DNA of 64,000 nt. Source: Candidatus Thorarchaeota archaeon. Its GTDB lineage: Archaea; Asgardarchaeota; Thorarchaeia; Thorarchaeales; Thorarchaeaceae. Each line of letters starts with the position of its first letter. Position 1 is the stretch's first letter. The DNA lies in the NCBI GenBank assembly GCA_021498125.1, contig JAIZWL010000008.1, positions 1-64,000 of the forward strand. Direction: 5' to 3'. Both the position numbers and the translations under genes were made by a program. This document shows positions 1 to 64,000 of the stretch, one piece after another. The notes below the pieces were generated by a model that saw nothing but the letters and a program-made list of their open reading frames with translations, had not been told where the DNA came from and ran no database searches.

Positions 1-223
1 GAAGCGCGAGAATCTTGCGAATGAGGTGTTGATGAAGCACAGTCCGGGGTCTGAGAGGGGAGGTGGAGCGAGGTACGAGGCCAACACGACCATGAGCAGA
101 GTAGACCTGGAGCCAGCGATAGATGGTGGAACGAGCAATCGAGTGGATCACCGCCGCCTCAGAGACAGACCTCTTAAGTGCAAGCTGCACAATCTTTTCC
201 CTGAGAGTCACCGAAGATATCAT
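1..223 (-). CDS. Transposase N-terminal fragment (HTH, IS481/rve-like), cut by window edge
   Basis: Reading the minus strand from ATG at 223 gives 74 uninterrupted codons to the window edge, with an in-frame TGA 9 bases before the start. The N-terminus (ISSVTLREKIVQLAL) followed by SIARSTIYRWLQVY and VGLVPRSTSPLRPRT has the layout of the helix-turn-helix and basic linker of IS481/IS630-type transposases, in which a homeodomain-like HTH precedes a DDE integrase core. The catalytic part would lie outside the window, so activity cannot be judged. It sits beside a decayed insertion sequence at 901-1528, which marks this end of the window as a site of repeated insertion. The family assignment rests on the HTH pattern only. 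Confidence 0.65.
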   Translation of the reverse strand, partial: MISSVTLREKIVQLALKRSVSEAAVIHSIARSTIYRWLQVYSAHGRVGLVPRSTSPLRPRTVLHQHLIRKILAL

Positions 224-900
224 TTCTAATCACTTCACTCAAAGTGATCATCTTCTGTGACTCTCACCGTCCCAAATGTTTTGTTACCATACAACTACAA
301 TGATTCTACTCAACAAGGTAAATCCCTGCAAAACACAGAAAACAGTATAATAAATAGTGTGGGTCATTAATTTAAGAAACAATTTTAGTTGTCATACACC
401 ATATTCATAAACATTCATATATATAACTAAAATTCGCAATTGGAACTTTTTTCACAGTACCGTCCTCTTTAGCGCTGTTTCTTAATCAAATAGAGAGGTA
501 CTCATGAATTATCAAAGAACACGCATGTAGAGCCCATTCACGGTCAGATCTATATAGGGTTGCCCCGATGTCATAAATAAATTATACACCAAATAAGCCC
601 ATTTATTAAATTCAAGCCTCGAAACATAGTAAATTTAATGGGAAGAAATTTCCATTAATTAAAACGCGTATTGAATATGTAAAAAAGAGAAGAGTAGGAA
701 AGGAAAACTTGCCCCCCCCCCTCAAAAAACTGATAGTATGGTAATATAAATCAATATACTAAAATGACAAGTTTATCAAAATAATAACGTGTTTTTGTTA
801 CATTCAACAATACATTATCATCCATAAGTCATGTGGTATGTGTGCAATTAATTCGACACCATGGTCTATGCTCTTGTATTGTTAAATAGATTCATACTGA
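224..900. other. AT-rich intergenic region, no gene recognised
   Basis: About 680 bases with stop codons in all frames, a run of ten C at 712-721 and several A/T runs. I see no convincing coding sequence, RNA gene or promoter pair. It separates a transposase fragment from an IS remnant and is probably insertion-scarred intergenic DNA. Confidence 0.5.
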
Positions 901-1528
901 CGGCTCTGTGTGAAAAGTCGGTGAGGTAATACAAAGGATTGTGACGGGTCCGACCACCTCACATGACTCATGCCTTACTACTCATCATACGATGCGGCCA
1001 AGGCCCGTCATTCTCAGTTCTTGATGCACTTATCCACCTTAGTACTACACTCCCGCAACGGATATCCTCTTTCGGGCGCCCATCAAATTTTCCACTCCCG
1101 GTCCTCTTTGTTCTTCTTGGGATCAAGTTCGTTTGGCTCTGACCTCAGCTACAGACCCTTTGTCGCCCAGATACGTTTCATCCTTCATATCATTGAACAC
1201 CTTGGTCTTGTACGACTCCCTATATATTTCATCCTGCAGAGGCATTCAAATGACTGGACCTCTGCCTCCCCCATCACATATATCGCCTCATATGATATGA
1301 TTAGCGAGTATTGCAGATAACTTATGTATGAGACAACAACCTGCCTATGGGCAAAAACGTTTAGTCTATCCCATTTTAATATGTCTGATGAAGGTGCGGT
1401 TCGGAGGAGGTCTGGTTTCACGAGTATCGCGAGAATAGCGACCTGATTTCCTGTTGAACGTGCTCCTCTACAACATCAAGCGACTCAACATATTGGAGTG
1501 TGACGGGAAGTGGCTTTTCACAGAGCCG
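901..1528 (+). mobile_element. Decayed insertion sequence bounded by imperfect terminal inverted repeats
   Basis: The left end reads CGGCTCTGTGTGAAAAG (901-917). The right end (1514-1528), reverse complemented, reads CGGCTCTGTGAAAAG, so the first ten bases are identical and a 2-base indel precedes a shared AAAAG. Between them no frame is open throughout. Pieces such as TGPTTSH, YYSSY and HQIFHSR in different frames recall an IS4/IS5-type DDE transposase (the stretch after the first catalytic Asp), consistent with a frameshifted, internally deleted copy. At 628 bp it is shorter than an autonomous element. The family is tentative; the inverted repeats are seen directly. It ends about 40 bp before the cation transporter gene. 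Confidence 0.6.
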
Positions 1529-1565
1529 TAATTCTTGCAAAAGTTACACTTCGCAACTATTATGA

Positions 1566-2987
1566 GTGGGTATGACTCGTCCACATCGGGTGGACGCAAT
1601 GACGGGGTCGTTAGATAGATCTGATGTGGTTAGGGCGGCAGCGCTCTCAGTAGTTGCAGCCTTGGGTCTCACGTTGATGAAGTTAGTAGTTGGTGTCTTT
1701 AGTGGTTCACTGGGAGTGTTGTCTGAAGCTCTCCACAGTGGACTCGATCTCATTGCTGCTGGTGTCACCTTCGTTGCTGTAAAGGCAGCGGCAAAGGCCC
1801 CTGACGAAGACCACCTGTACGGTCATGGAAAGGTGGAGAGTTTTGCTGCTCTGGCGGAGACCATCATGTTATGGGTCACATCCATCTGGATCATCTACGA
1901 GGCAATCCGTCGAATACTTTTTGCAGAGTTACCTGAACCGACCATTTGGGGGGTTGTGGTCATGTCTCTAAGTATTGTTATAGACTATGAGCGTAGCCGA
2001 ATGCTCTACAGGACCGCCGAAAAACACGGCAGTCAGGCACTTGAGGCCGATGCTCTTCATTTCAGCACGGACATGATCAGCTCCGCGGTTGTTCTTCTTG
2101 GCTTGGGTTTCGTGTGGCTTGGCTTTCCCATCGGTGATCCCCTTGCCGCGTTGGGCGTGTCTATAGTCATCATCTACGTCTCTCTGAACCTGGGCAAGCG
2201 GGCTTATGATGAGCTCGTGGATACTGCGCCAGAGGGCATGAGTGAACAGGTCAAGCAGATCTGTCTTAAGACCCCGGGAGTCATCGAGGTTGGGCGGATT
2301 CGGATCCGCGGTTCTGTCACCACCATGTTTGTGGATGTAGTGGTGAAGGTTGATGATTCCGAGATCGTTGCACATGCTCACGAGATTGCATCACAGATCG
2401 AGAATGAGGTTGCTACGCTCGCACAAAAGGTGGATGTGGTTGTGCACATAGAACCTGCTGACGCACAGGTCGATGACAAGGACATCTACTCGATTATGCA
2501 GCGAATCGCTCGTACAATTCCCGAGATTGAGAATTTGCACAACGTTCTTGTTCACACTACCGATGACGGAATCCATGTTGCTGCGCATCTTGAGATGGAT
2601 GACTCTCTGACTCTTTCAGAGGCCCATGCAGTATCCGAGTCTTTTGAACGCCAAATCCGAGAGAAGATAGAAGGCCTTCAATCAGTCACACTCCATCTCG
2701 AGTCTGCAACAGAGGAAGAGGTCGGAACGGATATCACAGAGCAGGTGCCTGATATTGTTCAGGCAATCCATGAGACCCTTAATTCCATGGAGCAGGTAGA
2801 CCATTGTCGAGAGGTCATGGTCAATCGAGATGACAAAGGGATCACAGTGTTACTAACGTGTTGTCTAACTCGTGATATGACGCTCTTAGAGAGCCATGCT
2901 ATCGCAGACCTTATCGAACAGTGTGTTATGGAACGGCTCCCTCAGATCCGCAGTGTAGTAGTTCATCTCGAACCCGATTCTTATTAA
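1566..2987 (+). CDS. Cation diffusion facilitator transporter with three C-terminal domains
   Basis: CDF-family membrane protein, expected to export divalent metal (Zn, Fe, Mn or similar) in exchange for protons. The metal-site pattern HxxxD occurs twice, at residues 57-61 (ALHSGLD) and 165-169 (ALHFSTD), with the usual DEDHLYGHGK loop near residue 80; six membrane helices lie before about residue 215. Typical family members are around 300 residues. This one has 473 because the cytoplasmic ferredoxin-like dimerisation domain appears three times, at about 220-300, 305-385 and 395-473, each ending in a V-x-H-x-E motif (VVHIEP, TLHLES, VVHLEP). The start is GTG at 1566 or ATG at 1572. No metal regulator lies next to it. 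Confidence 0.9.
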   Translation: MGMTRPHRVDAMTGSLDRSDVVRAAALSVVAALGLTLMKLVVGVFSGSLGVLSEALHSGLDLIAAGVTFVAVKAAAKAPDEDHLYGHGKVESFAALAETIMLWVTSIWIIYEAIRRILFAELPEPTIWGVVVMSLSIVIDYERSRMLYRTAEKHGSQALEADALHFSTDMISSAVVLLGLGFVWLGFPIGDPLAALGVSIVIIYVSLNLGKRAYDELVDTAPEGMSEQVKQICLKTPGVIEVGRIRIRGSVTTMFVDVVVKVDDSEIVAHAHEIASQIENEVATLAQKVDVVVHIEPADAQVDDKDIYSIMQRIARTIPEIENLHNVLVHTTDDGIHVAAHLEMDDSLTLSEAHAVSESFERQIREKIEGLQSVTLHLESATEEEVGTDITEQVPDIVQAIHETLNSMEQVDHCREVMVNRDDKGITVLLTCCLTRDMTLLESHAIADLIEQCVMERLPQIRSVVVHLEPDSY

Positions 2988-3077
2988 AAAAGTGGCCCGC
3001 GTCATTTCATTTTTAGTGCTACATTTGGCATAATTAGTAGCAAGTAATAAATCGACCTTTTGGTAAAAGCATAAGTT

Positions 3078-3446
3078 GTGATTATTATGCACCAATTGGC
3101 TAAGACACTACTGTGTGTGGCAATTGCAGGCTTGTTGTTCTTTACTGCGGTTCTATACGATCTTCCATGGTTGGTCGTGATAGGTGCGATCTTTGACTGG
3201 TTGCCGTTGCCCACGCGCTGGATGGTTGTACCTGATGATGCGGGGATTCCTGTTAATCAGCAGGCTGTGAAAGTTCATCTTGTCTTCACGCTAGTGGCGT
3301 ATGCTTTTGCAACACTCTGGGTTGTGATGATGCTGTTCTCGCTTGTTCTGCCATTTGATGCAGCAACTATCAAGTATCTCTTTATCGAGCTCTGGTGGGC
3401 GGCTGTCATTGTCGGGCAGTTCATCTATCTGCCACGTGAGAAATAG
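3078..3446 (+). CDS. Small membrane protein of unknown function
   Basis: A 122-residue hydrophobic protein with three to four predicted membrane segments (about residues 7-27, 28-45, 68-92 and 100-118) and a short charged tail (LPREK). I recognise no family. It starts at GTG 3078 or, more likely, ATG 3087. It lies between the cation transporter and the convergent histidine kinase, about 90 bp after the transporter, so co-transcription with the transporter is possible but not shown. Confidence 0.6.
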   Translation: MIIMHQLAKTLLCVAIAGLLFFTAVLYDLPWLVVIGAIFDWLPLPTRWMVVPDDAGIPVNQQAVKVHLVFTLVAYAFATLWVVMMLFSLVLPFDAATIKYLFIELWWAAVIVGQFIYLPREK

Positions 3447-3548
3447 GTCACTTGTCTGAATTATTGACTGTTGATCGTTCTGCTATGGGATCTCCAAGGG
3501 CTGCTTTATTGCAGGCGACCGGGCCTCTCTAGTAGGGCGTTTTTGCAA

Positions 3549-4850
3549 TCACGTATTATTAGAGTACGCTTTATTAAATACTAATTCATATTTACAACCC
3601 ACAGGTTGTTCATTCTCGATAACATTCTCTGTATGAACCGTGACTAGGCACAGTGATGCCAGTCCTTTGATCAGGATCAGCCCGAGACCTCCACCGGGAG
3701 CCTTCGAGAGTTTGCCGGGTCTGTTTATATAATCAATGAGCGACTGTGGCAGGCCTCCCGCCCTGTCTTCTATAGTTAGCACGATATGTTTACTTTCACT
3801 CTTGCTCTTGATCCCCAAGAATGATGAACCATGCTTGATCGCGTTGTCGATTATGTTGTATATTATCTGGTGGACCAGATCATTTGAGTAGACCATTAAT
3901 GACTGTTCGAGATCCTCGACTATCTCGATGTTCTTGGACTCGTATACAGTTTCTATCAGTTCGGTGACCGAGTGGATAATATCTGTGAGGTTGACCACTT
4001 TTTCGATTCTCTCGTATCTTGCGATCTCACTTGTGACCTTTCGGACCTCAGTGAGGAAGTCTGTGACCTTTGTTGTGACCTGAGTGGCTACCGTCAACCA
4101 TTCTTGTTTTTTCGGGCCTCCCTCTTGTGCCAGCTCCAAAGCCTGCAAGATGAGCTGGATGTAATTGCGGATATCATGATGGACGACGCTTGCCAAGAGA
4201 AGTGCGAAGTTGTTTTGGCGTTCTAAAATACTATGTGAGAGCTGTATTGCCAGACCATAGATTCCCAATCCGATCATTGTGAGGGCTACTGATTGGACAC
4301 TAAGATAGATCAGGAGCATATTGTGTGGAAGTATGACGACCACTGAAACCCCCAATGAGGTCACTGCCCAGCCTAATGCGCCAATTGAGAGAAATACTCT
4401 GAAAAAGCCCTTGTCTTGATAGTGTTCTCTGAAGACACGGATGAACACAAGTCCTGTGATTCCCGCATAGAATTCGGGTGCGATGTATGCTACCTGTGTG
4501 GGAACGACAAGGACCAAGATCAGAATGTCATATACTAACGAGCTAATTATCGCAAGGCCATATACCCACCATGCGAACAGCTTCGAGGCCTGAATGCTTC
4601 CATTGAGCATTAATGTGGAGCCTACTATGATTCCTATGATTGCTAATATATCAAGGATATCTATCGTTGAGGAAGGATAGACGATGCTCGGGGCAGTGAG
4701 GAGAACCATGATCAGCCAGCCGATTCCCCAGAGCTTCATCCTCTTGTCATATTGATATGTGAGAAATGTTGCAGACACGATCAGCAAGAACAATATAACA
4801 ACAATTATTGCCACTACAAATGAGGGACTGACAAAGGCGACCTGTTGCAT
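3549..4850 (-). CDS. Membrane sensor histidine kinase
   Basis: The N-terminal 205 residues hold about seven membrane helices and little extracellular sequence, as in 7TM/MASE-type sensors. The transmitter follows: a phospho-acceptor region with SVVHHDIRNYIQ (His 224/225), an N box NIIDNAIKHG (about 333-342), a G1 box EDRAGGLP (about 362-369) and a G2 box PGGGLGL (about 386-392). These are the ATP-binding motifs of HATPase_c. G1 departs from the classical DxGxG form, as is common in archaeal kinases. No receiver-domain protein lies next to it, so it is probably an orphan or works with a distant regulator. It starts at ATG 4850 and is divergent from the dehydratase gene. Confidence 0.85.
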   Translation of the reverse strand: MQQVAFVSPSFVVAIIVVILFLLIVSATFLTYQYDKRMKLWGIGWLIMVLLTAPSIVYPSSTIDILDILAIIGIIVGSTLMLNGSIQASKLFAWWVYGLAIISSLVYDILILVLVVPTQVAYIAPEFYAGITGLVFIRVFREHYQDKGFFRVFLSIGALGWAVTSLGVSVVVILPHNMLLIYLSVQSVALTMIGLGIYGLAIQLSHSILERQNNFALLLASVVHHDIRNYIQLILQALELAQEGGPKKQEWLTVATQVTTKVTDFLTEVRKVTSEIARYERIEKVVNLTDIIHSVTELIETVYESKNIEIVEDLEQSLMVYSNDLVHQIIYNIIDNAIKHGSSFLGIKSKSESKHIVLTIEDRAGGLPQSLIDYINRPGKLSKAPGGGLGLILIKGLASLCLVTVHTENVIENEQPVGCKYELVFNKAYSNNT

Positions 4851-4970
4851 ATCGTGTCATCACTTGATCTTCGTTTTCATCGTGGATTAGGAGACTCTAT
4901 TTTTACAGTTGTAGTAATCATATTTGAGTGCATTGCCGTCTTATGGTGTGACGAATTTTCAATTCATTTG

Positions 4971-5981
4971 ATGACTACCAATATGCTTAATGTATCGTCC
5001 CTGCTAGTAGACGCTATAATCACTCTTGATGATGTCTTAGACGCCTACGGACGAGTGAAAGGCGTTGCTCACAACACTCCTATCTTGACCTCGCGAACAA
5101 TTGATCAATTGACCGGGGCGCAGGTCTATTTCAAGTGCGAGAACTTTCAAAGAGCTGGTGCCTTCAAATTCCGAGGCGCATACAACACTCTAAGTCAGAT
5201 GAGTGCTGAAGAACAGAAGAGAGGGGTCATCACTCACTCCTCTGGCAACCATGCCCAAGCTCTGGCCTTGGCCTCTTCGATCTTGGGAATCAAGGCCACT
5301 GTGATCATGCCTGAAAACTCCGCACGTGTCAAGATCGAAGCTACAAGAGGGTATGGGGCCGAGGTCGTTCTGTGTGAACCCACACTTGAGGCTCGGGAGC
5401 GCACAACCAACGAATTCATCGAGCGTCATGGCTACTTGTTGATCCATCCCTATGATAACGAACGCATCATAGCTGGCGCTGGGACTGCTGCCGTTGAACT
5501 GATCCATGAAGTCCATGAACTTGATGTGATCATGTGTCCTGTCGGGGGTGGCGGTCTCCTCAGTGGAACTGCCATTGCCACTAAAGGCCTTCTTCCTGAC
5601 ACCGCTGTTATTGCAGCTGAACCCGAAAATGCAAATGATGCATATCGTGGTCTCAAGAGTGGCGAGTGGGTGCCGAGCGTAAATCCCATCACGATTGCCG
5701 ACGGACTTAGAACCTCGCTGGGCCGAATCAATTTTCCAATCATCCGGAAGATGGTGAATGACATCATCACGGTCTCGGAGGAGGAGATCGTAGATGCGAT
5801 GCGACTTCTCTGGGAGCGAATGAAGCTGGTTGTGGAACCATCGGGTGCAGTGCCTCTGGCTGGGCTTCTTGCAAGAAAAGAAGTGTTTTCTGGGAAAAGG
5901 ATCGGAATACTTCTCAGCGGCGGAAACATTGACCTTACCGATTTCTTCGATCTATTGCGGGCGAAGATACGCACAATTTAG
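4971..5981 (+). CDS. PLP-dependent threonine/serine dehydratase (or serine racemase-like)
   Basis: Fold-type II PLP enzyme. Seen are the Schiff-base lysine motif AGAFKFRGAYN, the cofactor-phosphate loop VGGGGLLSG and the substrate loop SSGNHAQA. It should deaminate L-threonine or L-serine to the 2-oxoacid and ammonia. At about 336 residues it lacks the C-terminal ACT-like regulatory domain of biosynthetic IlvA, so the catabolic, allosterically simple type or a serine/3-hydroxyaspartate racemase fits better. The frame is open upstream to 4845, but the leader sequence there is not family-like and would overlap the divergent kinase. The start is therefore ATG 4971 or 4983, just before ITLDDVLDAYGRV, which matches the usual family N-terminus. 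Confidence 0.85.
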   Translation: MTTNMLNVSSLLVDAIITLDDVLDAYGRVKGVAHNTPILTSRTIDQLTGAQVYFKCENFQRAGAFKFRGAYNTLSQMSAEEQKRGVITHSSGNHAQALALASSILGIKATVIMPENSARVKIEATRGYGAEVVLCEPTLEARERTTNEFIERHGYLLIHPYDNERIIAGAGTAAVELIHEVHELDVIMCPVGGGGLLSGTAIATKGLLPDTAVIAAEPENANDAYRGLKSGEWVPSVNPITIADGLRTSLGRINFPIIRKMVNDIITVSEEEIVDAMRLLWERMKLVVEPSGAVPLAGLLARKEVFSGKRIGILLSGGNIDLTDFFDLLRAKIRTI

Positions 5982-6039
5982 CATTGTTCTTCTCTCGAAG
6001 GTAGTTGGAGTCTGTGGTCGCTTTCATGTATCTTTGGTC

Positions 6040-6420
6040 TCAGAATTTTATTGCTTGTCTGTGCGCCTGATCTGCCCATATTTTTCTAAATAAATAAAAA
6101 TATTCGAAGAGTGCTGGAACATCCTTGCATGCGATCACAACATGTGAGGTAATGACGCTCATCTTCATGTAGAGTGGAAGTTCCTCAAACAGCCAGACAT
6201 CGTAAATATCAGGATTGAGGCGTTGCCAAAGTCTTCCTAGAAGTTCCGATTGTTTTTTTGGTTCGGTGATCTTAGGTGCGACAACACAAATATCGATGTC
6301 ACTCTGAGAGCTATCAGTTCCATCGGCATGGGAGCCAAATAGTAAGACCGCATCCACGCCGGGAATCTCGATGATCCATTCAAGTCTCTGTTTTAGATCA
6401 TCGATTTCTGGTGTAGCCAT
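6040..6420 (-). CDS. mntA: MNT-type nucleotidyltransferase antitoxin (MntA-like)
   Basis: Minimal nucleotidyltransferase that in characterised pairs transfers AMP groups from ATP to a tyrosine of the HEPN toxin and so silences it. The active-site pattern GS-x10-DxD is complete (LLFGSHADGT...SDIDICV). Its gene overlaps the upstream HEPN gene by 28 bp if translation starts at ATG 6420; an ATG at 6441 is also in frame. Order (HEPN first, MNT second) and overlap are those of HepT-MntA modules. All motif residues needed for AMPylation are present, so the pair looks functional, unlike the eroded copy at 62.7-63.5 kb. Confidence 0.85.
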   Translation of the reverse strand: MATPEIDDLKQRLEWIIEIPGVDAVLLFGSHADGTDSSQSDIDICVVAPKITEPKKQSELLGRLWQRLNPDIYDVWLFEELPLYMKMSVITSHVVIACKDVPALFEYFYLFRKIWADQAHRQAIKF

Positions 6421-6794
6421 GCTTCTATCATCTCCAAACATTCCTTAATCTTTGGAATTAATCGTTCTATGCTCTCAAACACCCGTGAGAGATCAATCCC
6501 GTTGTATGTATGAACAAGCCTGTTCCGAAGCCCGTTTGCTTCATGCATTGCTAGTCCTATTTCGTGGCTCATTACACCTAATCTGACTGCTCTATCTATA
6601 TTTGTGTGGTCATCGAGTGGTGGTTGTGATGTATCTTTTAGCACCATTGATAGTAAATCCGTTGTCGCTTCTATGGTTTCTTGGACAGCTTTTTCAATTG
6701 CTAGAACTGTCTTTTGATCGTCAAGTGTATATTCATCTTCAAGCCATCTACGAGTAAGATTCAATCGATCCCTTGCGTGTGCTATCTTCGTCAA
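6393..6794 (-). CDS. hepT: HEPN toxin (HepT-like RNase)
   Basis: About 133-residue all-helical HEPN protein. It carries the RX4HXY motif as RNRLVHTY, the catalytic Arg/His of HEPN ribonucleases plus the Tyr that is the AMPylation target in the best studied HepT-MntA pair. It is translationally coupled to the following MntA-like gene by a 28 bp overlap. No ATG exists near the N-terminus: TTG at 6794 is the first usual start, while family-like sequence (ESNRAARYLTKIA) continues upstream to a TGA, so the true start could be slightly earlier at a non-standard codon. Expected role: growth arrest or phage response by tRNA/RNA cleavage. Confidence 0.8.
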   Translation of the reverse strand: MTKIAHARDRLNLTRRWLEDEYTLDDQKTVLAIEKAVQETIEATTDLLSMVLKDTSQPPLDDHTNIDRAVRLGVMSHEIGLAMHEANGLRNRLVHTYNGIDLSRVFESIERLIPKIKECLEMIEAWLHQKSMI

Positions 6795-7106
6795 GTATCT
6801 TGCCGCTCTATTGGACTCTATTATCTGTCACATCCTTTTGACTAGATTCAATGAATCAATGGACTGAATTTGCTATTAACTTTGCCACCGTTGAACCAAG
6901 ATGCGTTTTAGTGACCTGATTGGAAGGTGCTTCCGGATGTGGTGTTGGTGATCCTCGTAGAACTACAAATCGCCCTCATAATAATTTGAGAAAACCAAAA
7001 AGAGTGGCCCTCGTGTGCGTCCGGAGATTGCTCCCGGATTCTTACTAAGGACCACTGTCTGTAATGAATAGATACGAACGAAAGATCGTACTCTGCTCTC
7101 TTGGAA
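6795..7106. other. Intergenic region, nothing recognised
   Basis: About 310 bases between the HEPN start and the end of the dsrE-like gene, both on the minus strand. It must hold the promoter of the toxin-antitoxin pair and the end of the redox operon, but I see no clear TATA box, strong hairpin or small gene. Confidence 0.4.
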
Positions 7107-7484
7107 TTAGAGACCGAGAGTGGCTCCTTCGGTAGCAAGACTTACCAGCGCTGCGGCACCACCGATCTTGGCACCCTCAACGAGGTCTTCATCCTTGATA
7201 CCTCTATGATTGCTGCAGGGTCCGCAGAGGAGACACTTTCCACCAAGCGCAAAGAAATCTTCAATGAGTTTCTTGGGCTCGGGCATTCCCGAGAGGTGCT
7301 CGATCTCTGCGGCCTTACCCTTCACTGCGAGATCAACGGCGCTCCCAAGCAGGAACACTGTGACATCAACATCTAGGGCAAGGGCTCCGTTCCCCACAAT
7401 AAAGGGCAAGAGGCACCTCTCCGGATCGTCTATTCCGTGAGTTGAGGTTATGAGTAATTTTTCCGTGTCGCTCATTTGTTTCAT
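7107..7484 (-). CDS. DsrE-family sulfur-transfer protein
   Basis: 125-residue DsrE/DsrF-like protein. The N-terminus (LLITSTHGIDDPERCLLPF) has the family Rossmann-like start with a strand and a Cys-containing helix, and a conserved cysteine cluster follows (GGKCLLCGPC). In sulfur metabolism such proteins carry persulfide between TusA and acceptor enzymes. It is the last gene of a seven-gene operon that begins with tusA, 25 bp after the membrane redox subunit, so it probably passes sulfur to or from the Hdr-like complex. It starts at ATG 7484, with a second ATG at 7475. Confidence 0.8.
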   Translation of the reverse strand: MKQMSDTEKLLITSTHGIDDPERCLLPFIVGNGALALDVDVTVFLLGSAVDLAVKGKAAEIEHLSGMPEPKKLIEDFFALGGKCLLCGPCSNHRGIKDEDLVEGAKIGGAAALVSLATEGATLGL

Positions 7485-7509
7485 CTCTTTTGGTTTTTCA
7501 ATAGTTGAT

Positions 7510-8763
7510 TTAGGTCAGAATTGGAATCTCGTCATAAGACTCCTCTTCTGGGGTGGTCTGGGCTTTGATGCCCTTCGCATATTCATAGACCCAAAGGGTC
7601 AATGGACGATAGAAGGCGTGGGCTCCTTTGTTCAGTGGAGCAAGTACTATGTACAGTCCCACGATCAGCAGATGGAATATGATGAAGTATCCCGCCAATG
7701 TCTGCCATTCAGGAATGGTGATGTTGACATAGGCCGCCCATTGTTGCCATAGGGGAATGTAGATGTCTATGGTGAGGAGAAATCCCGAGATTCCTAGCAT
7801 ATTGGTCAATCCGAGAAATACCCAGTCAGAGAATGTAGTATGTCCGTAGTAGTTATCATCGTGTCTACGTTTATGGAAGATCATTGTTCTTGTCGCACCA
7901 TATACAAGTAGAATCCCGCCAGTAATTCCTAGAAGGTGGGTGGGATACGTGATCGGGACCATGAGTTCAATTGGCTTTGTCAGCCAGTTGATGACAGTTG
8001 ATGCGAACAGGAGAATGAATCCCCAGACCATGCACATATGGAGAACCCAACGTCGCCTTCTGAATGGTACACTAGTATCTTGATCCGTGGCATACCTGCG
8101 TTGATAGAGGATCTCTGTGAAACCGACTTTGATAAGGCTTAAGATCCATATCCACAGTTTCCTTAGAAATGATACGCCTGTCGAATCGGGTCCGTATAAT
8201 TTGTACTGGCGCATCAGATGCCTGAAGAGTCCTAAGAAGTATAGACCCATCCATACTGCAAAAATTCCTCCGGCAACAAGTCCGCCAAGATGCACGAACT
8301 CCGGATCAAAATAGATCCACGTAGGATTGATACCCGCCTGTAGTGACGCATTAAAGTCAGCATATGGCCACATGATCCATAGAGCTACTATTGACAAGAG
8401 TGCGATGAATCCTGTGTATGCAGCCTTTGATTTGTATAGTACCCGTGAGATGTGGGTCACATCATTTTGGGCAATCGCGTATCTTCTGGCAGCGGCCATA
8501 AACTCGCCAGGCTCAGCCTCTCTTGGGCAAGTGGTCGAACACTGTCCACAGTAGTAGCAGAGCCAGAGCTCTTTGGAATCAATAAGTTCCTCTTTGGCAC
8601 CAAGTTGTGCTAGACGAATAATGGCTCTTGGGAATTCCCCGTCTTCTTCGGACAGGGGACAGATGGCAGTGCAGGTGCCACAATTAAAGCAGGCACTGAC
8701 ATCAAATGCTCCATATTTCTTAATGTCTTGGAGTAGATCGGGGTCTAATTCAATGACGCTCAC
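7510..8763 (-). CDS. HdrC-HdrE fusion, QmoC-like membrane subunit
   Basis: Two-part protein of 417 residues. The N-terminus (about 20-95) is HdrC-like with two 4Fe-4S sites (CFNCGTCTAICP and CYYCGQCSTTCP). The rest has six membrane helices with the histidine-rich pattern of the NarI/DsrM/HdrE b-type cytochrome family. This architecture is that of QmoC, which passes electrons between a quinone pool and the soluble QmoAB flavoproteins. It lies downstream of two HdrA-like genes, as in qmoABC. Direction of electron flow cannot be read from sequence. It starts at GTG 8763 after a GAGG-type site. It anchors the complex to the cytoplasmic membrane. Confidence 0.85.
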   Translation of the reverse strand: MSVIELDPDLLQDIKKYGAFDVSACFNCGTCTAICPLSEEDGEFPRAIIRLAQLGAKEELIDSKELWLCYYCGQCSTTCPREAEPGEFMAAARRYAIAQNDVTHISRVLYKSKAAYTGFIALLSIVALWIMWPYADFNASLQAGINPTWIYFDPEFVHLGGLVAGGIFAVWMGLYFLGLFRHLMRQYKLYGPDSTGVSFLRKLWIWILSLIKVGFTEILYQRRYATDQDTSVPFRRRRWVLHMCMVWGFILLFASTVINWLTKPIELMVPITYPTHLLGITGGILLVYGATRTMIFHKRRHDDNYYGHTTFSDWVFLGLTNMLGISGFLLTIDIYIPLWQQWAAYVNITIPEWQTLAGYFIIFHLLIVGLYIVLAPLNKGAHAFYRPLTLWVYEYAKGIKAQTTPEEESYDEIPILT

Positions 8764-8774
8764 AATAGTTCGCC

Positions 8775-9065
8775 TCAGAACGTGTACACTGGATATTCAC
8801 CAGTCTTGTCTATGATCTTCAATTGCGCCCAGTGATGCAGAGCGGTCACCGCTCTGAACACTTCGTAGCTCGGGTATTTGTTATCGAGGGCCTCCACGAT
8901 CTTGGGAACCGTGTCATTGCCGGCTTGTATTGCCTTCTTCACTTCTCGGACGATCTTGGAGAAGTATTTGTGGCGAGTCATCAGTTCTTCAGTTGGATAC
9001 CCTTTCTCTTTCATGCGCTCCTTGAACGCTTTCAGTTTCTCTCGATGAATGGGGTCCTTAGTCAT
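8775..9065 (-). CDS. Small conserved-looking protein inside the Hdr/Qmo-like operon
   Basis: 96 residues, charged N-terminal helix followed by a compact, possibly winged-helix-like region (YPSYEVFRAVTALHHWAQL). I do not recognise a family. Its ATG overlaps the stop of the upstream flavoprotein gene (TAATG) and its stop is 11 bp before the QmoC-like start, so it is translated with the complex and is likely a small subunit or assembly factor. It has no cysteines, so it does not bind an Fe-S cluster itself. Confidence 0.75.
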   Translation of the reverse strand: MTKDPIHREKLKAFKERMKEKGYPTEELMTRHKYFSKIVREVKKAIQAGNDTVPKIVEALDNKYPSYEVFRAVTALHHWAQLKIIDKTGEYPVYTF

Positions 9066-11062
9066 TATTCAACCTCCTTTATCATCGCGGCTACCATGTC
9101 TTCGTACTTCTCAAGATCCCATCCCTTCAGGGTTATTGCTCGGGTCGGACAGACTGGTACACAGGCTCCGCATCCCACACATAGGGATGGCTCGACCTTG
9201 GCCTTCTTCTTGCCACCGCTCTCGGTCAATGAGATGGCTCCGTATGGGCATTCCGGAACACAGAGCGCGTGTCCTTCACATCTGTCATAATCGACTTCTG
9301 CAATGAATGGGTTGAGTGCAATCTGGTCCTTGGTGAGGATGTTTGCGGCCTTGCTGGCAGCAGCAGACGCTGACGCAATAGACTCGGTGGAGTCCATGGG
9401 TGCCTGTGCGGTGCCGGCAATGAAGATTCCATCCACTGAGGACTCGACAGGTTTGAGCTTGGGATGCACCTCTTGTAAGAATCCATCTTTTCCGGTGGGG
9501 AGTGAGAAGATCTTGATGAGGTCTTGAATGGGTTCGGGTTCCATCCCCACGACCAATACCACGAGGTCCGCCGAGGCTCTGACCTCGCGGCCCTTGAAGA
9601 GCAAGTCCTTTGTCTGTATCGTGATCTTCTCGTTCTCAATGGTGATGATTGGAGGCTCCTCATTAGGATACTTGAGGAAGATCACGTCTTTCTTGCTCGC
9701 ATTAATATAATATGCCTCATGGCCAATGCCATGTGTCCGAATGTCTCTGAAGAGATCATAGACATGGATTTTCGGGAATCTGTCCTTGAGCTCATTTGCG
9801 ACACGAAGGTTCGCAGTGCAACAATATCTTGAGCAGTACGTGTTCAGTCGTCCATCTTTGGGCTCGTGAACTCCCTCGATCTGTCGGCTTCCGACACAAT
9901 GGATCACTGTGACATTCTTGATGGCCTTTCCCTTGTACACGAACTCTTTCTGGTCCTCGGGAATCTTTTCAAGAATGCTAATTATCTCCGGCAGGGTGAC
10001 AACAAATGGCGTCTCTCCATAGGCGAACTCGCCCTTTGCAGGTTCGTACGGTTTGAACCCGGTTGCCATGATGATCGCACCAACTGTGAGTTCCTCCTCC
10101 AGTGGGGTGTCATCAAGAGAGATCCCTGCCCCCTTTGCGATCTCGACACATTTGCCGCACTTGGTGCAACTCTTCCAGTCTATGGCTGGCTGGTCGGGAT
10201 ATGCGCCGGGATATTTAATATAAATCGCCTTTCTTGTCGTCAGTCCGTAGTCTTGTTCGTTAGGAACTTCTACAGGACAGGCCTCAAAGACCTCTTCAGG
10301 ATTGTCAATTTGCTGAACGCCACGTGGGATGGTCCGCAGGGTCACGTGGAATGAACCAATGGATCCCGACCCACTGATGACTTCAGTGTTCAAACGAACT
10401 TTGATCCGTGAGTTGTTTTTGACTCTGTCAATCAGATCGTGAATGACCTCTTTCGCTGAGATGTCAGTGGGAAAGAGCTTTGTCAACTGTGTGATGCGTC
10501 CTCCCAAGAACGGCTGTTTCTCGATCAGGTCTACTGCAATTCCTCGCTCTGCAAGGTCGAGTGCCGCAGTGATCCCACTGATTCCACCACCAATGACGAG
10601 GGCATGCTTTGTAGCATCCTTCATGATCGGTTCAAGTGGTTTCTCATGACGAACTCCTGCGATTGCTCCGCGAATCAGGCGAATTGCTTTCTCGGTCGCC
10701 TTCTCATGTTCATGTGAATGCACCCAGCTGTCCTGCTCTCGAATGTTCACATGCATGTACAGATACTTGTTGAGACCGGTCTTGTCCAAGACCTTCATGA
10801 ACGTGGCCTCGTGAAGATCTGGTGAACATGATGCTACGATGACTCGATTGAGGCCCTGTTCCTTGATGTCTTTTGCAATCAGTTCTTGTCCCGGATCCGA
10901 ACACATGAAGATGTAGTCCTTGGAGACCACAACATCTTTCTCATGAGAGATCTCTTCAGCTACTCGCTTGACATCCACAACGTCAGAGATGTTACCACCA
11001 CAGTGGCAGACGTACACTCCAATTTTCAGGGGCTCTTTTGATTTCTTTTTCTCTTCAGTCAT
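9065..11062 (-). CDS. HdrA/QmoB-like flavin Fe-S oxidoreductase
   Basis: 665 residues. It begins with the HdrA N-terminal domain (VYVCHCGGNISD, then MCSDPGQELI and VASCSPDLHE), then an FAD-binding region (VIGGGISGITAALDLAERG at about 155-173), an insert with CTKCGKC, and ends with two ferredoxin-type motifs. The second (CVGCGACVPVCP) is complete. In the first, the second Cys is His (CEGHALCVPECP). The CTKCGKC insert also lacks its fourth Cys, reading VEIAKGAG where CP would be expected. The protein should pass electrons through flavin between carriers and the HdrC/E subunit. The QmoB of sulfate reducers carries a C-terminal MvhD domain; here that is a separate gene. It starts at ATG 11062, 13 bp after the preceding gene. 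Confidence 0.9.
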   Translation of the reverse strand: MTEEKKKSKEPLKIGVYVCHCGGNISDVVDVKRVAEEISHEKDVVVSKDYIFMCSDPGQELIAKDIKEQGLNRVIVASCSPDLHEATFMKVLDKTGLNKYLYMHVNIREQDSWVHSHEHEKATEKAIRLIRGAIAGVRHEKPLEPIMKDATKHALVIGGGISGITAALDLAERGIAVDLIEKQPFLGGRITQLTKLFPTDISAKEVIHDLIDRVKNNSRIKVRLNTEVISGSGSIGSFHVTLRTIPRGVQQIDNPEEVFEACPVEVPNEQDYGLTTRKAIYIKYPGAYPDQPAIDWKSCTKCGKCVEIAKGAGISLDDTPLEEELTVGAIIMATGFKPYEPAKGEFAYGETPFVVTLPEIISILEKIPEDQKEFVYKGKAIKNVTVIHCVGSRQIEGVHEPKDGRLNTYCSRYCCTANLRVANELKDRFPKIHVYDLFRDIRTHGIGHEAYYINASKKDVIFLKYPNEEPPIITIENEKITIQTKDLLFKGREVRASADLVVLVVGMEPEPIQDLIKIFSLPTGKDGFLQEVHPKLKPVESSVDGIFIAGTAQAPMDSTESIASASAAASKAANILTKDQIALNPFIAEVDYDRCEGHALCVPECPYGAISLTESGGKKKAKVEPSLCVGCGACVPVCPTRAITLKGWDLEKYEDMVAAMIKEVE

Positions 11063-11075
11063 TGCTATCCCCTTC

Positions 11076-12404
11076 CTACTTGGTCTCGATCTCTACTAGC
11101 TTGACGACCTTTGCCGGTTCCCGTGCTCCGCCATTCAGATAGATTGAAGCCTTCATTGCAGCAGCACTACCGCTCTTGATCGAGTCAACAATGTCCATTG
11201 GTCCATTTGCCACTCCTGCAACATAGACGCCGGGAATGTTTGTGGCCGAGGGATTCTCATTGGGATTTGCACTTCTGATGAAGCCGTATTGATCCATGGC
11301 AACATCCACAATTCCCTTAGGATTCCACTTGGGCACCAGCCCGATGGAGAGAACAACCAGCTCGTGATCGAACTCTCGGATGCCACCATCCTCATCAAAT
11401 ACTTCGATCCGAACGGTCAGGTCCCCGTTCTCTTTCTCTGTGATCTTGGCGACCTTTCCACGAATGAAGCTTACACCCATCGCCTTTGCATCTTCAACAA
11501 ATTCTTCGTAGCCCTTACCAAAGGCTCGGATGTCCATGTAGTAGATCGTGATGTCTGCAAGAGGTGCGGCAGCGGACAGGAGCATTGCTTGCTTTGCTGC
11601 GTACATGCAGCAGACTCGTGAACAGTATGGAATGCCAATTGACAAGTCACGAGACCCAGCACATTGGATATATGCAATTGATAGAGGCAGTTTACCGTCA
11701 CTGGGTCTCATGATCCCACCGTACGGACCATGAGGCGCAAGTATTCGCTCCATCTGCTTTCCAGTGATGACATTCTTGAATTGGCCACCACCATATTCTT
11801 CTTTGATAATGGGGGTCTCAAGTAGTCCAGTTGCCAGAATGACTGTGCCTGCATCGAACTCATGGTCTTGTGGAAGCATTGAGTAGTCGATCGCATCAGT
11901 CGGGCAGACCGTGGCGCATCTTCCACAAAAGATGCATTCGTCCTCATGCAAGACCGCTTTTGGTGGCAGAGCATTTGCAAAAGGCACACCTACTGCTTTT
12001 CTGATTCCGAGGTTCATATCATAATCATCAATGACGTATACCGGGCAGACTTCCGCACATTCGTTACATCCTGTGCACGGGTCCAAGTGGACGTACCGTG
12101 GCCGTTCATGGATCTTCACCGTGAACCGGTCATCGTCCCGTCGTTCGATCTTAGTGACCTCTGCAAGGGTCATGGTCGTGATGTTCGGATGCTTGTACGT
12201 TTCTGACATCTTCGGTGTCGTGATACAGCTCGCACAATCCAAGGTCGGGAATACCTTGGACAATTGTATCATTGTTCCTCCGATGCTGCTCTTCTTTTCA
12301 ATAAGCAGTACCTGATAATCCTGATTTGCTAGATCTACTGCACATTGCATTCCTGCAATGCCTGCACCTATTACTATCGCGTCGTATTTTTTCAAATTCT
12401 CCAC
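11076..12404 (-). CDS. HdrA/QmoA-like flavin Fe-S oxidoreductase
   Basis: 442-residue FAD protein with the dinucleotide motif VIGAGIAGMQCAVDL near the N-terminus, an HdrA-type cysteine motif (TLDCASC), two complete ferredoxin motifs (CTGCNECAEVCP and CIFCGRCATVCP, about 105-165) and a further cysteine patch (PYCSRVCC). It lacks the N-terminal CHCG domain of full HdrA, as QmoA does. Together with the next gene it would form the soluble QmoAB-like dimer. It starts at GTG 12404, two bases after the stop of the MvhD-like gene, with AGGGGTG upstream; this implies translational coupling. Confidence 0.88.
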   Translation of the reverse strand: MENLKKYDAIVIGAGIAGMQCAVDLANQDYQVLLIEKKSSIGGTMIQLSKVFPTLDCASCITTPKMSETYKHPNITTMTLAEVTKIERRDDDRFTVKIHERPRYVHLDPCTGCNECAEVCPVYVIDDYDMNLGIRKAVGVPFANALPPKAVLHEDECIFCGRCATVCPTDAIDYSMLPQDHEFDAGTVILATGLLETPIIKEEYGGGQFKNVITGKQMERILAPHGPYGGIMRPSDGKLPLSIAYIQCAGSRDLSIGIPYCSRVCCMYAAKQAMLLSAAAPLADITIYYMDIRAFGKGYEEFVEDAKAMGVSFIRGKVAKITEKENGDLTVRIEVFDEDGGIREFDHELVVLSIGLVPKWNPKGIVDVAMDQYGFIRSANPNENPSATNIPGVYVAGVANGPMDIVDSIKSGSAAAMKASIYLNGGAREPAKVVKLVEIETK

Positions 12405-12406
12405 CC

Positions 12407-12835
12407 CTAGCTTGTCGAGGCCTTTTTCTTTTTCAGTTCAAGTAATGTCTCATACATTTGCTTCACTTGCTTAACAAAAGCATCAGCGCAAACTGTACAT
12501 ATTGCAGTCAGTCGTAGTCGTTCGATCTCAATACCCTCTTTCTGCATGAGTTGATACGTGCGATCAATTCGCGCAGCCAGTTTCTTGTAGGAGTCCTTGA
12601 ACGGGCTCTCATCACCACATGACGCGATGAGAATACCATCGTAGCCTTCCTTGAAGGCTTGGATATAGAACTCTTCAGGAAAGATGACCGGATCGGGTAT
12701 TCGAATTACGAACGTACTGGCCGGGTATTCTTTGTGTCCTTGTCCTGCATTGTCAATGCCGGGGTACGAACAAGCCAGCGTGGCAATGATCAGAATTTTT
12801 GGTTCATCTTTGAGCAGATTCAATTGCGTGACCAT
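12407..12835 (-). CDS. MvhD/FlpD-family iron-sulfur protein
   Basis: 142-residue protein of the hydrogenase iron-sulfur subunit (MvhD) family, which binds a 2Fe-2S cluster and hands electrons from a hydrogenase or formate dehydrogenase to HdrA. Conserved cysteines occur in ATLACSYPG, ASCGDESP and TAICTVCADAF, in the family order. No hydrogenase gene is in this window, so the electron partner is unknown. It lies between tusA and the first HdrA-like gene and almost touches the latter. Confidence 0.8.
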   Translation of the reverse strand: MVTQLNLLKDEPKILIIATLACSYPGIDNAGQGHKEYPASTFVIRIPDPVIFPEEFYIQAFKEGYDGILIASCGDESPFKDSYKKLAARIDRTYQLMQKEGIEIERLRLTAICTVCADAFVKQVKQMYETLLELKKKKASTS

Positions 12836-12894
12836 AGGAGTCCACCAGGAATAGTAGATCTAGTAAAAATGGGGCGAAGGCGTACTGCCCTCGC

Positions 12895-13146
12895 TTACTT
12901 CTTTCGTCGGATGAAGATGCTGAAGAAGCCAGTACCCTCTTTTATCCCGATGATTTCGTGGCCTGCTTTCTTTACCCAGATGGGCAGGTCTCTCTTGGTT
13001 CCTGGATCATTGGAACGGACCTCAACGATCTGTCCAACCTTTATCTTGGACATGGACTTCTTTGCCTCGAGCAGAGGACCTGGACATGCCGAGCCTCTGG
13101 CATCTGCCACATAATCAGCTTTTATTTCGTCAGTCATATTTTTCAC
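12895..13146 (-). CDS. tusA: TusA-family sulfur carrier
   Basis: 83-residue TusA/SirA-like protein with the signature Cys-Pro-Gly-Pro (SACPGPLLEAKK), whose Cys carries a persulfide, followed by VGQIVEVRSNDPGTKRDLP and a GHE turn typical of the fold. It is the first gene of the operon that ends with dsrE, after an AGGGTGA ribosome binding site six bases before ATG 13146. TusA-DsrE pairs next to Hdr-like genes are known from sulfur-oxidising prokaryotes, where they feed sulfane sulfur to the sHdr complex; that role here is inference. TusA may also serve tRNA thiolation or molybdopterin. Confidence 0.9.
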   Translation of the reverse strand: MKNMTDEIKADYVADARGSACPGPLLEAKKSMSKIKVGQIVEVRSNDPGTKRDLPIWVKKAGHEIIGIKEGTGFFSIFIRRKK

Positions 13147-13392
13147 CCTAGTTTATTCACTCAAGTGATGTATCGAGCACCCAAATTTCTAACTTATACT
13201 TGTTTTGCTATACACTTGTATAGCCAAGTCGCAAAATTACAATATGAATGTTCAACTCGTTTTAAGTTACCAAGTTGCAACTGAAAATATAATTTTAGTT
13301 ATCTGACTGAAGATCGTATTCCCCCAGAATTCGTGACTTGTATTCGCAGAACCGTGTCGAATCGGGAGCACTTGAAGTGCCCCCTCTTGCAC

Positions 13393-13836
13393 TTATTCGA
13401 CACCATGACGTGCCAGCAATTGTCTGATGATCGAATCGTAATCCGCGTATTGTCGGAGGCCCAAAATGCTGGTGAGGGGTCTTCCATTCTCGAAGACATG
13501 AATTATTGGGACCGACTGCACGTTAAACTGTTGTGTGGTCCGCGGATTTTTGTCAATGTCGATCTTTCCAAAGAATGCCTTTCCCGAATATACCCTTGCA
13601 AGCTCGATCATTATTGGAGCAAGTGCTTGGCAGGGGCGACACCATTCCCCGAAGAAATCAATCAACGCTATCTTGGTCTGTTGGATCGTGGGCCAGAATG
13701 TGGCGTCGGTGAGTATGTTCACTTGGCCATTGGCAAGCGGTTCAGCCACTTTTGGTTTTGCTGGCTGGCTGGCCTGTCGCATGAGCATCTCCATTTTTCG
13801 TCTTCGGATCTCTGCTAGTTCATCGTCTTCTGACAT
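13393..13836 (-). CDS. Thioredoxin with PDCD5-like N-terminal helix
   Basis: Thioredoxin-fold protein with the active site FFGEWCRPCQALAP, the cis-Pro loop VQSVPIIHVFENG and a final helix. The reading frame is open up to 13995, but the extra residues are not family-like; ATG 13836 begins the sensible protein. From there the first 25 residues (SEDDELAEIRRRKMEMLMRQ) resemble the N-terminal helix of archaeal PDCD5-type proteins and precede a Pro/Ala linker. Likely role: cytoplasmic dithiol reductant. It lies upstream of, and on the same strand as, the sulfur/Hdr operon, but is separated by about 245 bp. Confidence 0.88.
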   Translation of the reverse strand: MSEDDELAEIRRRKMEMLMRQASQPAKPKVAEPLANGQVNILTDATFWPTIQQTKIALIDFFGEWCRPCQALAPIMIELARVYSGKAFFGKIDIDKNPRTTQQFNVQSVPIIHVFENGRPLTSILGLRQYADYDSIIRQLLARHGVE

Positions 13837-14055
13837 TCTTAACCCTCTTCGGTTGTGCGTTAGACGCGCACAGGCGCGTTCTGTATTTGAACTCTTCGGT
13901 GAGGCCATGGGAATTTTGCTTAAAGCATGTTTCAATGATGCATTTTGGTTCATCTGCATCGCCAAAGGGTCGAATACACCTATGTTTTGTACCACAACGC
14001 CCAGTCCTAAAATAACTTAAGGGTGCTTGAATGAAAATGGTTTGGCGAAAAAACC

Positions 14056-15840
14056 ATGACCATTGAAGAGATGAGATGGGATCTATCGCATCTGGTAAAG
14101 GACACAAGCCCTGATGCGATCAAAAAAGAACTCGAGGCCGCTGTTGAAGACGCGCAGAAGTTCCGTGACAAGTACTACGGCAAGATCGAGGGGTTTGGAC
14201 CCAAGGAGCTGATTGAACTTCTCGAAGAGAATGACAAATTCCAGCTCAAGTATGAAGGGCCCTTCATGTACTGCGGACTGATGTATGCTGCTGACTCAAC
14301 AGATAACGTAGCCAAGCAATTATTTGATAGTTCACAGATGGCAGGGATGCGGTTCAGGCAGATCTTGGCATTTATGGAACTCGAACTTGGGAAACTGCTT
14401 GCGAAAAAACCAGAGTTGGTGAATGATCCCACGCTGGCAGAGTACAAACACTACCTTGAACGGATCGTTCGACGGATTCCTCATATGCTCTCTGAGAAAG
14501 AAGAACAACTGATTATTACAAAGGACAGGAACGGAATCGATGCATGGTCACGACTTCAAGGCGATTGGCTATCGACACGCACCTTTGAGATTGAGATTGA
14601 CGGTGAGAAAAAGGTCATGCCCTACGGTGAGATTATTGGCCTATATCAGCATCCTGATCGTGAGATTCGACGTAAGGCGAATCAGGTCGTCTATGCAGGT
14701 CTCGGAAAGGATGAACTGATCTGGGCGAGTGCCGTTCGTTCTATCTGTTCTGACCATCTGCAGATGTGTGAGTGGCGCAAGTACGAGAGTCCTATGGAGC
14801 CGAGTCTCATAGCCAATGATGTGGACCAGGCGACCATTGATAGTCTTATGCGTACTATCGAGAACAATGTAGACCTTTACCGCGACTACCTCAGGCTGAA
14901 GGCCAAGCTCATGGGATTGAACAAGCTTGGAAACTGGGACATTGTCGCGCCCTTGCCCAATGCACCTGAGATCAAGTATTCTTGGGATGATGCTCGCAAT
15001 GAGGTCATCAGTTCCTATAGAAGCTTTGATGAGCAGATTGGTGACTGGGTCAATGAGATGTTTGAAAAGCGGCATATTGATGGGGAAGTACGAAATGGCA
15101 AACGTTCTGGAGCCTTCTGCGCTTCATGGCTGGATGGTAAGAGCGCATACATACTTCTCAGCTTCAATGGTAAGCTTGGAGATATCTACACACTAGCCCA
15201 TGAGAACGGTCACGCTGTTCACGACTACTTGATGAGCAGAAACCAAAAGCCCTCGAATGCAGAGGTGGGTGCTTGTATTGCCGAGTGCGGCTCGATCTTT
15301 GGTGAACTGCTGATGACCGATCGGCTACTTGCAAAAGCAAAGACCAAGGAAGAGAAACAGGCAGTACTTGCTACAGTGCTGGATGAGTTCGGCATGGCAG
15401 CATTTCAGGTCTCAGCAAGAGTGTTCTTTGAACAGAGCATGTACGATACTATCAAAGAGGGTGGCTTCCTTGATGGTGAAACAGTTGCAAAACTCTGGGT
15501 CGCAGGTCGCGATAAGATCTATGGTGATGCCGTCGAATGGCTACCTGAGATGAAATGGGAGTGGACCATGAAGGTTCATTACTACATTCCTCGGTTTAGA
15601 TTCTATAACTATCCGTACGTCTTCGCTCAACTCTTTGTGTTCTCACTCTATCGGCTTTACAAAGAGCAGGGCAAGGACTTTGTTCCTAAACTCAAGGCGC
15701 TTCTCAGTGCTGGCTCAAGCAAGGCTCCACGCGAACTTGGAAAGGAGCTTGGCTTTGACATTGCCACCGAGGAGTTCTGGCAGAAGGGTATGGATCAGGC
15801 TCGTGACTTTGTAGAGATGCTCAAGGAAACAATGGAGTAA
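14056..15840 (+). CDS. pepF: M3-family oligoendopeptidase F-like metallopeptidase
   Basis: 594-residue zinc peptidase of the M3 (PepF/thimet) family. The catalytic HExxH is H382-E-N-G-H386 (LAHENGHAVHDY), followed about 25 residues later by the third-ligand region (IAECGSIFGE). Length and all-helical layout match PepF. It hydrolyses short peptides in the cytoplasm. It starts at ATG 14056; a 7-bp inverted repeat (14037-14043 with 14051-14057) overlaps the start codon. It has its own terminator and appears monocistronic. Confidence 0.92.
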   Translation: MTIEEMRWDLSHLVKDTSPDAIKKELEAAVEDAQKFRDKYYGKIEGFGPKELIELLEENDKFQLKYEGPFMYCGLMYAADSTDNVAKQLFDSSQMAGMRFRQILAFMELELGKLLAKKPELVNDPTLAEYKHYLERIVRRIPHMLSEKEEQLIITKDRNGIDAWSRLQGDWLSTRTFEIEIDGEKKVMPYGEIIGLYQHPDREIRRKANQVVYAGLGKDELIWASAVRSICSDHLQMCEWRKYESPMEPSLIANDVDQATIDSLMRTIENNVDLYRDYLRLKAKLMGLNKLGNWDIVAPLPNAPEIKYSWDDARNEVISSYRSFDEQIGDWVNEMFEKRHIDGEVRNGKRSGAFCASWLDGKSAYILLSFNGKLGDIYTLAHENGHAVHDYLMSRNQKPSNAEVGACIAECGSIFGELLMTDRLLAKAKTKEEKQAVLATVLDEFGMAAFQVSARVFFEQSMYDTIKEGGFLDGETVAKLWVAGRDKIYGDAVEWLPEMKWEWTMKVHYYIPRFRFYNYPYVFAQLFVFSLYRLYKEQGKDFVPKLKALLSAGSSKAPRELGKELGFDIATEEFWQKGMDQARDFVEMLKETME

Positions 15841-15851
15841 TTTCATCACTC

Positions 15852-15890
15852 GCTGGCAGCCTCGGCTCGCCAGCAAATTTTCTTTTTATT
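15852..15890 (+). terminator. Hairpin plus T-rich tract after pepF
   Basis: GCTGGC at 15852-15857 pairs with GCCAGC at 15869-15874 and is followed by AAATTTTCTTTTTATT. It lies 12 bp after the peptidase stop codon. Confidence 0.6.
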
Positions 15891-16026
15891 ATATACTCGT
15901 GTCAGTATTTATTTATAATAACTGATAGTGTGATTTTTTATTATATATTAATTTAGTCACCACATCCAGATTCACGGCAAATAATATATCGTACTTTGCC
16001 AACTGACCTTGAAGGGGCTGGCTCGC

Positions 16027-16797
16027 ATGATAAAAAGAGCACGTATTTTTCTTGTTTTATTTATCTCGACCATCTTTTTACTGGGAACGGTTTCTCCCAC
16101 GCTGGCTGCCAGTGATCAAGGATTGTCATGGGGTGTTTCTGTGGGGGACGAGTACATGTTCCTCTACAAACACGTGGATTATTCCGATGAGAAAAATTCG
16201 CGGGCATATAATATTATAGTAAAAATTACTGATCTACCCGAGATCCCGGAGAATATCACTGCTATAAATTCGCTCTATTACTTTCCCATTCATCCCAAAA
16301 CTGATGTGTTATTTTTGAATCGCTCCCCAGTTGGATCATTCATAGCAAATCTGCCCCAACTGGTATGGCCTGTGGGAAATTGGTCTCTCTGGTCGAATCT
16401 CAGCCATGATTGTATCAATGCGTCGTATTCACTTGTGTACAATAGCACTGCCACTGAATCGAAAACTACCTGGTCATATACGTACACAGCGAAGCTCTCC
16501 GACTTGACCGAAAAGTCCACTTTGACTTTTGACAAGGCGACTGGTGTTCTCAATCGTGGGATCCTTTCGTTTTATTGGAAAAATACTCCTCTTGCTTTAC
16601 AGGAGACCGAGCGTATCACATCAAATCCTGCTGCTATGTCTGTCTTGATAGTTGGTGGTTCGGTCTTTGTCGGCATTCTTGCAGTAGCTTTGATCATACA
16701 AGGATACAGATGGATTGGGACTCGGAGGTCATACTATGAGACGGCCGAGCACGAAATGAGTTTGGCTTCTGAGACGGCCGAATACGATAAGGAATAG
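16027..16797 (+). CDS. Exported, membrane-anchored protein (paralogue A)
   Basis: N-terminal signal peptide (basic residues, hydrophobic stretch, ending near PTLAAS), an exported domain of about 180 residues with many possible N-glycosylation sites, one membrane helix near the C-terminus (about residues 205-228) and a charged cytoplasmic tail. It is paralogous to the next gene: both share LSWGVSVGD, NSLYYFPIH, WPVGNW and LWSNL at the same spacing. No known family is recognised. The first usual start in the open frame is TTG 16009; ATG 16027 after GAAGGGG is preferred. Probable envelope protein; function unknown. Confidence 0.75.
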   Translation: MIKRARIFLVLFISTIFLLGTVSPTLAASDQGLSWGVSVGDEYMFLYKHVDYSDEKNSRAYNIIVKITDLPEIPENITAINSLYYFPIHPKTDVLFLNRSPVGSFIANLPQLVWPVGNWSLWSNLSHDCINASYSLVYNSTATESKTTWSYTYTAKLSDLTEKSTLTFDKATGVLNRGILSFYWKNTPLALQETERITSNPAAMSVLIVGGSVFVGILAVALIIQGYRWIGTRRSYYETAEHEMSLASETAEYDKE

Positions 16798-16990
16798 ATT
16801 ATTCCCGATAGGGATCTCAGCGGGACTGTATTAATTTGATATAATTCTGCCCCGTTTGATCTGCTATCATTTATCTCTTGACATTACTTGGAATATTACT
16901 TATTTTAATATCCGGTCTAGTTAGGAGCGAATTTATTTTTTGAGCAAAGAATTATATCAGAATTTGTAGAATATTCTATGGGTCGGCATT

Positions 16991-17692
16991 ATGAATGCAA
17001 AGGCACGCTCAATTATGACGGTATTTATTGTGGGGATTATTTTGTTATTATTACAACTTCCCACCACACATGCTGCAAGTACTCAGAATCTCTCGTGGGG
17101 AGTCTCTGTGGGAGATCAGTTCACATACCACTTCAAGTATCGGGATTACAAGTATCCGATCTATAACAAGTCATTTGACATTATCGTGAATGTCACCGGG
17201 CTTCCTGATATTCCTGAAGGTATTGCCTCTGTCAACTCACTCTACTATTTTCCTATTCACGCCAATGTTTCCATGTATTTTGAAAACGGGACTGACCTCG
17301 GAATGATCTCAGCTCACTTACCAAACATGATCTGGCCTGTTGGGAATTGGCCTCTGTGGTCAAATCTCGTCCATGATTATCTGAGTAACGAATATGTATT
17401 CGTAGACGACAAGTATGACGAGTCGGTTGCAACATGGTCGTGTAAGGTCACTGGTAATAGATCGGACACACTATACACAATAGAATCATACATCTTTGAC
17501 AAGTCAACAGGTGTTTTAAATTATTTAAACTATACTTCTTATCTTGAGGATGGTCCTTCCTTCTCTTATTACTTGGAGCGCTTTCCCATAACAAATCATC
17601 CTTCTTCGGATGGAACTCTTCTGCTCGTTGCAGGTACTGGTGCTGTCATCTTAATTGTCGTAGTGGTACTTGGAATACGAAAGTTCAAGTGA
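16991..17692 (+). CDS. Exported, membrane-anchored protein (paralogue B)
   Basis: 233 residues with signal peptide (FIVGIILLLLQLPTTHAAS), exported domain and C-terminal membrane helix followed by a very short basic tail (GIRKFK). It is paralogous to the preceding gene over its full exported domain (LSWGVSVGD, LPDIPEGI, NSLYYFPIH, WPVGNWPLWSNL), but lacks the long cytoplasmic tail of paralogue A. The two arose by tandem duplication and are about 190 bp apart, so each may have its own promoter. The function is unknown. Confidence 0.75.
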   Translation: MNAKARSIMTVFIVGIILLLLQLPTTHAASTQNLSWGVSVGDQFTYHFKYRDYKYPIYNKSFDIIVNVTGLPDIPEGIASVNSLYYFPIHANVSMYFENGTDLGMISAHLPNMIWPVGNWPLWSNLVHDYLSNEYVFVDDKYDESVATWSCKVTGNRSDTLYTIESYIFDKSTGVLNYLNYTSYLEDGPSFSYYLERFPITNHPSSDGTLLLVAGTGAVILIVVVVLGIRKFK

Positions 17693-17701
17693 TTCATCCA
17701 A

Positions 17702-17725
17702 AGGCTCTGGTGTCTCTCAGAGCCT
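17702..17725. terminator. Hairpin between convergent genes
   Basis: AGGCTCTG (17702-17709) pairs perfectly with CAGAGCCT (17718-17725). It lies between the end of paralogue B and the end of the convergent radical-SAM gene, so it could end transcription from either side. Confidence 0.5.
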
Positions 17726-18962
17726 ACTCCTTCCTTTCTAATGCGTGGCTCCATAGTTCGTCTTTCATTCGTTTCCCTTCTCCACGCAGCAGATCGCTCA
17801 CTAAATTCCTCATCGCCTTACTGATACCAAGGCTCTCGGGAATAGTACCTTGGTCTTGCAGGGTGCTAAGATCGACGGTGCCTTTTTCGATCCACTCTGC
17901 TAACGAGTGCATCTGTTTCACCTGCGGGTCTCGACGACCTATGGCGTATCTCCGGATGAAGATGATATCGAGAAGATCCGACAATACACGGTGATTGACC
18001 TCGTTCATCCATGGTGGTCTGTGCCGTATTGAGCGATCGCTCACTCCTTCTTGCTTGCAGATTCTGTGAGCTTCTACAAGTAGGTTGTTTGGTAAATGCT
18101 GGTGGATGGGATTGCCATAAGTATCGTTGTTTTTGTAAATTCGTTGGAGCATCTCGTGATATTGAGGGAAACGATGTTTGACCACTCTCATGAAATAGTC
18201 CTTCTGTCGGCCCGGTTTCAGGGTCAGGCCTGAGAACTGAATAAACTCTCCACCCGCCTTCTTGGTCTCCCTCACAAGACCTCTAATGTTCTCTTCACTT
18301 GTCCCAATACCGGGAATGATCGGCAGCGCCATGACACCTCCAAAGATCCCTGCTCGGCGAAGCTTTTTGAGTGCCACAAACCGTTCCCATGTTGCAGGGG
18401 ACTTTGGCTCAAATACCCTCTTTATCTCCTCGTCGTGAAGTGTGATGGTGAAGCACACATTAGCAAAGGACATCTTGTGGATCTCCTTGAGAAGATCAAG
18501 ATCACGAAGCACAAGAGTTGATTTTGTCAGGATGAACACAGGCAGCTCGAAATCAAGAAGCACCTCTAAAATGCGGCGAGTGATCCTGTACTTTTCTTCT
18601 GCTGGTTGATACGCATCTGAGACCCCGCCACTAATGCCAATGACTATTCCTCTTCTTGAACTCAACGTGGTGTCTGTATCCTCATCGTCTAGAAAAGGTA
18701 GCAGGCTCTCTGTTTCAAGACTGCTTCGTGAGGAAAAACCCATCTTCTTGAGCTCTCTCCTGAGAATTTCAGGTGCGTTGGCCTTGACTCGTACATGTGT
18801 CTGGAAATCATCAACATGATAGTGTTCGCTCATACCATCGCAATACACACAGGCAAACTCACAACCACGGTATGCGTTCAATGAGCAATTGGTATGGAAC
18901 CAACTATCCGCATACGAGATTGATGACAACAGTGTCTTTGCCATGATCGGTGTATATTGCAT
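17724..18962 (-). CDS. Radical-SAM protein, SplB-like (COG1533 type)
   Basis: About 412 residues. The radical-SAM cluster motif CxxxCxYC is seen as GCEFACVYCDG near the N-terminus, preceded by NCSLNAYRGC as in the spore-photoproduct-lyase-like group; the SAM-binding GGVSDAYQPAEE and a later PIIPGIG segment fit the TIM barrel. The group is widespread in archaea and its substrate is mostly unknown, so photoproduct repair should not be assumed. The start is ATG 18962 (GTG 18974 and ATG 18944 are alternatives). A 183 bp gap separates it from the MFS gene. Confidence 0.82.
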   Translation of the reverse strand: MQYTPIMAKTLLSSISYADSWFHTNCSLNAYRGCEFACVYCDGMSEHYHVDDFQTHVRVKANAPEILRRELKKMGFSSRSSLETESLLPFLDDEDTDTTLSSRRGIVIGISGGVSDAYQPAEEKYRITRRILEVLLDFELPVFILTKSTLVLRDLDLLKEIHKMSFANVCFTITLHDEEIKRVFEPKSPATWERFVALKKLRRAGIFGGVMALPIIPGIGTSEENIRGLVRETKKAGGEFIQFSGLTLKPGRQKDYFMRVVKHRFPQYHEMLQRIYKNNDTYGNPIHQHLPNNLLVEAHRICKQEGVSDRSIRHRPPWMNEVNHRVLSDLLDIIFIRRYAIGRRDPQVKQMHSLAEWIEKGTVDLSTLQDQGTIPESLGISKAMRNLVSDLLRGEGKRMKDELWSHALERKE

Positions 18963-19100
18963 AGTAACACGCACGTAGTTTTACAATTATTCTTGGACAT
19001 GATTGGTACTTGCTCTATTTTATGGTATGGCTTTAGTGATCACAAAGAAAACAAATTATTATCAAGAATAATTTATAAACTATATTCTCCGATTTTTTTT

Positions 19101-19137
19101 AAAAAAAGATAGGAACCCATGTGAGGATTCACATGGG
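19101..19137 (-). terminator. Strong hairpin and T-run after the MFS gene
   Basis: On the minus strand a perfect 9-bp stem (19129-19137 with 19116-19124, loop of four) is followed by TTCCTATC and seven T. It lies about 20 bp downstream of the MFS stop codon. Confidence 0.75.
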
Positions 19138-19158
19138 AGTGTGCTTCTATGTGTGTCC

Positions 19159-20490
19159 TTATTGCTCTTCAGTTGAGACCTTACTCTCTCCCATCTTTGG
19201 CTGGCGCACCTTGGTCAGGATGAGAAGTGCTATCACAAAGAAGACGAGGATCGTGAGCATGGCTGTCTTGTGGGCAATAACGCTGTCAGAGCCGCCCATG
19301 ATCAGCAGGACCGAGCCATAGACAAAGGGGCCAAGAATGGCGGCAAACTTGCCCGTGAGCGCATAGAAGCCAAACATCTCACTCTTCTTTTCTTCGGGTA
19401 TGAACTGCCCGTACATACTCCGTGCGGTGCTCTGGCTGGATCCCATGCCTACACCAGCCATCATTCCCACGGTCCACCATACCCATATCTCAGTTCCAAG
19501 ATATGCCATCAGCAGGGCCGCAATCCAGATGAACAGTGTGCTCATCAATGTCTTCTTCGTACCTATCTTGTCTGCAATTACACCAAAGATGAATGCACCT
19601 GGAATAGCAGCAAGCTGGGTCACTGCAAAAAAGATGAGTATGTCAGTATTGCTAAAGCCATAGGCCTTCTCTGCGAAGAGCGAGGCGTAGTAGATCACCG
19701 TTGTGATAGCGTCGCTCAACAGGAAGAATGCTACAAGGAATAGTGGAAGACCCTGATATTTGTTGATCTCCTTGAGTGTGCGTTTGACCCGAACAAAACC
19801 GATCTTGTAGATGCTGATCCCCTCTTCTTCAGGATGAACTTTTGGTGGTCGATTCTTTAACCACATGATGCTGGGAATTGCAAAGAGCAGGAAGAACAGT
19901 GCACTGAACAGAAATGGAAGTGTAGGTTGCGTTGGGAATATGATAATGCTAGCGATTGCGATGATGATCGTCAGCATTGCGCCAACATAACCAGCAGCAT
20001 AGCCATTTCCACCAATCTTTCCGATGTTCTCCTCTGTGCTTATCTCGGGAAGCCATGCATTGTAGAACGGCAGTGCTCCTTGGAATCCGATGTTGGCTAC
20101 GACAAAGAGAATGAATGCCCAGACCCACATGTCGATTCCTAAGAATTGTGGAATGCTATCGTTCAAAAAGAAGAGAAGCGCATTGAATGTGATGCAGAGC
20201 CCCGTATAGAACGATAGGAACTTCTTCTTCGAGCCGGAAAAATCTGCAATAGCTCCGAGGACTGGAGCCGTGATTGCAATGATGATCATCGTTATCGATC
20301 CGGCGAACCCCCAATACGCATCTCCCAGATTAGGATTACCTGTGGCAGTTGTCACAAGAGCTGAGAAGAAACGCGGGAACAATGCCGTGACTATTAAGAC
20401 CGTGAAACTCGTATTCGCAAAGTCAAACAAATACCATGCAAACCGTTCTTTTCGGTCGGTCGGAATGTTTTCAACCTGTTCCGTTGACAT
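19159..20490 (-). CDS. MFS transporter, UMF1/Atg22-like
   Basis: 443-residue polytopic protein with about 12 membrane helices. The N-terminal signature WYLFDFANTSF and the following LVTALFPRFF, plus APVLGAIADFSG, are those of the UMF1 (Atg22-like) subgroup of the major facilitator superfamily, where eukaryotic members export amino acids from the vacuole. The substrate here is unknown. It starts at ATG 20490. Its promoter region is shared with the divergent ureohydrolase-like gene. It is monocistronic, with a strong terminator. Confidence 0.88.
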   Translation of the reverse strand: MSTEQVENIPTDRKERFAWYLFDFANTSFTVLIVTALFPRFFSALVTTATGNPNLGDAYWGFAGSITMIIIAITAPVLGAIADFSGSKKKFLSFYTGLCITFNALLFFLNDSIPQFLGIDMWVWAFILFVVANIGFQGALPFYNAWLPEISTEENIGKIGGNGYAAGYVGAMLTIIIAIASIIIFPTQPTLPFLFSALFFLLFAIPSIMWLKNRPPKVHPEEEGISIYKIGFVRVKRTLKEINKYQGLPLFLVAFFLLSDAITTVIYYASLFAEKAYGFSNTDILIFFAVTQLAAIPGAFIFGVIADKIGTKKTLMSTLFIWIAALLMAYLGTEIWVWWTVGMMAGVGMGSSQSTARSMYGQFIPEEKKSEMFGFYALTGKFAAILGPFVYGSVLLIMGGSDSVIAHKTAMLTILVFFVIALLILTKVRQPKMGESKVSTEEQ

Positions 20491-20534
20491 ATTTACTCGA
20501 CCTCATTGTCGGGAACAAGCTCTTTCCTATTGCT

Positions 20535-20550
20535 TGCATATTTATAACAG
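20535..20550. promoter_or_regulatory. TATA region between divergent genes
   Basis: TGCATATTTATAACAG contains TTTATAA on the plus strand about 23 bp before ATG 20567, the usual distance for a leaderless archaeal transcript. The same bases read TTATAAATA on the minus strand, about 50 bp upstream of the MFS start. Confidence 0.55.
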
Positions 20551-20566
20551 TTGTTGGTTGTCAAAA

Positions 20567-21775
20567 ATGGAAATCCTTATGCCCCCCTCTAATGAAGCAC
20601 TTGGTGGTGCAGGAATGAGACCGTCACTTGTTGTCTATGGGTCCTTGTTAGACTCGCTGGAATGCGAACCGTATGTCGATCGGAAACGTGACGATCTTGT
20701 ATCACGCCTTGCTGGTAGGCCCCCTCTGTCAGAACATGCAGATCCATTTGATGCTCTTCTCTCAGCCTTGCAGAGCGGGTTGAAGTCTGTGGATGTGGCA
20801 CCTGCTGGTAAGGTTTCAATTGATGACTGGTTGCGGCCCGTTCCCAAAGCGGATCCCATGAATCTCATGATGGTCTCCATGACGAGCTATCAGGCCTACA
20901 ATGATTCAGGTGGACCTGAAGACTATACCAAGCAGACATACGATACTCTTCTTCGACCTGAGCGATTAGAAGCAGTGACTGAGACCAGTCTTGGATCCAT
21001 CACAGAGCTTCCCGAACATGCCATTCCTCTCATGCTGGGTGTGGATCACTCGGTCTCGGGGGCACCTATTCAAGCACTGTCTGAGAGATACGGTTCTGAA
21101 GACCTGGTGCTTGTCGTTCTTGATTATCATGCAGATATTCGTCCTACGCATGTGAGTGTAGGTCTGTCCCAATGGGATGTTGAACGACGAGGTATGATCT
21201 GGTTAGAGGGCCCTCGGCCTGATCGCTATGAGGCTGGAAGTTTTCTCTACTATCTCTTTGAACGCAATATTGTACTACCTGAGAACACGATCCTCATCGG
21301 ACCAGTAGCATACCCCACCAAACGACTTAGACTGGTCGAGGACCCGCGAGTTCAGGAGTACGTGGAATTATACGACTCATTAGTGGAACGAGGCCTGAAG
21401 ATAATTCATCGCTCAAAGTTTAATGGTCCGTCTTGGAGGAAGGACTTGGCAAAGGTGCTTGGTGACGTGAACGGCTCGCATCTTTATCTCTCTCTTGATT
21501 CGGATGTGGGTGTTCTCAACGCGATCAATGCAACACGGCTCATTCATTTCGGTAGGCCAGAGATTCCTATGAAGGGTCTCGGTCTCAGCGAGCTGATAGA
21601 GATTGCACGTGAACTGTGTGACTGGGTGTCGAAAAATAATATTAAACTTGCAGGCATTGACGCCATGGAGATGGATGTCATGCTTATAGATCGAACCCTC
21701 TCTCCACAACTTGAGGATCAGACTTCTAACGTCCTTGTCGAGTTCTTGTCCGAATTGTTATCGGGTTTTCGATAA
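20567..21775 (+). CDS. Divergent ureohydrolase (arginase/agmatinase-fold) protein
   Basis: 403-residue protein whose central and C-terminal parts keep the metal-ligand pattern of the arginase superfamily in order: GVDHS (usual GGDHS), LDYHAD (usual DAHAD) and LSLDSDV (usual SxDxD), then GIDAMEMD (usual DVVEVNP). All six Mn ligands can be placed, but the substrate loops differ and a 130-residue N-terminal extension is unlike arginases. It may hydrolyse a guanidino, formimino or related amide compound; the substrate is unknown. It starts at ATG 20567, supported by the TATA box 23 bp upstream; the frame is open further upstream inside the divergent MFS gene. Confidence 0.7.
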   Translation: MEILMPPSNEALGGAGMRPSLVVYGSLLDSLECEPYVDRKRDDLVSRLAGRPPLSEHADPFDALLSALQSGLKSVDVAPAGKVSIDDWLRPVPKADPMNLMMVSMTSYQAYNDSGGPEDYTKQTYDTLLRPERLEAVTETSLGSITELPEHAIPLMLGVDHSVSGAPIQALSERYGSEDLVLVVLDYHADIRPTHVSVGLSQWDVERRGMIWLEGPRPDRYEAGSFLYYLFERNIVLPENTILIGPVAYPTKRLRLVEDPRVQEYVELYDSLVERGLKIIHRSKFNGPSWRKDLAKVLGDVNGSHLYLSLDSDVGVLNAINATRLIHFGRPEIPMKGLGLSELIEIARELCDWVSKNNIKLAGIDAMEMDVMLIDRTLSPQLEDQTSNVLVEFLSELLSGFR

Positions 21776-21882
21776 AAATCAGTCTAATAAATATATAGTT
21801 ATATTTAGCACTAATAATAATTTTCGGACAGACTTATTATCTCTTTTTGCAACTGCAACTTATTAATTCAGGAGGCTCAGAT

Positions 21883-22401
21883 ATGGAGGTAAAAGAGATA
21901 GCCGAAACCATTGAAAGTCTCAACTTTGAAGAATTGGCTGAACGGCGTGGTGAACTTGTTAGTGCAATAAAAGGCCATGGCAAAGAAAAATCAAAACTGG
22001 CAGGAGTTCTTCTTGACCGATATATTTCATGGTTACAGAAGATCTTTGAGGAGGATGGACCTGCTTATCCTGCTTTTCGATTTCTCGAGCCGGACGCTTG
22101 CATTAGAGTGACCCTGCGGGAGCCAGAGTTGGGTGCAGATAAGACAGTGCTACTGAAAAAGACTGGAAGACAGTTCGTCATCAGTGAAGATGGAACGCCA
22201 TTGGCTCAATGCTCGATGACACTTGGTTCTGTTGAATACATTGCCGAGGCGGATGACTACATTGAGGCAGGCGCAAATCTTCTCGAATGTCGGAGATATC
22301 CGACCGATGACAAGAGTCTCGTCTGGGAAACGATAGTGGATGCAATAGAGGTCTATGAGACCGGGTTGCTTCATTTCTATCGAAAACTGGGGATGTTTTA
22401 G
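21883..22401 (+). CDS. Uncharacterised protein leading the GlcD/GlcF-like operon
   Basis: About 172 residues, acidic. It starts at ATG 21883, with GGAGG 11 bp before it. The first 40 residues are helical (ETIESLNFEELAERR). The remainder alternates strands and helices (VTLREPELGADKTVLLKK, SMTLGSVEYIAEADDYIEAG), which faintly recalls an SCP2-like lipid-binding fold, but I would not name it. Its stop lies 13 bp before the TTG start of the flavoprotein gene, so it belongs to the same transcript and may be an accessory subunit. Confidence 0.7.
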   Translation: MEVKEIAETIESLNFEELAERRGELVSAIKGHGKEKSKLAGVLLDRYISWLQKIFEEDGPAYPAFRFLEPDACIRVTLREPELGADKTVLLKKTGRQFVISEDGTPLAQCSMTLGSVEYIAEADDYIEAGANLLECRRYPTDDKSLVWETIVDAIEVYETGLLHFYRKLGMF

Positions 22402-22414
22402 GGAGGTTGAAGAT

Positions 22415-24088
22415 TTGACTTTTGACAAACAAGCTATTGAACAGAAGATTTCAGATGCAATGCTCTTTGCATTGGCGGTCCATCATGATCGCCAGCGTCG
22501 AAAATTCCCTCTTGACAAGGTTGTAGAGGAGATACGACGCGAGATAGGCGATGAACTGGTCAGCACGAACGAAGCAGTACGCGCAGTACATTCGAAGAAC
22601 ATCATGGCAACAACATATCACTCGCTACCGGATCTGGTTGTGCAACCCACTTGTACGGAAGATGTACAGGCTGTGATCCGTATCGCAAACAAATACGGGG
22701 TACCTGTCACGGTGCAGGGTGGCGGAACCGGCTTCAGTATTACGATCGCTAATCTGGGTGGGATCCTACTGGACACGACCCGGATGAACCGAATCATTGA
22801 GATCAACAAGGATGCTGATTATGCGGTGGTGGAACCTGGAGTCACCTATCTCCAGTTCTGTAGCGAGCTAAAGAAACACGGATACAGCTTTCCGCATGGG
22901 ACATTTCCCCCACAGACATGTGTGATCGCTAATCTGCTTGGGATCCATGGTCTTCATCGGCCGCACCTCTATCCATTCCTCATGCTCAGTGCTCAGGTTG
23001 TGCTTGGGGATGGACGGCTCCTTGTGATGGGGTCGGATACGATTCCGGACTGGACCCAGAACATTCTTGGATCCCCTGCCGGACCTAGCTATCTGGGCCT
23101 CTTTAGGCGCAGTGCGGGCACAATGGGAATTCTCACTCGTGCATCAGTCAGGATCTTTCCCGAGCTCGATGCCAAGAAGGTCGTGACCTACGGCTTCAAC
23201 AAGTACGATGATTATGTTGACTTCGCCATGATGGCGGTGCGGAATTGGCTTGTCCAGGATATTATCGCCTTCCTCTGGAGTTGGCCTCTGGTCAAGAAAC
23301 ACAAGGCGAAATACACGGGCCGGATCGCAGAGGTCGGGTCAAAGACCAATCCTTTGAAGTCACCTCCTGAGGGGACCCCGTACAATTTCTGTTGTGTCCT
23401 GCTGGAAGGTATTGAAGAGGATGTTGCAAATCGTGAGGCCGTCCTTGATAAGATGGCAAAGGACCACGGTGGCTGGCGAATTCCCGATGAGGAGATCCAA
23501 GAGAAATGGCCTTGGTTCTGGGAGCACATCCAAGTGTGGTGGATCAAGGACATGCCGGTCTTCCTCGAACCGTATGTGAATGTGCAGGGGACCACGATTC
23601 CCTTCTATTCGATCATACAGGGACCGACCAGAGCGAAGCGTCTGGAGAAATATCTTGTCGATGCTCTTCAGGGTGTCGAGGACGAACATCCGCAATGGGC
23701 TGGAGCGAGCGGTTATCTCTCGTGGCCCTATGATAACGGGCGTCGCTGGTTCATTCGTTGCCTCTCATGGTTCGAGGACTACAGCGATGATCCTGAAGAG
23801 ATGCTTGAGATCCGGCGCGAGGCAAGTCAGGAGATCAGTGCAGTGCATATGCCTCACATGATCGCGGAATACGGCTACCAAGGAACTGGCTGGCCTATCT
23901 CCATGGAACTTGCAGTTGTGGCTGCTGCTTTGGAACCTTCCAGTGCGATCACTTGGTTGAAGCTCAAGAAGGCGCTTGATCCTAATGATGTGTTGAACCC
24001 GTACATCACGTATGGTGTTCGTGAATATCTGCTCAAGAAGGGAGGACTGACTCCTGAAGAGCTTGAGATTGGAGGAGGAGTTAATTAG
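22415..24088 (+). CDS. FAD-linked oxidase (GlcD/lactate dehydrogenase-like)
   Basis: 558-residue flavoprotein of the FAD-binding type 4 family. Motifs: PTCTEDVQAVIRIANKYGV, the FAD pyrophosphate loop VTVQGGGTGFS, and VVEPGVTYLQF; the C-terminal FAD-oxidase domain ends in LKLKKALDPNDVLNPY. Relatives oxidise D-lactate, glycolate or other 2-hydroxyacids and pass electrons to an Fe-S partner. Here the partner gene follows with no gap, and a transporter comes next. The start is TTG 22415, seven bases after GGAGGT, because the frame upstream overlaps the preceding gene and is not family-like. Confidence 0.9.
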   Translation: MTFDKQAIEQKISDAMLFALAVHHDRQRRKFPLDKVVEEIRREIGDELVSTNEAVRAVHSKNIMATTYHSLPDLVVQPTCTEDVQAVIRIANKYGVPVTVQGGGTGFSITIANLGGILLDTTRMNRIIEINKDADYAVVEPGVTYLQFCSELKKHGYSFPHGTFPPQTCVIANLLGIHGLHRPHLYPFLMLSAQVVLGDGRLLVMGSDTIPDWTQNILGSPAGPSYLGLFRRSAGTMGILTRASVRIFPELDAKKVVTYGFNKYDDYVDFAMMAVRNWLVQDIIAFLWSWPLVKKHKAKYTGRIAEVGSKTNPLKSPPEGTPYNFCCVLLEGIEEDVANREAVLDKMAKDHGGWRIPDEEIQEKWPWFWEHIQVWWIKDMPVFLEPYVNVQGTTIPFYSIIQGPTRAKRLEKYLVDALQGVEDEHPQWAGASGYLSWPYDNGRRWFIRCLSWFEDYSDDPEEMLEIRREASQEISAVHMPHMIAEYGYQGTGWPISMELAVVAAALEPSSAITWLKLKKALDPNDVLNPYITYGVREYLLKKGGLTPEELEIGGGVN

Positions 24089-25339
24089 ATGACGACCACG
24101 AATCATGATGACGAGTACCTTGAAGATCTGCCCTATGCTGATAGGTACAAGGTTCCGGAATTGGCAAAGACAATGAAACTCGCGTATGCCTTTACATACG
24201 GGTGTATGCATTGTGGCACCTGTGCGACTCATTACACCTATGACAGTCCGATTCTCCAAGCGTGTCCATCTTACTGGCATTACCGATACACTGCATACGC
24301 GGGTGGTGGTAAGATGACTCTCTTGCGTCTGCTCCATGAACAGGTAATTGATTGGACGCAGGACTTGGCTGACGTAGTGTACCGATGCACCACCTGTGGT
24401 AACTGTGCAGAGATCTGTAACAGTCTTGTCTGGAGTGGTGAGAAGTTCAATACGGTCCGCCTCATCGAACTGATGCGTGCCGAGTTGGCCGAGCGCGGAT
24501 TTATTCCTAAGCCATTGGTTGACTTTGTGAATCGAATTGAGAAGGTCCACAATCCGTATGGCGAGGACCATTCGAAACGGTTCGCGTGGTTGCCCTCTGA
24601 TGCTAAGGTCTCTGATACTGCTGAGACCGCCTACTTTGTGGGCTGCACGGCTGCCTATCGCCAACCGGAGATTGCAGAGGCAACGGCTAGAATTCTCACC
24701 AAGACTGGGACAGAGTTTCAGATATTGGGTGAAAATGAGTGGTGTTGCGGTTCTCCCGCCCTGCGTGTTGGGAAGCGTGAAGAATTCCGTCACGTTGCCG
24801 AGCATAATATCCAAGCGATAAAGGACGCCGGGATCAAGAGAGTTGTGACTTCCTGCGCGGGGTGCTTCCGGACTCTGAAAAAGGACTATCCCGAGTTCTT
24901 CGGGGAACTGCCCTTTGAAGTCATACACATCACCGAGTTCTTAGCCGAGAAGGTCAAAGACAAGTCGTTGAAGATGAAGAAGAAAGTGGATCTGAAAGTC
25001 ACGTATCACGATCCCTGTCATCTTGGCCGACATGCAAAGGTCTACGAGCCGCCTCGTGAGGTCTTGGCTGCAATTCCTGGTGTTGAAGTCATTGAGATGG
25101 AACGTAATCGTGCGTCCGCATGGTGTTGTGGCGCTGGTGGTGGCGTGAAGGCCGCATTCCCAGACTTTGCACAGTGGAGCGCGGAAGAACGGATCATCGA
25201 GGCAGAGGGCACTGGTGCAAGTGCAATTGTTTCGGCATGTCCATTCTGTGCTCACAACTTCGATGATACCATGGACAAGACCGACCACGATATGGATGTA
25301 TTTGACATTGTCCAGCTGGTGGATCAAGCCCTTGAGTGA
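24089..25339 (+). CDS. Fe-S oxidoreductase with two CCG domains (GlcF/HdrD-like)
   Basis: 416 residues. The N-terminal half has two cysteine clusters, CMHCGTC with a distant ACP, and CTTCGNCAEIC. The C-terminal half has two CCG domains: WCCGSPALR with TSCAGCF, and DPCHLGRH with AWCCGAGGG and SACPFCA. This is the GlcF/HdrD layout that accepts electrons from a GlcD-type flavoprotein and passes them to menaquinone, a heterodisulfide or another carrier. Its ATG directly follows the flavoprotein stop codon, so the two are a complex. The first cluster has an unusually long spacing to its fourth Cys. Confidence 0.9.
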   Translation: MTTTNHDDEYLEDLPYADRYKVPELAKTMKLAYAFTYGCMHCGTCATHYTYDSPILQACPSYWHYRYTAYAGGGKMTLLRLLHEQVIDWTQDLADVVYRCTTCGNCAEICNSLVWSGEKFNTVRLIELMRAELAERGFIPKPLVDFVNRIEKVHNPYGEDHSKRFAWLPSDAKVSDTAETAYFVGCTAAYRQPEIAEATARILTKTGTEFQILGENEWCCGSPALRVGKREEFRHVAEHNIQAIKDAGIKRVVTSCAGCFRTLKKDYPEFFGELPFEVIHITEFLAEKVKDKSLKMKKKVDLKVTYHDPCHLGRHAKVYEPPREVLAAIPGVEVIEMERNRASAWCCGAGGGVKAAFPDFAQWSAEERIIEAEGTGASAIVSACPFCAHNFDDTMDKTDHDMDVFDIVQLVDQALE

Positions 25340-25358
25340 GCCCCGGAGTTGATATCTC

Positions 25359-25946
25359 TTGAGCGAGAAAAACCGATACGGCTACGTGGTGGTCAGTATT
25401 ATCGTACTTGCATCGGTCAGCGTCGGCGGTATCTGGTCGAGTTGTGCGGTCTTTGCCACTCGCATGATGTCCGAGATGTCTTTCAACTATATCATGTTTG
25501 GAGGACTGATCTCGGTCATGCTTCTTCCACTGGCAGGCTTCACTCGATTGATCAAGGAGCCGCTGAAGGAGCGAGGTGCAAAGTTTGGTCTGAGTGTGGG
25601 TATTGGTCTAATCGGTGTCTTTGGCACCCTTCAGGCTTTCTGCCCCGACTATTGGACCATGCTGATTGCCCGATTTCTCGTGGCTACTGGTTTCGGAATT
25701 ATCTTCCTCTTCAATAACCTGATAGTCATGAGTTTCTTTGGAATGTCGAATAACAGCAATGTGGCCGGAACGTTATCTGTGATGACGGGGCTTGTCTGGG
25801 GCGCATTCTCCGCAAGCTACTATTCCGGGCTCTTGTACTTCGCGGTTGGTGCGCGCTGGCGTTTGGCACGTGCATTCTGGGGAGTCATCGGTATCGTTGC
25901 TGCCATACTGTGGGTAGTTCTGGGGAAGGAGTCCCCGTTAGACTAA
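25359..25946 (+). CDS. MFS transporter N-terminal half (six helices)
   Basis: 195 residues with six predicted membrane helices, the first half of a major facilitator fold (MLIARFLVATGFGIIF resembles helix 4). It ends at TAA 25944-25946 after a charged segment, where the central MFS loop would lie. The next gene is in the same frame and supplies six more helices. Start TTG 25359 with GGAG about 11 bp upstream. Downstream of a 2-hydroxyacid-type dehydrogenase pair, it probably takes up or exports the substrate (for example lactate or glycolate); this is inference. Confidence 0.8.
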   Translation: MSEKNRYGYVVVSIIVLASVSVGGIWSSCAVFATRMMSEMSFNYIMFGGLISVMLLPLAGFTRLIKEPLKERGAKFGLSVGIGLIGVFGTLQAFCPDYWTMLIARFLVATGFGIIFLFNNLIVMSFFGMSNNSNVAGTLSVMTGLVWGAFSASYYSGLLYFAVGARWRLARAFWGVIGIVAAILWVVLGKESPLD

Positions 25947-25961
25947 TTGGAGGTTCTAAAG

Positions 25962-26570
25962 ATGAGTGAAGAAATAAGCGTCTTTAGGCTCCGAGAGACC
26001 TACCTGATGGGAACGATCCTTGGAGTGTTCTTTGCATACATCACAACTGTGAGCTGGTTGCCAACGTACAAGGCGATCGAGGCCGGAATCGACCCCGTGT
26101 CACCTCCCACGATCATGTATATGATCGGAGCAATCGACCTTGTATCAGTGTCCTTGGGCTTTGTCATTGGATACTATCTGGCGCGACGATTGAAAAAGCG
26201 TCGTCCTCTGATGATCGCTGGTGGCTTCTTAGCGGCATTGACCAGCCTGTTGGGCTTCTTACCAGTCCTGCAAGCGAATAAGATGGTTTCGGGTCTGCTT
26301 ATGATCTCGACGATATTCTTTGTCTGTCTCTGCCTCTGTCCATGGACCTTCATCCTTGGCGAGTTGGCTCCGCCTCATCGTATCGCATCACAGATGCATG
26401 CAACATTGCTCGTATCTGCTGTATACGGTGTGATCACCCCAATAATACAAGGGATCCTGTTTTTCATTGACCCCTCGTTGTTTTACTGGGGTTGGCTCGG
26501 AGCATCGTTCATGTTGCTCTTTATGGGCATATGTTCGATCTTCGTACCTGAGACCACTAGCGGGTCTTAA
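25962..26570 (+). CDS. MFS transporter C-terminal half (six helices)
   Basis: 203 residues with six membrane helices, matching the second half of an MFS protein. It has its own GGAGGT seven bases before ATG 25962, which argues for a genuine separate cistron rather than a sequencing error, although the frame is the same as that of the first half and only one stop codon intervenes. The two halves would need to assemble to form a 12-helix carrier. The 3' end overlaps the convergent SCP2 gene by 14 bp. Confidence 0.8.
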   Translation: MSEEISVFRLRETYLMGTILGVFFAYITTVSWLPTYKAIEAGIDPVSPPTIMYMIGAIDLVSVSLGFVIGYYLARRLKKRRPLMIAGGFLAALTSLLGFLPVLQANKMVSGLLMISTIFFVCLCLCPWTFILGELAPPHRIASQMHATLLVSAVYGVITPIIQGILFFIDPSLFYWGWLGASFMLLFMGICSIFVPETTSGS

Positions 26571-26985
26571 CCTGTTTCTCAGACTCTTCTGCGGCTGGGG
26601 CCTCTGTGGTCTCAGCTGCTTCTTCTTCTTTTTCATCGTCTGATATATCATCAAGGATGACCCATTTGCTGACAATCTTTGACCACTTGATATGATCCAT
26701 CATTGGTCCTTCGATTTTGAAGGTTCCTTTTGAGAGTTCCTTCGGAGCAAAGTATTCCCCAGTGTAGACGCCCTTGATTACTTCCCAGGGCCCTTCAACA
26801 ACCATCTGAGGATTTTCAATGTTCCCCTTGTGAACAGCGATCTGCTGGTCTTCAACGATGATATACCAATCTCCTGCATCGGTGATGTGATATTGGATGG
26901 TCCTGTTCCATTTCTTGGCCTTCTTAGGTCTGAATAGTTTTGGAAGGGCCTTCTCAAAGAAAGTTTCTGGACTTGTATCCGCCAT
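26557..26985 (-). CDS. SCP2 sterol-carrier-like protein
   Basis: 142 residues with the SCP2 pattern: a helix, then RTIQYHITDAGDWYIIVEDQ, VHKGNIENPQMVVEG, and a C-terminal helix after FKIEGPMMDHIKW. Such proteins bind lipids or acyl-CoA in a hydrophobic tunnel. A long acidic Glu/Ala tail (SDDEKEEEAAETTE) follows. It starts at ATG 26985. A run of 12 T occurs just upstream (27018-27029). It could share a transcript with the downstream-facing dehydrogenase operon, though about 100 bp separate them. Confidence 0.75.
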   Translation of the reverse strand: MADTSPETFFEKALPKLFRPKKAKKWNRTIQYHITDAGDWYIIVEDQQIAVHKGNIENPQMVVEGPWEVIKGVYTGEYFAPKELSKGTFKIEGPMMDHIKWSKIVSKWVILDDISDDEKEEEAAETTEAPAAEESEKQVKTR

Positions 26986-27083
26986 AGGGTTCCGCTCTCT
27001 TGCATTACTTGCATGGGTTTTTTTTTTTTGGCGCAGATTGCGTCTGTTACATCATACACGACTTACTGATAAAAATACACTGG

Positions 27084-27509
27084 TCACTTGGATAGATGCG
27101 GCACAACAAACTCGTCAAACTCCTGTTTGAACTCCTCAAAGACATCTGCTATTTCTGGTAGGAACTCGACCTTCATTGTTGCCTCTTTATAGAATGAGTG
27201 GGCACTTTTCTCAGCCTCTTGTAGCAATGAGATTAGATGAGTGGTGCCCTTCTCTTCTATGGTTTCGCTGATCTCATACTGATCGCTGGAGAGTCCAACA
27301 ATCGGTTCGAGAATCATCTCGGTAGTATTCTCTCGTTGCAGACGTTTGAGTCGATCTACTCTTCGTACGTGAAAGGTTCTTAGTTCTTTGAATATGGTCT
27401 TCTCCTTTTCCGTCGTCACTTGATAATGAATTTGCTCTACTATCTTCTGAAGTGTGCTCTCGAACCGAATTGCGAATTTCAAGACAGAGCCAATGGTTCC
27501 GAGTTTCAT
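27084..27509 (-). CDS. Helical protein, possibly ferritin/rubrerythrin-like
   Basis: 141 residues, almost wholly helical, with Glu residues in FESTLQKIVEQIHYQ and SAHSFYKEATMKVEF that recall the four-helix ferritin-like superfamily, but the ExxH iron motifs are not clear. It starts at ATG 27509, behind GGAGTG, 12 bp after the stop of the dehydrogenase gene, so the two are co-transcribed. I would call it a hypothetical helical-bundle protein with a weak ferritin-like resemblance. Confidence 0.6.
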   Translation of the reverse strand: MKLGTIGSVLKFAIRFESTLQKIVEQIHYQVTTEKEKTIFKELRTFHVRRVDRLKRLQRENTTEMILEPIVGLSSDQYEISETIEEKGTTHLISLLQEAEKSAHSFYKEATMKVEFLPEIADVFEEFKQEFDEFVVPHLSK

Positions 27510-27521
27510 AGGTTAACACTC

Positions 27522-28976
27522 CTAAAACCATCTGGTGATGACTACCTTGTTCTCAGTGAAGAACATGACCCCATCCTTGCCTTGTCCGTGAAGATCTCCT
27601 ATAAATGAGTCCTTCATTCCCGAGAAGGGAAATGCGGCTATTGGTGCTGCGATCCCCACATTAATCCCAATATTTCCCGCAAAGACACGGTACTGGTAGT
27701 CTCGAGCTGCTTTTCCACTTGATGTGAAGATCGATGAAGCATTGCCGTATCTGCTCGAGTTCACGATATCGATGGCCTCATCAAGATTATCGACATGGAT
27801 GATCGACATGACCGGACCAAAGATCTCCTCGCGTGCTATTGTCATCTCTGGTGTGACCTCGGTAAATATTGTTGGTCCTATGAAGTAGCCTTCTGGATAT
27901 TCGTTGATCTTCAGTCCTCGTCCGTCAAGGAGCAAGTTTGCCCCTTCCTTGATTCCAAGATCAATGTAGTGTAGTACTCGTTCGAGGCCTGACTTCGAGG
28001 CCATGGGTCCCATCTGAACCCCTTCCGTGAGACCATACCCGATTACCATCTCCTTTGCAGCCTCTACTATTCTCTCGACAAGTGGTTCATACACATCACC
28101 GACGGCAACTAACACTGCTCCACTCAGGCACCGTTGCCCAGTACAACCAAAGAATGAAGTCATAAGTGCGGGTACTGTTCTATCAAGGTCTGCGTCGGGC
28201 ATGACTGTGATGTAGTTCTTTGCGCCGCCTTGAATCTGAGCCCGTTTTCCACACTCTCCTGCTTTTTTGTAGAGTAATTTGCCAACTCGGGATGATCCAA
28301 CAAATGAGATGCCAACAGTGTCTGGGCTCTCGATTAGTGTGTTTACGACATCAGCCCCTCCGTGAATCATATTGATGACTCCTTTTGGGAGCCCGACCTC
28401 ATGGAGCAACTCGAACTGTCGTACTTGGCTCAGAGGTACCTGTGGTGATGGTTTGACGATGTAGGTGTTGCCTGTCGCAATTGCATAGGGCCAAAACCAT
28501 GCTGGTACCATTGCAGGAAAATTGAATGGAGCCACGCAGAAGAACACACCTAGTGGCTGCCTGATCACCATCTCATCAATGCCCCGTGCGATATCCTCTG
28601 AATTATAGCCCATCTGTAGTGTCATGATTCCCGCTGCACATTCGACGTTCTCTATTGTCCTGCGATATTCTCCTCTAGCCTCATCAATGCATTTGCCCTG
28701 TTCTTTGACTATGATCTCGGACAGCTCATCAAAGTGATCTTCAAGCAAGTCTCGGAATCGATAGAGATACCTCACTCTGGTGAGCGGTGGAGTTGCTCTC
28801 CATCTAGGGAATGCCTTTTTGGCAGTCTCAATGGCAGCAGTGGTTTCCTCCACTGTTGACATGGGGGTCTCAGCGATGATCTCTCCAGTTGCTGGATTGA
28901 TGACTTTCTGTGTTTCTGTGGCCTTGGAATCCATCCACTGGCCATTAATGTAGTTCTTGACTCTCTCCCGACTCAT
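27522..28976 (-). CDS. Methylmalonate-semialdehyde dehydrogenase-type aldehyde dehydrogenase
   Basis: About 484 residues of the aldehyde dehydrogenase superfamily. APFNFPAMVPAWFWPYAIATGN, VGSSRVG, QGGAKNYITVMPDAD and the catalytic GCTGQRCLSG match the MmsA/IolA group. That group is CoA-acylating and has Gly where other ALDHs have the general-base Glu (QGGAKN), as seen here. It would convert methylmalonate or malonate semialdehyde to propionyl- or acetyl-CoA (valine, beta-alanine or inositol breakdown). Start ATG 28976 is preferred; GTG 29003 is in frame upstream. No other gene of those pathways is adjacent. Confidence 0.92.
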   Translation of the reverse strand: MSRERVKNYINGQWMDSKATETQKVINPATGEIIAETPMSTVEETTAAIETAKKAFPRWRATPPLTRVRYLYRFRDLLEDHFDELSEIIVKEQGKCIDEARGEYRRTIENVECAAGIMTLQMGYNSEDIARGIDEMVIRQPLGVFFCVAPFNFPAMVPAWFWPYAIATGNTYIVKPSPQVPLSQVRQFELLHEVGLPKGVINMIHGGADVVNTLIESPDTVGISFVGSSRVGKLLYKKAGECGKRAQIQGGAKNYITVMPDADLDRTVPALMTSFFGCTGQRCLSGAVLVAVGDVYEPLVERIVEAAKEMVIGYGLTEGVQMGPMASKSGLERVLHYIDLGIKEGANLLLDGRGLKINEYPEGYFIGPTIFTEVTPEMTIAREEIFGPVMSIIHVDNLDEAIDIVNSSRYGNASSIFTSSGKAARDYQYRVFAGNIGINVGIAAPIAAFPFSGMKDSFIGDLHGQGKDGVMFFTENKVVITRWF

Positions 28977-29078
28977 TTCAAACACATCATTGATAGCAAT
29001 CACACATTCATTTATCTTTACGGACTGTTCTTGGCTCGTTATGGGGCTTGAACATGACTGGCAATTCGGGTGGATTAC

Positions 29079-29089
29079 GTTTTTATACC
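29079..29089 (+). promoter_or_regulatory. TATA box of the GTPase operon
   Basis: GTTTTTATACC lies about 70 bp before ATG 29158, in the only long gap upstream of the zinc ribbon - longin - membrane protein - GTPase gene set. A GAAGGGG ribosome binding site sits at about 29139-29145. Confidence 0.5.
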
Positions 29090-29157
29090 GCTCCTGTGAA
29101 TTGCTTACACAGGCTCATGGCGATAAATCAGCACGTTAATGAAGGGGACACAAGCGT

Positions 29158-29424
29158 ATGACCACACGAACATTGAACACAGTACCCTGTCCTGTGTGCA
29201 AGGGAAAAGTCGAAGGGATAACAGTGGAAGAAGAGACCATTCTCAACGCTACACGTGTTCCGGTTATGGTTCTCGGAAAGTGTGAGAATGGTCATGCCGT
29301 GGTCCTCTTTGTTGATCGTAATTTCACAATTCGTGATACAGAAGCTGCAGTCAGTGCCGACTCTGATAGCGACAGTGAAGAGAGTTCCGTCGACAAAGCA
29401 ATTGATTGGATGGACTCATTCTAG
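29158..29424 (+). CDS. Small zinc-ribbon-like protein, first gene of GTPase operon
   Basis: 88 residues. CPVCKGK near the N-terminus and KCENGHAVVLFVDR about 30 residues later form a CxxC...CxxxH zinc-binding pattern around a small beta domain, followed by an acidic Ser/Asp-rich tail and a short amphipathic end. No known family. It is followed after a few bases by a longin/roadblock-like gene, a polytopic membrane protein and a small GTPase, so it probably works with them. Confidence 0.75.
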   Translation: MTTRTLNTVPCPVCKGKVEGITVEEETILNATRVPVMVLGKCENGHAVVLFVDRNFTIRDTEAAVSADSDSDSEESSVDKAIDWMDSF

Positions 29425-29435
29425 AGGTGGAACTT

Positions 29436-29831
29436 GTGGTACTTGGAATATACATTGTTTCAGATGCTGGAGAAACAATAGCAACAATCAAGCTTGAAAA
29501 GTTTGATGTCAATGATGCGCTCTTTGGTGGGATAGTTCCCGCACTTGATATGTTCTCCTCAAGTGTGAGTGGGCAAAAAATCAAGACGATTCAGATGGAC
29601 ACCTACAAGGTCGTTGTTCATCGACATGACACATACTACTTGGTCACTGTTCATTCAAGCGATGACGGATCCGCACTCAAAAATGCAGAACAGCTTTCGA
29701 AGTTATTTGCTGATATGATTGGATCTGGAGTAACTGATACTCTGATTCAGAAGCTTAAAGACTCAGCTGAGTCTATGGGACCGGGGATGAAAAAAGCTGA
29801 AAAATGGGCCAAGAAAATTCTGAGTTTATGA
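29436..29831 (+). CDS. Longin/roadblock-like protein
   Basis: About 131 residues. The N-terminus VLGIYIVSDAGETIATIKL, the middle (IKTIQMDTYKVVVHRHDTYYLVTVHS) and the helix between them have the profilin-like layout of archaeal longin or roadblock domains, which in eukaryotes and Asgard archaea act as regulators or platforms for small GTPases. A basic C-terminal helix (KKAEKWAKKILSL) follows. The start is chosen as GTG 29436, five bases after GAGGTGG; the longer frame overlaps the preceding gene. It lies two genes before a Ras-like GTPase. Confidence 0.65.
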   Translation: MVLGIYIVSDAGETIATIKLEKFDVNDALFGGIVPALDMFSSSVSGQKIKTIQMDTYKVVVHRHDTYYLVTVHSSDDGSALKNAEQLSKLFADMIGSGVTDTLIQKLKDSAESMGPGMKKAEKWAKKILSL

Positions 29832-29841
29832 GGGGATAATT

Positions 29842-31230
29842 ATGAGTTACACATCAGGTGAAGCATCCGAATTCTGGATGGGTATAATGGAACTTATTGC
29901 TGCTGTTATTATGTACGTCTACACAAAACAGAAAATTAAGGATCTTCCACCGGAAGAGCAGAGTACTGGAAAGCCGCTCTTTCTTACTGGAGGCGGAATA
30001 TTTCTTCTGGGTATTGCCTCATTGATGACATTTGGTGGCGCATATGCACGAGAAGTCTATGGTGTGGCCGATCCTCTGCAGCTCTGGATTTTCACGGTCT
30101 TGTTCTACGTCTTTCTATCGCTTGGCGCATTCACTATGTCATATGCATCATCTATGATCCTCGAAAAAATGAAGTCTATTTACATCTTGATCCCATTATT
30201 GTTGATTGAACTTGTTGTGTTGATTATCGGTCCATCCATAGGTTTGAGTTTCGCGGTGACAGAATTTGTTGCCAGCTATCCCGCACGTATTCTATTCATC
30301 ATACCTTTAGTGATGTGGATGTATATCGCCAAACAGACAAAGACTGCTACTAGCATCTCAATCGCATATCTCTCATTAATGGTTCCAACCTTCACGATGT
30401 TCTTCTATGTGCCTGAAGGCCTCCCCATCATGATTGTGATCTTCTTACGTCTGTTCGGGCCTCCATTTGCGAGCATTGCATTCTATAGCTCTCAGCGAAA
30501 AGTGACTGGAGAATTAATTCTCTATGCTGCATCATACGCCTTTACTGGTCTCTGGATGACCTTCATGATCACAATGGGTATCACTGGGATTGACCAGGTT
30601 CTTCGAGTAGTTGCAATTGGCCTTGTTGGCTTTGTCAGCTTTGGAACGGGTGCTTATACTTATGCTCGTTGGCGAGAGAGTAAAGCATCTGCAACTCTGA
30701 CTCTCTCTCTCTTCTTCAATATCTCGGCTCTCGGGTTCATTATGATTGCAATGCGGGACCTGAACGTGATGACAGATCCCTTTTACCTTTATGCTCCTGT
30801 CACCCTTGGAGTCATTGGCACCATGTTCATGAGCTTGAGTGTCTTTATTGCACTTGATTGGAAACGAACAATGCTTCTACCTGCACTTATTGCCATTCCG
30901 GCAGTCATCTTTCTCATCAGCTGGTATCCGCAGGATGTCCACACTATCGCTATGTATCGCCCCATGTTGATGGTCGTCAATTCTATTAACCTGATGGTGC
31001 CGATTGTTCTGTACTTCTACCTTTGGTTACGTATGAAACGAGCAAATCGGCCTAACCGATTGCGCCCATTGTCATTATCGATCGCTCTCATACTCATAAC
31101 CATAGCAAATACTGGTGGTCGGGTGAGCCAGCTGCCATTCTGCTATATCGAACTGATAGGAATGTTGCTGGCATGGGTAGGTCTCACAGGTCGCCTTGAT
31201 AGATGGCTATCAAAAGGGGGAGTGCAATGA
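29842..31230 (+). CDS. Polytopic membrane protein of the GTPase operon
   Basis: 462 residues with about 13 to 15 predicted membrane helices, short loops and no recognisable catalytic motif. It starts at ATG 29842, right after the longin-like gene (GAGGGG ribosome binding site), and its stop is 3 bp before the GTPase start. The tight spacing suggests that the GTPase and the longin-like protein act at this membrane protein, perhaps as a receptor or scaffold. It does not look like a known transporter family. Confidence 0.75.
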   Translation: MSYTSGEASEFWMGIMELIAAVIMYVYTKQKIKDLPPEEQSTGKPLFLTGGGIFLLGIASLMTFGGAYAREVYGVADPLQLWIFTVLFYVFLSLGAFTMSYASSMILEKMKSIYILIPLLLIELVVLIIGPSIGLSFAVTEFVASYPARILFIIPLVMWMYIAKQTKTATSISIAYLSLMVPTFTMFFYVPEGLPIMIVIFLRLFGPPFASIAFYSSQRKVTGELILYAASYAFTGLWMTFMITMGITGIDQVLRVVAIGLVGFVSFGTGAYTYARWRESKASATLTLSLFFNISALGFIMIAMRDLNVMTDPFYLYAPVTLGVIGTMFMSLSVFIALDWKRTMLLPALIAIPAVIFLISWYPQDVHTIAMYRPMLMVVNSINLMVPIVLYFYLWLRMKRANRPNRLRPLSLSIALILITIANTGGRVSQLPFCYIELIGMLLAWVGLTGRLDRWLSKGGVQ

Positions 31231-31233
31231 TAG

Positions 31234-31755
31234 ATGATGCGATCTAAAGTCTTCAAGGTCGTATTGATCGGGGAAGGTGGTGTCGGCAAGACTAGCATCG
31301 TGATCAAGTACACGGAGGATCGGTTTGATGAGAGCATGAAGATGACCATTGGTGTCAACTTTGCCACAAAACAGATTGACCTTGAGGGTCGCGGGGTCAC
31401 GCTCATGTTATGGGACTTGGGCGGGCAACCCCGTTTCCGTGAAGTCGTGACCGACTATTTCAAGGGATCAAAGTTTGCCATTGCGGTATATGATGCCACC
31501 CGCAACTATACTCTGGAACGACTGGTGGACTGGATCGATCGCGTCAAGAGCGTAGCGCCTGAGAGTGAACTATTGATTGTTGGGAATAAAATAGATGAGC
31601 GCGAGCCCGGTTCAGGAGTATCTCTTGACGAAGGGCAGGCCTTCGCTGATCGGTATGGAACTTCTTGTATGGAGGTTTCTGCGAAGACTGGTGCGGGCAT
31701 ACATGAGATGTTCAATCATGTTGCCCAAAGGCTCAGCGAAAAATATCTCAAATGA
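31234..31755 (+). CDS. Ras/Rab-like small GTPase
   Basis: 173 residues. All five G motifs are visible: GEGGVGKTS (13-21), switch I Thr in MTIGVNF (38), WDLGGQPRFRE (60-70), NKID (118-121) and VSAKTG (148-153). WDLGGQ, with Gly and Gln in place, resembles Arf/Rab-like Asgard GTPases. There is no C-terminal Cys for prenylation and no N-terminal Gly for myristoylation, so membrane contact would have to come from partners such as the preceding membrane protein. It starts at ATG 31234 or 31237, after GGGGGAG. Confidence 0.93.
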   Translation: MMRSKVFKVVLIGEGGVGKTSIVIKYTEDRFDESMKMTIGVNFATKQIDLEGRGVTLMLWDLGGQPRFREVVTDYFKGSKFAIAVYDATRNYTLERLVDWIDRVKSVAPESELLIVGNKIDEREPGSGVSLDEGQAFADRYGTSCMEVSAKTGAGIHEMFNHVAQRLSEKYLK

Positions 31756-31792
31756 TTCAGCAACGCTCGCTTCTGCTGTGTTCGATTTTGAT

Positions 31793-32215
31793 CTATGTGA
31801 GAAGCATATCCGCTTCATCTATTCCAAACTTGGGGGCTATGTTTTTGACAAAGGTCAATGTACCAAGTACAACCGCGGTCAACTCTGAATGGAAATTCTC
31901 AAGATTGGAGCTACGCGGAATATCGTTCTCGGAATAGATGATGCAACTCTCGTCCATGCTGAATGTCACATCGTCCAACATATAATTCTGGATCAGCAAT
32001 GCCTTGAGTATATCGAGCTTCTTTTCTTCAGGTACCTTGTCGAGTGCCATGACCTGTACCTTGACCTTGATCCAATCCGGCTTGTGGGGGATGATCGAGA
32101 TTGGCACATTCTTGCCCTCGATATTGTACTCTGTCTTGAACGTGAGTGTGTTCTCATCGTAGGTGAAGGGGAGCTGCATGAGTTTTAGCCATGAATGTAT
32201 CTGTTCGATTTCCAT
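31793..32215 (-). CDS. YbjN/CesT-like fold protein
   Basis: About 141 residues: a first helix (EQIHSWLKLMQLPFTYDEN), strands covering NVPISIIPHKPDWIKVKVQVMAL, a helix (EEKKLDILKALLIQN), further strands with acidic turns, and a long last helix. This alpha-beta layout resembles YbjN and type III chaperone-like proteins, which bind other proteins; the assignment is structural guesswork. ATG 32215 is chosen because the frame upstream overlaps the divergent gene region and is not fold-like. It ends 37 bp after the convergent GTPase gene. Confidence 0.6.
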   Translation of the reverse strand: MEIEQIHSWLKLMQLPFTYDENTLTFKTEYNIEGKNVPISIIPHKPDWIKVKVQVMALDKVPEEKKLDILKALLIQNYMLDDVTFSMDESCIIYSENDIPRSSNLENFHSELTAVVLGTLTFVKNIAPKFGIDEADMLLT

Positions 32216-32360
32216 TGGTGTCACTATTTGACTACTATTGTAACACCTTTTAATGAATTTTAGTCTGTCCTCACTTGTTATTCCAAGTTTTTCCATTAGA
32301 TTTATGTTGTATGTTGTTCGTGGCGAGGTCTGCATCACGTATAGTGGAGGCATACATGAC

Positions 32361-32768
32361 TTGGATAAGGCTGAACTGTTCGAGTTCTGTAGAGAATGGC
32401 TGGACGCATGGACTGGAAATCAACCTGAGACCCTGCTCAATTTTTACACCGACGATGCAGTATATATCGACCCTGCGAATAGGGACGGTCTCAAGGGCAA
32501 AGATGCGATTCGTGAATATTTTGTCAAGCTTCTTGATGTGTATCGTGATTGGGTCTGGCGACCGATCGAAGTCTTTCCTACTGAGCGTGGCATGGTCATA
32601 AAATGGGCGTGCACAATCCCAATCGGTACAAGGATCATCGACGAGACTGGAATGGACCTCATCGAGCTTAAGGATGGTAAGATTTCACGTAATGAGGTCT
32701 ACTTCGATCGTACACGACTGGTCGAGGCGCTCAACGAGTATCGTGGGCATCTGCACATCCTTCACTGA
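32361..32768 (+). CDS. SnoaL-like (NTF2-fold) protein
   Basis: About 136 residues. The pattern FCREWLDAWTGNQPETLLNFYTDDAVYIDPANRDGL, then GKDAIREYFVKLL and FPTERGMVIKWAC is typical of SnoaL-like NTF2-fold proteins, which may be isomerases/hydrolases of small molecules or simply ligand binders. TTG 32361, ten bases after GGAGG, gives a family-like N-terminus; ATG 32304 is the alternative. The end overlaps the convergent hydrolase by 7 bp. Confidence 0.75.
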   Translation: MDKAELFEFCREWLDAWTGNQPETLLNFYTDDAVYIDPANRDGLKGKDAIREYFVKLLDVYRDWVWRPIEVFPTERGMVIKWACTIPIGTRIIDETGMDLIELKDGKISRNEVYFDRTRLVEALNEYRGHLHILH

Positions 32769-33541
32769 ACGACGTTCTTCCTTATCCAATCAATGATTGC
32801 GCGATTCATCTCAGCGGGGCGCTCAAGCATGACACTGTGTCCTGCATCTTTGATAACAACGAACTCAGAATGTGGTATGTGTTCGTGGAGGTAGGCAGCG
32901 TACTTGACGGGGGTCATCATGTCATCTTCTCCCACAATAATGAGTGTTGGTACTTTGATCTCCGCCAATCGTTTCATGACATCAAATCTATTACATGCGT
33001 CAAAATCCCGGTGGATGATCTCTACAGGGCATTTACGGACCTCCTGTTGTGACGCCTCTATAAGCTGTTTGGATGTGGATCCTGCAAACATGTACTGCCC
33101 TACTGCATTGACATACCCCTCAAAATCATTGTCCAGCAGATCGAAGATGAAGTCTGCGACTCTCAACCGAGCTCCCGTGCCAACAAGAATGAGACCTGCC
33201 ATCTTATCCGGATTTTCAAGAGCATAGAGAAGAGATAGTGCCCCACCCATCGAATGACCCATGAGTACTGGGCGATCCGACTCTTCTACGACGGTATCGA
33301 TGTCGTTGAGGTATGATCGAAAGATATCTTTTTCATTTCTGTCCGGAGTCGCTCCATGGCCATTCAAGTCCAATGCCTTTACGTGGACTTCCCTTCCGAG
33401 ACCTCGGAGCTGCATAAACCACGTTACTGAGGAACCACCTGCACCATGAACCATGACTATTGTTGGATGCTTTCCCTTTCCGGATTCTTCATAGTGAACG
33501 GTCATTTCGTGTTCACACTCTCCAGTTCTATAAATAGGCAT
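32762..33541 (-). CDS. Alpha/beta hydrolase
   Basis: 259 residues with the full serine-hydrolase set: oxyanion loop MVHGAGGSSVTW, nucleophile elbow GHSMGGA, acid IIVGEDDMMTP and catalytic His in DAGHSVML. The cap region between about residues 120 and 190 is short and helical. It should cleave esters, lactones or a C-C bond of small molecules; the substrate is unknown. It starts at ATG 33541. Confidence 0.88.
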   Translation of the reverse strand: MPIYRTGECEHEMTVHYEESGKGKHPTIVMVHGAGGSSVTWFMQLRGLGREVHVKALDLNGHGATPDRNEKDIFRSYLNDIDTVVEESDRPVLMGHSMGGALSLLYALENPDKMAGLILVGTGARLRVADFIFDLLDNDFEGYVNAVGQYMFAGSTSKQLIEASQQEVRKCPVEIIHRDFDACNRFDVMKRLAEIKVPTLIIVGEDDMMTPVKYAAYLHEHIPHSEFVVIKDAGHSVMLERPAEMNRAIIDWIRKNVVQ

Positions 33542-33692
33542 CGTGCCAGTCGGTTCATAGTCGGTTGTGGTCTATGCTTTGTATCGGTTTGTACGATCTG
33601 GCTGTAATAATACAATCCCCGTTTTCCATTTTGACACTTACCGTTGCATATAAGCTAAACTTAAATCCATATTACCCCGCAACAACCCCGCC

Positions 33693-34133
33693 TTGAAATC
33701 GATACATAATCGCACATCTCTTGTGCTAAGTCTACTTGGAGGACTTCTCCTCATTGCATCAGGCGTCAGTGGTGCCATCGGTATAGTGGGCGACATTCTT
33801 GACAACATAGATTTCATCTTCGGCCCCGATGCCGCTGTCACTTTTGAGATCATTGTTGGCATCCTTGCGGCTCTTACTATCATGTGTGGTGTAGGCATCA
33901 TCATTGGTGGTATTGTGATGACGACCACCCGAGTCGAACTCGGACGGAATATTGTTCTTGTGGCGGTCGGGACTGGTGTGCTAGGACTCTTTCTCAGTCT
34001 GGTGCAGGCCGTACTGGTCGGTCAGCTCTATATGTCTTGGTCAGTACAGGTCGCTCAATCTGTGGGGTGGGTCGGTGCGATTCTTGCTGTTGAGGCGAGA
34101 ATTATTGCCGAACAGAGAGCAGTATCAGCTTAG
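33693..34133 (+). CDS. Four-helix membrane protein of unknown function
   Basis: 146 residues with four predicted membrane helices (about 9-33, 47-77, 85-108 and 117-137). No family recognised. The N-terminus begins at TTG 33693 (KSIHNRTS), as no ATG lies nearby. A TATA-like CATATAAG lies about 45 bp upstream. It is followed 19 bp later by another small membrane protein on the same strand. Confidence 0.6.
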   Translation: MKSIHNRTSLVLSLLGGLLLIASGVSGAIGIVGDILDNIDFIFGPDAAVTFEIIVGILAALTIMCGVGIIIGGIVMTTTRVELGRNIVLVAVGTGVLGLFLSLVQAVLVGQLYMSWSVQVAQSVGWVGAILAVEARIIAEQRAVSA

Positions 34134-34152
34134 GTAGAACGAGGCTATTATT

Positions 34153-34356
34153 ATGGACCCTAAACAAATCAACAGCACCCTCCGTGTCCTCCTGCTTCTT
34201 ATCTGGATTATTCTCTGGGTGTTGTACTGGCTCACCGGTAGAACGCTTCTCGGCGGTGTCCTTCTGCTGACGATTGGAGTGATTGTGAGCATAGTCTTGA
34301 TTCTGGCAAGTAACGAGTTATGGAAGCGTCAGACATTTGATCTGGTCGCTCGGTGA
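34153..34356 (+). CDS. Small two-helix membrane protein
   Basis: 67 residues with two membrane helices (about 10-28 and 31-52) and a basic/aromatic end. It starts at ATG 34153, 19 bp after the preceding membrane protein gene, and ends exactly where the convergent roadblock-like gene ends. Unknown function. Confidence 0.6.
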   Translation: MDPKQINSTLRVLLLLIWIILWVLYWLTGRTLLGGVLLLTIGVIVSIVLILASNELWKRQTFDLVAR

Positions 34357-34752
34357 TCACACGTCAAAGATCGAGACCGAGCGTTCAAGATTTTTGGCGG
34401 CTTGGATACATTCTCTCAATATCCCTGTCTTGTCCACGTCCATGGGCGCAAAGGCAGATACGAACCACACTCCTTTGTCAGTCCCGGCAATGAGCGTGAC
34501 TGCTCCATCTGGGTTGATGGCCACAAATCCGTTCTTCTCTGTCAGTGCTGAGATGAAGTTTATGCCCTTGACCTGAAACGTCTGATTTTGGCGTTTCCAT
34601 GCCTCCATGATCGTAGCAGTATCTCCGGGTGCTAAATTCATGTTTTCAGTTGTGTACACAACTCGCCCTTCATAGTCGAAGACACAGGCTCCGATGATGT
34701 TCTCATAATTGCTCATTGCTATGTCTATAGTCCTCTTGATGCGCATCATCAC
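34357..34752 (-). CDS. Roadblock/LC7-like protein
   Basis: 131 residues. The layout helix (IDIAMSNYENIIGACVFDYEGRVVYTT), helix, strand (GINFISALTEKNGFVAINPDG), strand (AVTLIAGTDKGVWFVSAFAP) and last helix (GILRECIQAAKNLERS) matches roadblock/LC7 or the related longin fold. Asgard archaea carry many such proteins, thought to regulate small GTPases. It starts at ATG 34752 or 34746. It stands alone, with no GTPase next to it; the nearest one is 2.6 kb away. Confidence 0.7.
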   Translation of the reverse strand: MMMRIKRTIDIAMSNYENIIGACVFDYEGRVVYTTENMNLAPGDTATIMEAWKRQNQTFQVKGINFISALTEKNGFVAINPDGAVTLIAGTDKGVWFVSAFAPMDVDKTGILRECIQAAKNLERSVSIFDV

Positions 34753-34812
34753 GTGATCCCTAATGTTATTGAGACTAATGCGCTGAAATAGATATGTTGG
34801 ACGGATAAGCTC

Positions 34813-35406
34813 TCAATGTTTGGTGATTCTGATTGCTTTTGTCAGGAGGAGCAGGCGGCTATGGAGTTCATCACTGCTCACCCATGTAGAAAATCTGCCG
34901 TTATTGGTGTGCATCCCATGTCGCAGAGCAATCTCCTCTAACCGTTTGTCCTCGATTGGTGAAGACTCCAAGTTGTATACAAACCACTCACCAGAACCAT
35001 TACGTGTTCTGCAGCGGATACTAATCTCAGTCCCGTTTTCAAGACTAATTCTAAATCTTCGTCCTATCATCTGCCGGATGTTGATATCTTCACCAAGGAT
35101 ACCTTGGATTACCGCCTGAGTGTAGACGGTAGCAGGGTTGGGTAGATATGCCCATGTCCAGAACGCATAAAAGAATATCATGATGGACACTGCAAGAAAG
35201 AGACCTACTGTATTGAATGAGGCCACGGTCTCAAAACCTGCGACCCACCCCGTTGGGACGGGTATATCCGGTGCTGGCCCGATCCAAATAATGGGTGCGT
35301 TATATAATATATATAGAGTCGCTGTGAAGGCTACCAGTATGGTTGCGAGGGCGATCTTCTGCCGATCGTGATACAGTGCCTGTGCCTGTTTCAAGAGGGG
35401 GTCCAT
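34813..35406 (-). CDS. Membrane protein with soluble C-terminal domain
   Basis: 197 residues: two membrane helices (about 19-36 and 66-88), then a cytoplasmic or external domain of about 100 residues (INIRQMIGRRFRISLENGTEISIRC, EWFVYNLES) of mixed strands and helices. No family recognised. It starts at ATG 35406, three bases after the stop of the winged-helix gene, so both are one operon; the regulator may sense or control something tied to this membrane protein. Confidence 0.65.
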   Translation of the reverse strand: MDPLLKQAQALYHDRQKIALATILVAFTATLYILYNAPIIWIGPAPDIPVPTGWVAGFETVASFNTVGLFLAVSIMIFFYAFWTWAYLPNPATVYTQAVIQGILGEDINIRQMIGRRFRISLENGTEISIRCRTRNGSGEWFVYNLESSPIEDKRLEEIALRHGMHTNNGRFSTWVSSDELHSRLLLLTKAIRITKH

Positions 35407-35409
35407 TAA

Positions 35410-35760
35410 TTAATTAGCCTCCAACACCTTTGTGTAAATCTCTCGTGCTTCTCGCCCGTGCTCCTTGCACATCTCAACGAGGACTCCCAGTAGTGGATGA
35501 TCCGCATTGATTCGTATCGCGTAGAGTTTGGGCGTCAGTTGATCGATCATTATCATATTATCTTCCTGCAAATGCGAGAGGACTCCCCGGTACAGACTGC
35601 GCGATTTGCCGCTGTAGCCGATGAGGCGACTCAGTTGGACACCGCTGACACTCTTTGGGTATATATGAGCTAACGCCATGATGATGGCCCTTCTTGTGTC
35701 ATTCAATGATGACAACAACTGGATTAGCTCGTATATTGTGCGGTCAGTGTCCGTATTCAT
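35410..35760 (-). CDS. Winged-helix regulator
   Basis: 116 residues with an archaeal winged-helix layout: helices TIYELIQLLSSLNDTRRAIIMALAH, recognition part (VSGVQLSRLIGYSGKSRSLYRGVLSHLQED), then a wing (MIMIDQLTPKLYAIR) and a last helix. It is probably a transcription factor, and its small size and operon position suggest control of its own two-gene unit. It starts at ATG 35760. Confidence 0.75.
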   Translation of the reverse strand: MNTDTDRTIYELIQLLSSLNDTRRAIIMALAHIYPKSVSGVQLSRLIGYSGKSRSLYRGVLSHLQEDNMIMIDQLTPKLYAIRINADHPLLGVLVEMCKEHGREAREIYTKVLEAN

Positions 35761-36067
35761 AATACATCAATCCGACTATCTAGATTCTTGTGTGCAAAGC
35801 TGCACATCCGTATTTCCGCTCTATCATCAGGTAAGGTATGTGTCATAGATGTTCCAAGATATTTCATTGTATCGTATCAAGCACACAGGTCCGATCAGGG
35901 CATGTTGACATATCCTGGACTCGAACTCATGGATGATCCGAGAGACTGCTGATATGAGGTTCATCTGTCATATCGAAATATCGAATAGTGGTAAAACACG
36001 TATCATTAATAACCTTCTGTGTCATTTAACACCCAAGTACAATCAGTTATAGAGGAGGCTCATAACG
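35761..36067 (+). promoter_or_regulatory. Divergent intergenic region with strong ribosome binding site
   Basis: About 307 bp between the winged-helix gene (minus) and the next membrane protein (plus). A TATA-like CATTAATAA lies at about 36003-36011 and a perfect AGGAGG at 36053-36058. No gene or RNA is recognised in the rest. Confidence 0.45.
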
Positions 36068-36640
36068 ATAATCGAATTTAGAAGTAAATACTTTGGTTGG
36101 CTTGCAGCTCTACTCATAGTTCTTGCAGGTTCTTGGTTACTACTGCCTGCAGGATATGAGACCCTGATCATGTGGTTGGCGCCTCAAATGGGAAACTATG
36201 TTCGCCCCACCATGATTATGGTGAATGCCATGCTTCTTAATCCATTGACAAACCCTGTAATGTTCGCAGTCTGGATCATTGGGGGTCTGATTGGAGGGAT
36301 TATTGCTGGGACCAAGAAAGGCGGGTTTGTTGTGGGATTGATGACGTGGTTGGGTTGTCTGGCAGTACTTGTCTTCTCAGTCTTTCAGATGTTCTCTACT
36401 GGAATTGATATGGGCGCGATGCCACCAATTCCCCCAGGGTCTTCACTGCTTGATATCTTATCGATTCCTATCGTGAAAGATCTCATCTCGCAGCTTCTTC
36501 CCATGGCCTTTGGTGGTACAAGTATTTCCGATCCAATGGAGGTAATTGCACCCTTGCTAGTGTTTGTGATCGTACCACTAGCCACAGTCATTATATCTGC
36601 AATTCTAGGAGCAACAATAAGACAAAAGGTGGAGTTTTAA
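36068..36640 (+). CDS. Membrane protein with probable non-standard (ATA) start
   Basis: Four or so membrane helices in about 191 residues. The first ATG is at 36170, yet the same frame is open upstream and encodes a further plausible membrane helix (YFGWLAALLIVLAGSWLLL), and the only good ribosome binding site (AGGAGG, 36053-36058) is nine bases before ATA 36068, where no ATG, GTG or TTG exists. I therefore extend the gene to 36068; the exact start codon (ATA, or ATC 36071) is inference. The gene ends one base before the start of the large exported protein, so the two are translated together. Confidence 0.6.
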   Translation: MIEFRSKYFGWLAALLIVLAGSWLLLPAGYETLIMWLAPQMGNYVRPTMIMVNAMLLNPLTNPVMFAVWIIGGLIGGIIAGTKKGGFVVGLMTWLGCLAVLVFSVFQMFSTGIDMGAMPPIPPGSSLLDILSIPIVKDLISQLLPMAFGGTSISDPMEVIAPLLVFVIVPLATVIISAILGATIRQKVEF

Positions 36641-36641
36641 A

Positions 36642-38285
36642 ATGAAACAACGATACACGCACGCATTTGCATTTATCTTAATTATAGCATTAGCCTTTGC
36701 GCCAGTCTTTGTCGCGGCAGGCCCCTCATTTGTTCCGGCCGATGGTCCAGACATGGATGATATCCTGACCGATCTGCTAGAGAATGGTGCCGAGTTAGCT
36801 GCTGTGAATATTGATTCTTCTGGAGTTCCTGCTGTCATTTATGGGCGGCTTGGGATTCCTACAAGTGCTCTGAATCTTGATGATCCCATGTTCGATGATT
36901 GTATTGCACTTGCCATGCTCGGTGTGAACGGGGAAATGCTCCCGTACCTCATGAATCTCATGGGCATGGACATGGGCGGCAGTTCTTCGAGCGGTTTCAG
37001 CGCTCTGCAATTTGGTGATGACTCTGGTCCGTCCGATATTCTGGACATGTTAGGCACAGAGTTCCGAATTGTTGGTGCTGCTTATCTCAACTTGCAAGAA
37101 GGTGTGGCAGCTCAGCGGATGGGATCCGTTCTATCCACATTGACTTCAACCTTCGGTTTTGGATTCTATGACATCTTCAGCATACGTGTTGACCAGAGCA
37201 TGTTCCAAGATGAAAACATGACCCTGCCGTTTGACTCATTGGACCTTTTCATTTATGGCATAAACGCTGACTATGCAGCGACCTTTGACGCAGTTCTTAG
37301 TGTCTTCGGCAGTGGCGGCTTTGGTGACGCTATTGATAGATCCACATTCCTTGATGCAGCTTCTGGTGCAGCAGGGATGCTTGTCATTCCGGATATGCAG
37401 AGCTTCATCAACCTCATGGACGAGTTCATGGGTGGCGATGGTGGTGACGGTGGCAGCGGTGGAATGGCACTGGCCTCCGATTCTGGGTTCTCTAACCTAT
37501 TCCCCGAAGGAATGCCCACTAACATAACGGGCCCACTTGGTGTTGGGGCTGTTGCATATATTGGTGATCAAGTTGTTTCCAGTAGCACTACTGAGATCGG
37601 TGTCGCGTCACTGATTGGTGCCACCAGCGATCTTACTCCGATGAATGGTGTCACCTCAATGGTGTTAGTGCATCTCCCAAGCACTTCGAATATCACATCT
37701 GTCACGCCATACGAAGATGGTTTCACTATGGTTGATGAGAATTCAAGCATGGTCATCTGGAATGCGACTCACTACGGCACTCAGAGCGATTACGTCATTC
37801 ACTTTGACAGTGATGACTTTCCGCCACTGGTCACAATCGAACGGGAGTTCAGTCCGACCTCTACGACGCCTGGTGGTTCAACAACTGTCACCGTCACAGT
37901 GACCAATAAAGGGGATTCGCCCATCAATAACGTGACGATCTCCGATGTGGGTTTCCTATCATACTATACCACGATTTCCGTTTCTGGAGACACCACCAAG
38001 ATGTTTACAACCCTTGGTGCTGGAGAATCGCAGAGCATGACCTACACGGTCACATTCCAGAACGAGGGAACCTACAAATTCGATGGGGCACAGCTCACCT
38101 ATACCTACAATGGCGAGCAGTATTCCAAGGTCACTCCTGATGATGGATTCACTGTGATGCAGAGTGCTGGTGGGGTCTTCACCCAGATGATCGGTGATGG
38201 CTGGCCATACACTGGTGGGGTCATTGCACTCATCGCGCTTGTTGGTGTCTGGCAGATTGTTGGTATCTTCAAGCGAAGACAATAG
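36642..38285 (+). CDS. Large exported protein with Ig-like domain and C-terminal anchor
   Basis: 547 residues: signal peptide (FAFILIIALAFAPVFVAAG), a Met/Gly/Asp-rich exported region, a Gly/Asp-rich low-complexity loop (about 260-280), a DUF11/CARDB-like Ig domain (TVTVTVTNKGDSPINNVTISDV, about 415-500), one membrane helix and a basic KRRQ end that keeps the tail inside. The function is not recognised; such proteins decorate the archaeal surface. It is co-transcribed with the preceding membrane protein and ends at a clear terminator. Confidence 0.8.
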   Translation: MKQRYTHAFAFILIIALAFAPVFVAAGPSFVPADGPDMDDILTDLLENGAELAAVNIDSSGVPAVIYGRLGIPTSALNLDDPMFDDCIALAMLGVNGEMLPYLMNLMGMDMGGSSSSGFSALQFGDDSGPSDILDMLGTEFRIVGAAYLNLQEGVAAQRMGSVLSTLTSTFGFGFYDIFSIRVDQSMFQDENMTLPFDSLDLFIYGINADYAATFDAVLSVFGSGGFGDAIDRSTFLDAASGAAGMLVIPDMQSFINLMDEFMGGDGGDGGSGGMALASDSGFSNLFPEGMPTNITGPLGVGAVAYIGDQVVSSSTTEIGVASLIGATSDLTPMNGVTSMVLVHLPSTSNITSVTPYEDGFTMVDENSSMVIWNATHYGTQSDYVIHFDSDDFPPLVTIEREFSPTSTTPGGSTTVTVTVTNKGDSPINNVTISDVGFLSYYTTISVSGDTTKMFTTLGAGESQSMTYTVTFQNEGTYKFDGAQLTYTYNGEQYSKVTPDDGFTVMQSAGGVFTQMIGDGWPYTGGVIALIALVGVWQIVGIFKRRQ

Positions 38286-38295
38286 GCTCTTTCGA

Positions 38296-38337
38296 ATTGC
38301 TGGCTCTTTACGGGGCCAGCAATCCTGCTCTTTTTTG
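38296..38337 (+). terminator. Hairpin plus T-run after exported protein gene
   Basis: ATTGCTGGC (38296-38304) pairs with GCCAGCAAT (38315-38323), then CCTGCTC and six T (38331-38336). It lies 10 bp after the stop codon. Confidence 0.75.
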
Positions 38338-38362
38338 ATTATCTTTATCTTGTAATCCTGCA

Positions 38363-39316
38363 ATGTCTGTATGGATACTGATGTCGCTTAAGGATGAACT
38401 AAACGGCTTCCTGAAGGTTCCCGATCTCTTCTTTGGGATTCCGCCTCCGTCAGAGGGGCTTCCAGATGTAGGTGTGATAGGTGTGCCCTATGATCTCACA
38501 TCAAGTTATTCTCCCGGCTGTCGTTTTGGCCCAGACGCCATTCGTCGGGCCACTACTGGTGTATGGTCTCACAGTCAACCATCCTTAGCAGGCATTTCAA
38601 CTCCTACAGCACGTGGATTTCTCAGCAAGGCTATCACCCTTGAGGACGTTGGCGATCTTGAGGTTGATCTTCGACAACCCGAGCCAGCCATGTACGACAT
38701 CTCTGATGCGGTCTATAGGGTCTCTCAGAAAGGGACCTATCTCCTCTTTCTGGGTGGCGATCACTTCATCACATATCCCATTGTTCGTGGACTGAAGCGT
38801 GGGTCGCCTGGGGAATACGGACTCATCTGGTTCGATGCGCATGCCGACTTTTATCCTGACTATGCAGGCTACAAGCTCTCCCATGCCACGACTCTCCGTC
38901 GTATCGTTCACGACAATCTTGTCACACCTCAAAACATAGCAGCCCATGATCTACGAAGTGCTATCTATTCTCAGATCGAAGAGTTGCTCGGCAGTGGGTC
39001 TTCTTGGATTGCAGACCTCAATTCCTTTCGGAGTGCTGTGATCGACATCGCCCAGCGCGTGGACGCAATCCACATTACTATCGATCTTGACGTACTTCGC
39101 CCTGAGGTCGTTCCCGGGGTGGCGCATCCCGAATCGGGAGGTCTCACGCCTGACGAACTGTTCGAGTTTCTACGAGTGGCCTTTGCAACAGGGAAGGTCC
39201 GATCTGCTGATATAGTGGAATTAAACCCATTACTTGATAAGACTGGGCTTGCTACTATCACAGCACGAGATGTAGTCAAGGAAATCCTTGCTGGATTTGC
39301 ATATCAGAAGAGTTAA
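38363..39316 (+). CDS. Agmatinase/arginase-family ureohydrolase
   Basis: 317 residues with the full family motif set: GVPYDLTSSYSPGCRFGPDAIR at the N-terminus, GGDHF, WFDAHADFYPD, TIDLDVLRPEVVPG and ESGGLTPDE, then IVELNPLLDKTGL. These give the binuclear Mn centre that hydrolyses guanidino compounds to urea plus amine. Agmatinase (putrescine synthesis from arginine) is the commonest archaeal role, but formimidoylglutamase or guanidinobutyrase cannot be excluded. ATG 38363 or ATG 38381. A second, far more divergent member of the superfamily is at 20.6 kb. Confidence 0.88.
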   Translation: MSVWILMSLKDELNGFLKVPDLFFGIPPPSEGLPDVGVIGVPYDLTSSYSPGCRFGPDAIRRATTGVWSHSQPSLAGISTPTARGFLSKAITLEDVGDLEVDLRQPEPAMYDISDAVYRVSQKGTYLLFLGGDHFITYPIVRGLKRGSPGEYGLIWFDAHADFYPDYAGYKLSHATTLRRIVHDNLVTPQNIAAHDLRSAIYSQIEELLGSGSSWIADLNSFRSAVIDIAQRVDAIHITIDLDVLRPEVVPGVAHPESGGLTPDELFEFLRVAFATGKVRSADIVELNPLLDKTGLATITARDVVKEILAGFAYQKS

Positions 39317-39396
39317 GTCAAGATAGACTGGCTTATTTCTTCAACTGACAAGTGCGCCTGAATTTAGGCCCAAGCTCTACAATAGAGGTAACAACA

Positions 39397-40770
39397 ATGG
39401 TTGATTATGATGTAATCATTGCCGGTGCAGGCTCCGCAGGCAGCGTCACGGCATATACACTTGCTAAACGCGGGAGATCCGTGTTACTGATTGATCGAAA
39501 GGAACATGATATTATCGGGCTCAAGACCTGTGGTGATGCACTGGGCTCGCATCATATGAAAGAGCTCGCGGAACTAATTCAGCTCCCTGGCGTACCACGT
39601 GATGTGGTCGAGCACGATGTGACCGGAATCGATCTCATAGCTCCTGATATGGAACATCGTCTGAGGATGACCGGTCCCTCTACAACTGGCTACTCCTTCA
39701 ATAGGCACAAGTTTGGCCAATGGCTCCTTGGGCTTGCAGAGAAGGCGGGGGCTGAGGTCATGGCCTCAACTCATGTAAAGAAACTGCTTCTCACGGACGG
39801 AAAGGTCTCCGGTGTCCGAATTCGCTCGTCGGACAGTGACAGTGATCGAGATCTCTCAGCTCATATTGTCATTGACGCGACTGGTGCTACCGGGATGCTC
39901 CGTCGTCAATTACCTGAGAGCACACCGATCGAGCGGACTATTGAAAAAGTCGATCAGATGGTCGCATGGCGTGATGTCTATGAGACCCCTGAGTATACTT
40001 TCGAGACCCCTGAGATCCTAGAGATCTATTGGAATCAGGAACAGACTCTTGGTGGTTATACGTGGGTCTTTCCACAGGGGCCAAACCGCGTCAATGTCGG
40101 TCTTGGATATATGATGCTTCCTGGTCACCGTGCACCGAAAGAGGTCTTTGACAGCTTCATTCGCACCACGTGGGACTTCATGAAGACGAAACTAAACGTG
40201 ATCGACAGCAGTGGTGGTATTGCTCCAGTTCGTCGGCCCATTGACACCATGGTCGATGACAACTTCATGTTAGTTGGTGATGCAGCCTGTCAAGTGAATC
40301 CTGTTCATGGCGGTGGTATTGGCTCCTCAATGTTGGGTGGTGCCCTTGCAGGTCTGACAGCCTCTGATGCTCTTGAGGCAGGTGACACATCAATCGAGAG
40401 TCTGTGGTCATACAATCCTCGCTATATGCAGGCCTATGGCATCAAGCAGGCATCTTTGGACATTTTCAGATGGTTCCTGCTGAATATCACCAATGAGGAC
40501 ATTGACTTTGCATTCCGAAAGGGAATCATCAAGGGTGCGGATCTATTACATGTCAGTATCACTGGTAAGATGGACATCGGGATTGGTGACAAGTTCAAGC
40601 GGCTCGTTTCGGGAATCGGTAACATTCCCCTGCTTAAGCGTGTCAATCGGGTCGCCCACCTCATGGAAGATATCAAGGCTGTATATGCCGAGTATCCGGA
40701 CTCTCCGGCAGGTCTGGCTGACTGGCAGAAGCGACTTGTTCCGATCTATGAGGCGGCTAAGAAAGCTTAG
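39397..40770 (+). CDS. Geranylgeranyl-reductase-family flavoprotein, LipT-like
   Basis: 457-residue FAD protein. The dinucleotide motif VIIAGAGSAGSVTAYTLAKRG starts at residue 7; KTCGDALG, FNRHKFGQWLL, and GDAACQVNPVHGGGIGSS (second FAD site) are typical of the geranylgeranyl reductase family. By sequence alone it could reduce archaeal lipids. But it is followed by a radical-SAM protein and a split lipoate ligase, the context of the LipT flavoprotein proposed as a reductant in the LipS1/LipS2 lipoate pathway. The start is ATG 39397 after AGAGGT; a terminator-like hairpin follows the gene. Confidence 0.82.
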   Translation: MVDYDVIIAGAGSAGSVTAYTLAKRGRSVLLIDRKEHDIIGLKTCGDALGSHHMKELAELIQLPGVPRDVVEHDVTGIDLIAPDMEHRLRMTGPSTTGYSFNRHKFGQWLLGLAEKAGAEVMASTHVKKLLLTDGKVSGVRIRSSDSDSDRDLSAHIVIDATGATGMLRRQLPESTPIERTIEKVDQMVAWRDVYETPEYTFETPEILEIYWNQEQTLGGYTWVFPQGPNRVNVGLGYMMLPGHRAPKEVFDSFIRTTWDFMKTKLNVIDSSGGIAPVRRPIDTMVDDNFMLVGDAACQVNPVHGGGIGSSMLGGALAGLTASDALEAGDTSIESLWSYNPRYMQAYGIKQASLDIFRWFLLNITNEDIDFAFRKGIIKGADLLHVSITGKMDIGIGDKFKRLVSGIGNIPLLKRVNRVAHLMEDIKAVYAEYPDSPAGLADWQKRLVPIYEAAKKA

Positions 40771-40787
40771 TTTGATCCTTTGTGTAA

Positions 40788-40816
40788 GGATGCTTGCTCA
40801 CGAGCATCCTCTTTCT
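40788..40816 (+). terminator. Hairpin plus pyrimidine tract after the LipT-like gene
   Basis: GGATGCT (40788-40794) pairs with AGCATCC (40803-40809) and is followed by TCTTTCTCTCTCTCTC. It may end or attenuate transcription before the radical-SAM gene. Confidence 0.5.
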
Positions 40817-40844
40817 CTCTCTCTCATCTCTGGCGGTATGTTCT

Positions 40845-41828
40845 ATGGCATCAGTCGAACAGGTTCGCCTGTCACTTGGTACAGCAATTCAGATGGGGCT
40901 CGTTGATGGGACTAAGGATCCTGATTTCACGACAGCATTCTTTATGACCTATTACAAGGGTCGTTGTGTTGCAAATTGTGCCTTTTGTCCACAGGCCCGT
41001 GAGAGCAGTAGCCATTCGGATCTTCTAGCCCGTATCGCTTGGCCAGTATACCAATTCTCAGATGCACTTGATCGATTGCGCACGACGGAGGGGTTTCTCC
41101 GTATTTGCATTCAGTGCGTGAACTATCCACATTTCGTTGACGATGTAGAGTTCATGGTGCGCCGGATTCGTGAGGTCTCTTCGGTTCCATTATCTGCCGC
41201 AACGGGCCCTGTGACACGTGATGAGATGCACCGCCTCAAGGACGCAGGGGTTGACAATATTGGAATCGCGCTGGATGCCTCTTCGCCTGAACTGTTTTCT
41301 CAGATCAAGGGTGAGGGTCGGCGCGCTCCATTTCATTGGGACTCACACATCGCTTCGCTCAAAGAGGCCCTTGAGATCTTTGGCTCTGGGAGCGTGACGA
41401 CACATCTCATAATCGGGCTTGGTGAGTCCGAGGGTGAGGCATTAGGTTTTCTCAAGACGATGCTCGATCTTGGTGTCAGCGTTGGACTCTTTGCCTTCAC
41501 CCCGATTCGAGGCACTGCATTAGAAAAACGCCCTCAGCCCCCGATATCGACGTATAGACGAGTACAGGTTGCCCGATATCTTCTCTTCAATGGTCTATTA
41601 CCCGCATCGAAGATTCTAATTGATGATCGCGGCCGTATCACCGTAGATGCAAGTCCGGACTGGTTGCGTGAGACCCTCTCTTCAGGGGCTGCATTCAGGA
41701 CATCCGGGTGCGTCGGGTGCAATCGTCCGTACTATAACGAACGACCACGTGGTCCACTCTACAATTATCATCGCCCTCTTGAGGGAGTCGAGGTAGAGGA
41801 GGCTCTTGAAGAGACAGAGTTGGTATGA
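40845..41828 (+). CDS. Radical-SAM protein, LipS-like (novel-type lipoyl synthase component)
   Basis: About 327 residues. The SAM cluster is CVANCAFC (Cys 41, 45 and 48). A BioB-like barrel follows (LSAATGPVTRDEMHRLKDAG, THLIIGLGESEGE) and a C-terminal pair CVGCNRPYYNE could hold an auxiliary cluster. It sits one base before a lipoate-protein ligase gene, as in the LipS1/LipS2 systems in which two BioB-like radical-SAM enzymes insert the two sulfurs of lipoate. Only one such enzyme is in this window; its partner would have to be elsewhere. I cannot tell LipS1 from LipS2. Start ATG 40845; ATG 40794 is in frame but falls in the terminator hairpin region. Confidence 0.75.
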   Translation: MASVEQVRLSLGTAIQMGLVDGTKDPDFTTAFFMTYYKGRCVANCAFCPQARESSSHSDLLARIAWPVYQFSDALDRLRTTEGFLRICIQCVNYPHFVDDVEFMVRRIREVSSVPLSAATGPVTRDEMHRLKDAGVDNIGIALDASSPELFSQIKGEGRRAPFHWDSHIASLKEALEIFGSGSVTTHLIIGLGESEGEALGFLKTMLDLGVSVGLFAFTPIRGTALEKRPQPPISTYRRVQVARYLLFNGLLPASKILIDDRGRITVDASPDWLRETLSSGAAFRTSGCVGCNRPYYNERPRGPLYNYHRPLEGVEVEEALEETELV

Positions 41829-41829
41829 C

Positions 41830-42597
41830 ATGGAAGAGATACGATTCATTGACCTTGAAGTGAATCCTGCTGCAATGAACATGGCAATCGATGAGGCGAT
41901 CATGCTTGCTATGAGGGACGGCAAGGCTCCTCCCACACTGCGTATCTATCGCTGGCAACCATCAGCCGTGTCCATTGGAGTCTTTCAGGGTATGGAAGAA
42001 GAAGTGGATGTGGCATTCTGCCGTGAGCACGGCATCGATGTGGTCCGGCGTGTGACTGGTGGCGGGGCTGTCTATCACGATTATGATGGAGAGATCACCT
42101 ACAGTATCATCTTGCCGCAGGGCCACAGGCTGGTACCTTCTGACATCATCGAGTCCTATGAGATTCTCTGCAAAGGGATAGTCGTGGCATTGGAGCGACT
42201 TGGTATTGAGGCTCAGTTTCACCCCATTAACGACATCGTGACTGGTGGGAAGAAGATCTCAGGTAACGCCCAGACCCGACGATACGGGACTGTTCTGCAG
42301 CATGGTACGACACTCATGGATCTTGATGTGGAAAAGATGTTCTCGATACTCAAAGTCCCAAAAGAGAAAATATCCGACAAGATGATCAAGGATGTCAAGC
42401 AACGGGTCATATCTATTCGTGATGTTCTTGGCCGAGATGTTGAGATGCGTGAACTTAGAGATGCATTGGTCGAAGGCTTTTCCTCGGCGTTAGGAGTGAA
42501 GCTGGTCGCAGGTCACCTCTCAGAGTCTGAGAAGCAGACCGCTAAGGATCTTGCACGCGCAAAGTATTCCAGCAAAGACTGGAACTTTTCGAGGTGA
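41830..42597 (+). CDS. lplA: Lipoate-protein ligase A, catalytic domain
   Basis: 255-residue BPL/LplA-family protein. Motifs: RIYRWQPSAVSIGVFQ, RRVTGGGAVYHDYDGEITYS and the lysine loop TGGKKISGNAQTR. It would activate octanoate or lipoate as the acyl-AMP and attach it to a carrier protein. It lacks the C-terminal domain of bacterial LplA; that part is encoded by the next gene, as in Thermoplasma-type two-part ligases. It starts at ATG 41830, one base after the radical-SAM stop codon. Confidence 0.9.
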   Translation: MEEIRFIDLEVNPAAMNMAIDEAIMLAMRDGKAPPTLRIYRWQPSAVSIGVFQGMEEEVDVAFCREHGIDVVRRVTGGGAVYHDYDGEITYSIILPQGHRLVPSDIIESYEILCKGIVVALERLGIEAQFHPINDIVTGGKKISGNAQTRRYGTVLQHGTTLMDLDVEKMFSILKVPKEKISDKMIKDVKQRVISIRDVLGRDVEMRELRDALVEGFSSALGVKLVAGHLSESEKQTAKDLARAKYSSKDWNFSR

Positions 42598-42598
42598 T

Positions 42599-42895
42599 AT
42601 GTTGTATCGCGCACAGTACAAAGTCCCCGGTGGAAAACTCATCAAGGTTCAGGTGACTCTCTCGGACGCCACGATTCAGCAGATCCAGTTTACTGGTGAT
42701 TTTTTTCTTCACCCAGAGTCTGCTCTTGTTGGCCTCGAAGAGGCTCTTATCGGTGAGCAGGTCGATGAGACCTCACTGAGTGAGCGTATTGATGCATTTT
42801 TCAGAGAGCAGGGCGTTCAGGTCATTGGTTGTTCGGCGCAAGATTTTGCGCATGTCATTGCTTTGGCATTTTCTACCACTGCATCTTCCTCTTGA
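42599..42895 (+). CDS. lplB: Lipoate-protein ligase accessory domain (LplB-like)
   Basis: 98 residues matching the LplA C-terminal (accessory) domain: YKVPGGKLIKVQVTLSDATIQQIQFTGDFF and LVGLEEALIG. In two-part ligases this subunit is required for activation of the acyl group. Start ATG 42599, one base after the lplA stop codon (TGATATG), so translation is coupled. No lipoyl-domain carrier protein (GcvH, LbpA or E2) is present in the window. Confidence 0.87.
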   Translation: MLYRAQYKVPGGKLIKVQVTLSDATIQQIQFTGDFFLHPESALVGLEEALIGEQVDETSLSERIDAFFREQGVQVIGCSAQDFAHVIALAFSTTASSS

Positions 42896-42969
42896 TTGAG
42901 AATATTTTCACTATTCAGGTACTCTGCAAACGCTAAAATAGGATTGTACCTTTTGGCTGCTCGATAATA

Positions 42970-43449
42970 ATGACCGAAGAATGGTACCTATCAGATAAAA
43001 AGATCCGGAAGATCGACACCGATATAGCGAAGTTCAAACGGGATCTCAATTCTGTTGAAGCCGAACTGACCGGGATTAGTGCACGCATCGATGGCGAGAT
43101 CGAGGACTTACGTAAGACTGCTGAGAGCAGACGTGAAGCATATGAATCAATGCGCCGCCGTATGAAAGAAGCCGAAAAGGATTGGCGTTCCGCTGACAAG
43201 GCCTACAGCAAGGCCAAGGGTCAAAAATCTTCTAAGATCAAAGACTTGCAAAAGCGCGCAGATGGCCTCAAGAAGAGGATTCGCTCAGCTGAAGACGCAC
43301 GCAAAAAGCGAATTCGTGAGTTAGAGCGTGAGAAAGAGAAGGAAGTCGAAAAGGCCAAACGCAAAAAGGAGAAAGAGATGGAACGCAGGAAAAAGGAAGA
43401 GGTTGCCCGCGTCGAGAAGGAGAAGCGCAGAGAACTCGGTCTCGATTGA
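42970..43449 (+). CDS. Highly charged coiled-coil protein
   Basis: 159 residues, nearly all in a predicted coiled coil, with a Lys/Glu/Arg-rich second half (ELEREKEKEVEKAKRKKEKE). No family or motif is recognised. It starts at ATG 42970, about 75 bp after lplB and on the same strand, and ends 13 bp before the convergent small gene of the STAND operon. Confidence 0.65.
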   Translation: MTEEWYLSDKKIRKIDTDIAKFKRDLNSVEAELTGISARIDGEIEDLRKTAESRREAYESMRRRMKEAEKDWRSADKAYSKAKGQKSSKIKDLQKRADGLKKRIRSAEDARKKRIRELEREKEKEVEKAKRKKEKEMERRKKEEVARVEKEKRRELGLD

Positions 43450-43462
43450 TGTTTAATCCCAA

Positions 43463-43690
43463 TCATTCTCGTGATCGTTCGAGAAGTACCGCAATGCGGT
43501 CTTCTCTTTCCTCTTTTTCTACAAACTTGGCTCTCTTCCAGCCCTTGCTGATTTTCTTAGCCAGTTCCTCGTCAGTCACAAGAATCTCAAGTTTCTTATC
43601 GATCTCTATTCGATCAAGTTCATATGGTATGACCCGAAGGATAGTTTCCTCTTCCAGTCCAATTGCATCAAAGGTCCGGTTTACCTCCAT
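43463..43690 (-). CDS. Small charged protein ending the STAND operon
   Basis: 75 residues, rich in Glu, Arg and Ile (YELDRIEIDKKLEILVTDEEL, then a basic/acidic helix). No family is recognised. Its ATG lies inside the end of the STAND-WD40 gene (10 bp overlap), so it is translated with that gene and may be a regulator or small effector of it. Confidence 0.6.
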   Translation of the reverse strand: MEVNRTFDAIGLEEETILRVIPYELDRIEIDKKLEILVTDEELAKKISKGWKRAKFVEKEEREDRIAVLLERSRE

Positions 43691-46600
43691 TGAGTTGTCT
43701 CCTCCTCTTGCTTTTTGTGATCCATTTCCTGAAGTATGATCTCTCCAAGACTATCACTGATGATGAACCTCTTGCCGTCTACTGGATCTACTGCTATTGA
43801 TGCGCCTTTTCCGTTGATGGGAAGCCGATACAATACCTCCAAGCTCTCGGCGTCAATGATTTGCATCGTGTGGTCTTCTGAGGCGGTCAGGATTTTGTTG
43901 TCGTGTGCCGACCACACCAAGTGCCTAATCCACCCTGTATGAACTCTCTGTTTTCTCAGTTGCTTTCCGGTCTTTGCATCCCAGATGATTAGGTCTCCTT
44001 CTGTTGTCCCCGCCACAATCTTTGTATCATCCGGGCTCCACGCAATGCTCCTGAGTTTTGCATCTATTGGCTCGGATTGCATGACAATCTCGTGGATATC
44101 TCGACGAGTTACAATTGTCACTACTCCGCGTTCATCCGGGTGTACTATCTTGTCGCCTTTATGGCTCCAACTCGTTTCTATGATTGGTATTTTCACAGTC
44201 TTTTCCTGTTCGATAAGATCCTTTTCGGGATTATAAATAATAATTTTTCCGTCCAGTCCTGATGTGAGGATAACATCTTCTGAAGGGTGCCACCACACAG
44301 TCCGGACAATTCCCTCGTGGATTTTCCTTCTATGTGTTGATATGATTGTTCTCAGGTCTTCGGAGAATTGGCATAGGATGACCTCCCCCTGTGACGAGCT
44401 TATACTGATCCGGTTCCCCTCTTTTCTCCAGCTACATGAGATCAACCAGTTGTCAACAAATTTATTTTCAAAAATCACTTCATAGGTTTGCAGATCCCAG
44501 ATTCTAAACCAACCATCATCGCTCACAGTTGCAAAATGTTTTCCATCAGGTGACCATTCCACGTGATCGACCCAGTATGTTGTTGGTCTGATTTTAATTT
44601 CTTTTTTAATTGGCAGGAACCGAAAAGTGAGACCGACTGGTTGTACGGAATAGGCTGTTCCGAACTCGGTACTATAATTCAATGTTACTATATTCGGCTC
44701 TGCAATCGTGGTTGGGGGTTCCTCGATCCACAAAATCCCCTTATTCCTCTGAGCAACAACTATGTTCTTGTCATCCGCCCAGACACGAAGGATCGGTTCT
44801 TTATCTAACTGAATCGTTTTAGTATCTGGTCCTTCCTTATCCTGAGTCGTTTCAATATTATTTGATTCTATATTCCAGATGAAAATCTGTCCCGTTACAT
44901 TGCCAACAACAAGTCTATTTCCCGACTTGCTCCAGACAGGGGGTGCATGTATTCCTACTGGCCCTTGAATCTGCCCGGTGATTTTTATTTTATTCTCGTC
45001 CTGAATCCTCCAAATAAGTATCTTGCCATCCGCCGATACTGAGGCAATAAGGTTTCGAATGTGGTTCCATGCTACACCTGTCACTGCTGCTTTATGGTCC
45101 TTGAGTTCTATTAGGCACTCGCCAGTCTTTACGTTCCATATCCGTACAGTTCTATCCGCAGAGGCTGATGCAATATATAATCCGTTTGAACTCCACGCGA
45201 TTGACATCACTCCTCGGCTATGACCCTCAAGTCTTTGCTCAACTGTTCCCTGCCAATGGTTCCAGATGATGACAGAACGATCATCTCCTGCCGAAGCAAC
45301 ACGTTTGCCATCAGGTCGCCACGCAATATCATTGATGTATCCCTTATGGCCCTGCAAGATTTTTAGATGATGCCCCGATTTGGCGTCATGTAGTCTAATT
45401 GTCGTATCAATGGATCCAGTTGCTACTATTGGAAGATCGGGATGCCATGCCACTGCTCCGACGATCTCTGATTGAGCATCTGAGACCCGGATCAGTACTT
45501 TCCCAGTGCTCTCGGCGACAATCTTCGCAAAGCCCCTGTTCTTTGATATTCTGTACATTATCTCACTGATTCTTGCCAGTGTTGCATTATCCGTTTTTAG
45601 CGATGTAATCCTGTCAAGGATACGGTCGTGTAACAGATTTGCAAGGTATGGATCATATTCTACAATTTTTATTATGTCGCTCATATTGCAATCGTGATGA
45701 CTGAGGAACTCTTCGTATAGTCCGACCTCCCAATCTGTGTCATAGATAGTCTTTTTCTTCTTGAGGCAATCAATAATCAGATTTGCAATGCTGGCGTGAG
45801 GAAACCTGTAATATGCATCTAAATTATGAGTGTGCTTTATGATATCTCCCGAGTCTGCATACGCATGCAGTACTCTCTCAACGTTCGTGCAATCTCTCAA
45901 GAACTCCAAATTTGACAGGAACGATTCGGATACTGCAATCTCAAGTTGTGAGAATCGTGCCAGTGTGCCAAGTATCTTTGTGACTTTGACTTGGCTCATG
46001 TCTTTCAAGATATCTCTGACAGGATCATTTCGAACCACGACCTGCGCGTGTTCATGGAATAAGTGGGTCGTCAATGCATCACAAACATCCACCTTCCCCT
46101 CTGACTGTTTGATAGTTTCTATCTGGAAAAACAGCTCCCACAGTGTATCTCTCTGGAGCTTGGCCAGTCTTCTTACTGCCCTCTCATTGCCATCGACGTA
46201 TCCTTTCTCTATTAGCCTGTCGACAATCTCATTCATTATGACCTGCGTATCATTTTCATCAATGGTGATCATAGGTATCTGACCAAGCAGATCGACAAAC
46301 TCCTGCTGTGGCCGGCTTCTACTGAGGAGCAGTATGTGAATGCGATTCTTGTATCGAGATGCGATAGTCTTCACAGTTCTAAGCAGCTCGTTCGCAATTG
46401 ATAATTTTAAATGGACATCATCGACGATCAACAGGACTCGTGATGATTTCTTAGTTTTGAGAAATGTCTCCAGTCGTTGTGCGAGTGATGTCAGTATATT
46501 TGCATCGAGAAATGACACGTTACGGTAGTATACCTCCCACAGATTTCCAGCCATAGTAAGGCCAAATGAAAATGCGATCGTCGTCTTGCCCGCACCTGAT

Positions 46601-47451
46601 GGTGCCATCAACAATTGTGCTGTATTGGCCTCTAAATTTTCTGCAAGTTTATTCAATATCGGCGGTCTCTCAACAATGTAACCATGCATAAAATCAACAA
46701 GACTTGGATACGGTGTTCTGAAAAACATGGGCTGTTCTGTTAACTCGGTATTTTGATCACGCTCGAAACCTGTGATATACGACCAGATGGAGTGGAACTC
46801 ATGCAATTGTATTTGGTCGTACTTCTGTTCGATCTGTGCAAGTATCTTTTGGATAATATCTTGCAGGTCGTGGATCTCCTTCTTGATGCTGTCTTCTTCT
46901 GCCCGGATGCCATGGAGTTCCTCGATCGTCTGATTGAACATCGCTCTTGTAAAGATCAGTCCCAATTCAGGGGACTCGCTGTAGATCCCCACCATCTCTT
47001 CCCATACTATTTCTGCGATGATCTCTGCATGGTTCTGTGGGATATTCTTTCCTATGATCCATTCAGTGATGGCATTACTACTTGTTGAGGTAATCAAATC
47101 CCTCAGTACTTCCTCATCCAATTTGATGAGCTGCGAGATCACTTTCTTGTATCTCTCTACCTCTGAGTCGGGGATTGTGATCTGTTTGGCGGCCGCATTA
47201 AATACGGCTTTTACACTGAGTCGTTTCTTAATCATATCTACAAGTGGCAATAAGAAGTCCGACATCTCGACCCACGGTTCGACGAACTCCGTTACACCGA
47301 CCACTGCCTCATGGACATAACGTGCACCTACGGCAATAGAACAGAGCGTCTGCTTGAAGGCTCCACCGATATTGATACTTCCCAACACTCCCCTGACGGA
47401 ATTAGCAATGGCTGTCGCCTGTCTGAATAGCCTCTCAAGCGGATTTCTCAT
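43681..47451 (-). CDS. STAND NTPase with C-terminal WD40 propellers (NLR-like)
   Basis: About 1256 residues. An N-terminal helical region (about 1-220, with a hydrophobic or amphipathic part around 10-75) is followed by a NACHT/STAND NTPase: Walker A LLMAPSGAGKTT (about 281-291), Walker B RVLLIVDDVHL (about 338-348) and a sensor-like LLLSRSRPQQE, then helical winged-helix/arm segments. From about residue 660 there are roughly 13 WD40 repeats (AWHPD/IAWRPD/IAWSSN blades ending in RIWN, IIWN, LIWR), enough for two seven-bladed propellers, some blades degenerate. This is the layout of STAND ATPases that sense a ligand through the repeat domain and oligomerise to trigger an effector. ATG 47451 is preceded by GGGAG; TTG 47469 is possible. 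Confidence 0.88.
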   Translation of the reverse strand: MRNPLERLFRQATAIANSVRGVLGSINIGGAFKQTLCSIAVGARYVHEAVVGVTEFVEPWVEMSDFLLPLVDMIKKRLSVKAVFNAAAKQITIPDSEVERYKKVISQLIKLDEEVLRDLITSTSSNAITEWIIGKNIPQNHAEIIAEIVWEEMVGIYSESPELGLIFTRAMFNQTIEELHGIRAEEDSIKKEIHDLQDIIQKILAQIEQKYDQIQLHEFHSIWSYITGFERDQNTELTEQPMFFRTPYPSLVDFMHGYIVERPPILNKLAENLEANTAQLLMAPSGAGKTTIAFSFGLTMAGNLWEVYYRNVSFLDANILTSLAQRLETFLKTKKSSRVLLIVDDVHLKLSIANELLRTVKTIASRYKNRIHILLLSRSRPQQEFVDLLGQIPMITIDENDTQVIMNEIVDRLIEKGYVDGNERAVRRLAKLQRDTLWELFFQIETIKQSEGKVDVCDALTTHLFHEHAQVVVRNDPVRDILKDMSQVKVTKILGTLARFSQLEIAVSESFLSNLEFLRDCTNVERVLHAYADSGDIIKHTHNLDAYYRFPHASIANLIIDCLKKKKTIYDTDWEVGLYEEFLSHHDCNMSDIIKIVEYDPYLANLLHDRILDRITSLKTDNATLARISEIMYRISKNRGFAKIVAESTGKVLIRVSDAQSEIVGAVAWHPDLPIVATGSIDTTIRLHDAKSGHHLKILQGHKGYINDIAWRPDGKRVASAGDDRSVIIWNHWQGTVEQRLEGHSRGVMSIAWSSNGLYIASASADRTVRIWNVKTGECLIELKDHKAAVTGVAWNHIRNLIASVSADGKILIWRIQDENKIKITGQIQGPVGIHAPPVWSKSGNRLVVGNVTGQIFIWNIESNNIETTQDKEGPDTKTIQLDKEPILRVWADDKNIVVAQRNKGILWIEEPPTTIAEPNIVTLNYSTEFGTAYSVQPVGLTFRFLPIKKEIKIRPTTYWVDHVEWSPDGKHFATVSDDGWFRIWDLQTYEVIFENKFVDNWLISCSWRKEGNRISISSSQGEVILCQFSEDLRTIISTHRRKIHEGIVRTVWWHPSEDVILTSGLDGKIIIYNPEKDLIEQEKTVKIPIIETSWSHKGDKIVHPDERGVVTIVTRRDIHEIVMQSEPIDAKLRSIAWSPDDTKIVAGTTEGDLIIWDAKTGKQLRKQRVHTGWIRHLVWSAHDNKILTASEDHTMQIIDAESLEVLYRLPINGKGASIAVDPVDGKRFIISDSLGEIILQEMDHKKQEEETTQWR

Positions 47452-47473
47452 TCTGGTCTCCCTCGTCAATGAT

Positions 47474-48298
47474 TTAATTGTCTTCGATTAAATCGACGAT
47501 CGCTGTCCTTTGCTTTGATGACAGATTCTTAATCCCAAATATCACAATGACCAGTATTGCCAAGATTGTGATGACCACCATATGGAATATCTCATTAAAA
47601 ACAAAACCTGTTTCTATTACGATCGCAATGCCCGCCGCATTTTCCATGGCGTGGTACAGAGTTGGAACGACCAGATTTCCACGAGCCGAGTTATAGAGCC
47701 AAGTCATTATAATGGTCACAAACACAGTTTCGATCACAAAGACGCTCACCGATCCAAACACCTTGAGCATCTGACTATCTTTGACCAAAAAGTGGGGCCA
47801 ATGCCAACCTGCCCACATGAGACCTACAATGATACTTGAGATGAGTGCGTTATGCCTTCCCTGAAGTTCCGGCAAGGCGAATCCACGCCAACCTATCTCT
47901 TCCCATACGTTCATGAGGACTGACGAAATCAGAAGCGGAATGATCGTTACCCAGTTTATCAATGTGAGATCATAGACCGCTCCAAATGCAATTACAATTC
48001 CCAAGGTGCCGACGAACAGCAAAAGAGGAATCATCAGAGATAGAACTAACCACACAGGAGCGCACTTGCGAGAGAACGCACTAAACAAGAATTTTGATCT
48101 CTCGCCATAGTACTGTCTCACAACAAGTATTGCTGCAATAGTGGGAGAGAGTCCACCTAAGGTCATCATGATCGAGAGCAAGACCGGGTTGTCAGGGATT
48201 ATCCCATATGATGATAACACCCACGGCAGAAAGCATACTCCACCAATGAGCAAAGTTACAACATAGAAAATTCCCGCCTTTTTATCCTCATCGCGCAT
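47474..48298 (-). CDS. CPBP-family (CAAX-protease-like) intramembrane metalloprotease
   Basis: About 274 residues, eight or so membrane helices. The CPBP signature is complete: WEEIGWRGFALPEL (EExxxR), then GLMWAGWHWPHFLV (FxxxH-type) and a third motif around YHAMENAAG with the last His/Asn. These residues form a glutamate protease/metalloprotease site inside the membrane. It lies 22 bp upstream of the STAND-WD40 gene and is the first gene of the operon, so it is a candidate effector or processing enzyme. Start ATG 48298; TTG 48310 would fit a leaderless transcript from the TATA-like TTTATTAAT about 21 bp upstream. Confidence 0.88.
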   Translation of the reverse strand: MRDEDKKAGIFYVVTLLIGGVCFLPWVLSSYGIIPDNPVLLSIMMTLGGLSPTIAAILVVRQYYGERSKFLFSAFSRKCAPVWLVLSLMIPLLLFVGTLGIVIAFGAVYDLTLINWVTIIPLLISSVLMNVWEEIGWRGFALPELQGRHNALISSIIVGLMWAGWHWPHFLVKDSQMLKVFGSVSVFVIETVFVTIIMTWLYNSARGNLVVPTLYHAMENAAGIAIVIETGFVFNEIFHMVVITILAILVIVIFGIKNLSSKQRTAIVDLIEDN

Positions 48299-48507
48299 AA
48301 TACTCAGCAACGTGATTTTTAACGGGATTAATAAATCTCATGTAAAGATATTTGTCCCCTGCACACCCGACCTGTGCCAAATTCATTGTATTCCCATCAT
48401 TTTTGCGGAGATACTGCCGTTGACTACTTCTCAGGAAGAGTGAAATATTACAACTTTATTACTTGAGGTTTGAAACAATTGATTTACCTTGTCCTGCCGA
48501 CTGGGTG

Positions 48508-49512
48508 ATGGAGACGGAATCTATGGCACTGAATGCGTACTTTACAATAGTTCTACTGGCTATTGCTCTCTTCTTTATCGTCTGGGGCCTCGGTTGGCTC
48601 CTTGAGAATCTATCACATCGCGCTCTACAGACCACTCGGGACATCGGTTCGCGTGCGTGGCGGCTCTTAGTCGGTCCGGGTGTCGCGCTTCACGAGTCGT
48701 CCCATGCGCTCGGCTGTGTCTTCACGGGCACGGAGATCGTGGAGTTCAAGCCCATCAATATTGAGGTCACCGATGACGGAGTCATTCTTGGCTATGTTCG
48801 ACACAGGGTACCCTCCAGCCCTATTAAGGGCGCAATCATCGGACTCGCTCCGGTTGCGGTCTCTCTAATACTATTGGTGTTCTTTGCCTTAGGTGCAACG
48901 TATCTAGTTCCGGGAACCCCTGGAATTGGAGGCGAGGCATTGCAACTCTTGCAGAATCTGATCTCCCTCAAGGCAAATCCGACCCTACTGAACGATCCTG
49001 TATATCCCCTTGTTGCGATCTTTGGTTTCGTGTACGAGTTCATCTACACCTTTGCGGGTCTCACTGTAGTAAATCCACTCTTCTGGATCGTGGCGTTTCT
49101 CGCAATGACAATAATGTTCTCCAACGCCCCCTCCGATGTGGATATCAAGAACTCGGCCACTGGCTTGAAGATCATCCTGATCTTTGATCTTGTGTGGTTG
49201 ATCATAGCCTTTCTATTCCCTGTTGCGGGCTGGGCCCTGTACGGTATCTTCGAACTCATTGCTGTGATGTGGGCTCTCTCTCTCGGTTTTGCAATCGTTG
49301 GCTTTGGACTGTTTTTGCTTATTGCCGGAATGTCACGGATTCAGTATCCCTATAACATCCTGCCGTTCATTGTCTGCCTTCTCACAGGTGTCCTTCTCTT
49401 GTTCGGGGGTATTGGTACTCCTGCATTTCAGACAGTGGTCTCCATTGGTGCCTTTGCAGCAATGATCGTTCTTCTCATGCTTGTCAAAGGATCACGACAG
49501 CGAACTATCTGA
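48508..49512 (+). CDS. Membrane protein with HExxH (M50-like zinc protease candidate)
   Basis: About 334 residues, seven or eight membrane helices. VGPGVALHESSHALGCVFTG (about residue 60-78) is an HExxH zinc site placed at the start of a membrane-embedded region, as in site-2-protease-like M50 proteins; GAIIGLAPVAVSLIL follows. A clear distal Asp motif (NxxPxxxxDG) is missing, with SNAPSDVDIKNS as a possible substitute. It may be a protease or only a relative. It is head-to-head with the CPBP protease gene. The start is ATG 48508 or 48523; the frame is open to TTG 48463. Confidence 0.7.
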   Translation: METESMALNAYFTIVLLAIALFFIVWGLGWLLENLSHRALQTTRDIGSRAWRLLVGPGVALHESSHALGCVFTGTEIVEFKPINIEVTDDGVILGYVRHRVPSSPIKGAIIGLAPVAVSLILLVFFALGATYLVPGTPGIGGEALQLLQNLISLKANPTLLNDPVYPLVAIFGFVYEFIYTFAGLTVVNPLFWIVAFLAMTIMFSNAPSDVDIKNSATGLKIILIFDLVWLIIAFLFPVAGWALYGIFELIAVMWALSLGFAIVGFGLFLLIAGMSRIQYPYNILPFIVCLLTGVLLLFGGIGTPAFQTVVSIGAFAAMIVLLMLVKGSRQRTI

Positions 49513-49600
49513 GGGAGTTAAGAGCACAAAAAAGAAGAGGTCGCAGGTTTCGAGGGTCGGAGTGGTCCGCCCTCGTCCTGCATTTGTTTTGAATATTGTA

Positions 49601-51982
49601 CTAACTTGTCTGTTGTTTTGGCTTCACGAATACAACATACATTACTCCAATGACTACGACTACGAGAATGATTCCCAGCAGGATCAGCAAAGGTGTGATA
49701 TCTGGGGGTGCCGGCTGAGATGTAGTCGTGTTACTTGTACTGGGTGTTGTAGTAGTTGTTGTGGTTGTATTCGATGTGGTCGTGGTGGTTGTAGTGGTCG
49801 TCTGTGCGGCTATGACGGTGTACTCGTAGTATTCTGACCCGTTGAGCAGGGTGGATGTCTTGCCATAGGTGTCATTTGCAGTCACATAGAACTTAACAGT
49901 AGCTCCTTCTGCCTGTGCTGCTATTGTTGCATTGTATCTATTGTCTGCCGTCACGGACATTTGAACAAGTGTCCATGATCCATTATCCACACGGTAATGT
50001 AGCATCACCAGCGAGAGGCTTGGATCCTCGGCTGAAACCTCGACGGAGACATTGTCCTCTTCAGTCGGTGCGTGTGGAGAATAGGCGAGCCCACTCAATT
50101 CCGGTGCGGGATCGGTGTAGAGATAGACATCATCAAAGAGGATTGTCAAGTTCCCGTTGGTTTCAGTATTAGCAACAAGTGACACTCCGGTGATCGTGTC
50201 ATTGACAGTCGTATTGAAGGCCATGCTGAAGTCGTGATAGAGGTCTCGTTGGAGATTGAGCCATGTTCCGGTGGTGTTGACTTCAGGAACGACAATATAC
50301 TTGTCATAGTTCCCGGAGCTCTCGACGGGACTTCCATTAGCAAGAACATAGCCAATGCCGCCAAGATGCTCAGTATAGACGCCAATCATGATGTACTCAT
50401 CGGTCAGACCGGAGAACGATATTAGTTTCCAGTTCAGATCAAAATATAATTCGGTCTGATTATTGATTGGGATATTTCTGATAGTCTGATATATTGAGAC
50501 ATCTTCCTCGTTCGATAGTGTCAGGTTGGCCGCCTTACTCCCCGTTTTTGCATCATCTGTGACAGTGATATTGGGGGTAGTTCCAACTTTACAGTCATCC
50601 CATGAGATGACCTCGGAGCCTACCTCTCCCTGATCTTCGTAGCTCATATCGTTCAATGATGCGGAAACAAAAGCCATCTCATCAAATAGGACACTAATGC
50701 GACCTTGACTATCATGTGCATAGACTTCTATTTGGATCCGTTTCACATAGACATCATTTGTTGAATTGACGGCTCGAATGTCTTCGAACACGCTTCGGTT
50801 AAAGAAATTCCATGTTCCAGTCGTGTTGAATCCTGTTGCATTGATGAATAGGTCTCCTGGTAATCCAATGGCTGGCATTGCCTCTCCGTAAGAGAGCATG
50901 TAGTAGACATTGAAATCCTCATCTGTTCCATTATGGCACTCGGCTCTGACATAGGCATAGACGTGATCGCTTAGGTGTTGCACGTCGTCCAATTGCCAAT
51001 AGAATGTGAAACGACCAGGGTTGAGATCTGTCAGTCGCTTGTCAATATTAGTCCGAAGGTTGGCATAGCTCTCGTAGCCCGTTGTAGCAGCAGTCATATT
51101 TATGCTCCAGTCCCCTTCGTGGGCAGTGGAGCTCTGAACAATATCTGCGGCATTATACGAGGTCCATGTCCATTGATTCCCAGTACCCGTGGCCTCAAAA
51201 TTACCGTGATTGACAGAACCACCGAGTTTGACATCTGTGTCATTGAGCAGGTTCATGTCATCAATAAATACTCGGAGATAGTCAGCGGTCTCAGAGTCCA
51301 GATGTATGTTAATTAAACGAAACTGTGTTGGGGTCTCATTAAACGCTTCCATGAAGTCCCGTGTTAGATTGTGATCAAATGTCTTCCATGAGTCAGTCCC
51401 ATCATTAATTATAAACCGTGTATTGATTGAGGAGTTTACAACTACTGGAGAACCGGACAGGTAGTACCATAATGTCTTTGTCCATGTCGATGCCATTCTC
51501 ACTTCGATGTAAAACACATCACCATCGTCTGGTGCGGGATTCTGTGCAACATAGTAATCAAATTTCAGGGTTGTATTGATGGGGTTGTTCCAATACGGCC
51601 AACTAGTTTGAGTGACTACCAGGTCCGATGAACGTTCTGGATCATTTGTGCTTGTCTGCATTCCCAACGATCTTGACCCCTCGTTTACGGGATCCGGCGA
51701 GGTCGCATACCACGCAAACCGTCCTTTGGTCGCGGTGGTATAATAATCAGAAGGCATATGTGGATCGTTCCACATCTCCATATCTCCGTTAGCAATATGG
51801 TTGGACTGCCACGAGACCCTGCTAAGATTGGTCTCAGAACGAATCATCTTGTTGTCCAAGGTTGGTCTGTTCGTCATGGGCTGTGATGTTTCTTGCCAAT
51901 TATTTGCAAACATTGCAGAGGTCATAGAAAGTATCACAAGAACCAGGATAAGTGGAAGTGGTCTTTGATATCGTTTGCTCAT
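49601..51982 (-). CDS. Large surface protein with Thr-rich stalk (paralogue 1)
   Basis: 793 residues: signal peptide (LPLILVLVILSMTSAMFAN), several repeated beta-rich modules built around NGDMEMW, WYLTV-like strands and FDEMAFV/FDDVYLY endings that resemble carbohydrate-binding or concanavalin-like domains, then an Ig/FN3-like domain (PTEEDNVSVEVSAEDPSLSL), a Thr/Ser-rich stalk, one membrane helix and a KPKQQ tail. The many NxS/T sites suggest heavy glycosylation. It is paralogous over its length to the next gene upstream. Function unknown; probably cell-surface or adhesive. Confidence 0.82.
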   Translation of the reverse strand: MSKRYQRPLPLILVLVILSMTSAMFANNWQETSQPMTNRPTLDNKMIRSETNLSRVSWQSNHIANGDMEMWNDPHMPSDYYTTATKGRFAWYATSPDPVNEGSRSLGMQTSTNDPERSSDLVVTQTSWPYWNNPINTTLKFDYYVAQNPAPDDGDVFYIEVRMASTWTKTLWYYLSGSPVVVNSSINTRFIINDGTDSWKTFDHNLTRDFMEAFNETPTQFRLINIHLDSETADYLRVFIDDMNLLNDTDVKLGGSVNHGNFEATGTGNQWTWTSYNAADIVQSSTAHEGDWSINMTAATTGYESYANLRTNIDKRLTDLNPGRFTFYWQLDDVQHLSDHVYAYVRAECHNGTDEDFNVYYMLSYGEAMPAIGLPGDLFINATGFNTTGTWNFFNRSVFEDIRAVNSTNDVYVKRIQIEVYAHDSQGRISVLFDEMAFVSASLNDMSYEDQGEVGSEVISWDDCKVGTTPNITVTDDAKTGSKAANLTLSNEEDVSIYQTIRNIPINNQTELYFDLNWKLISFSGLTDEYIMIGVYTEHLGGIGYVLANGSPVESSGNYDKYIVVPEVNTTGTWLNLQRDLYHDFSMAFNTTVNDTITGVSLVANTETNGNLTILFDDVYLYTDPAPELSGLAYSPHAPTEEDNVSVEVSAEDPSLSLVMLHYRVDNGSWTLVQMSVTADNRYNATIAAQAEGATVKFYVTANDTYGKTSTLLNGSEYYEYTVIAAQTTTTTTTTTSNTTTTTTTTPSTSNTTTSQPAPPDITPLLILLGIILVVVVIGVMYVVFVKPKQQTS

Positions 51983-52237
51983 CGAATCAACTCTTTCTTA
52001 ATTCGCATGGTGCGGACTTTTTCCAAAAAGTATACCATTTTTAATCCTATTCATCACGTAGAATTTCTTAATGCGCTCTTATACGGACTCTTTCCTTCAT
52101 CTTTGATGTGTCCGCATAGGACTGTGGCGTCTGGAGGGATCATTGAGAATCCCGGGCCTCCTCTGCCTTACAACTGCGGCACATGTTGCATCCGGAATCC
52201 CAATGATCTCTAGCCATGTTGCCTTTGTTGCACCACA

Positions 52238-54613
52238 TCAATCATGTTGCTTTGGACGTTGAGTCACAAAGTACACAATGAACAACGCAACCAGTGCTCC
52301 GATTATGCCAAGTGCAATGAGTACCATAGTGAAGTCTGGAGGCGTGGCTGGTGAAGTGGTGGGTGTAGTACCTGAAGTGGTCGAGGTAGTTGTCGTGGTA
52401 GATGTTGTCTGTGCCTGTACAACTGTGTATGTATAGTACTCTGTTCCGTTGAGAGCTGTTGTGATCTTACCATAGGTGTCATTTGCTGAGACATAGAAAT
52501 CAATTACCGCCCCCACGGATTGAACCGGAATGGCCCCTGTATATTGATCATTAGATGCCTCTGTCATTGTGACCTCTGTCCATGTGCCATTATTGACGCG
52601 ATAGTGGAGCAGCACGTTGTCCAAGCTCGGGTCTACCGCCACTACCGTGACGGTCACAGCATCATTCTGAGTAGGTGCTGTTGGAGTGAACTCAACCCCA
52701 CTCAGTCCGGGTGCAGTATCTGTGTAGAGGTAAATGTCATCAAACAGGATCGTGAGATTTCCGCCGGTCTCGGTACTGGCACAGATATAGACCGTTGTGA
52801 TAGAACTATTGATTGTTGTATTGAATATAGTCTTGAAGTCGTGATAGAGGTCGCGTTGGAAGTTCAGCCATACGTCTGTTGTATTGGCCTCGGGGACCAC
52901 GATATATCTGTCAAATGATCCTACGCTTTCAACGGGACTATTGTTTGCAAGGATGTAGCCTATGGACCCACCATAGTCCTGTTCCACACCAATCATGATA
53001 TATTCATCAGTCTGACCCGAGAATGATAATAACTTCCAATTAAGATCAAGATACAGTTCAGTCGAATTATTGAATGCCATGTTCTGGAGCTCTTGATACA
53101 GATCTGTTGTTTCTCCATTCGTGATGGTCAGATTGGCGGCCTTGCTTCCCGTTTTGGCATCTCCCGTGACGGTAAATTCCGGATAGTCCCCCTGATGACA
53201 ATCGCCCCATGCAAGAACCTCTGATCCGATGTCCCGTTGGTCCTCATAGCTCATGTCGTTCAGGTTTGCTGCGACAAATGCCATCTCATCAAAAAGAACA
53301 CTGATACGACTTTGAGCCTCATAGGCATACACGAGGAGAGTGACTTTCTGCACGATGAGATCGGTTGTCGTGTTGACTGCGCGCACATCTTCAAAGACGC
53401 TTCTGTTGAAATAGTGCCATGCTCCGGTCTCATTGAATCCTGTCGCATTGATGAGGAGGTCTCCTTGCCCACCAATTGTTGGCAACGACTCGCCATAGGA
53501 CAGCATATAGTAGACATCAAATTCGGCATCTGTACCGTTTGAACATTCAACATGAACATAGGAATAGACATCATTGCTCGAATGTTGCAGATCATTCAGT
53601 TGCCAGTAGAAGGTAAACCGATCGGGATTGAGAATGCTCAGTCGTCTTCTGACATAAGTGTCCATGGTTGCCCGACTACGAAAACCTGATGACATTGCCG
53701 TGAGGTTTGCGCTCCACGATCCCTCGTGAGCCATAGAGCTTTGAACTATATCAGCAGGATCTTCGGTTATCCAATACCATGAAATACCTGTGCCAGTGGT
53801 CTCAAAGTTACCGAAATTAGTGTCCCCTCCAATTTTGACTTCTGTCCCATTGAGAAAATGCACATCGTCGATGTATGCTTGAAGGTAGTCATTTGTGACG
53901 CTGTTCAAGTAAAAATTGAATTGATCGAATTGAGTTGGGATCTGACCAAAGGCATCGATGAAATCACGTGTCAGGTTTCGGTCAAGTGTCTTCCACGAGC
54001 CCAGAGTGGAATTAATTATGAAGTAGGCATAATACGAAGAATTTGTCCTGTCTGGTACACCTGATAGATAGTAGTTGAGATATCTGGCTCCTATTGATTC
54101 CATTGTCACGGTGAGATAGAATGCATCTGCATTAGTGCCAAGATTGGGATTTTGATCAATGTAGTAATCGACCTTTAGGGTCGTGTTTGCGGGATTGGCC
54201 CAATAGGTCCACTGTTGTTTTGAGATTCGTAGTTGCGCAGGGTGGTCAGAATCGATGGCCTTCGCCCGCATTCCTAAGGAACGTGATCCCTCGTTGACAG
54301 GTTCAGGAGTCGTGGCATACCATGCCTTTGTTTCGCGGGTTCTATAGGTCGAGAAGTCTGTCGGTCTATGGGTGGTCGCCCATGATTCCATATTGCCATT
54401 TGCGATATGATTGCTCCGCCATACCTCTCTACTGAGGTTGGTCTCGGCGGGAATAAAATTCAGAGGCGGTGAGGCCTGTTCTCTGTTCGATGATGATGGT
54501 GATGATGATGCTTGGCGATCATGTCCAAATGTTGCCAACGGTATTGAACTAATCATGATGATAATGACAAGTAGCGAAAAAAAACCAAGATCTCTCTTAT
54601 GCATAAAAATCAA
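52238..54613 (-). CDS. Large surface protein with Thr-rich stalk (paralogue 2)
   Basis: 791 residues with the same architecture as the neighbouring paralogue: signal peptide, repeated beta modules (SNHIANGNMESW, FDEMAFVAANLNDMSYEDQ), Ig/FN3-like domain (PTQNDAVTVTVVAVDPSLDN), Thr-rich stalk (TTSTTTTTSTT), membrane helix and short basic tail. Shared segments such as LNDMSYEDQ and RDLYHDF show tandem duplication. It starts at ATG 54613; the sequence upstream contains the ATACGTGTACTAG array. Confidence 0.82.
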   Translation of the reverse strand: MIFMHKRDLGFFSLLVIIIMISSIPLATFGHDRQASSSPSSSNREQASPPLNFIPAETNLSREVWRSNHIANGNMESWATTHRPTDFSTYRTRETKAWYATTPEPVNEGSRSLGMRAKAIDSDHPAQLRISKQQWTYWANPANTTLKVDYYIDQNPNLGTNADAFYLTVTMESIGARYLNYYLSGVPDRTNSSYYAYFIINSTLGSWKTLDRNLTRDFIDAFGQIPTQFDQFNFYLNSVTNDYLQAYIDDVHFLNGTEVKIGGDTNFGNFETTGTGISWYWITEDPADIVQSSMAHEGSWSANLTAMSSGFRSRATMDTYVRRRLSILNPDRFTFYWQLNDLQHSSNDVYSYVHVECSNGTDAEFDVYYMLSYGESLPTIGGQGDLLINATGFNETGAWHYFNRSVFEDVRAVNTTTDLIVQKVTLLVYAYEAQSRISVLFDEMAFVAANLNDMSYEDQRDIGSEVLAWGDCHQGDYPEFTVTGDAKTGSKAANLTITNGETTDLYQELQNMAFNNSTELYLDLNWKLLSFSGQTDEYIMIGVEQDYGGSIGYILANNSPVESVGSFDRYIVVPEANTTDVWLNFQRDLYHDFKTIFNTTINSSITTVYICASTETGGNLTILFDDIYLYTDTAPGLSGVEFTPTAPTQNDAVTVTVVAVDPSLDNVLLHYRVNNGTWTEVTMTEASNDQYTGAIPVQSVGAVIDFYVSANDTYGKITTALNGTEYYTYTVVQAQTTSTTTTTSTTSGTTPTTSPATPPDFTMVLIALGIIGALVALFIVYFVTQRPKQHD

Positions 54614-54762
54614 CTCATTATTGAATCATTATTGATTAGTCTATAATCACTTCATTCTCTTTTAGTTCTATCTCTCAATTTCTATATTTTTGAATAAAAT
54701 CACTTGCCCGTGTCGGTCTTGTATTCGCATAGTGTATCATGGGCCTCGAAACTGTCATCCGA

Positions 54763-54920
54763 AGATCATACGTGTACTAGTCAAGATCATACGTGTACTA
54801 GCATGGTCCTAGTACACGTGTAAAAAATGACCCCTGATATAATGTGTCTACAGGCCATTTCAAGGCAGTTTTTGGAGCGATTTTGCTATGATACGTGTAC
54901 TAGCAGTGTTCGAGTACACC
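54763..54920 (+). repeat. Array of ATACGTGTACTAG motifs (first cluster)
   Basis: Two direct copies of the 18-mer AGATCATACGTGTACTAG start at 54763 and 54784 (period 21 bp). Seven bases after the second comes an inverted copy (CTAGTACACGTGT, 54809-54821). A further copy at 54891-54903 is again followed, after seven bases, by a degenerate inverted half (CGAGTACACC, 54911-54920). The array lies between the start of surface paralogue 2 and the winged-helix gene at 54985. It could be a DNA-binding array or a hairpin-forming element. A near-identical array lies at 59731-59785. Confidence 0.85.
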
Positions 54921-54984
54921 AGCGATTTGGGTAATACCTAAGTTAATATGTGTTCGAGCCAGTTCCTATATTCGGGTATCAAAT

Positions 54985-55332
54985 ATGCCGAAGATTGATC
55001 TTGTACGCCGACCTTCCCTCATCACTCCTCGTCATTTGCTGCGGTATGTCTTCTTCACCGAGATGCAGGTCGAGCAGGCCTCAAAGATTCTCAATGAAAT
55101 CGTGCGGAATGGTGGAGTAGTACCCGACTCGGAATGGGAACGTTTTGTTCTCTCTAGCAGAGGTCTCTATGTGAAAGTGATGCGCAAGCTCCGCGATGTG
55201 GGAATAGTGGAGAAACGCATGGGGCAATACCGATTGACCAAGGACCTCTCCCATTCGCTCTCTAAGATCGCTCAATACTGGAACGAGATTGTTGATTCGT
55301 TTCAGGCTGGGGATCGAGCTATTGCCTTCTGA
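54985..55332 (+). CDS. Winged-helix DNA-binding protein
   Basis: 115 residues. MPKIDLVRRPSLITPRHLLRYVFF leads into helices (QVEQASKILNEIVRNG), a recognition-helix region (SSRGLYVKVMRKLRDVGIVEK) and a wing (RMGQYRLTKDLS), the pattern of small archaeal winged-helix regulators. It starts at ATG 54985. It is directly downstream of the ATACGTGTACTAG array and so is the best candidate for the protein that binds that motif; this is inference from position only. Confidence 0.75.
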   Translation: MPKIDLVRRPSLITPRHLLRYVFFTEMQVEQASKILNEIVRNGGVVPDSEWERFVLSSRGLYVKVMRKLRDVGIVEKRMGQYRLTKDLSHSLSKIAQYWNEIVDSFQAGDRAIAF

Positions 55333-55518
55333 TTAGCTGACACACCTGTTGCCAGTCCGCCATCGGATTACATTTGGAGCCGTTTTCCAGAAACACTTTT
55401 CTAAGCCGAAGCCTTATGAATGGCTTTGTATAGCATTAGAACTGGCTGAAGAGAGGACAGACAAGTTTTATACTCAGCTTCGACATTCATAACATAGCTA
55501 AAGTCTTGAGGGTGCGAG

Positions 55519-57099
55519 ATGCCTGACGATAAATTGACTGAAGAGGATAAGGCCACTATTTTAGATGCTTTTCGCGATGCTTCATTGAGCGATGAAGATA
55601 TCCAGCGGCTGGCTACTGGTGATGATAGTTCAAGTGGTGCGCTTGCCACGATGGATAGTAGGGAGGATCTGATTACTGCTGCTGCTTCGGCTCTCGAGTT
55701 CGTTGAAGGTCTCGACATGGGCGATTCAAAGGCAGAGGAGGCCTCAAGTGACGATGCTATGGCTGGTTTTGATGGACTACTCAGGCGACTTGAGGCATTG
55801 CGTTCTGAGATCGCTTCTCTACAACGAGGTGTAGTTGGAGTATTTGCTGCCCAACTGCTCACATTTCGAGGTAAGGTCGTTGAACTGAAGTCTAAGATCT
55901 CTGAAGAGATGGTTGACAAACTCAAGATGCAGTTCTTCAAGAGCTTCATTGAGACCACCTTTGTAGATATTGTCGATAACGAGTTCGCGTCTCTTGAGAA
56001 GGAGCTCGTTGACAAGATTGTGGCGCAGACTCAGGAGAAATTCAAGGAATTTGCTGAGCGCGTCAGGCAGTCCGAGATTGATCTTCGTACTGCAATTGTT
56101 GAGCAACAAGATATCGTTCGTTCGTTCATGCAGTCGCTTGAAGAAGAGGCCGCTGCTGTACAGGAACAGCTCAAAGAGAAAGATCTTCGGATTAAGAGAT
56201 TGGAAACTGAGGTCAAGCAGCTCCAGCAGCAACTGGACGCGGGTGCTGCTGCGGGCGTGGACATGGATGAGATGCGTCGTAAGATCTCCAATCTCGAGGA
56301 TCAGGTGTCCCGGCTTCAAGATGAATTGGCACGGAAAGAGGCAATCATCAAGGCGCGCACCGAAGAGGCTCAGGCAGCCCGTGCTGAGACCGAAGAGATT
56401 CGCATGCAACTGATCGAGGCGAACTCGCAGATTGAGGCATACAAGACTGAGAAGGCCTCGCTTGTTGCAGCCCCTGCGCATTCTGATGCAGAATTTGAGG
56501 CAATGGCCGAGAAGCTTACCTTACTGGAGCAATCAATGGCTGAGAAACGGCACGAGATCGAAGAGTATACTGCAAAGATTCGTGATCTTGAAGAGCGTCT
56601 GGAAGATGAGCAGAAGGAGAAGGTCGTAGCGGAGGAACTTGCAGCAAAGCGTCTGAGCGAACTGGAATCTATTCAAGATAAGATCACTCACATCAAAGAC
56701 CTCGAGGAAAAGATCTACAATCTCGAGCAGGACATCAAGACCCTTGAAGAAGAAAAGAATATCATTGCCATGCAACGTGAGGCTTATGAGAAGGCCACCC
56801 GCCTCATGGAGAAGGAGCGCGACATGGCCTTAGAGGCACGTGATCTTGCAAATGAACGCGCTCAACGTTACATTAAGGTACTAGGCATGGAGAACAATAC
56901 GAAAGTCTTGCTTCTCGTTGACGAAGTTGGTTCCATGACCTTTTCGGATCTCGGAAAAGCCTTAGGTATCCCCGCAGGCCTTGCAGCCAAACATGCTCGT
57001 GAACTCGAAAAACTGGGTGTGTTGAAGGTTGAGGATGACCGGGCTATTTCTACGTTGAAGCAGCTCGATATTAAAGAAGGAGAGGTCAAAGTAGACTAA
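55519..57099 (+). CDS. Long coiled-coil protein with C-terminal winged helix
   Basis: 526 residues: an acidic N-terminal region (DDKLTEEDKATILDAFRDASLSDEDIQ), a first coiled coil (about 80-125), a second, long coiled coil (about 155-455) and a C-terminal winged-helix domain (KVLLLVDEVGSMTFSDLGKALGIPAGLAAKHARELEKLGVLK). This combination could link DNA to a filament or membrane-associated structure, or act as an SMC-like or spacer-type architectural regulator. No ATPase motif is seen. It starts at ATG 55519 after a GAGGGTG site and is monocistronic. No precise family is recognised. Confidence 0.72.
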   Translation: MPDDKLTEEDKATILDAFRDASLSDEDIQRLATGDDSSSGALATMDSREDLITAAASALEFVEGLDMGDSKAEEASSDDAMAGFDGLLRRLEALRSEIASLQRGVVGVFAAQLLTFRGKVVELKSKISEEMVDKLKMQFFKSFIETTFVDIVDNEFASLEKELVDKIVAQTQEKFKEFAERVRQSEIDLRTAIVEQQDIVRSFMQSLEEEAAAVQEQLKEKDLRIKRLETEVKQLQQQLDAGAAAGVDMDEMRRKISNLEDQVSRLQDELARKEAIIKARTEEAQAARAETEEIRMQLIEANSQIEAYKTEKASLVAAPAHSDAEFEAMAEKLTLLEQSMAEKRHEIEEYTAKIRDLEERLEDEQKEKVVAEELAAKRLSELESIQDKITHIKDLEEKIYNLEQDIKTLEEEKNIIAMQREAYEKATRLMEKERDMALEARDLANERAQRYIKVLGMENNTKVLLLVDEVGSMTFSDLGKALGIPAGLAAKHARELEKLGVLKVEDDRAISTLKQLDIKEGEVKVD

Positions 57100-57166
57100 G
57101 ACTCGTTCAAGCCTCTGCCTCTCCTGTTTCAGTGGTCATATGGTTCTTCTACTATGATGGTGCAAA

Positions 57167-58783
57167 TTAGGTGTGGCTACCAGTTGCTCGGTTCTTTATG
57201 GCCCAGACTGCAACAATAACGGCTACGGTCGTGATCACGCCTGCTGATATGAGTATCATTGTTGTAGAATCAATAGTATATGGGATTGCATCAGGGTGTG
57301 GGGTAGTACCAGTTCCCGTTGTGCTGGTAGTCGTTGTAGTGACGGTTGTTGTAGTGATTGCTGTAAAGACAAAACGAGCATGACTCCACGTTCCCTTTGA
57401 GTTCTGTGCATATACATCAAGAGTGTGCTCGCCTTCAATATTTGGAATTTCTGTTAATACCGTTGAATTGGCCCCCTGATCCCACGAATATTGCACGGTT
57501 GTTGGTACTTCGCTGAAGAGAATCTCAGGGATAGTTCCCGCCCTCATGTGGGAGGTATTCGCATACCCTCGAATCTCAATCTCGATTGGTCCGTAGTATG
57601 GCAGTTGGTACTTCTCCACCTCTGTTCCATCAGGTTTGACCGAGGTCATATTGATGGCGTTGGATTGAACATTCACGCGGAAATAATGGTAATAATTCCC
57701 GCCCCACGGATTACTGTATAGAGGTGCTCCCGCTCCACCAGTGATAACGTGAACAACACCATTGACGGTGAGTCTGTTGAAAAGATGATCATGTCCTACT
57801 GCAAAAAGCGTGACGTTCTTGTCCTCGAAGAGTTGTTGCAGTGCAGCCTTGTTTGTCTGGTTCACATCCATTGCGCTGCCAATGTGTTTTAGGGGATAGA
57901 GTGGTCTGTGGGCAAAGACAAACTTCGTTCGGCTCCCAGCAGCAGTCAGATCATTGACCAACCAGTTCCATTGTTCGCCGCGGATCTGTCCTTCATACCC
58001 CTTTTCTTCACTATTGAGTATGGTGAAATGCACACCCGCAAAGTTGAACGATAAATACAGATTGGGTTCATTAAACTGTTCAAACGCATCAAGGAAATAT
58101 TGTGGTCGTGGCGTTCCCTGTGAATCCTGATAGTCATGGTTTCCTATGACCGCATAGATGGGCACATAATGTCCAAGCCTATCTGAAATATTGGTGAATT
58201 TCGACCAAGTGTTCCAGTTGGTGGAATCACTTGTTGATAGTGAATAGATATAATCCCCAGTCATGACCACGATATCGGGATCTTCCGCAATCACCTGGTC
58301 AATGATCTCACCAAGCACTGCTGGTTGCTCTGGTGCTGTATCGCTGCCCGGCCTGTTGTCCCCCAGAATGATCAGCTTGAATGGTTGACCATCAGCAGGT
58401 GCGGTCTTGAAGTGATAGATTGCGCTGGTCGTGCTGTTGGAACTCACACGATAGTAGTAGGTAGTATTAGTCTTGAGATGATCTATATCCGCCTTATGGG
58501 TGACCGATAGGGTCGAGTTGACACTGCTCATGTTTAGATTGCTGTCTGTATATCCAAATTCCACTACTGTGTCTGACATTCCGTTAGTCTTCCACATGAT
58601 CCTCACAGATTGATTTGTGACCAGATGGACTGTCGGTCCGCGAATGATCGTCACTGTGTCTGCAAGCTTGTGCTCGGTACTTGATGAAACTGTTGGCATA
58701 ATGGGACTCTTCGAGTGAGTGAGACCCATGCTTGTGATCATGATGACTGCTACAAATATCGGCAACAGGCGTTTGATTGTCAT
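57167..58783 (-). CDS. Exported purple-acid-phosphatase-like metallophosphoesterase
   Basis: 538 residues: signal peptide, an N-terminal FN3/purple acid phosphatase domain (VRIMWKTNGMSDTVVEFGYT), then the calcineurin-like catalytic domain with LGDNRPG, VMTGDYIYS, VIGNHDY, VFAHRPLY and AVGHDHLF in order (two-metal phosphoesterase), a C-terminal Ig-like part, a Thr-rich stalk (TTTTVTTTTTSTT), a membrane helix and a short tail. It would act outside the cell, held to the membrane, releasing phosphate from organic esters or nucleotides. It starts at ATG 58783. Confidence 0.9.
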   Translation of the reverse strand: MTIKRLLPIFVAVIMITSMGLTHSKSPIMPTVSSSTEHKLADTVTIIRGPTVHLVTNQSVRIMWKTNGMSDTVVEFGYTDSNLNMSSVNSTLSVTHKADIDHLKTNTTYYYRVSSNSTTSAIYHFKTAPADGQPFKLIILGDNRPGSDTAPEQPAVLGEIIDQVIAEDPDIVVMTGDYIYSLSTSDSTNWNTWSKFTNISDRLGHYVPIYAVIGNHDYQDSQGTPRPQYFLDAFEQFNEPNLYLSFNFAGVHFTILNSEEKGYEGQIRGEQWNWLVNDLTAAGSRTKFVFAHRPLYPLKHIGSAMDVNQTNKAALQQLFEDKNVTLFAVGHDHLFNRLTVNGVVHVITGGAGAPLYSNPWGGNYYHYFRVNVQSNAINMTSVKPDGTEVEKYQLPYYGPIEIEIRGYANTSHMRAGTIPEILFSEVPTTVQYSWDQGANSTVLTEIPNIEGEHTLDVYAQNSKGTWSHARFVFTAITTTTVTTTTTSTTGTGTTPHPDAIPYTIDSTTMILISAGVITTVAVIVAVWAIKNRATGSHT

Positions 58784-58886
58784 TTGAATCAGATAATAGT
58801 ATCAGTTGGAGAACAAAAGATTATTGGCCTGTTCTTGTCACTTGAGTTGCATAGGTTCGCTATTCTCCTGATAGGTTGTGTTACGA

Positions 58887-59690
58887 ATGTGTGACTTGCT
58901 CGGCCTCTCCTTTAATCGATCTGTGAATGCACGAATATCGCTGGATGTCTTTCAACAAGCAGGACGCGAAAATCCTGACGGATGGGGCATTGCGGTCTAT
59001 CCACACGGCCACCTCCAAATATACAAAGAACCACGACCTGCTGACTCAAGCAAGCTCTATGATTTTGTCGAATCGCATCTGGAGTCTTCAATATTCATCT
59101 CTCATGTCCGAAGGACAACACGAGGCCGTGTGAGCTATCTCAACACGCATCCATTCTATCGTCAGGTCAAATGGAACAATCAATTTGTCGAGTTCTCACT
59201 TGCTCATAATGGCACTCTTGTTGATCTGAATGGCCTTGAGACAGGGAACTATGTTCCACTCGGTGATACTGACTCGGAGTATCTATTGTGTCATCTGCTC
59301 AATTACTTTGATTCGCTTGGCATTGAGGAATGGAACGATCACGTCTTCAAAGAACTAGAGATGCACCTTCGGGAGATCAATCATGGATCAAATACTTTGA
59401 ACTGCATCTTTTCTGATGGAACGTATCTGTACTGTTATTCGGATATTGGGGCTCATAATGGTGGGCTTCATTTTGTCAAGAGGCAATTTCCCTTCGGAAC
59501 AGTGCACCTAAAACGTGAAGAGCGTGAGCTTGGCTCTGTGCATGTTTCTGTAGATCTTGATGAGCAAAAGGCTCGTGATAGTGTTGGTCACATAGTCAGT
59601 ACTGAACGGCTCACATACGAGAATTGGAAACCTATCGGTGATGGTCACTTGCTTGTCTTGAAGGATGGTCAGCCCGTCTATCATTCGTAG
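58887..59690 (+). CDS. Class-II glutamine amidotransferase (YafJ/GATase_4-like)
   Basis: 267 residues beginning MCDLLGLS, so Cys2 would be the N-terminal nucleophile after Met removal; this fixes the start at ATG 58887. Other family motifs are NPDGWGIAVY, SHVRRTTRG, LAHNGTLVD and DTDSEYLLCHLL. Stand-alone members such as YafJ and Dug3 hydrolyse gamma-glutamyl amides or peptides; the substrate here is unknown. It is monocistronic; the second repeat array follows 40 bp downstream. Confidence 0.88.
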   Translation: MCDLLGLSFNRSVNARISLDVFQQAGRENPDGWGIAVYPHGHLQIYKEPRPADSSKLYDFVESHLESSIFISHVRRTTRGRVSYLNTHPFYRQVKWNNQFVEFSLAHNGTLVDLNGLETGNYVPLGDTDSEYLLCHLLNYFDSLGIEEWNDHVFKELEMHLREINHGSNTLNCIFSDGTYLYCYSDIGAHNGGLHFVKRQFPFGTVHLKREERELGSVHVSVDLDEQKARDSVGHIVSTERLTYENWKPIGDGHLLVLKDGQPVYHS

Positions 59691-59730
59691 AACAATTTTA
59701 TTTATATCACGCTTGGACTGTTGTAAATTT

Positions 59731-59785
59731 ATACGTGTACTAGCCAATTGCATACGTGTACTAGTACTCATCTAGTACACGTATG
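59731..59785 (+). repeat. Array of ATACGTGTACTAG motifs (second cluster)
   Basis: ATACGTGTACTAG occurs at 59731-59743 and 59752-59764 (8-base spacer, period 21), then after seven bases inverted at 59772-59784. The last two copies form a perfect 14-bp stem with a 7-base loop (59751-59785). Spacers and order are the same as in the 54.76 kb cluster. It lies between the 3' ends of two convergent genes, so a plain promoter operator is unlikely here; transcription termination or a structural site is possible. Confidence 0.85.
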
Positions 59786-59820
59786 ATTATAGATTATCGT
59801 CTAGATAAATGGTTATGCCA

Positions 59821-60927
59821 TTATTTCAAGATTTCAACAATTCTGTCAAGACCTGTAGTCAGCTTACTTGTATCGTGGCCGTATCCCAGTCTGAGATGCT
59901 GGCTCATCAGAAAATGATCACCTGGTGCTATTAGTACGCTTTTCTCTTTGATCAATCTATTTGCAAGTTCAACCGAATCTATATCTCTGTCATATCTCAT
60001 GAGACAGATCGCCGAGGCCTCGGGTGGAATGCATTCGAAGATGTCGTTATTCTGTTTCAGCCAGTCCTCTACAACTCTCCAATTAGTTCTCAAGATGTGG
60101 CGTGTTCGATCAAGAATGCTCTCGCGCATCTCCTGTTCAAGGACGATTGTTGCCAGATGGTCGCTCAGTGCTGAAGGCGCGATGCTCGTGTAATCTGTAT
60201 ACGCCCAGAGCTCCTCGATCTTCGCAGCGTCTTTTGTTGCGACCCATCCTATTCTCAGACCGGGAACCGCGTATGACTTTGATAGAGTCCCTGTGACCAA
60301 TGTCTTTTCATAGTGGTCCCACATAGTTGGAGAGAGTTTATCACCAAGTTCAGCCTCACGATAGGCCTCGTCAGATATGATCCATACGTCGAGATCCTCT
60401 GCAATATCTGCGATCGCTCGAAGCTCCTCTGCAGTTAGCACAGCTCCTGTAGGATTGTTCGGTGTGCAGATTGCGATTGCTGCTGTGTTCTTAGAGATCT
60501 TGTCTTTGAGCTCTTCGATATCCACCGCCCAGCGTGTACCATCATTCTTGAGCCAAAACGCCTCTCGCTTGAGACCCAGCATTTTTGCGAGCCCCCAGAT
60601 CTGCATGTAGTTTGGCAGGAGCATAAGGATCTCATCACGGGACTCCTCGCGAGCAATATTCCACATGGTCGCCATGTTGGCCTCGGATCCACCATTTGTG
60701 ACGATGATGTTGTCTTCTCCGGCTCCGGGATAGAGATCCGCGATCCTCTGTCTGAGAAGTCTGCTTCCGTTCGTCTGCGTGTATCCGAGCTTCACATCAT
60801 GAAGATCTTCAACATCGACCAGCTCACTAAGCAGAAGTGGTTCTATGCCACTCTCGCTTAAGTTGATCTCAACGATATGTTCCCATAAGGACTGAATTCG
60901 TTCGAGTTCGAAGACATCTATTCTCAT
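59821..60927 (-). CDS. PLP-dependent aminotransferase, class I/II
   Basis: 368 residues of fold-type I: VTNGGSEANMATMWNI (cofactor-phosphate region), TPNNPTGAVLTAEEL, ISDEAYREAEL (Asp and Tyr of the PLP site), Schiff-base lysine in TLSKSYAVPGLRIGW and the carboxylate-binding Arg in LRLGYG. The overall form resembles small aspartate/aromatic-type or capreomycidine-synthase-like members; the substrate is not defined. It starts at ATG 60927. A cupin gene lies 143 bp upstream on the same strand. Confidence 0.9.
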   Translation of the reverse strand: MRIDVFELERIQSLWEHIVEINLSESGIEPLLLSELVDVEDLHDVKLGYTQTNGSRLLRQRIADLYPGAGEDNIIVTNGGSEANMATMWNIAREESRDEILMLLPNYMQIWGLAKMLGLKREAFWLKNDGTRWAVDIEELKDKISKNTAAIAICTPNNPTGAVLTAEELRAIADIAEDLDVWIISDEAYREAELGDKLSPTMWDHYEKTLVTGTLSKSYAVPGLRIGWVATKDAAKIEELWAYTDYTSIAPSALSDHLATIVLEQEMRESILDRTRHILRTNWRVVEDWLKQNNDIFECIPPEASAICLMRYDRDIDSVELANRLIKEKSVLIAPGDHFLMSQHLRLGYGHDTSKLTTGLDRIVEILK

Positions 60928-61070
60928 CGTTCAAGGCCTTCTTCGACTAGACATGGTCTTCTTCATTCATCTCTATGATAAATCACTTTGCGATGCCACA
61001 TCGAATGTATCGGTCATATTGCTTTGTGAACCGCTCCACACTCAATGCCCTGAATTCACAAGAGTGCGTT

Positions 61071-61394
61071 CTAAGCTCTATACTTGACTTCAAAGATTCT
61101 CGAAGGCTCGTCTTCTGTGATCACATAATGCTCCTCGTCAGATTCAAGAATGACAAAATCCCCGGGACGCAGCTGAATGGTCTCATGGAGGTTAGTGATC
61201 TTTGGCCGCCCTGTGATGACATAGATGATCTGCGCCTCGGGATGAACATGAGTTCGTGCGGGGACTTCACTATTGGGAGCGACCTCTCTGATTCCTGCGA
61301 CGAGCGGCTCTCTCACTGCATCCCAGATATGAACGTAGCCCCGTTCACCTTGCACTGTGACTCTCTCGATCTCTGATTCGTGAACGTGCTTCAT
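61071..61394 (-). CDS. Single-domain cupin
   Basis: 107 residues with both cupin motifs: ARTHVHPEAQIIYVITGRPKI (HxH and Glu) and LRPGDFVILESDEEHYVI (PGD and His), giving a metal-binding beta barrel. It may be a small dioxygenase, an isomerase or a sensor. It starts at ATG 61394, divergent from the ATP-grasp gene with a 91 bp promoter region between. It could be co-transcribed with the downstream aminotransferase. Confidence 0.85.
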   Translation of the reverse strand: MKHVHESEIERVTVQGERGYVHIWDAVREPLVAGIREVAPNSEVPARTHVHPEAQIIYVITGRPKITNLHETIQLRPGDFVILESDEEHYVITEDEPSRIFEVKYRA

Positions 61395-61485
61395 TATTAT
61401 CGTGACAGTAGTACTTGTCAGTCTTAAAACTATGAGTGGTCAGCAACTCTTATCTTCGCTATACGTCACTAGACCCTGAGTTGAC

Positions 61486-62682
61486 TTGAACCTGAAAGGG
61501 AAGACTGTTGGTGTCATTGGTTTTAATGCCCGCCCGATTGCATGTTCTCTGAAGCGACTTGGCGCACGAGTCCTTGTCTCGGACTACTGGGGCGATGACG
61601 ATCTTATGGGGTGTTGTGACCAGTGGGTCTCGGTCCTACATCCACAGGCTGGTCAGAGGCAGCGTTCTCCACTGGATGCGCCTGTTCATGAATCGCTTGT
61701 CAATAATTTTCTCAGCGAATTCTCAGAGGATGTCGATTTCGTGGTTCTGGGAAGTGGCTTTGATGATCACTTTGAGACCGTGGCTTTGCTGGAGAAACAG
61801 GTTCGGATAGTCGGCAATGATTCGGCAACATTCCGGCGGGCAAGAGATCGTGGGCAACTCTCACGACTGGCCAAAACACTTGATCTTGGATACCCTCTCA
61901 CGATACGAGTCGCCTCGCTGGATGAGGCAGTTACAGCAGCAGGTGACCTTGGTTATCCCTGTATACTTCGAAGGGCTATTTCTGGCGGGGGCGGAGGCAT
62001 ACATCTTCTCCGTGACGAGGCTTCTCTGCGAGACCTCTGGGTAGTACGTGACAACTTGGCCAAGGATGGTCTGCTGATTCAGCAATATATCTCAGGATCG
62101 GATTATAGTGCCACTGTCCTAGGCACTGGTACCAGTTCGCGGGTGATCTCTTTCCAAGGCCAATTGATTGGGATGCCTTCTGCTGGCCGGAACTGCGATT
62201 TTGTCTACTGCGGAAATTATTGGCCAACTGAAGACGAGATCCCCACTGACCTCCGGGAGACCTTCGAATCATTGGCTGCACGTCTTGGACTTCGCGGTTA
62301 CAACGGAATTGATTTTGTTGTTGATGACAATGGTCGCCCCTGGCTTCTTGAGATTAATCCCCGGATAACCGGTACTCTTGAGATGTTGGAACTCGCAAGT
62401 GATGAGTCATTGATGGCACTTCATGTTCAGGCGTGTAGTGGTCAGCTTCCCTCTGATGAGGTAATTTTCAGACCTGCTGTAAAGATGATCGTCTTTGCAA
62501 GGCGCGATGGAACTGTCCCTGATCTGGCCAAGTATCCTAATACAGTGGATAGAACTCCTATAGGTGTGACAGTACAACGCGGTGATCCTATCTGTTCGAT
62601 CATTGTTACAGGTCCAGACCTTCCTTCATTGTATGGACTGGCGGTAAAGACCAGCTTGGATATCCAGCAGTCTGTCCGTTGA
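61486..62682 (+). CDS. ATP-grasp ligase
   Basis: 398 residues. The pre-ATP-grasp Rossmann part (KTVGVIGFNARPIACSLKRL) is followed by the Gly-rich ATP loop (LRRAISGGGGGIHLL), the segment YISGSDYSATVLG and the metal site IDFVVDDNGRPWLLEINPRI. It joins a carboxylate to an amine or thiol through an acyl-phosphate. It resembles the small archaeal group that includes PurK-like and tyramine-glutamate-ligase-like enzymes; the substrate is unknown. It starts at TTG 61486, as no ATG is near. Confidence 0.82.
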   Translation: MNLKGKTVGVIGFNARPIACSLKRLGARVLVSDYWGDDDLMGCCDQWVSVLHPQAGQRQRSPLDAPVHESLVNNFLSEFSEDVDFVVLGSGFDDHFETVALLEKQVRIVGNDSATFRRARDRGQLSRLAKTLDLGYPLTIRVASLDEAVTAAGDLGYPCILRRAISGGGGGIHLLRDEASLRDLWVVRDNLAKDGLLIQQYISGSDYSATVLGTGTSSRVISFQGQLIGMPSAGRNCDFVYCGNYWPTEDEIPTDLRETFESLAARLGLRGYNGIDFVVDDNGRPWLLEINPRITGTLEMLELASDESLMALHVQACSGQLPSDEVIFRPAVKMIVFARRDGTVPDLAKYPNTVDRTPIGVTVQRGDPICSIIVTGPDLPSLYGLAVKTSLDIQQSVR

Positions 62683-62703
62683 TTTTTGGGGTTTCAAACG
62701 GTA

Positions 62704-63104
62704 TTACAGATCGAATATGTCAATACCTTTCTTGGTCAGTGACTTTTCCAGTTCACTAATGAAGGCGTGAAAATCGTCTAGGTGCTTGGAAACAACCTCG
62801 GCAATTACATCCATGTTGATGCTTCCTTACGATGTGCCATGACCTTCATGAGCCTTGCTGCTTGGACCATTTGCTTGGCTGTCTGAGAACTGATTAGCGA
62901 TTTCTCTGCTAGTACTTCGAAAGGTTTGGAATATGTATAAGGAACTGCACCATTTAAGCGTCCTATAATCTTTAGTGATAAATCAATAGTTGACTGAATG
63001 CGAACGTACATGTTCCATAAGACGTAGCTCTAAAGCTTCGAATCATGTGTGAGCATTTTTGAGCTTGCTTTTTTTACTTCTGCAAGTCGTTCAAGTGCTT
63101 GCAT
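62704..63104 (-). pseudogene. Broken HepT-like HEPN toxin gene
   Basis: Read from ATG 63104, HEPN-like sequence (MQALERLAEVKKASSK) meets an in-frame TAG at 63030-63032. The frame then continues (MYVRIQSTIDLSLKIIGRL ... AARLMKVMAH) to about 62826, where a one-base loss shifts it, exactly at the HXY part of the RX4HXY motif. The downstream frame resumes family-like sequence (MDVIAEVVSKHLDDFHAFI) to TAA 62704. The catalytic Arg position also appears to be Met (MKVMAH). Two lesions plus the motif loss mean no active toxin. It lies 7 bp after the MntA-like gene. Confidence 0.8.
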
Positions 63105-63111
63105 TATAATT

Positions 63112-63510
63112 TCAATAACTCCCAAGATGTTCTCTCACTTCCTGTTTGTATAACTCGTATGATTCCTTGAAGTCAAGTCCTTCAATTAACGCATCTGTGT
63201 AGAACTGGATGGTTAATTCTTTGTTTTTTGAAAATAATAGGATTCCCTCAGAAACGACTCTGTGTCGTAGTAATGGCGATGCATCATTAAGTACTACTAA
63301 ATCGACCTTGCACTCTACAATATCCGCATTGTTATTTAATATTTCTAGAAACTCATCTACATTGTATTTGTCAAGAAATACTGCAATATCCAGATCACTA
63401 AGGGGATGTGTTTGACCACGTGCTACAGATTCAAAGATGTATACGAATATGACGTGATCCGCTCTCTTGAGAGCTTCTGTAATTGCTTCTATATTCACCG
63501 GTTTTATCAT
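63112..63510 (-). CDS. MntA-like nucleotidyltransferase with damaged active-site motif
   Basis: 132 residues of the MNT family. SDLDIAVFL keeps the DxD metal ligands, but the essential GS is ES: VYIFESVARGQTHPLSDLD, a single base change from GGA to GAA. The rest (CKVDLVVLNDASPLLRHRVVSEG) is normal. Because the neighbouring HEPN gene is broken, selection to keep the antitoxin active has probably gone. Unlike the 6 kb pair, the MNT gene here precedes the HEPN gene. Confidence 0.8.
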   Translation of the reverse strand: MIKPVNIEAITEALKRADHVIFVYIFESVARGQTHPLSDLDIAVFLDKYNVDEFLEILNNNADIVECKVDLVVLNDASPLLRHRVVSEGILLFSKNKELTIQFYTDALIEGLDFKESYELYKQEVREHLGSY

Positions 63511-63820
63511 ATCTTAATTATCATGTCTTATTGACGAGCTCTTTTACAGAGTCAACAAATTATGTTTGGATAGGTTGTTTCTACAGGAGCTGTATGAAAA
63601 GTCCACAGACATAGCTTGTTCAAGTCAGAATGAATCCCGAAAAATTTCAGATTCGAACGCTAAATGATTTCATACTTTTCATAACCCCTATTTTACTGAC
63701 TTGCTACACAGCGCTGTTCCTACAATAAAATTGATATACCTAGATGTTTCGAAAGAATCATAATTCATATTGATATGAACTCTGTTTCGTATCGTGGATT
63801 GAACAATCATAAAGGTGATA
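63511..63820. other. Intergenic region with a possible MITE-like remnant
   Basis: No gene seen. GGAGCTGTATGAAAAGTC (63586-63603) matches 15 of 18 bases of the left end of the IS remnant at 902-919. A poorer inverted match (GACTTGCTACACAGC) lies at about 63698-63712, which would define an element of roughly 125 bp. The promoter of the NifX-like gene should be near 63760-63800. Confidence 0.35.
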
Positions 63821-64000
63821 ATGATGCGTATAGCATTTGCTTCGATAAATGAAGGCCTCGAGAGCGAGCTCTCCTCACATTTTGGTCGTTGTCCATACTA
63901 CGTCTTTGTGGATCTGGATAATGATACTGTCAAGTCAGTGACCACGAAAAATAATCCCTACTACAGTGGGCACCAGCCAGGTGTTGTGCCTCAGTTTGTG
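63821..64000 (+). CDS. NifX/NifB-type (COG1433) Fe-Mo cofactor-like protein, cut by window edge
   Basis: 60 codons to the window end, starting at ATG 63821 (or 63824) after AAGGTGAT. The sequence RIAFASINEGLESELSSHFG, then RCPYYVFVDLDNDTVKSV and NPYYSGHQPG matches the N-terminal part of the dinitrogenase iron-molybdenum cofactor biosynthesis fold. In archaea without nitrogenase such proteins are common and often lie with ferredoxin-like or MRP ATPase genes. The remainder is outside the window. Confidence 0.85.
   Translation, partial: MMRIAFASINEGLESELSSHFGRCPYYVFVDLDNDTVKSVTTKNNPYYSGHQPGVVPQFV

Follow-up and report, generated by a model that had tools for sequence, protein, structure and literature searches.

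To our knowledge, almost no regulator of Asgard-type archaea has a known DNA word. Some described systems nevertheless offer points of comparison for clustered, regularly spaced sites. Ss-LrpB of Sulfolobus solfataricus recognizes a 15-bp palindromic word, TTGCAAAATTTGCAA, and one pair of its sites is 20 bp apart from centre to centre (PMC4046817). Three Ss-LrpB dimers bind cooperatively to juxtaposed sites and wrap the DNA, the gene is autoregulated, and many genomic sites are situated away from promoters (PMC4046817). SegB sites, which belong to chromosome segregation, lie mostly inside genes (PMC12284271).

The window analysed here is the stretch of bases 1-64000 of contig C8, part of a genome of 3.11 Mb in 14 contigs. 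Among other genes, this genome encodes an Arf/Roc-like GTPase, an EMC3-like protein and two Cdc6 proteins, and on this basis it looks like that of an Asgard-type archaeon. Two arrays, at 54768-54821 and 59731-59784, share the same order: a motif on the plus strand, 8 bases, a second plus motif, 7 bases and a motif on the minus strand (Table 1). The motif is the 13-base word ATACGTGTACTAG, with ACGTGTACT as the half-site core; pairs and palindromes of the core also occur, at spacings of whole helical turns. The earlier note had described such arrays, and they proved to be real repeats, with spacers of 8 and 7 bases in both; its starting point for the upstream array, 54763, was 5 bases early. 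It had also stated that the spacer sequences differ. This held for the 7-base spacer, which looks random among the five units found in the genome, but not entirely for the 8-base spacer, which is partly shared and ends with a C before ATACGTG in every unit. A partial third unit with 7-base spacing, likewise claimed, was found at 54891-54923 with its inverted copy degraded. The core of its intact half-site starts 102 bp (about 10 helical turns) past the core start of the second half-site in array 1. In the literature on Ss-LrpB operators, we found no description of the three-part plus, plus, minus arrangement with 8- and 7-base spacers.

Table 1. Half-sites, spacers and neighbouring genes of the two arrays (positions in the window)
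Feature	Position	Strand	Remark
Array 1, first half-site ATACGTGTACTAG	54768..54780	+	exact match
Array 1, 8-base spacer TCAAGATC	54781..54788	+	partly conserved among the units of the genome (CAAGA in 4 of 5)
Array 1, second half-site	54789..54801	+	exact match; 21 bp from the first, same orientation
Array 1, 7-base spacer CATGGTC	54802..54808	+	not conserved
Array 1, inverted half-site ACACGTGTACTAG	54809..54821	-	one mismatch, core exact
Isolated half-site	54891..54903	+	exact match
Degraded inverted partner of the isolated half-site	54911..54923	-	core with 2 mismatches; 7-base spacer kept
115-aa winged-helix-like gene	54985..55332	+	beside array 1
Class II glutamine amidotransferase gene	58878..59690	+	Pfam PF13230; ends 40 bp before array 2
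Array 2, first half-site	59731..59743	+	exact match
Array 2, 8-base spacer CCAATTGC	59744..59751	+	
Array 2, second half-site	59752..59764	+	exact match
Array 2, inverted half-site	59772..59784	-	exact match; 7-base spacer from the second half-site
Aminotransferase gene	59821..60927	-	Pfam PF00155; convergent, on the far side of array 2

The gene contexts given in the same description were correct as well: a winged-helix gene adjoins array 1, and two convergent 3' ends flank array 2. Array 1 is placed between divergent genes, a 791-aa secreted-type gene on the minus strand and the 115-aa gene (hereafter 54985) on the plus strand, and array 2 has no adjacent promoter. The protein encoded by 54985 matched no family.

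We searched the whole 3.11 Mb with the three-part pattern (27 specified bases, up to 3 mismatches) and with a reversed pattern as the control. The unit occurs at exactly five places (C8:54770, C8:59733, C6:51299, C6:89543 and C5:22301), four of them perfect matches, and the reversed pattern gave 0 matches. The inverted pair ACGTGTACT-N11-AGTACACGT has six exact matches and two weaker ones. A chance origin of the arrays is excluded by these unit matches, set against none in the control, together with the inverted pairs. Exact cores are clustered at seven places on contigs C5, C6 and C8; outside the clusters they are mostly single and their number is near that expected by chance. All five units and the other clusters are intergenic with respect to our ORF-based gene calls, in a genome where ORFs of at least 90 aa cover about 87-91% of the sequence. 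The three contigs that hold the units amount to 422 kb, and the 1.55-Mb contig has none. Two of the five units, array 2 and the one in the cluster at 89.4-89.6 kb of C6, are positioned between convergent gene ends and not at promoters. Contamination as the source of C5, C6 and C8 was rejected, their tetranucleotide profiles agreeing with that of C1 (correlations 0.96-0.98). An origin of the motif from a plasmid or a virus was also discarded: there was no plasmid match and no viral contig. Among the contigs of GTDB, a set that may leave out records near this genome, a single match in Halobacillus was found, probably by chance.

Within the clusters, half-sites are separated from centre to centre by 9, 20-22, 30-31, 40-43, 52, 82, 102, 117 and 161 bp. 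The distances between adjacent half-sites fit a period of about 10.5-10.7 bp (Rayleigh R 0.79; after the distances were jittered by up to 5 bp the mean was 0.32, and 0 of 2000 jittered sets were as high), with the proviso that the recurrent 20/21 spacings in the repeated unit may be non-independent. Most of the distinct distance values follow the same helical pattern. Such phasing is what phased, cooperative binding of a protein would need and what an RNA stem would not.

The three-part unit was not found in five relatives searched, three of which belong to the same genus, and a first scan of relatives, with the pattern fixed to one spacing, yielded essentially no matches. The notion that the motif is restricted to this species turned out to be wrong; the single fixed spacing had been too narrow, and the motif recurs both elsewhere in this genome and in its relatives. 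The absence from this and related genomes that the earlier note had named as refuting evidence is therefore not observed. In the relative G001, every close inverted pair has a distance of 19 bp in place of 20, and a species therefore tends to favour a single geometry. Across genera, an 89-aa gene (C5:125226-125581) is preceded by half-sites about 43, 161 and 40 bp apart; a TTTATAT box lies between the last two of them. A second set of sites precedes a geranylgeranyl-reductase-like gene (NCBIfam GG-red-SF, above cut-off; C5:132596-132883); here the distances of 40, 31, 9, 30, 117 and 9 bp are identical in this genome and in G003, while much of the intervening DNA has diverged, and related sites recur upstream of the gene in a third genus. 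As expected of a regulon, orthologues of both the 89-aa gene and the reductase-like gene are thus preceded by the word at conserved positions in different genera. The 89-aa protein itself was dropped as a candidate binder: its structural model is of low confidence (mean pLDDT 66) and gave no significant structural match.

Two weaker sites, at C1:383474 and C1:383557, drew attention to a gene that starts at C1:383584 and encodes a 117-aa protein. Its promoter in this genome carries exact cores of the window arrays at -110 and -27; the same word is thereby found in the candidate regulator's own promoter. The gene is present in 26 of the 28 family genomes sampled, in one full copy each (G017 has an additional fragment at a contig end), and outside the family only weak matches to the protein were found, in two other families. 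The predicted structure is a winged helix followed by a long C-terminal helix (mean pLDDT 84), and the putative recognition helix opens with the residues SKQS, which do not vary in 15 genomes. There was no Pfam match above the cut-off and no NCBIfam match; MarR_2 scored 18.6 bits against a cut-off of 27, which falls short of membership in the MarR type. The best Foldseek neighbours of the model were LmrR, YodB, Rv2887 and a PdhR fragment, with probabilities of at most 0.98 and E-values no better than 0.015. A profile of the protein also matched designed PPR chains of the PDB (E 1e-7); this match was discounted, because the chains are repetitive helical designs and the fold search leads to winged helices.

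In 22 of 27 family genomes, sites are present within 150 bp before the start of the 117-aa gene, in most cases one minus and one plus site at a distance of 82-84 bp (8 helical turns). In the first 15 genomes, 23 sites (CGTKTACY) were counted in 2.25 kb of upstream DNA (10 of the 15 genomes), compared to 5 in the remaining 60.7 kb of these loci. Twelve genomes fetched later, for the distribution search, all had sites, with 27 in 1.8 kb of upstream DNA and 1 in 34 kb of flanks, and 11 of the 12 showed the minus and plus sites 82-84 bp apart. The family genomes are related, so that these counts are not independent, but the DNA between the promoter sites is divergent. A conserved AAGSTTTTTCA-like element, which resembles the core promoter, precedes the plus site. 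In a search of ten genomes, the perfect palindrome GTAMACGTKTAC occurred once each in G004, G006, G007 and G068, which represent three genera, and always at the promoter of the 117-aa gene; the genome of the window has none. The five family genomes without sites at this promoter include some (G002 and G003) that keep half-sites at the hub around the 89-aa gene. Judged by these positions, the motif is older than the arrays, because it is conserved upstream of the 89-aa, reductase-like and 117-aa genes across the family.

We consider it probable, at about two chances in three, that the arrays are cooperative multi-site operators of an autoregulated winged-helix protein, the 117-aa protein, that have expanded in one species. 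A small, dimeric, sequence-specific winged-helix protein would dock on the half-sites. Neighbouring half-sites on one face of the helix (9, 20-22, 30-31, 40-43, 52 or 102 bp apart) could accommodate several dimers side by side, with the DNA bent, wrapped or looped by them. The product of C1:383584 is the most likely binder, and the window arrays are read as further operators of this protein because their exact core is common to its promoter. At that promoter, where the two sites are 8 turns apart and the plus site would be flanked by the core promoter and the start codon, the protein probably represses its own gene by looping between the two operators. Negative autoregulation is usual in families of the MarR/PadR/GntR type, and it is the simplest reading of the promoter sites here, with repression and looping as its presumed elements. 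The 89-aa and geranylgeranyl-reductase-like genes would be conserved targets. The window arrays would be lineage-specific additions to the target set, and may act on 54985 and its divergent neighbour or serve a structural purpose or as decoys.

The same kind of operator could instead be bound by another regulator (Lrp-like, another HTH protein or the 54985 protein) that also controls the 117-aa gene. We regard this as rather unlikely, although a regulator gene may be the target instead of the binder, and winged-helix or HTH proteins are encoded near several sites: 54985 itself, an HTH_23 protein at C5:128084 and a TrmB-like protein at about 381.6 kb of C1. Against it, in four genomes the single perfect palindrome of the whole genome falls at the 117-aa promoter. 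The earlier note had listed a binding site of the 54985 regulator among its options; a regulator site is indeed the best-supported of them, but the binder is probably the 117-aa protein. The 54985 protein shows no significant similarity to this candidate, and it is itself a poor candidate because its orthologue in G002, of the same genus and 87% identical, sits at a locus without the motif. Probably, then, 54985 is a neighbour of array 1 and not the source of its binder. Somewhat further from our expectation, the five units, all on three contigs and two of them between convergent gene ends, might be species-specific wrapped nucleoprotein sites, for which a local autoregulator was recruited to organise a chromosomal domain or at which it is titrated by decoy sites. 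It is less probable still that the units are chromosome-organising or partition sites of the parS or SegB kind, marking domains and bound by a segregation or nucleoid protein. Their confinement to three contigs and absence from the 1.55-Mb contig would suit such a role, as would the two units between convergent gene ends, an array in G001 that is also near convergent ends, and the fact that this genome's C5 and C6 genes are neighbours in G012. However, the ancestral sites are tied to promoters and are present on C1 as well, searches of same-genus genomes gave no units, the word does not resemble the SegB site TCTAGASTCTAGA (PMC12284271), ORFs of C5, C6 and C8 contain no ParA-type Walker motif, and the Cdc6 genes are on C2, which is without arrays. 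A replication origin with ORB arrays was rejected in the same way: near the two Cdc6_C genes on C2 there were only scattered weak matches. Cumulative GC skew showed no clear turn at the hub.

We think it very unlikely that the units are short mobile or self-copying repeats (REP- or MITE-like), recombinase core sites (FRT- or loxP-like) or insertion ends. The 13-bp arms around a 7-bp core resemble tyrosine-recombinase sites in length, the spread is species-specific, the 8-base spacer is partly shared, and the genes between the two arrays stand in a different order from that in relatives, with no clean junction shown there. On the other hand, the units have no flanks in common, their similarity ending at the edges, and no integrase or transposase was recognized among the immediate gene neighbours of the arrays. 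The same half-sites are also conserved in old promoters, where their spacings do not resemble a recombinase core. An inserted segment with the arrays at its ends, another option put forward earlier, is improbable, with the unit also occurring singly at three other places. Least credible of all are hairpins in RNA that act as terminators or processing signals. Inverted pairs would give 13-bp stems, and array 2 and the unit at about 89.4 kb of C6 are between convergent genes, but direct repeats, lone half-sites and the helical-turn spacing are conserved, none of which an RNA stem requires; these features, together with the conserved promoter positions, also speak against the hairpin-forming repeats that had been suggested.

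What is brought together here is a word, its geometry, a candidate protein, a family-conserved putative autoregulatory operator and two further targets. The additional species-specific arrays would show a regulon gaining multi-site operators, some of them off promoters.

Compared to SegB and parS, the arrays are similar in having multiple clustered copies of a short word, gathered on few contigs, but the word is different, the sites lie between genes, and no segregation genes were found nearby. With repressors of the MarR/PadR/GntR type, such as LmrR and YodB, the 117-aa protein has in common a small winged helix, these being its nearest predicted folds; it differs in its long C-terminal helix, in matching none of their Pfam or NCBIfam models, and in strong matches that are confined to one genome family. 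The likeness to Ss-LrpB is in site pairs of about 20 bp, a palindromic word, sites off promoters and, presumably, autoregulation, whereas the word is different and the 117-aa candidate is not Lrp-like, having a weak, sub-threshold match of the MarR type. By this analogy, the arrays would work like the Ss-LrpB operator yet belong to a different family, with a word and a protein of their own.

The wing of the 117-aa protein, the predicted winged-helix candidate binder of the 13-base word, differs between users of different words (alignment A6, columns 75-85). It contains two additional residues and carries Arg (VRYG) in the genus with the word ACGTGTACT, whereas most users of ACGTTTACT have Asn (VNYG). 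In the relative G009, the sites are likewise G-type, and the wing position is occupied by Lys. Possibly, the DNA word and the wing of the 117-aa protein have co-evolved.

The 89-aa gene, a putative target with half-sites upstream, encodes a small, highly conserved protein. Directly 5' of its start codon there is a strongly conserved leader, GTCAGCCGCCGGGAGGGCTAGAC (~5580-5616 of locus L039, which is on C5 of the window genome, G000, and orthologues; alignment A3), which can fold into a hairpin. In the relative G004, the leader reads TTTTAACCGCCGGGAGGGTTAAAC, with changes on both sides and the stem kept. The hairpin may exert translational control over the small protein. In the same locus and alignment, a second conserved box, ~TGTTNCGCGCCAAA, adjoins the distal half-sites (L039 ~5380-5410 and orthologues); this box is probably the site of a different factor.

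In the genome G012, two perfect palindromes, 78 bp apart, are located at the start of a gene named fumarase-like by inspection only (C30:3425-3514, locus L179), and the sequence suggests this gene as an additional target in that species. A TBP-like gene (locus L175) has another perfect palindrome at its 3' end.

The genes for the 115-aa winged-helix protein and the 526-aa coiled-coil/winged-helix protein (window 54985-57099) are adjacent throughout the family, but are tandem in the window genome and convergent in relatives; therefore, the segment between the two arrays of the word has been rearranged. The window also contains two paralogous genes with a DNA repeat in common, whose products both have a Thr-rich stretch at the end and a C-terminal membrane anchor.

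Large secreted-type protein genes in the window
Feature	Position	Size	Relation
Large secreted-type protein gene	49601-51982	~790 aa	Tandem paralogue of 52238-54613
Large secreted-type protein gene	52238-54613	~790 aa	Tandem paralogue of 49601-51982

Contigs C6 and C9 of the window genome are probably neighbours in the chromosome, because the 3' end of C6 and the 5' end of C9 carry the same repeat-spacer array, which resembles a CRISPR array.
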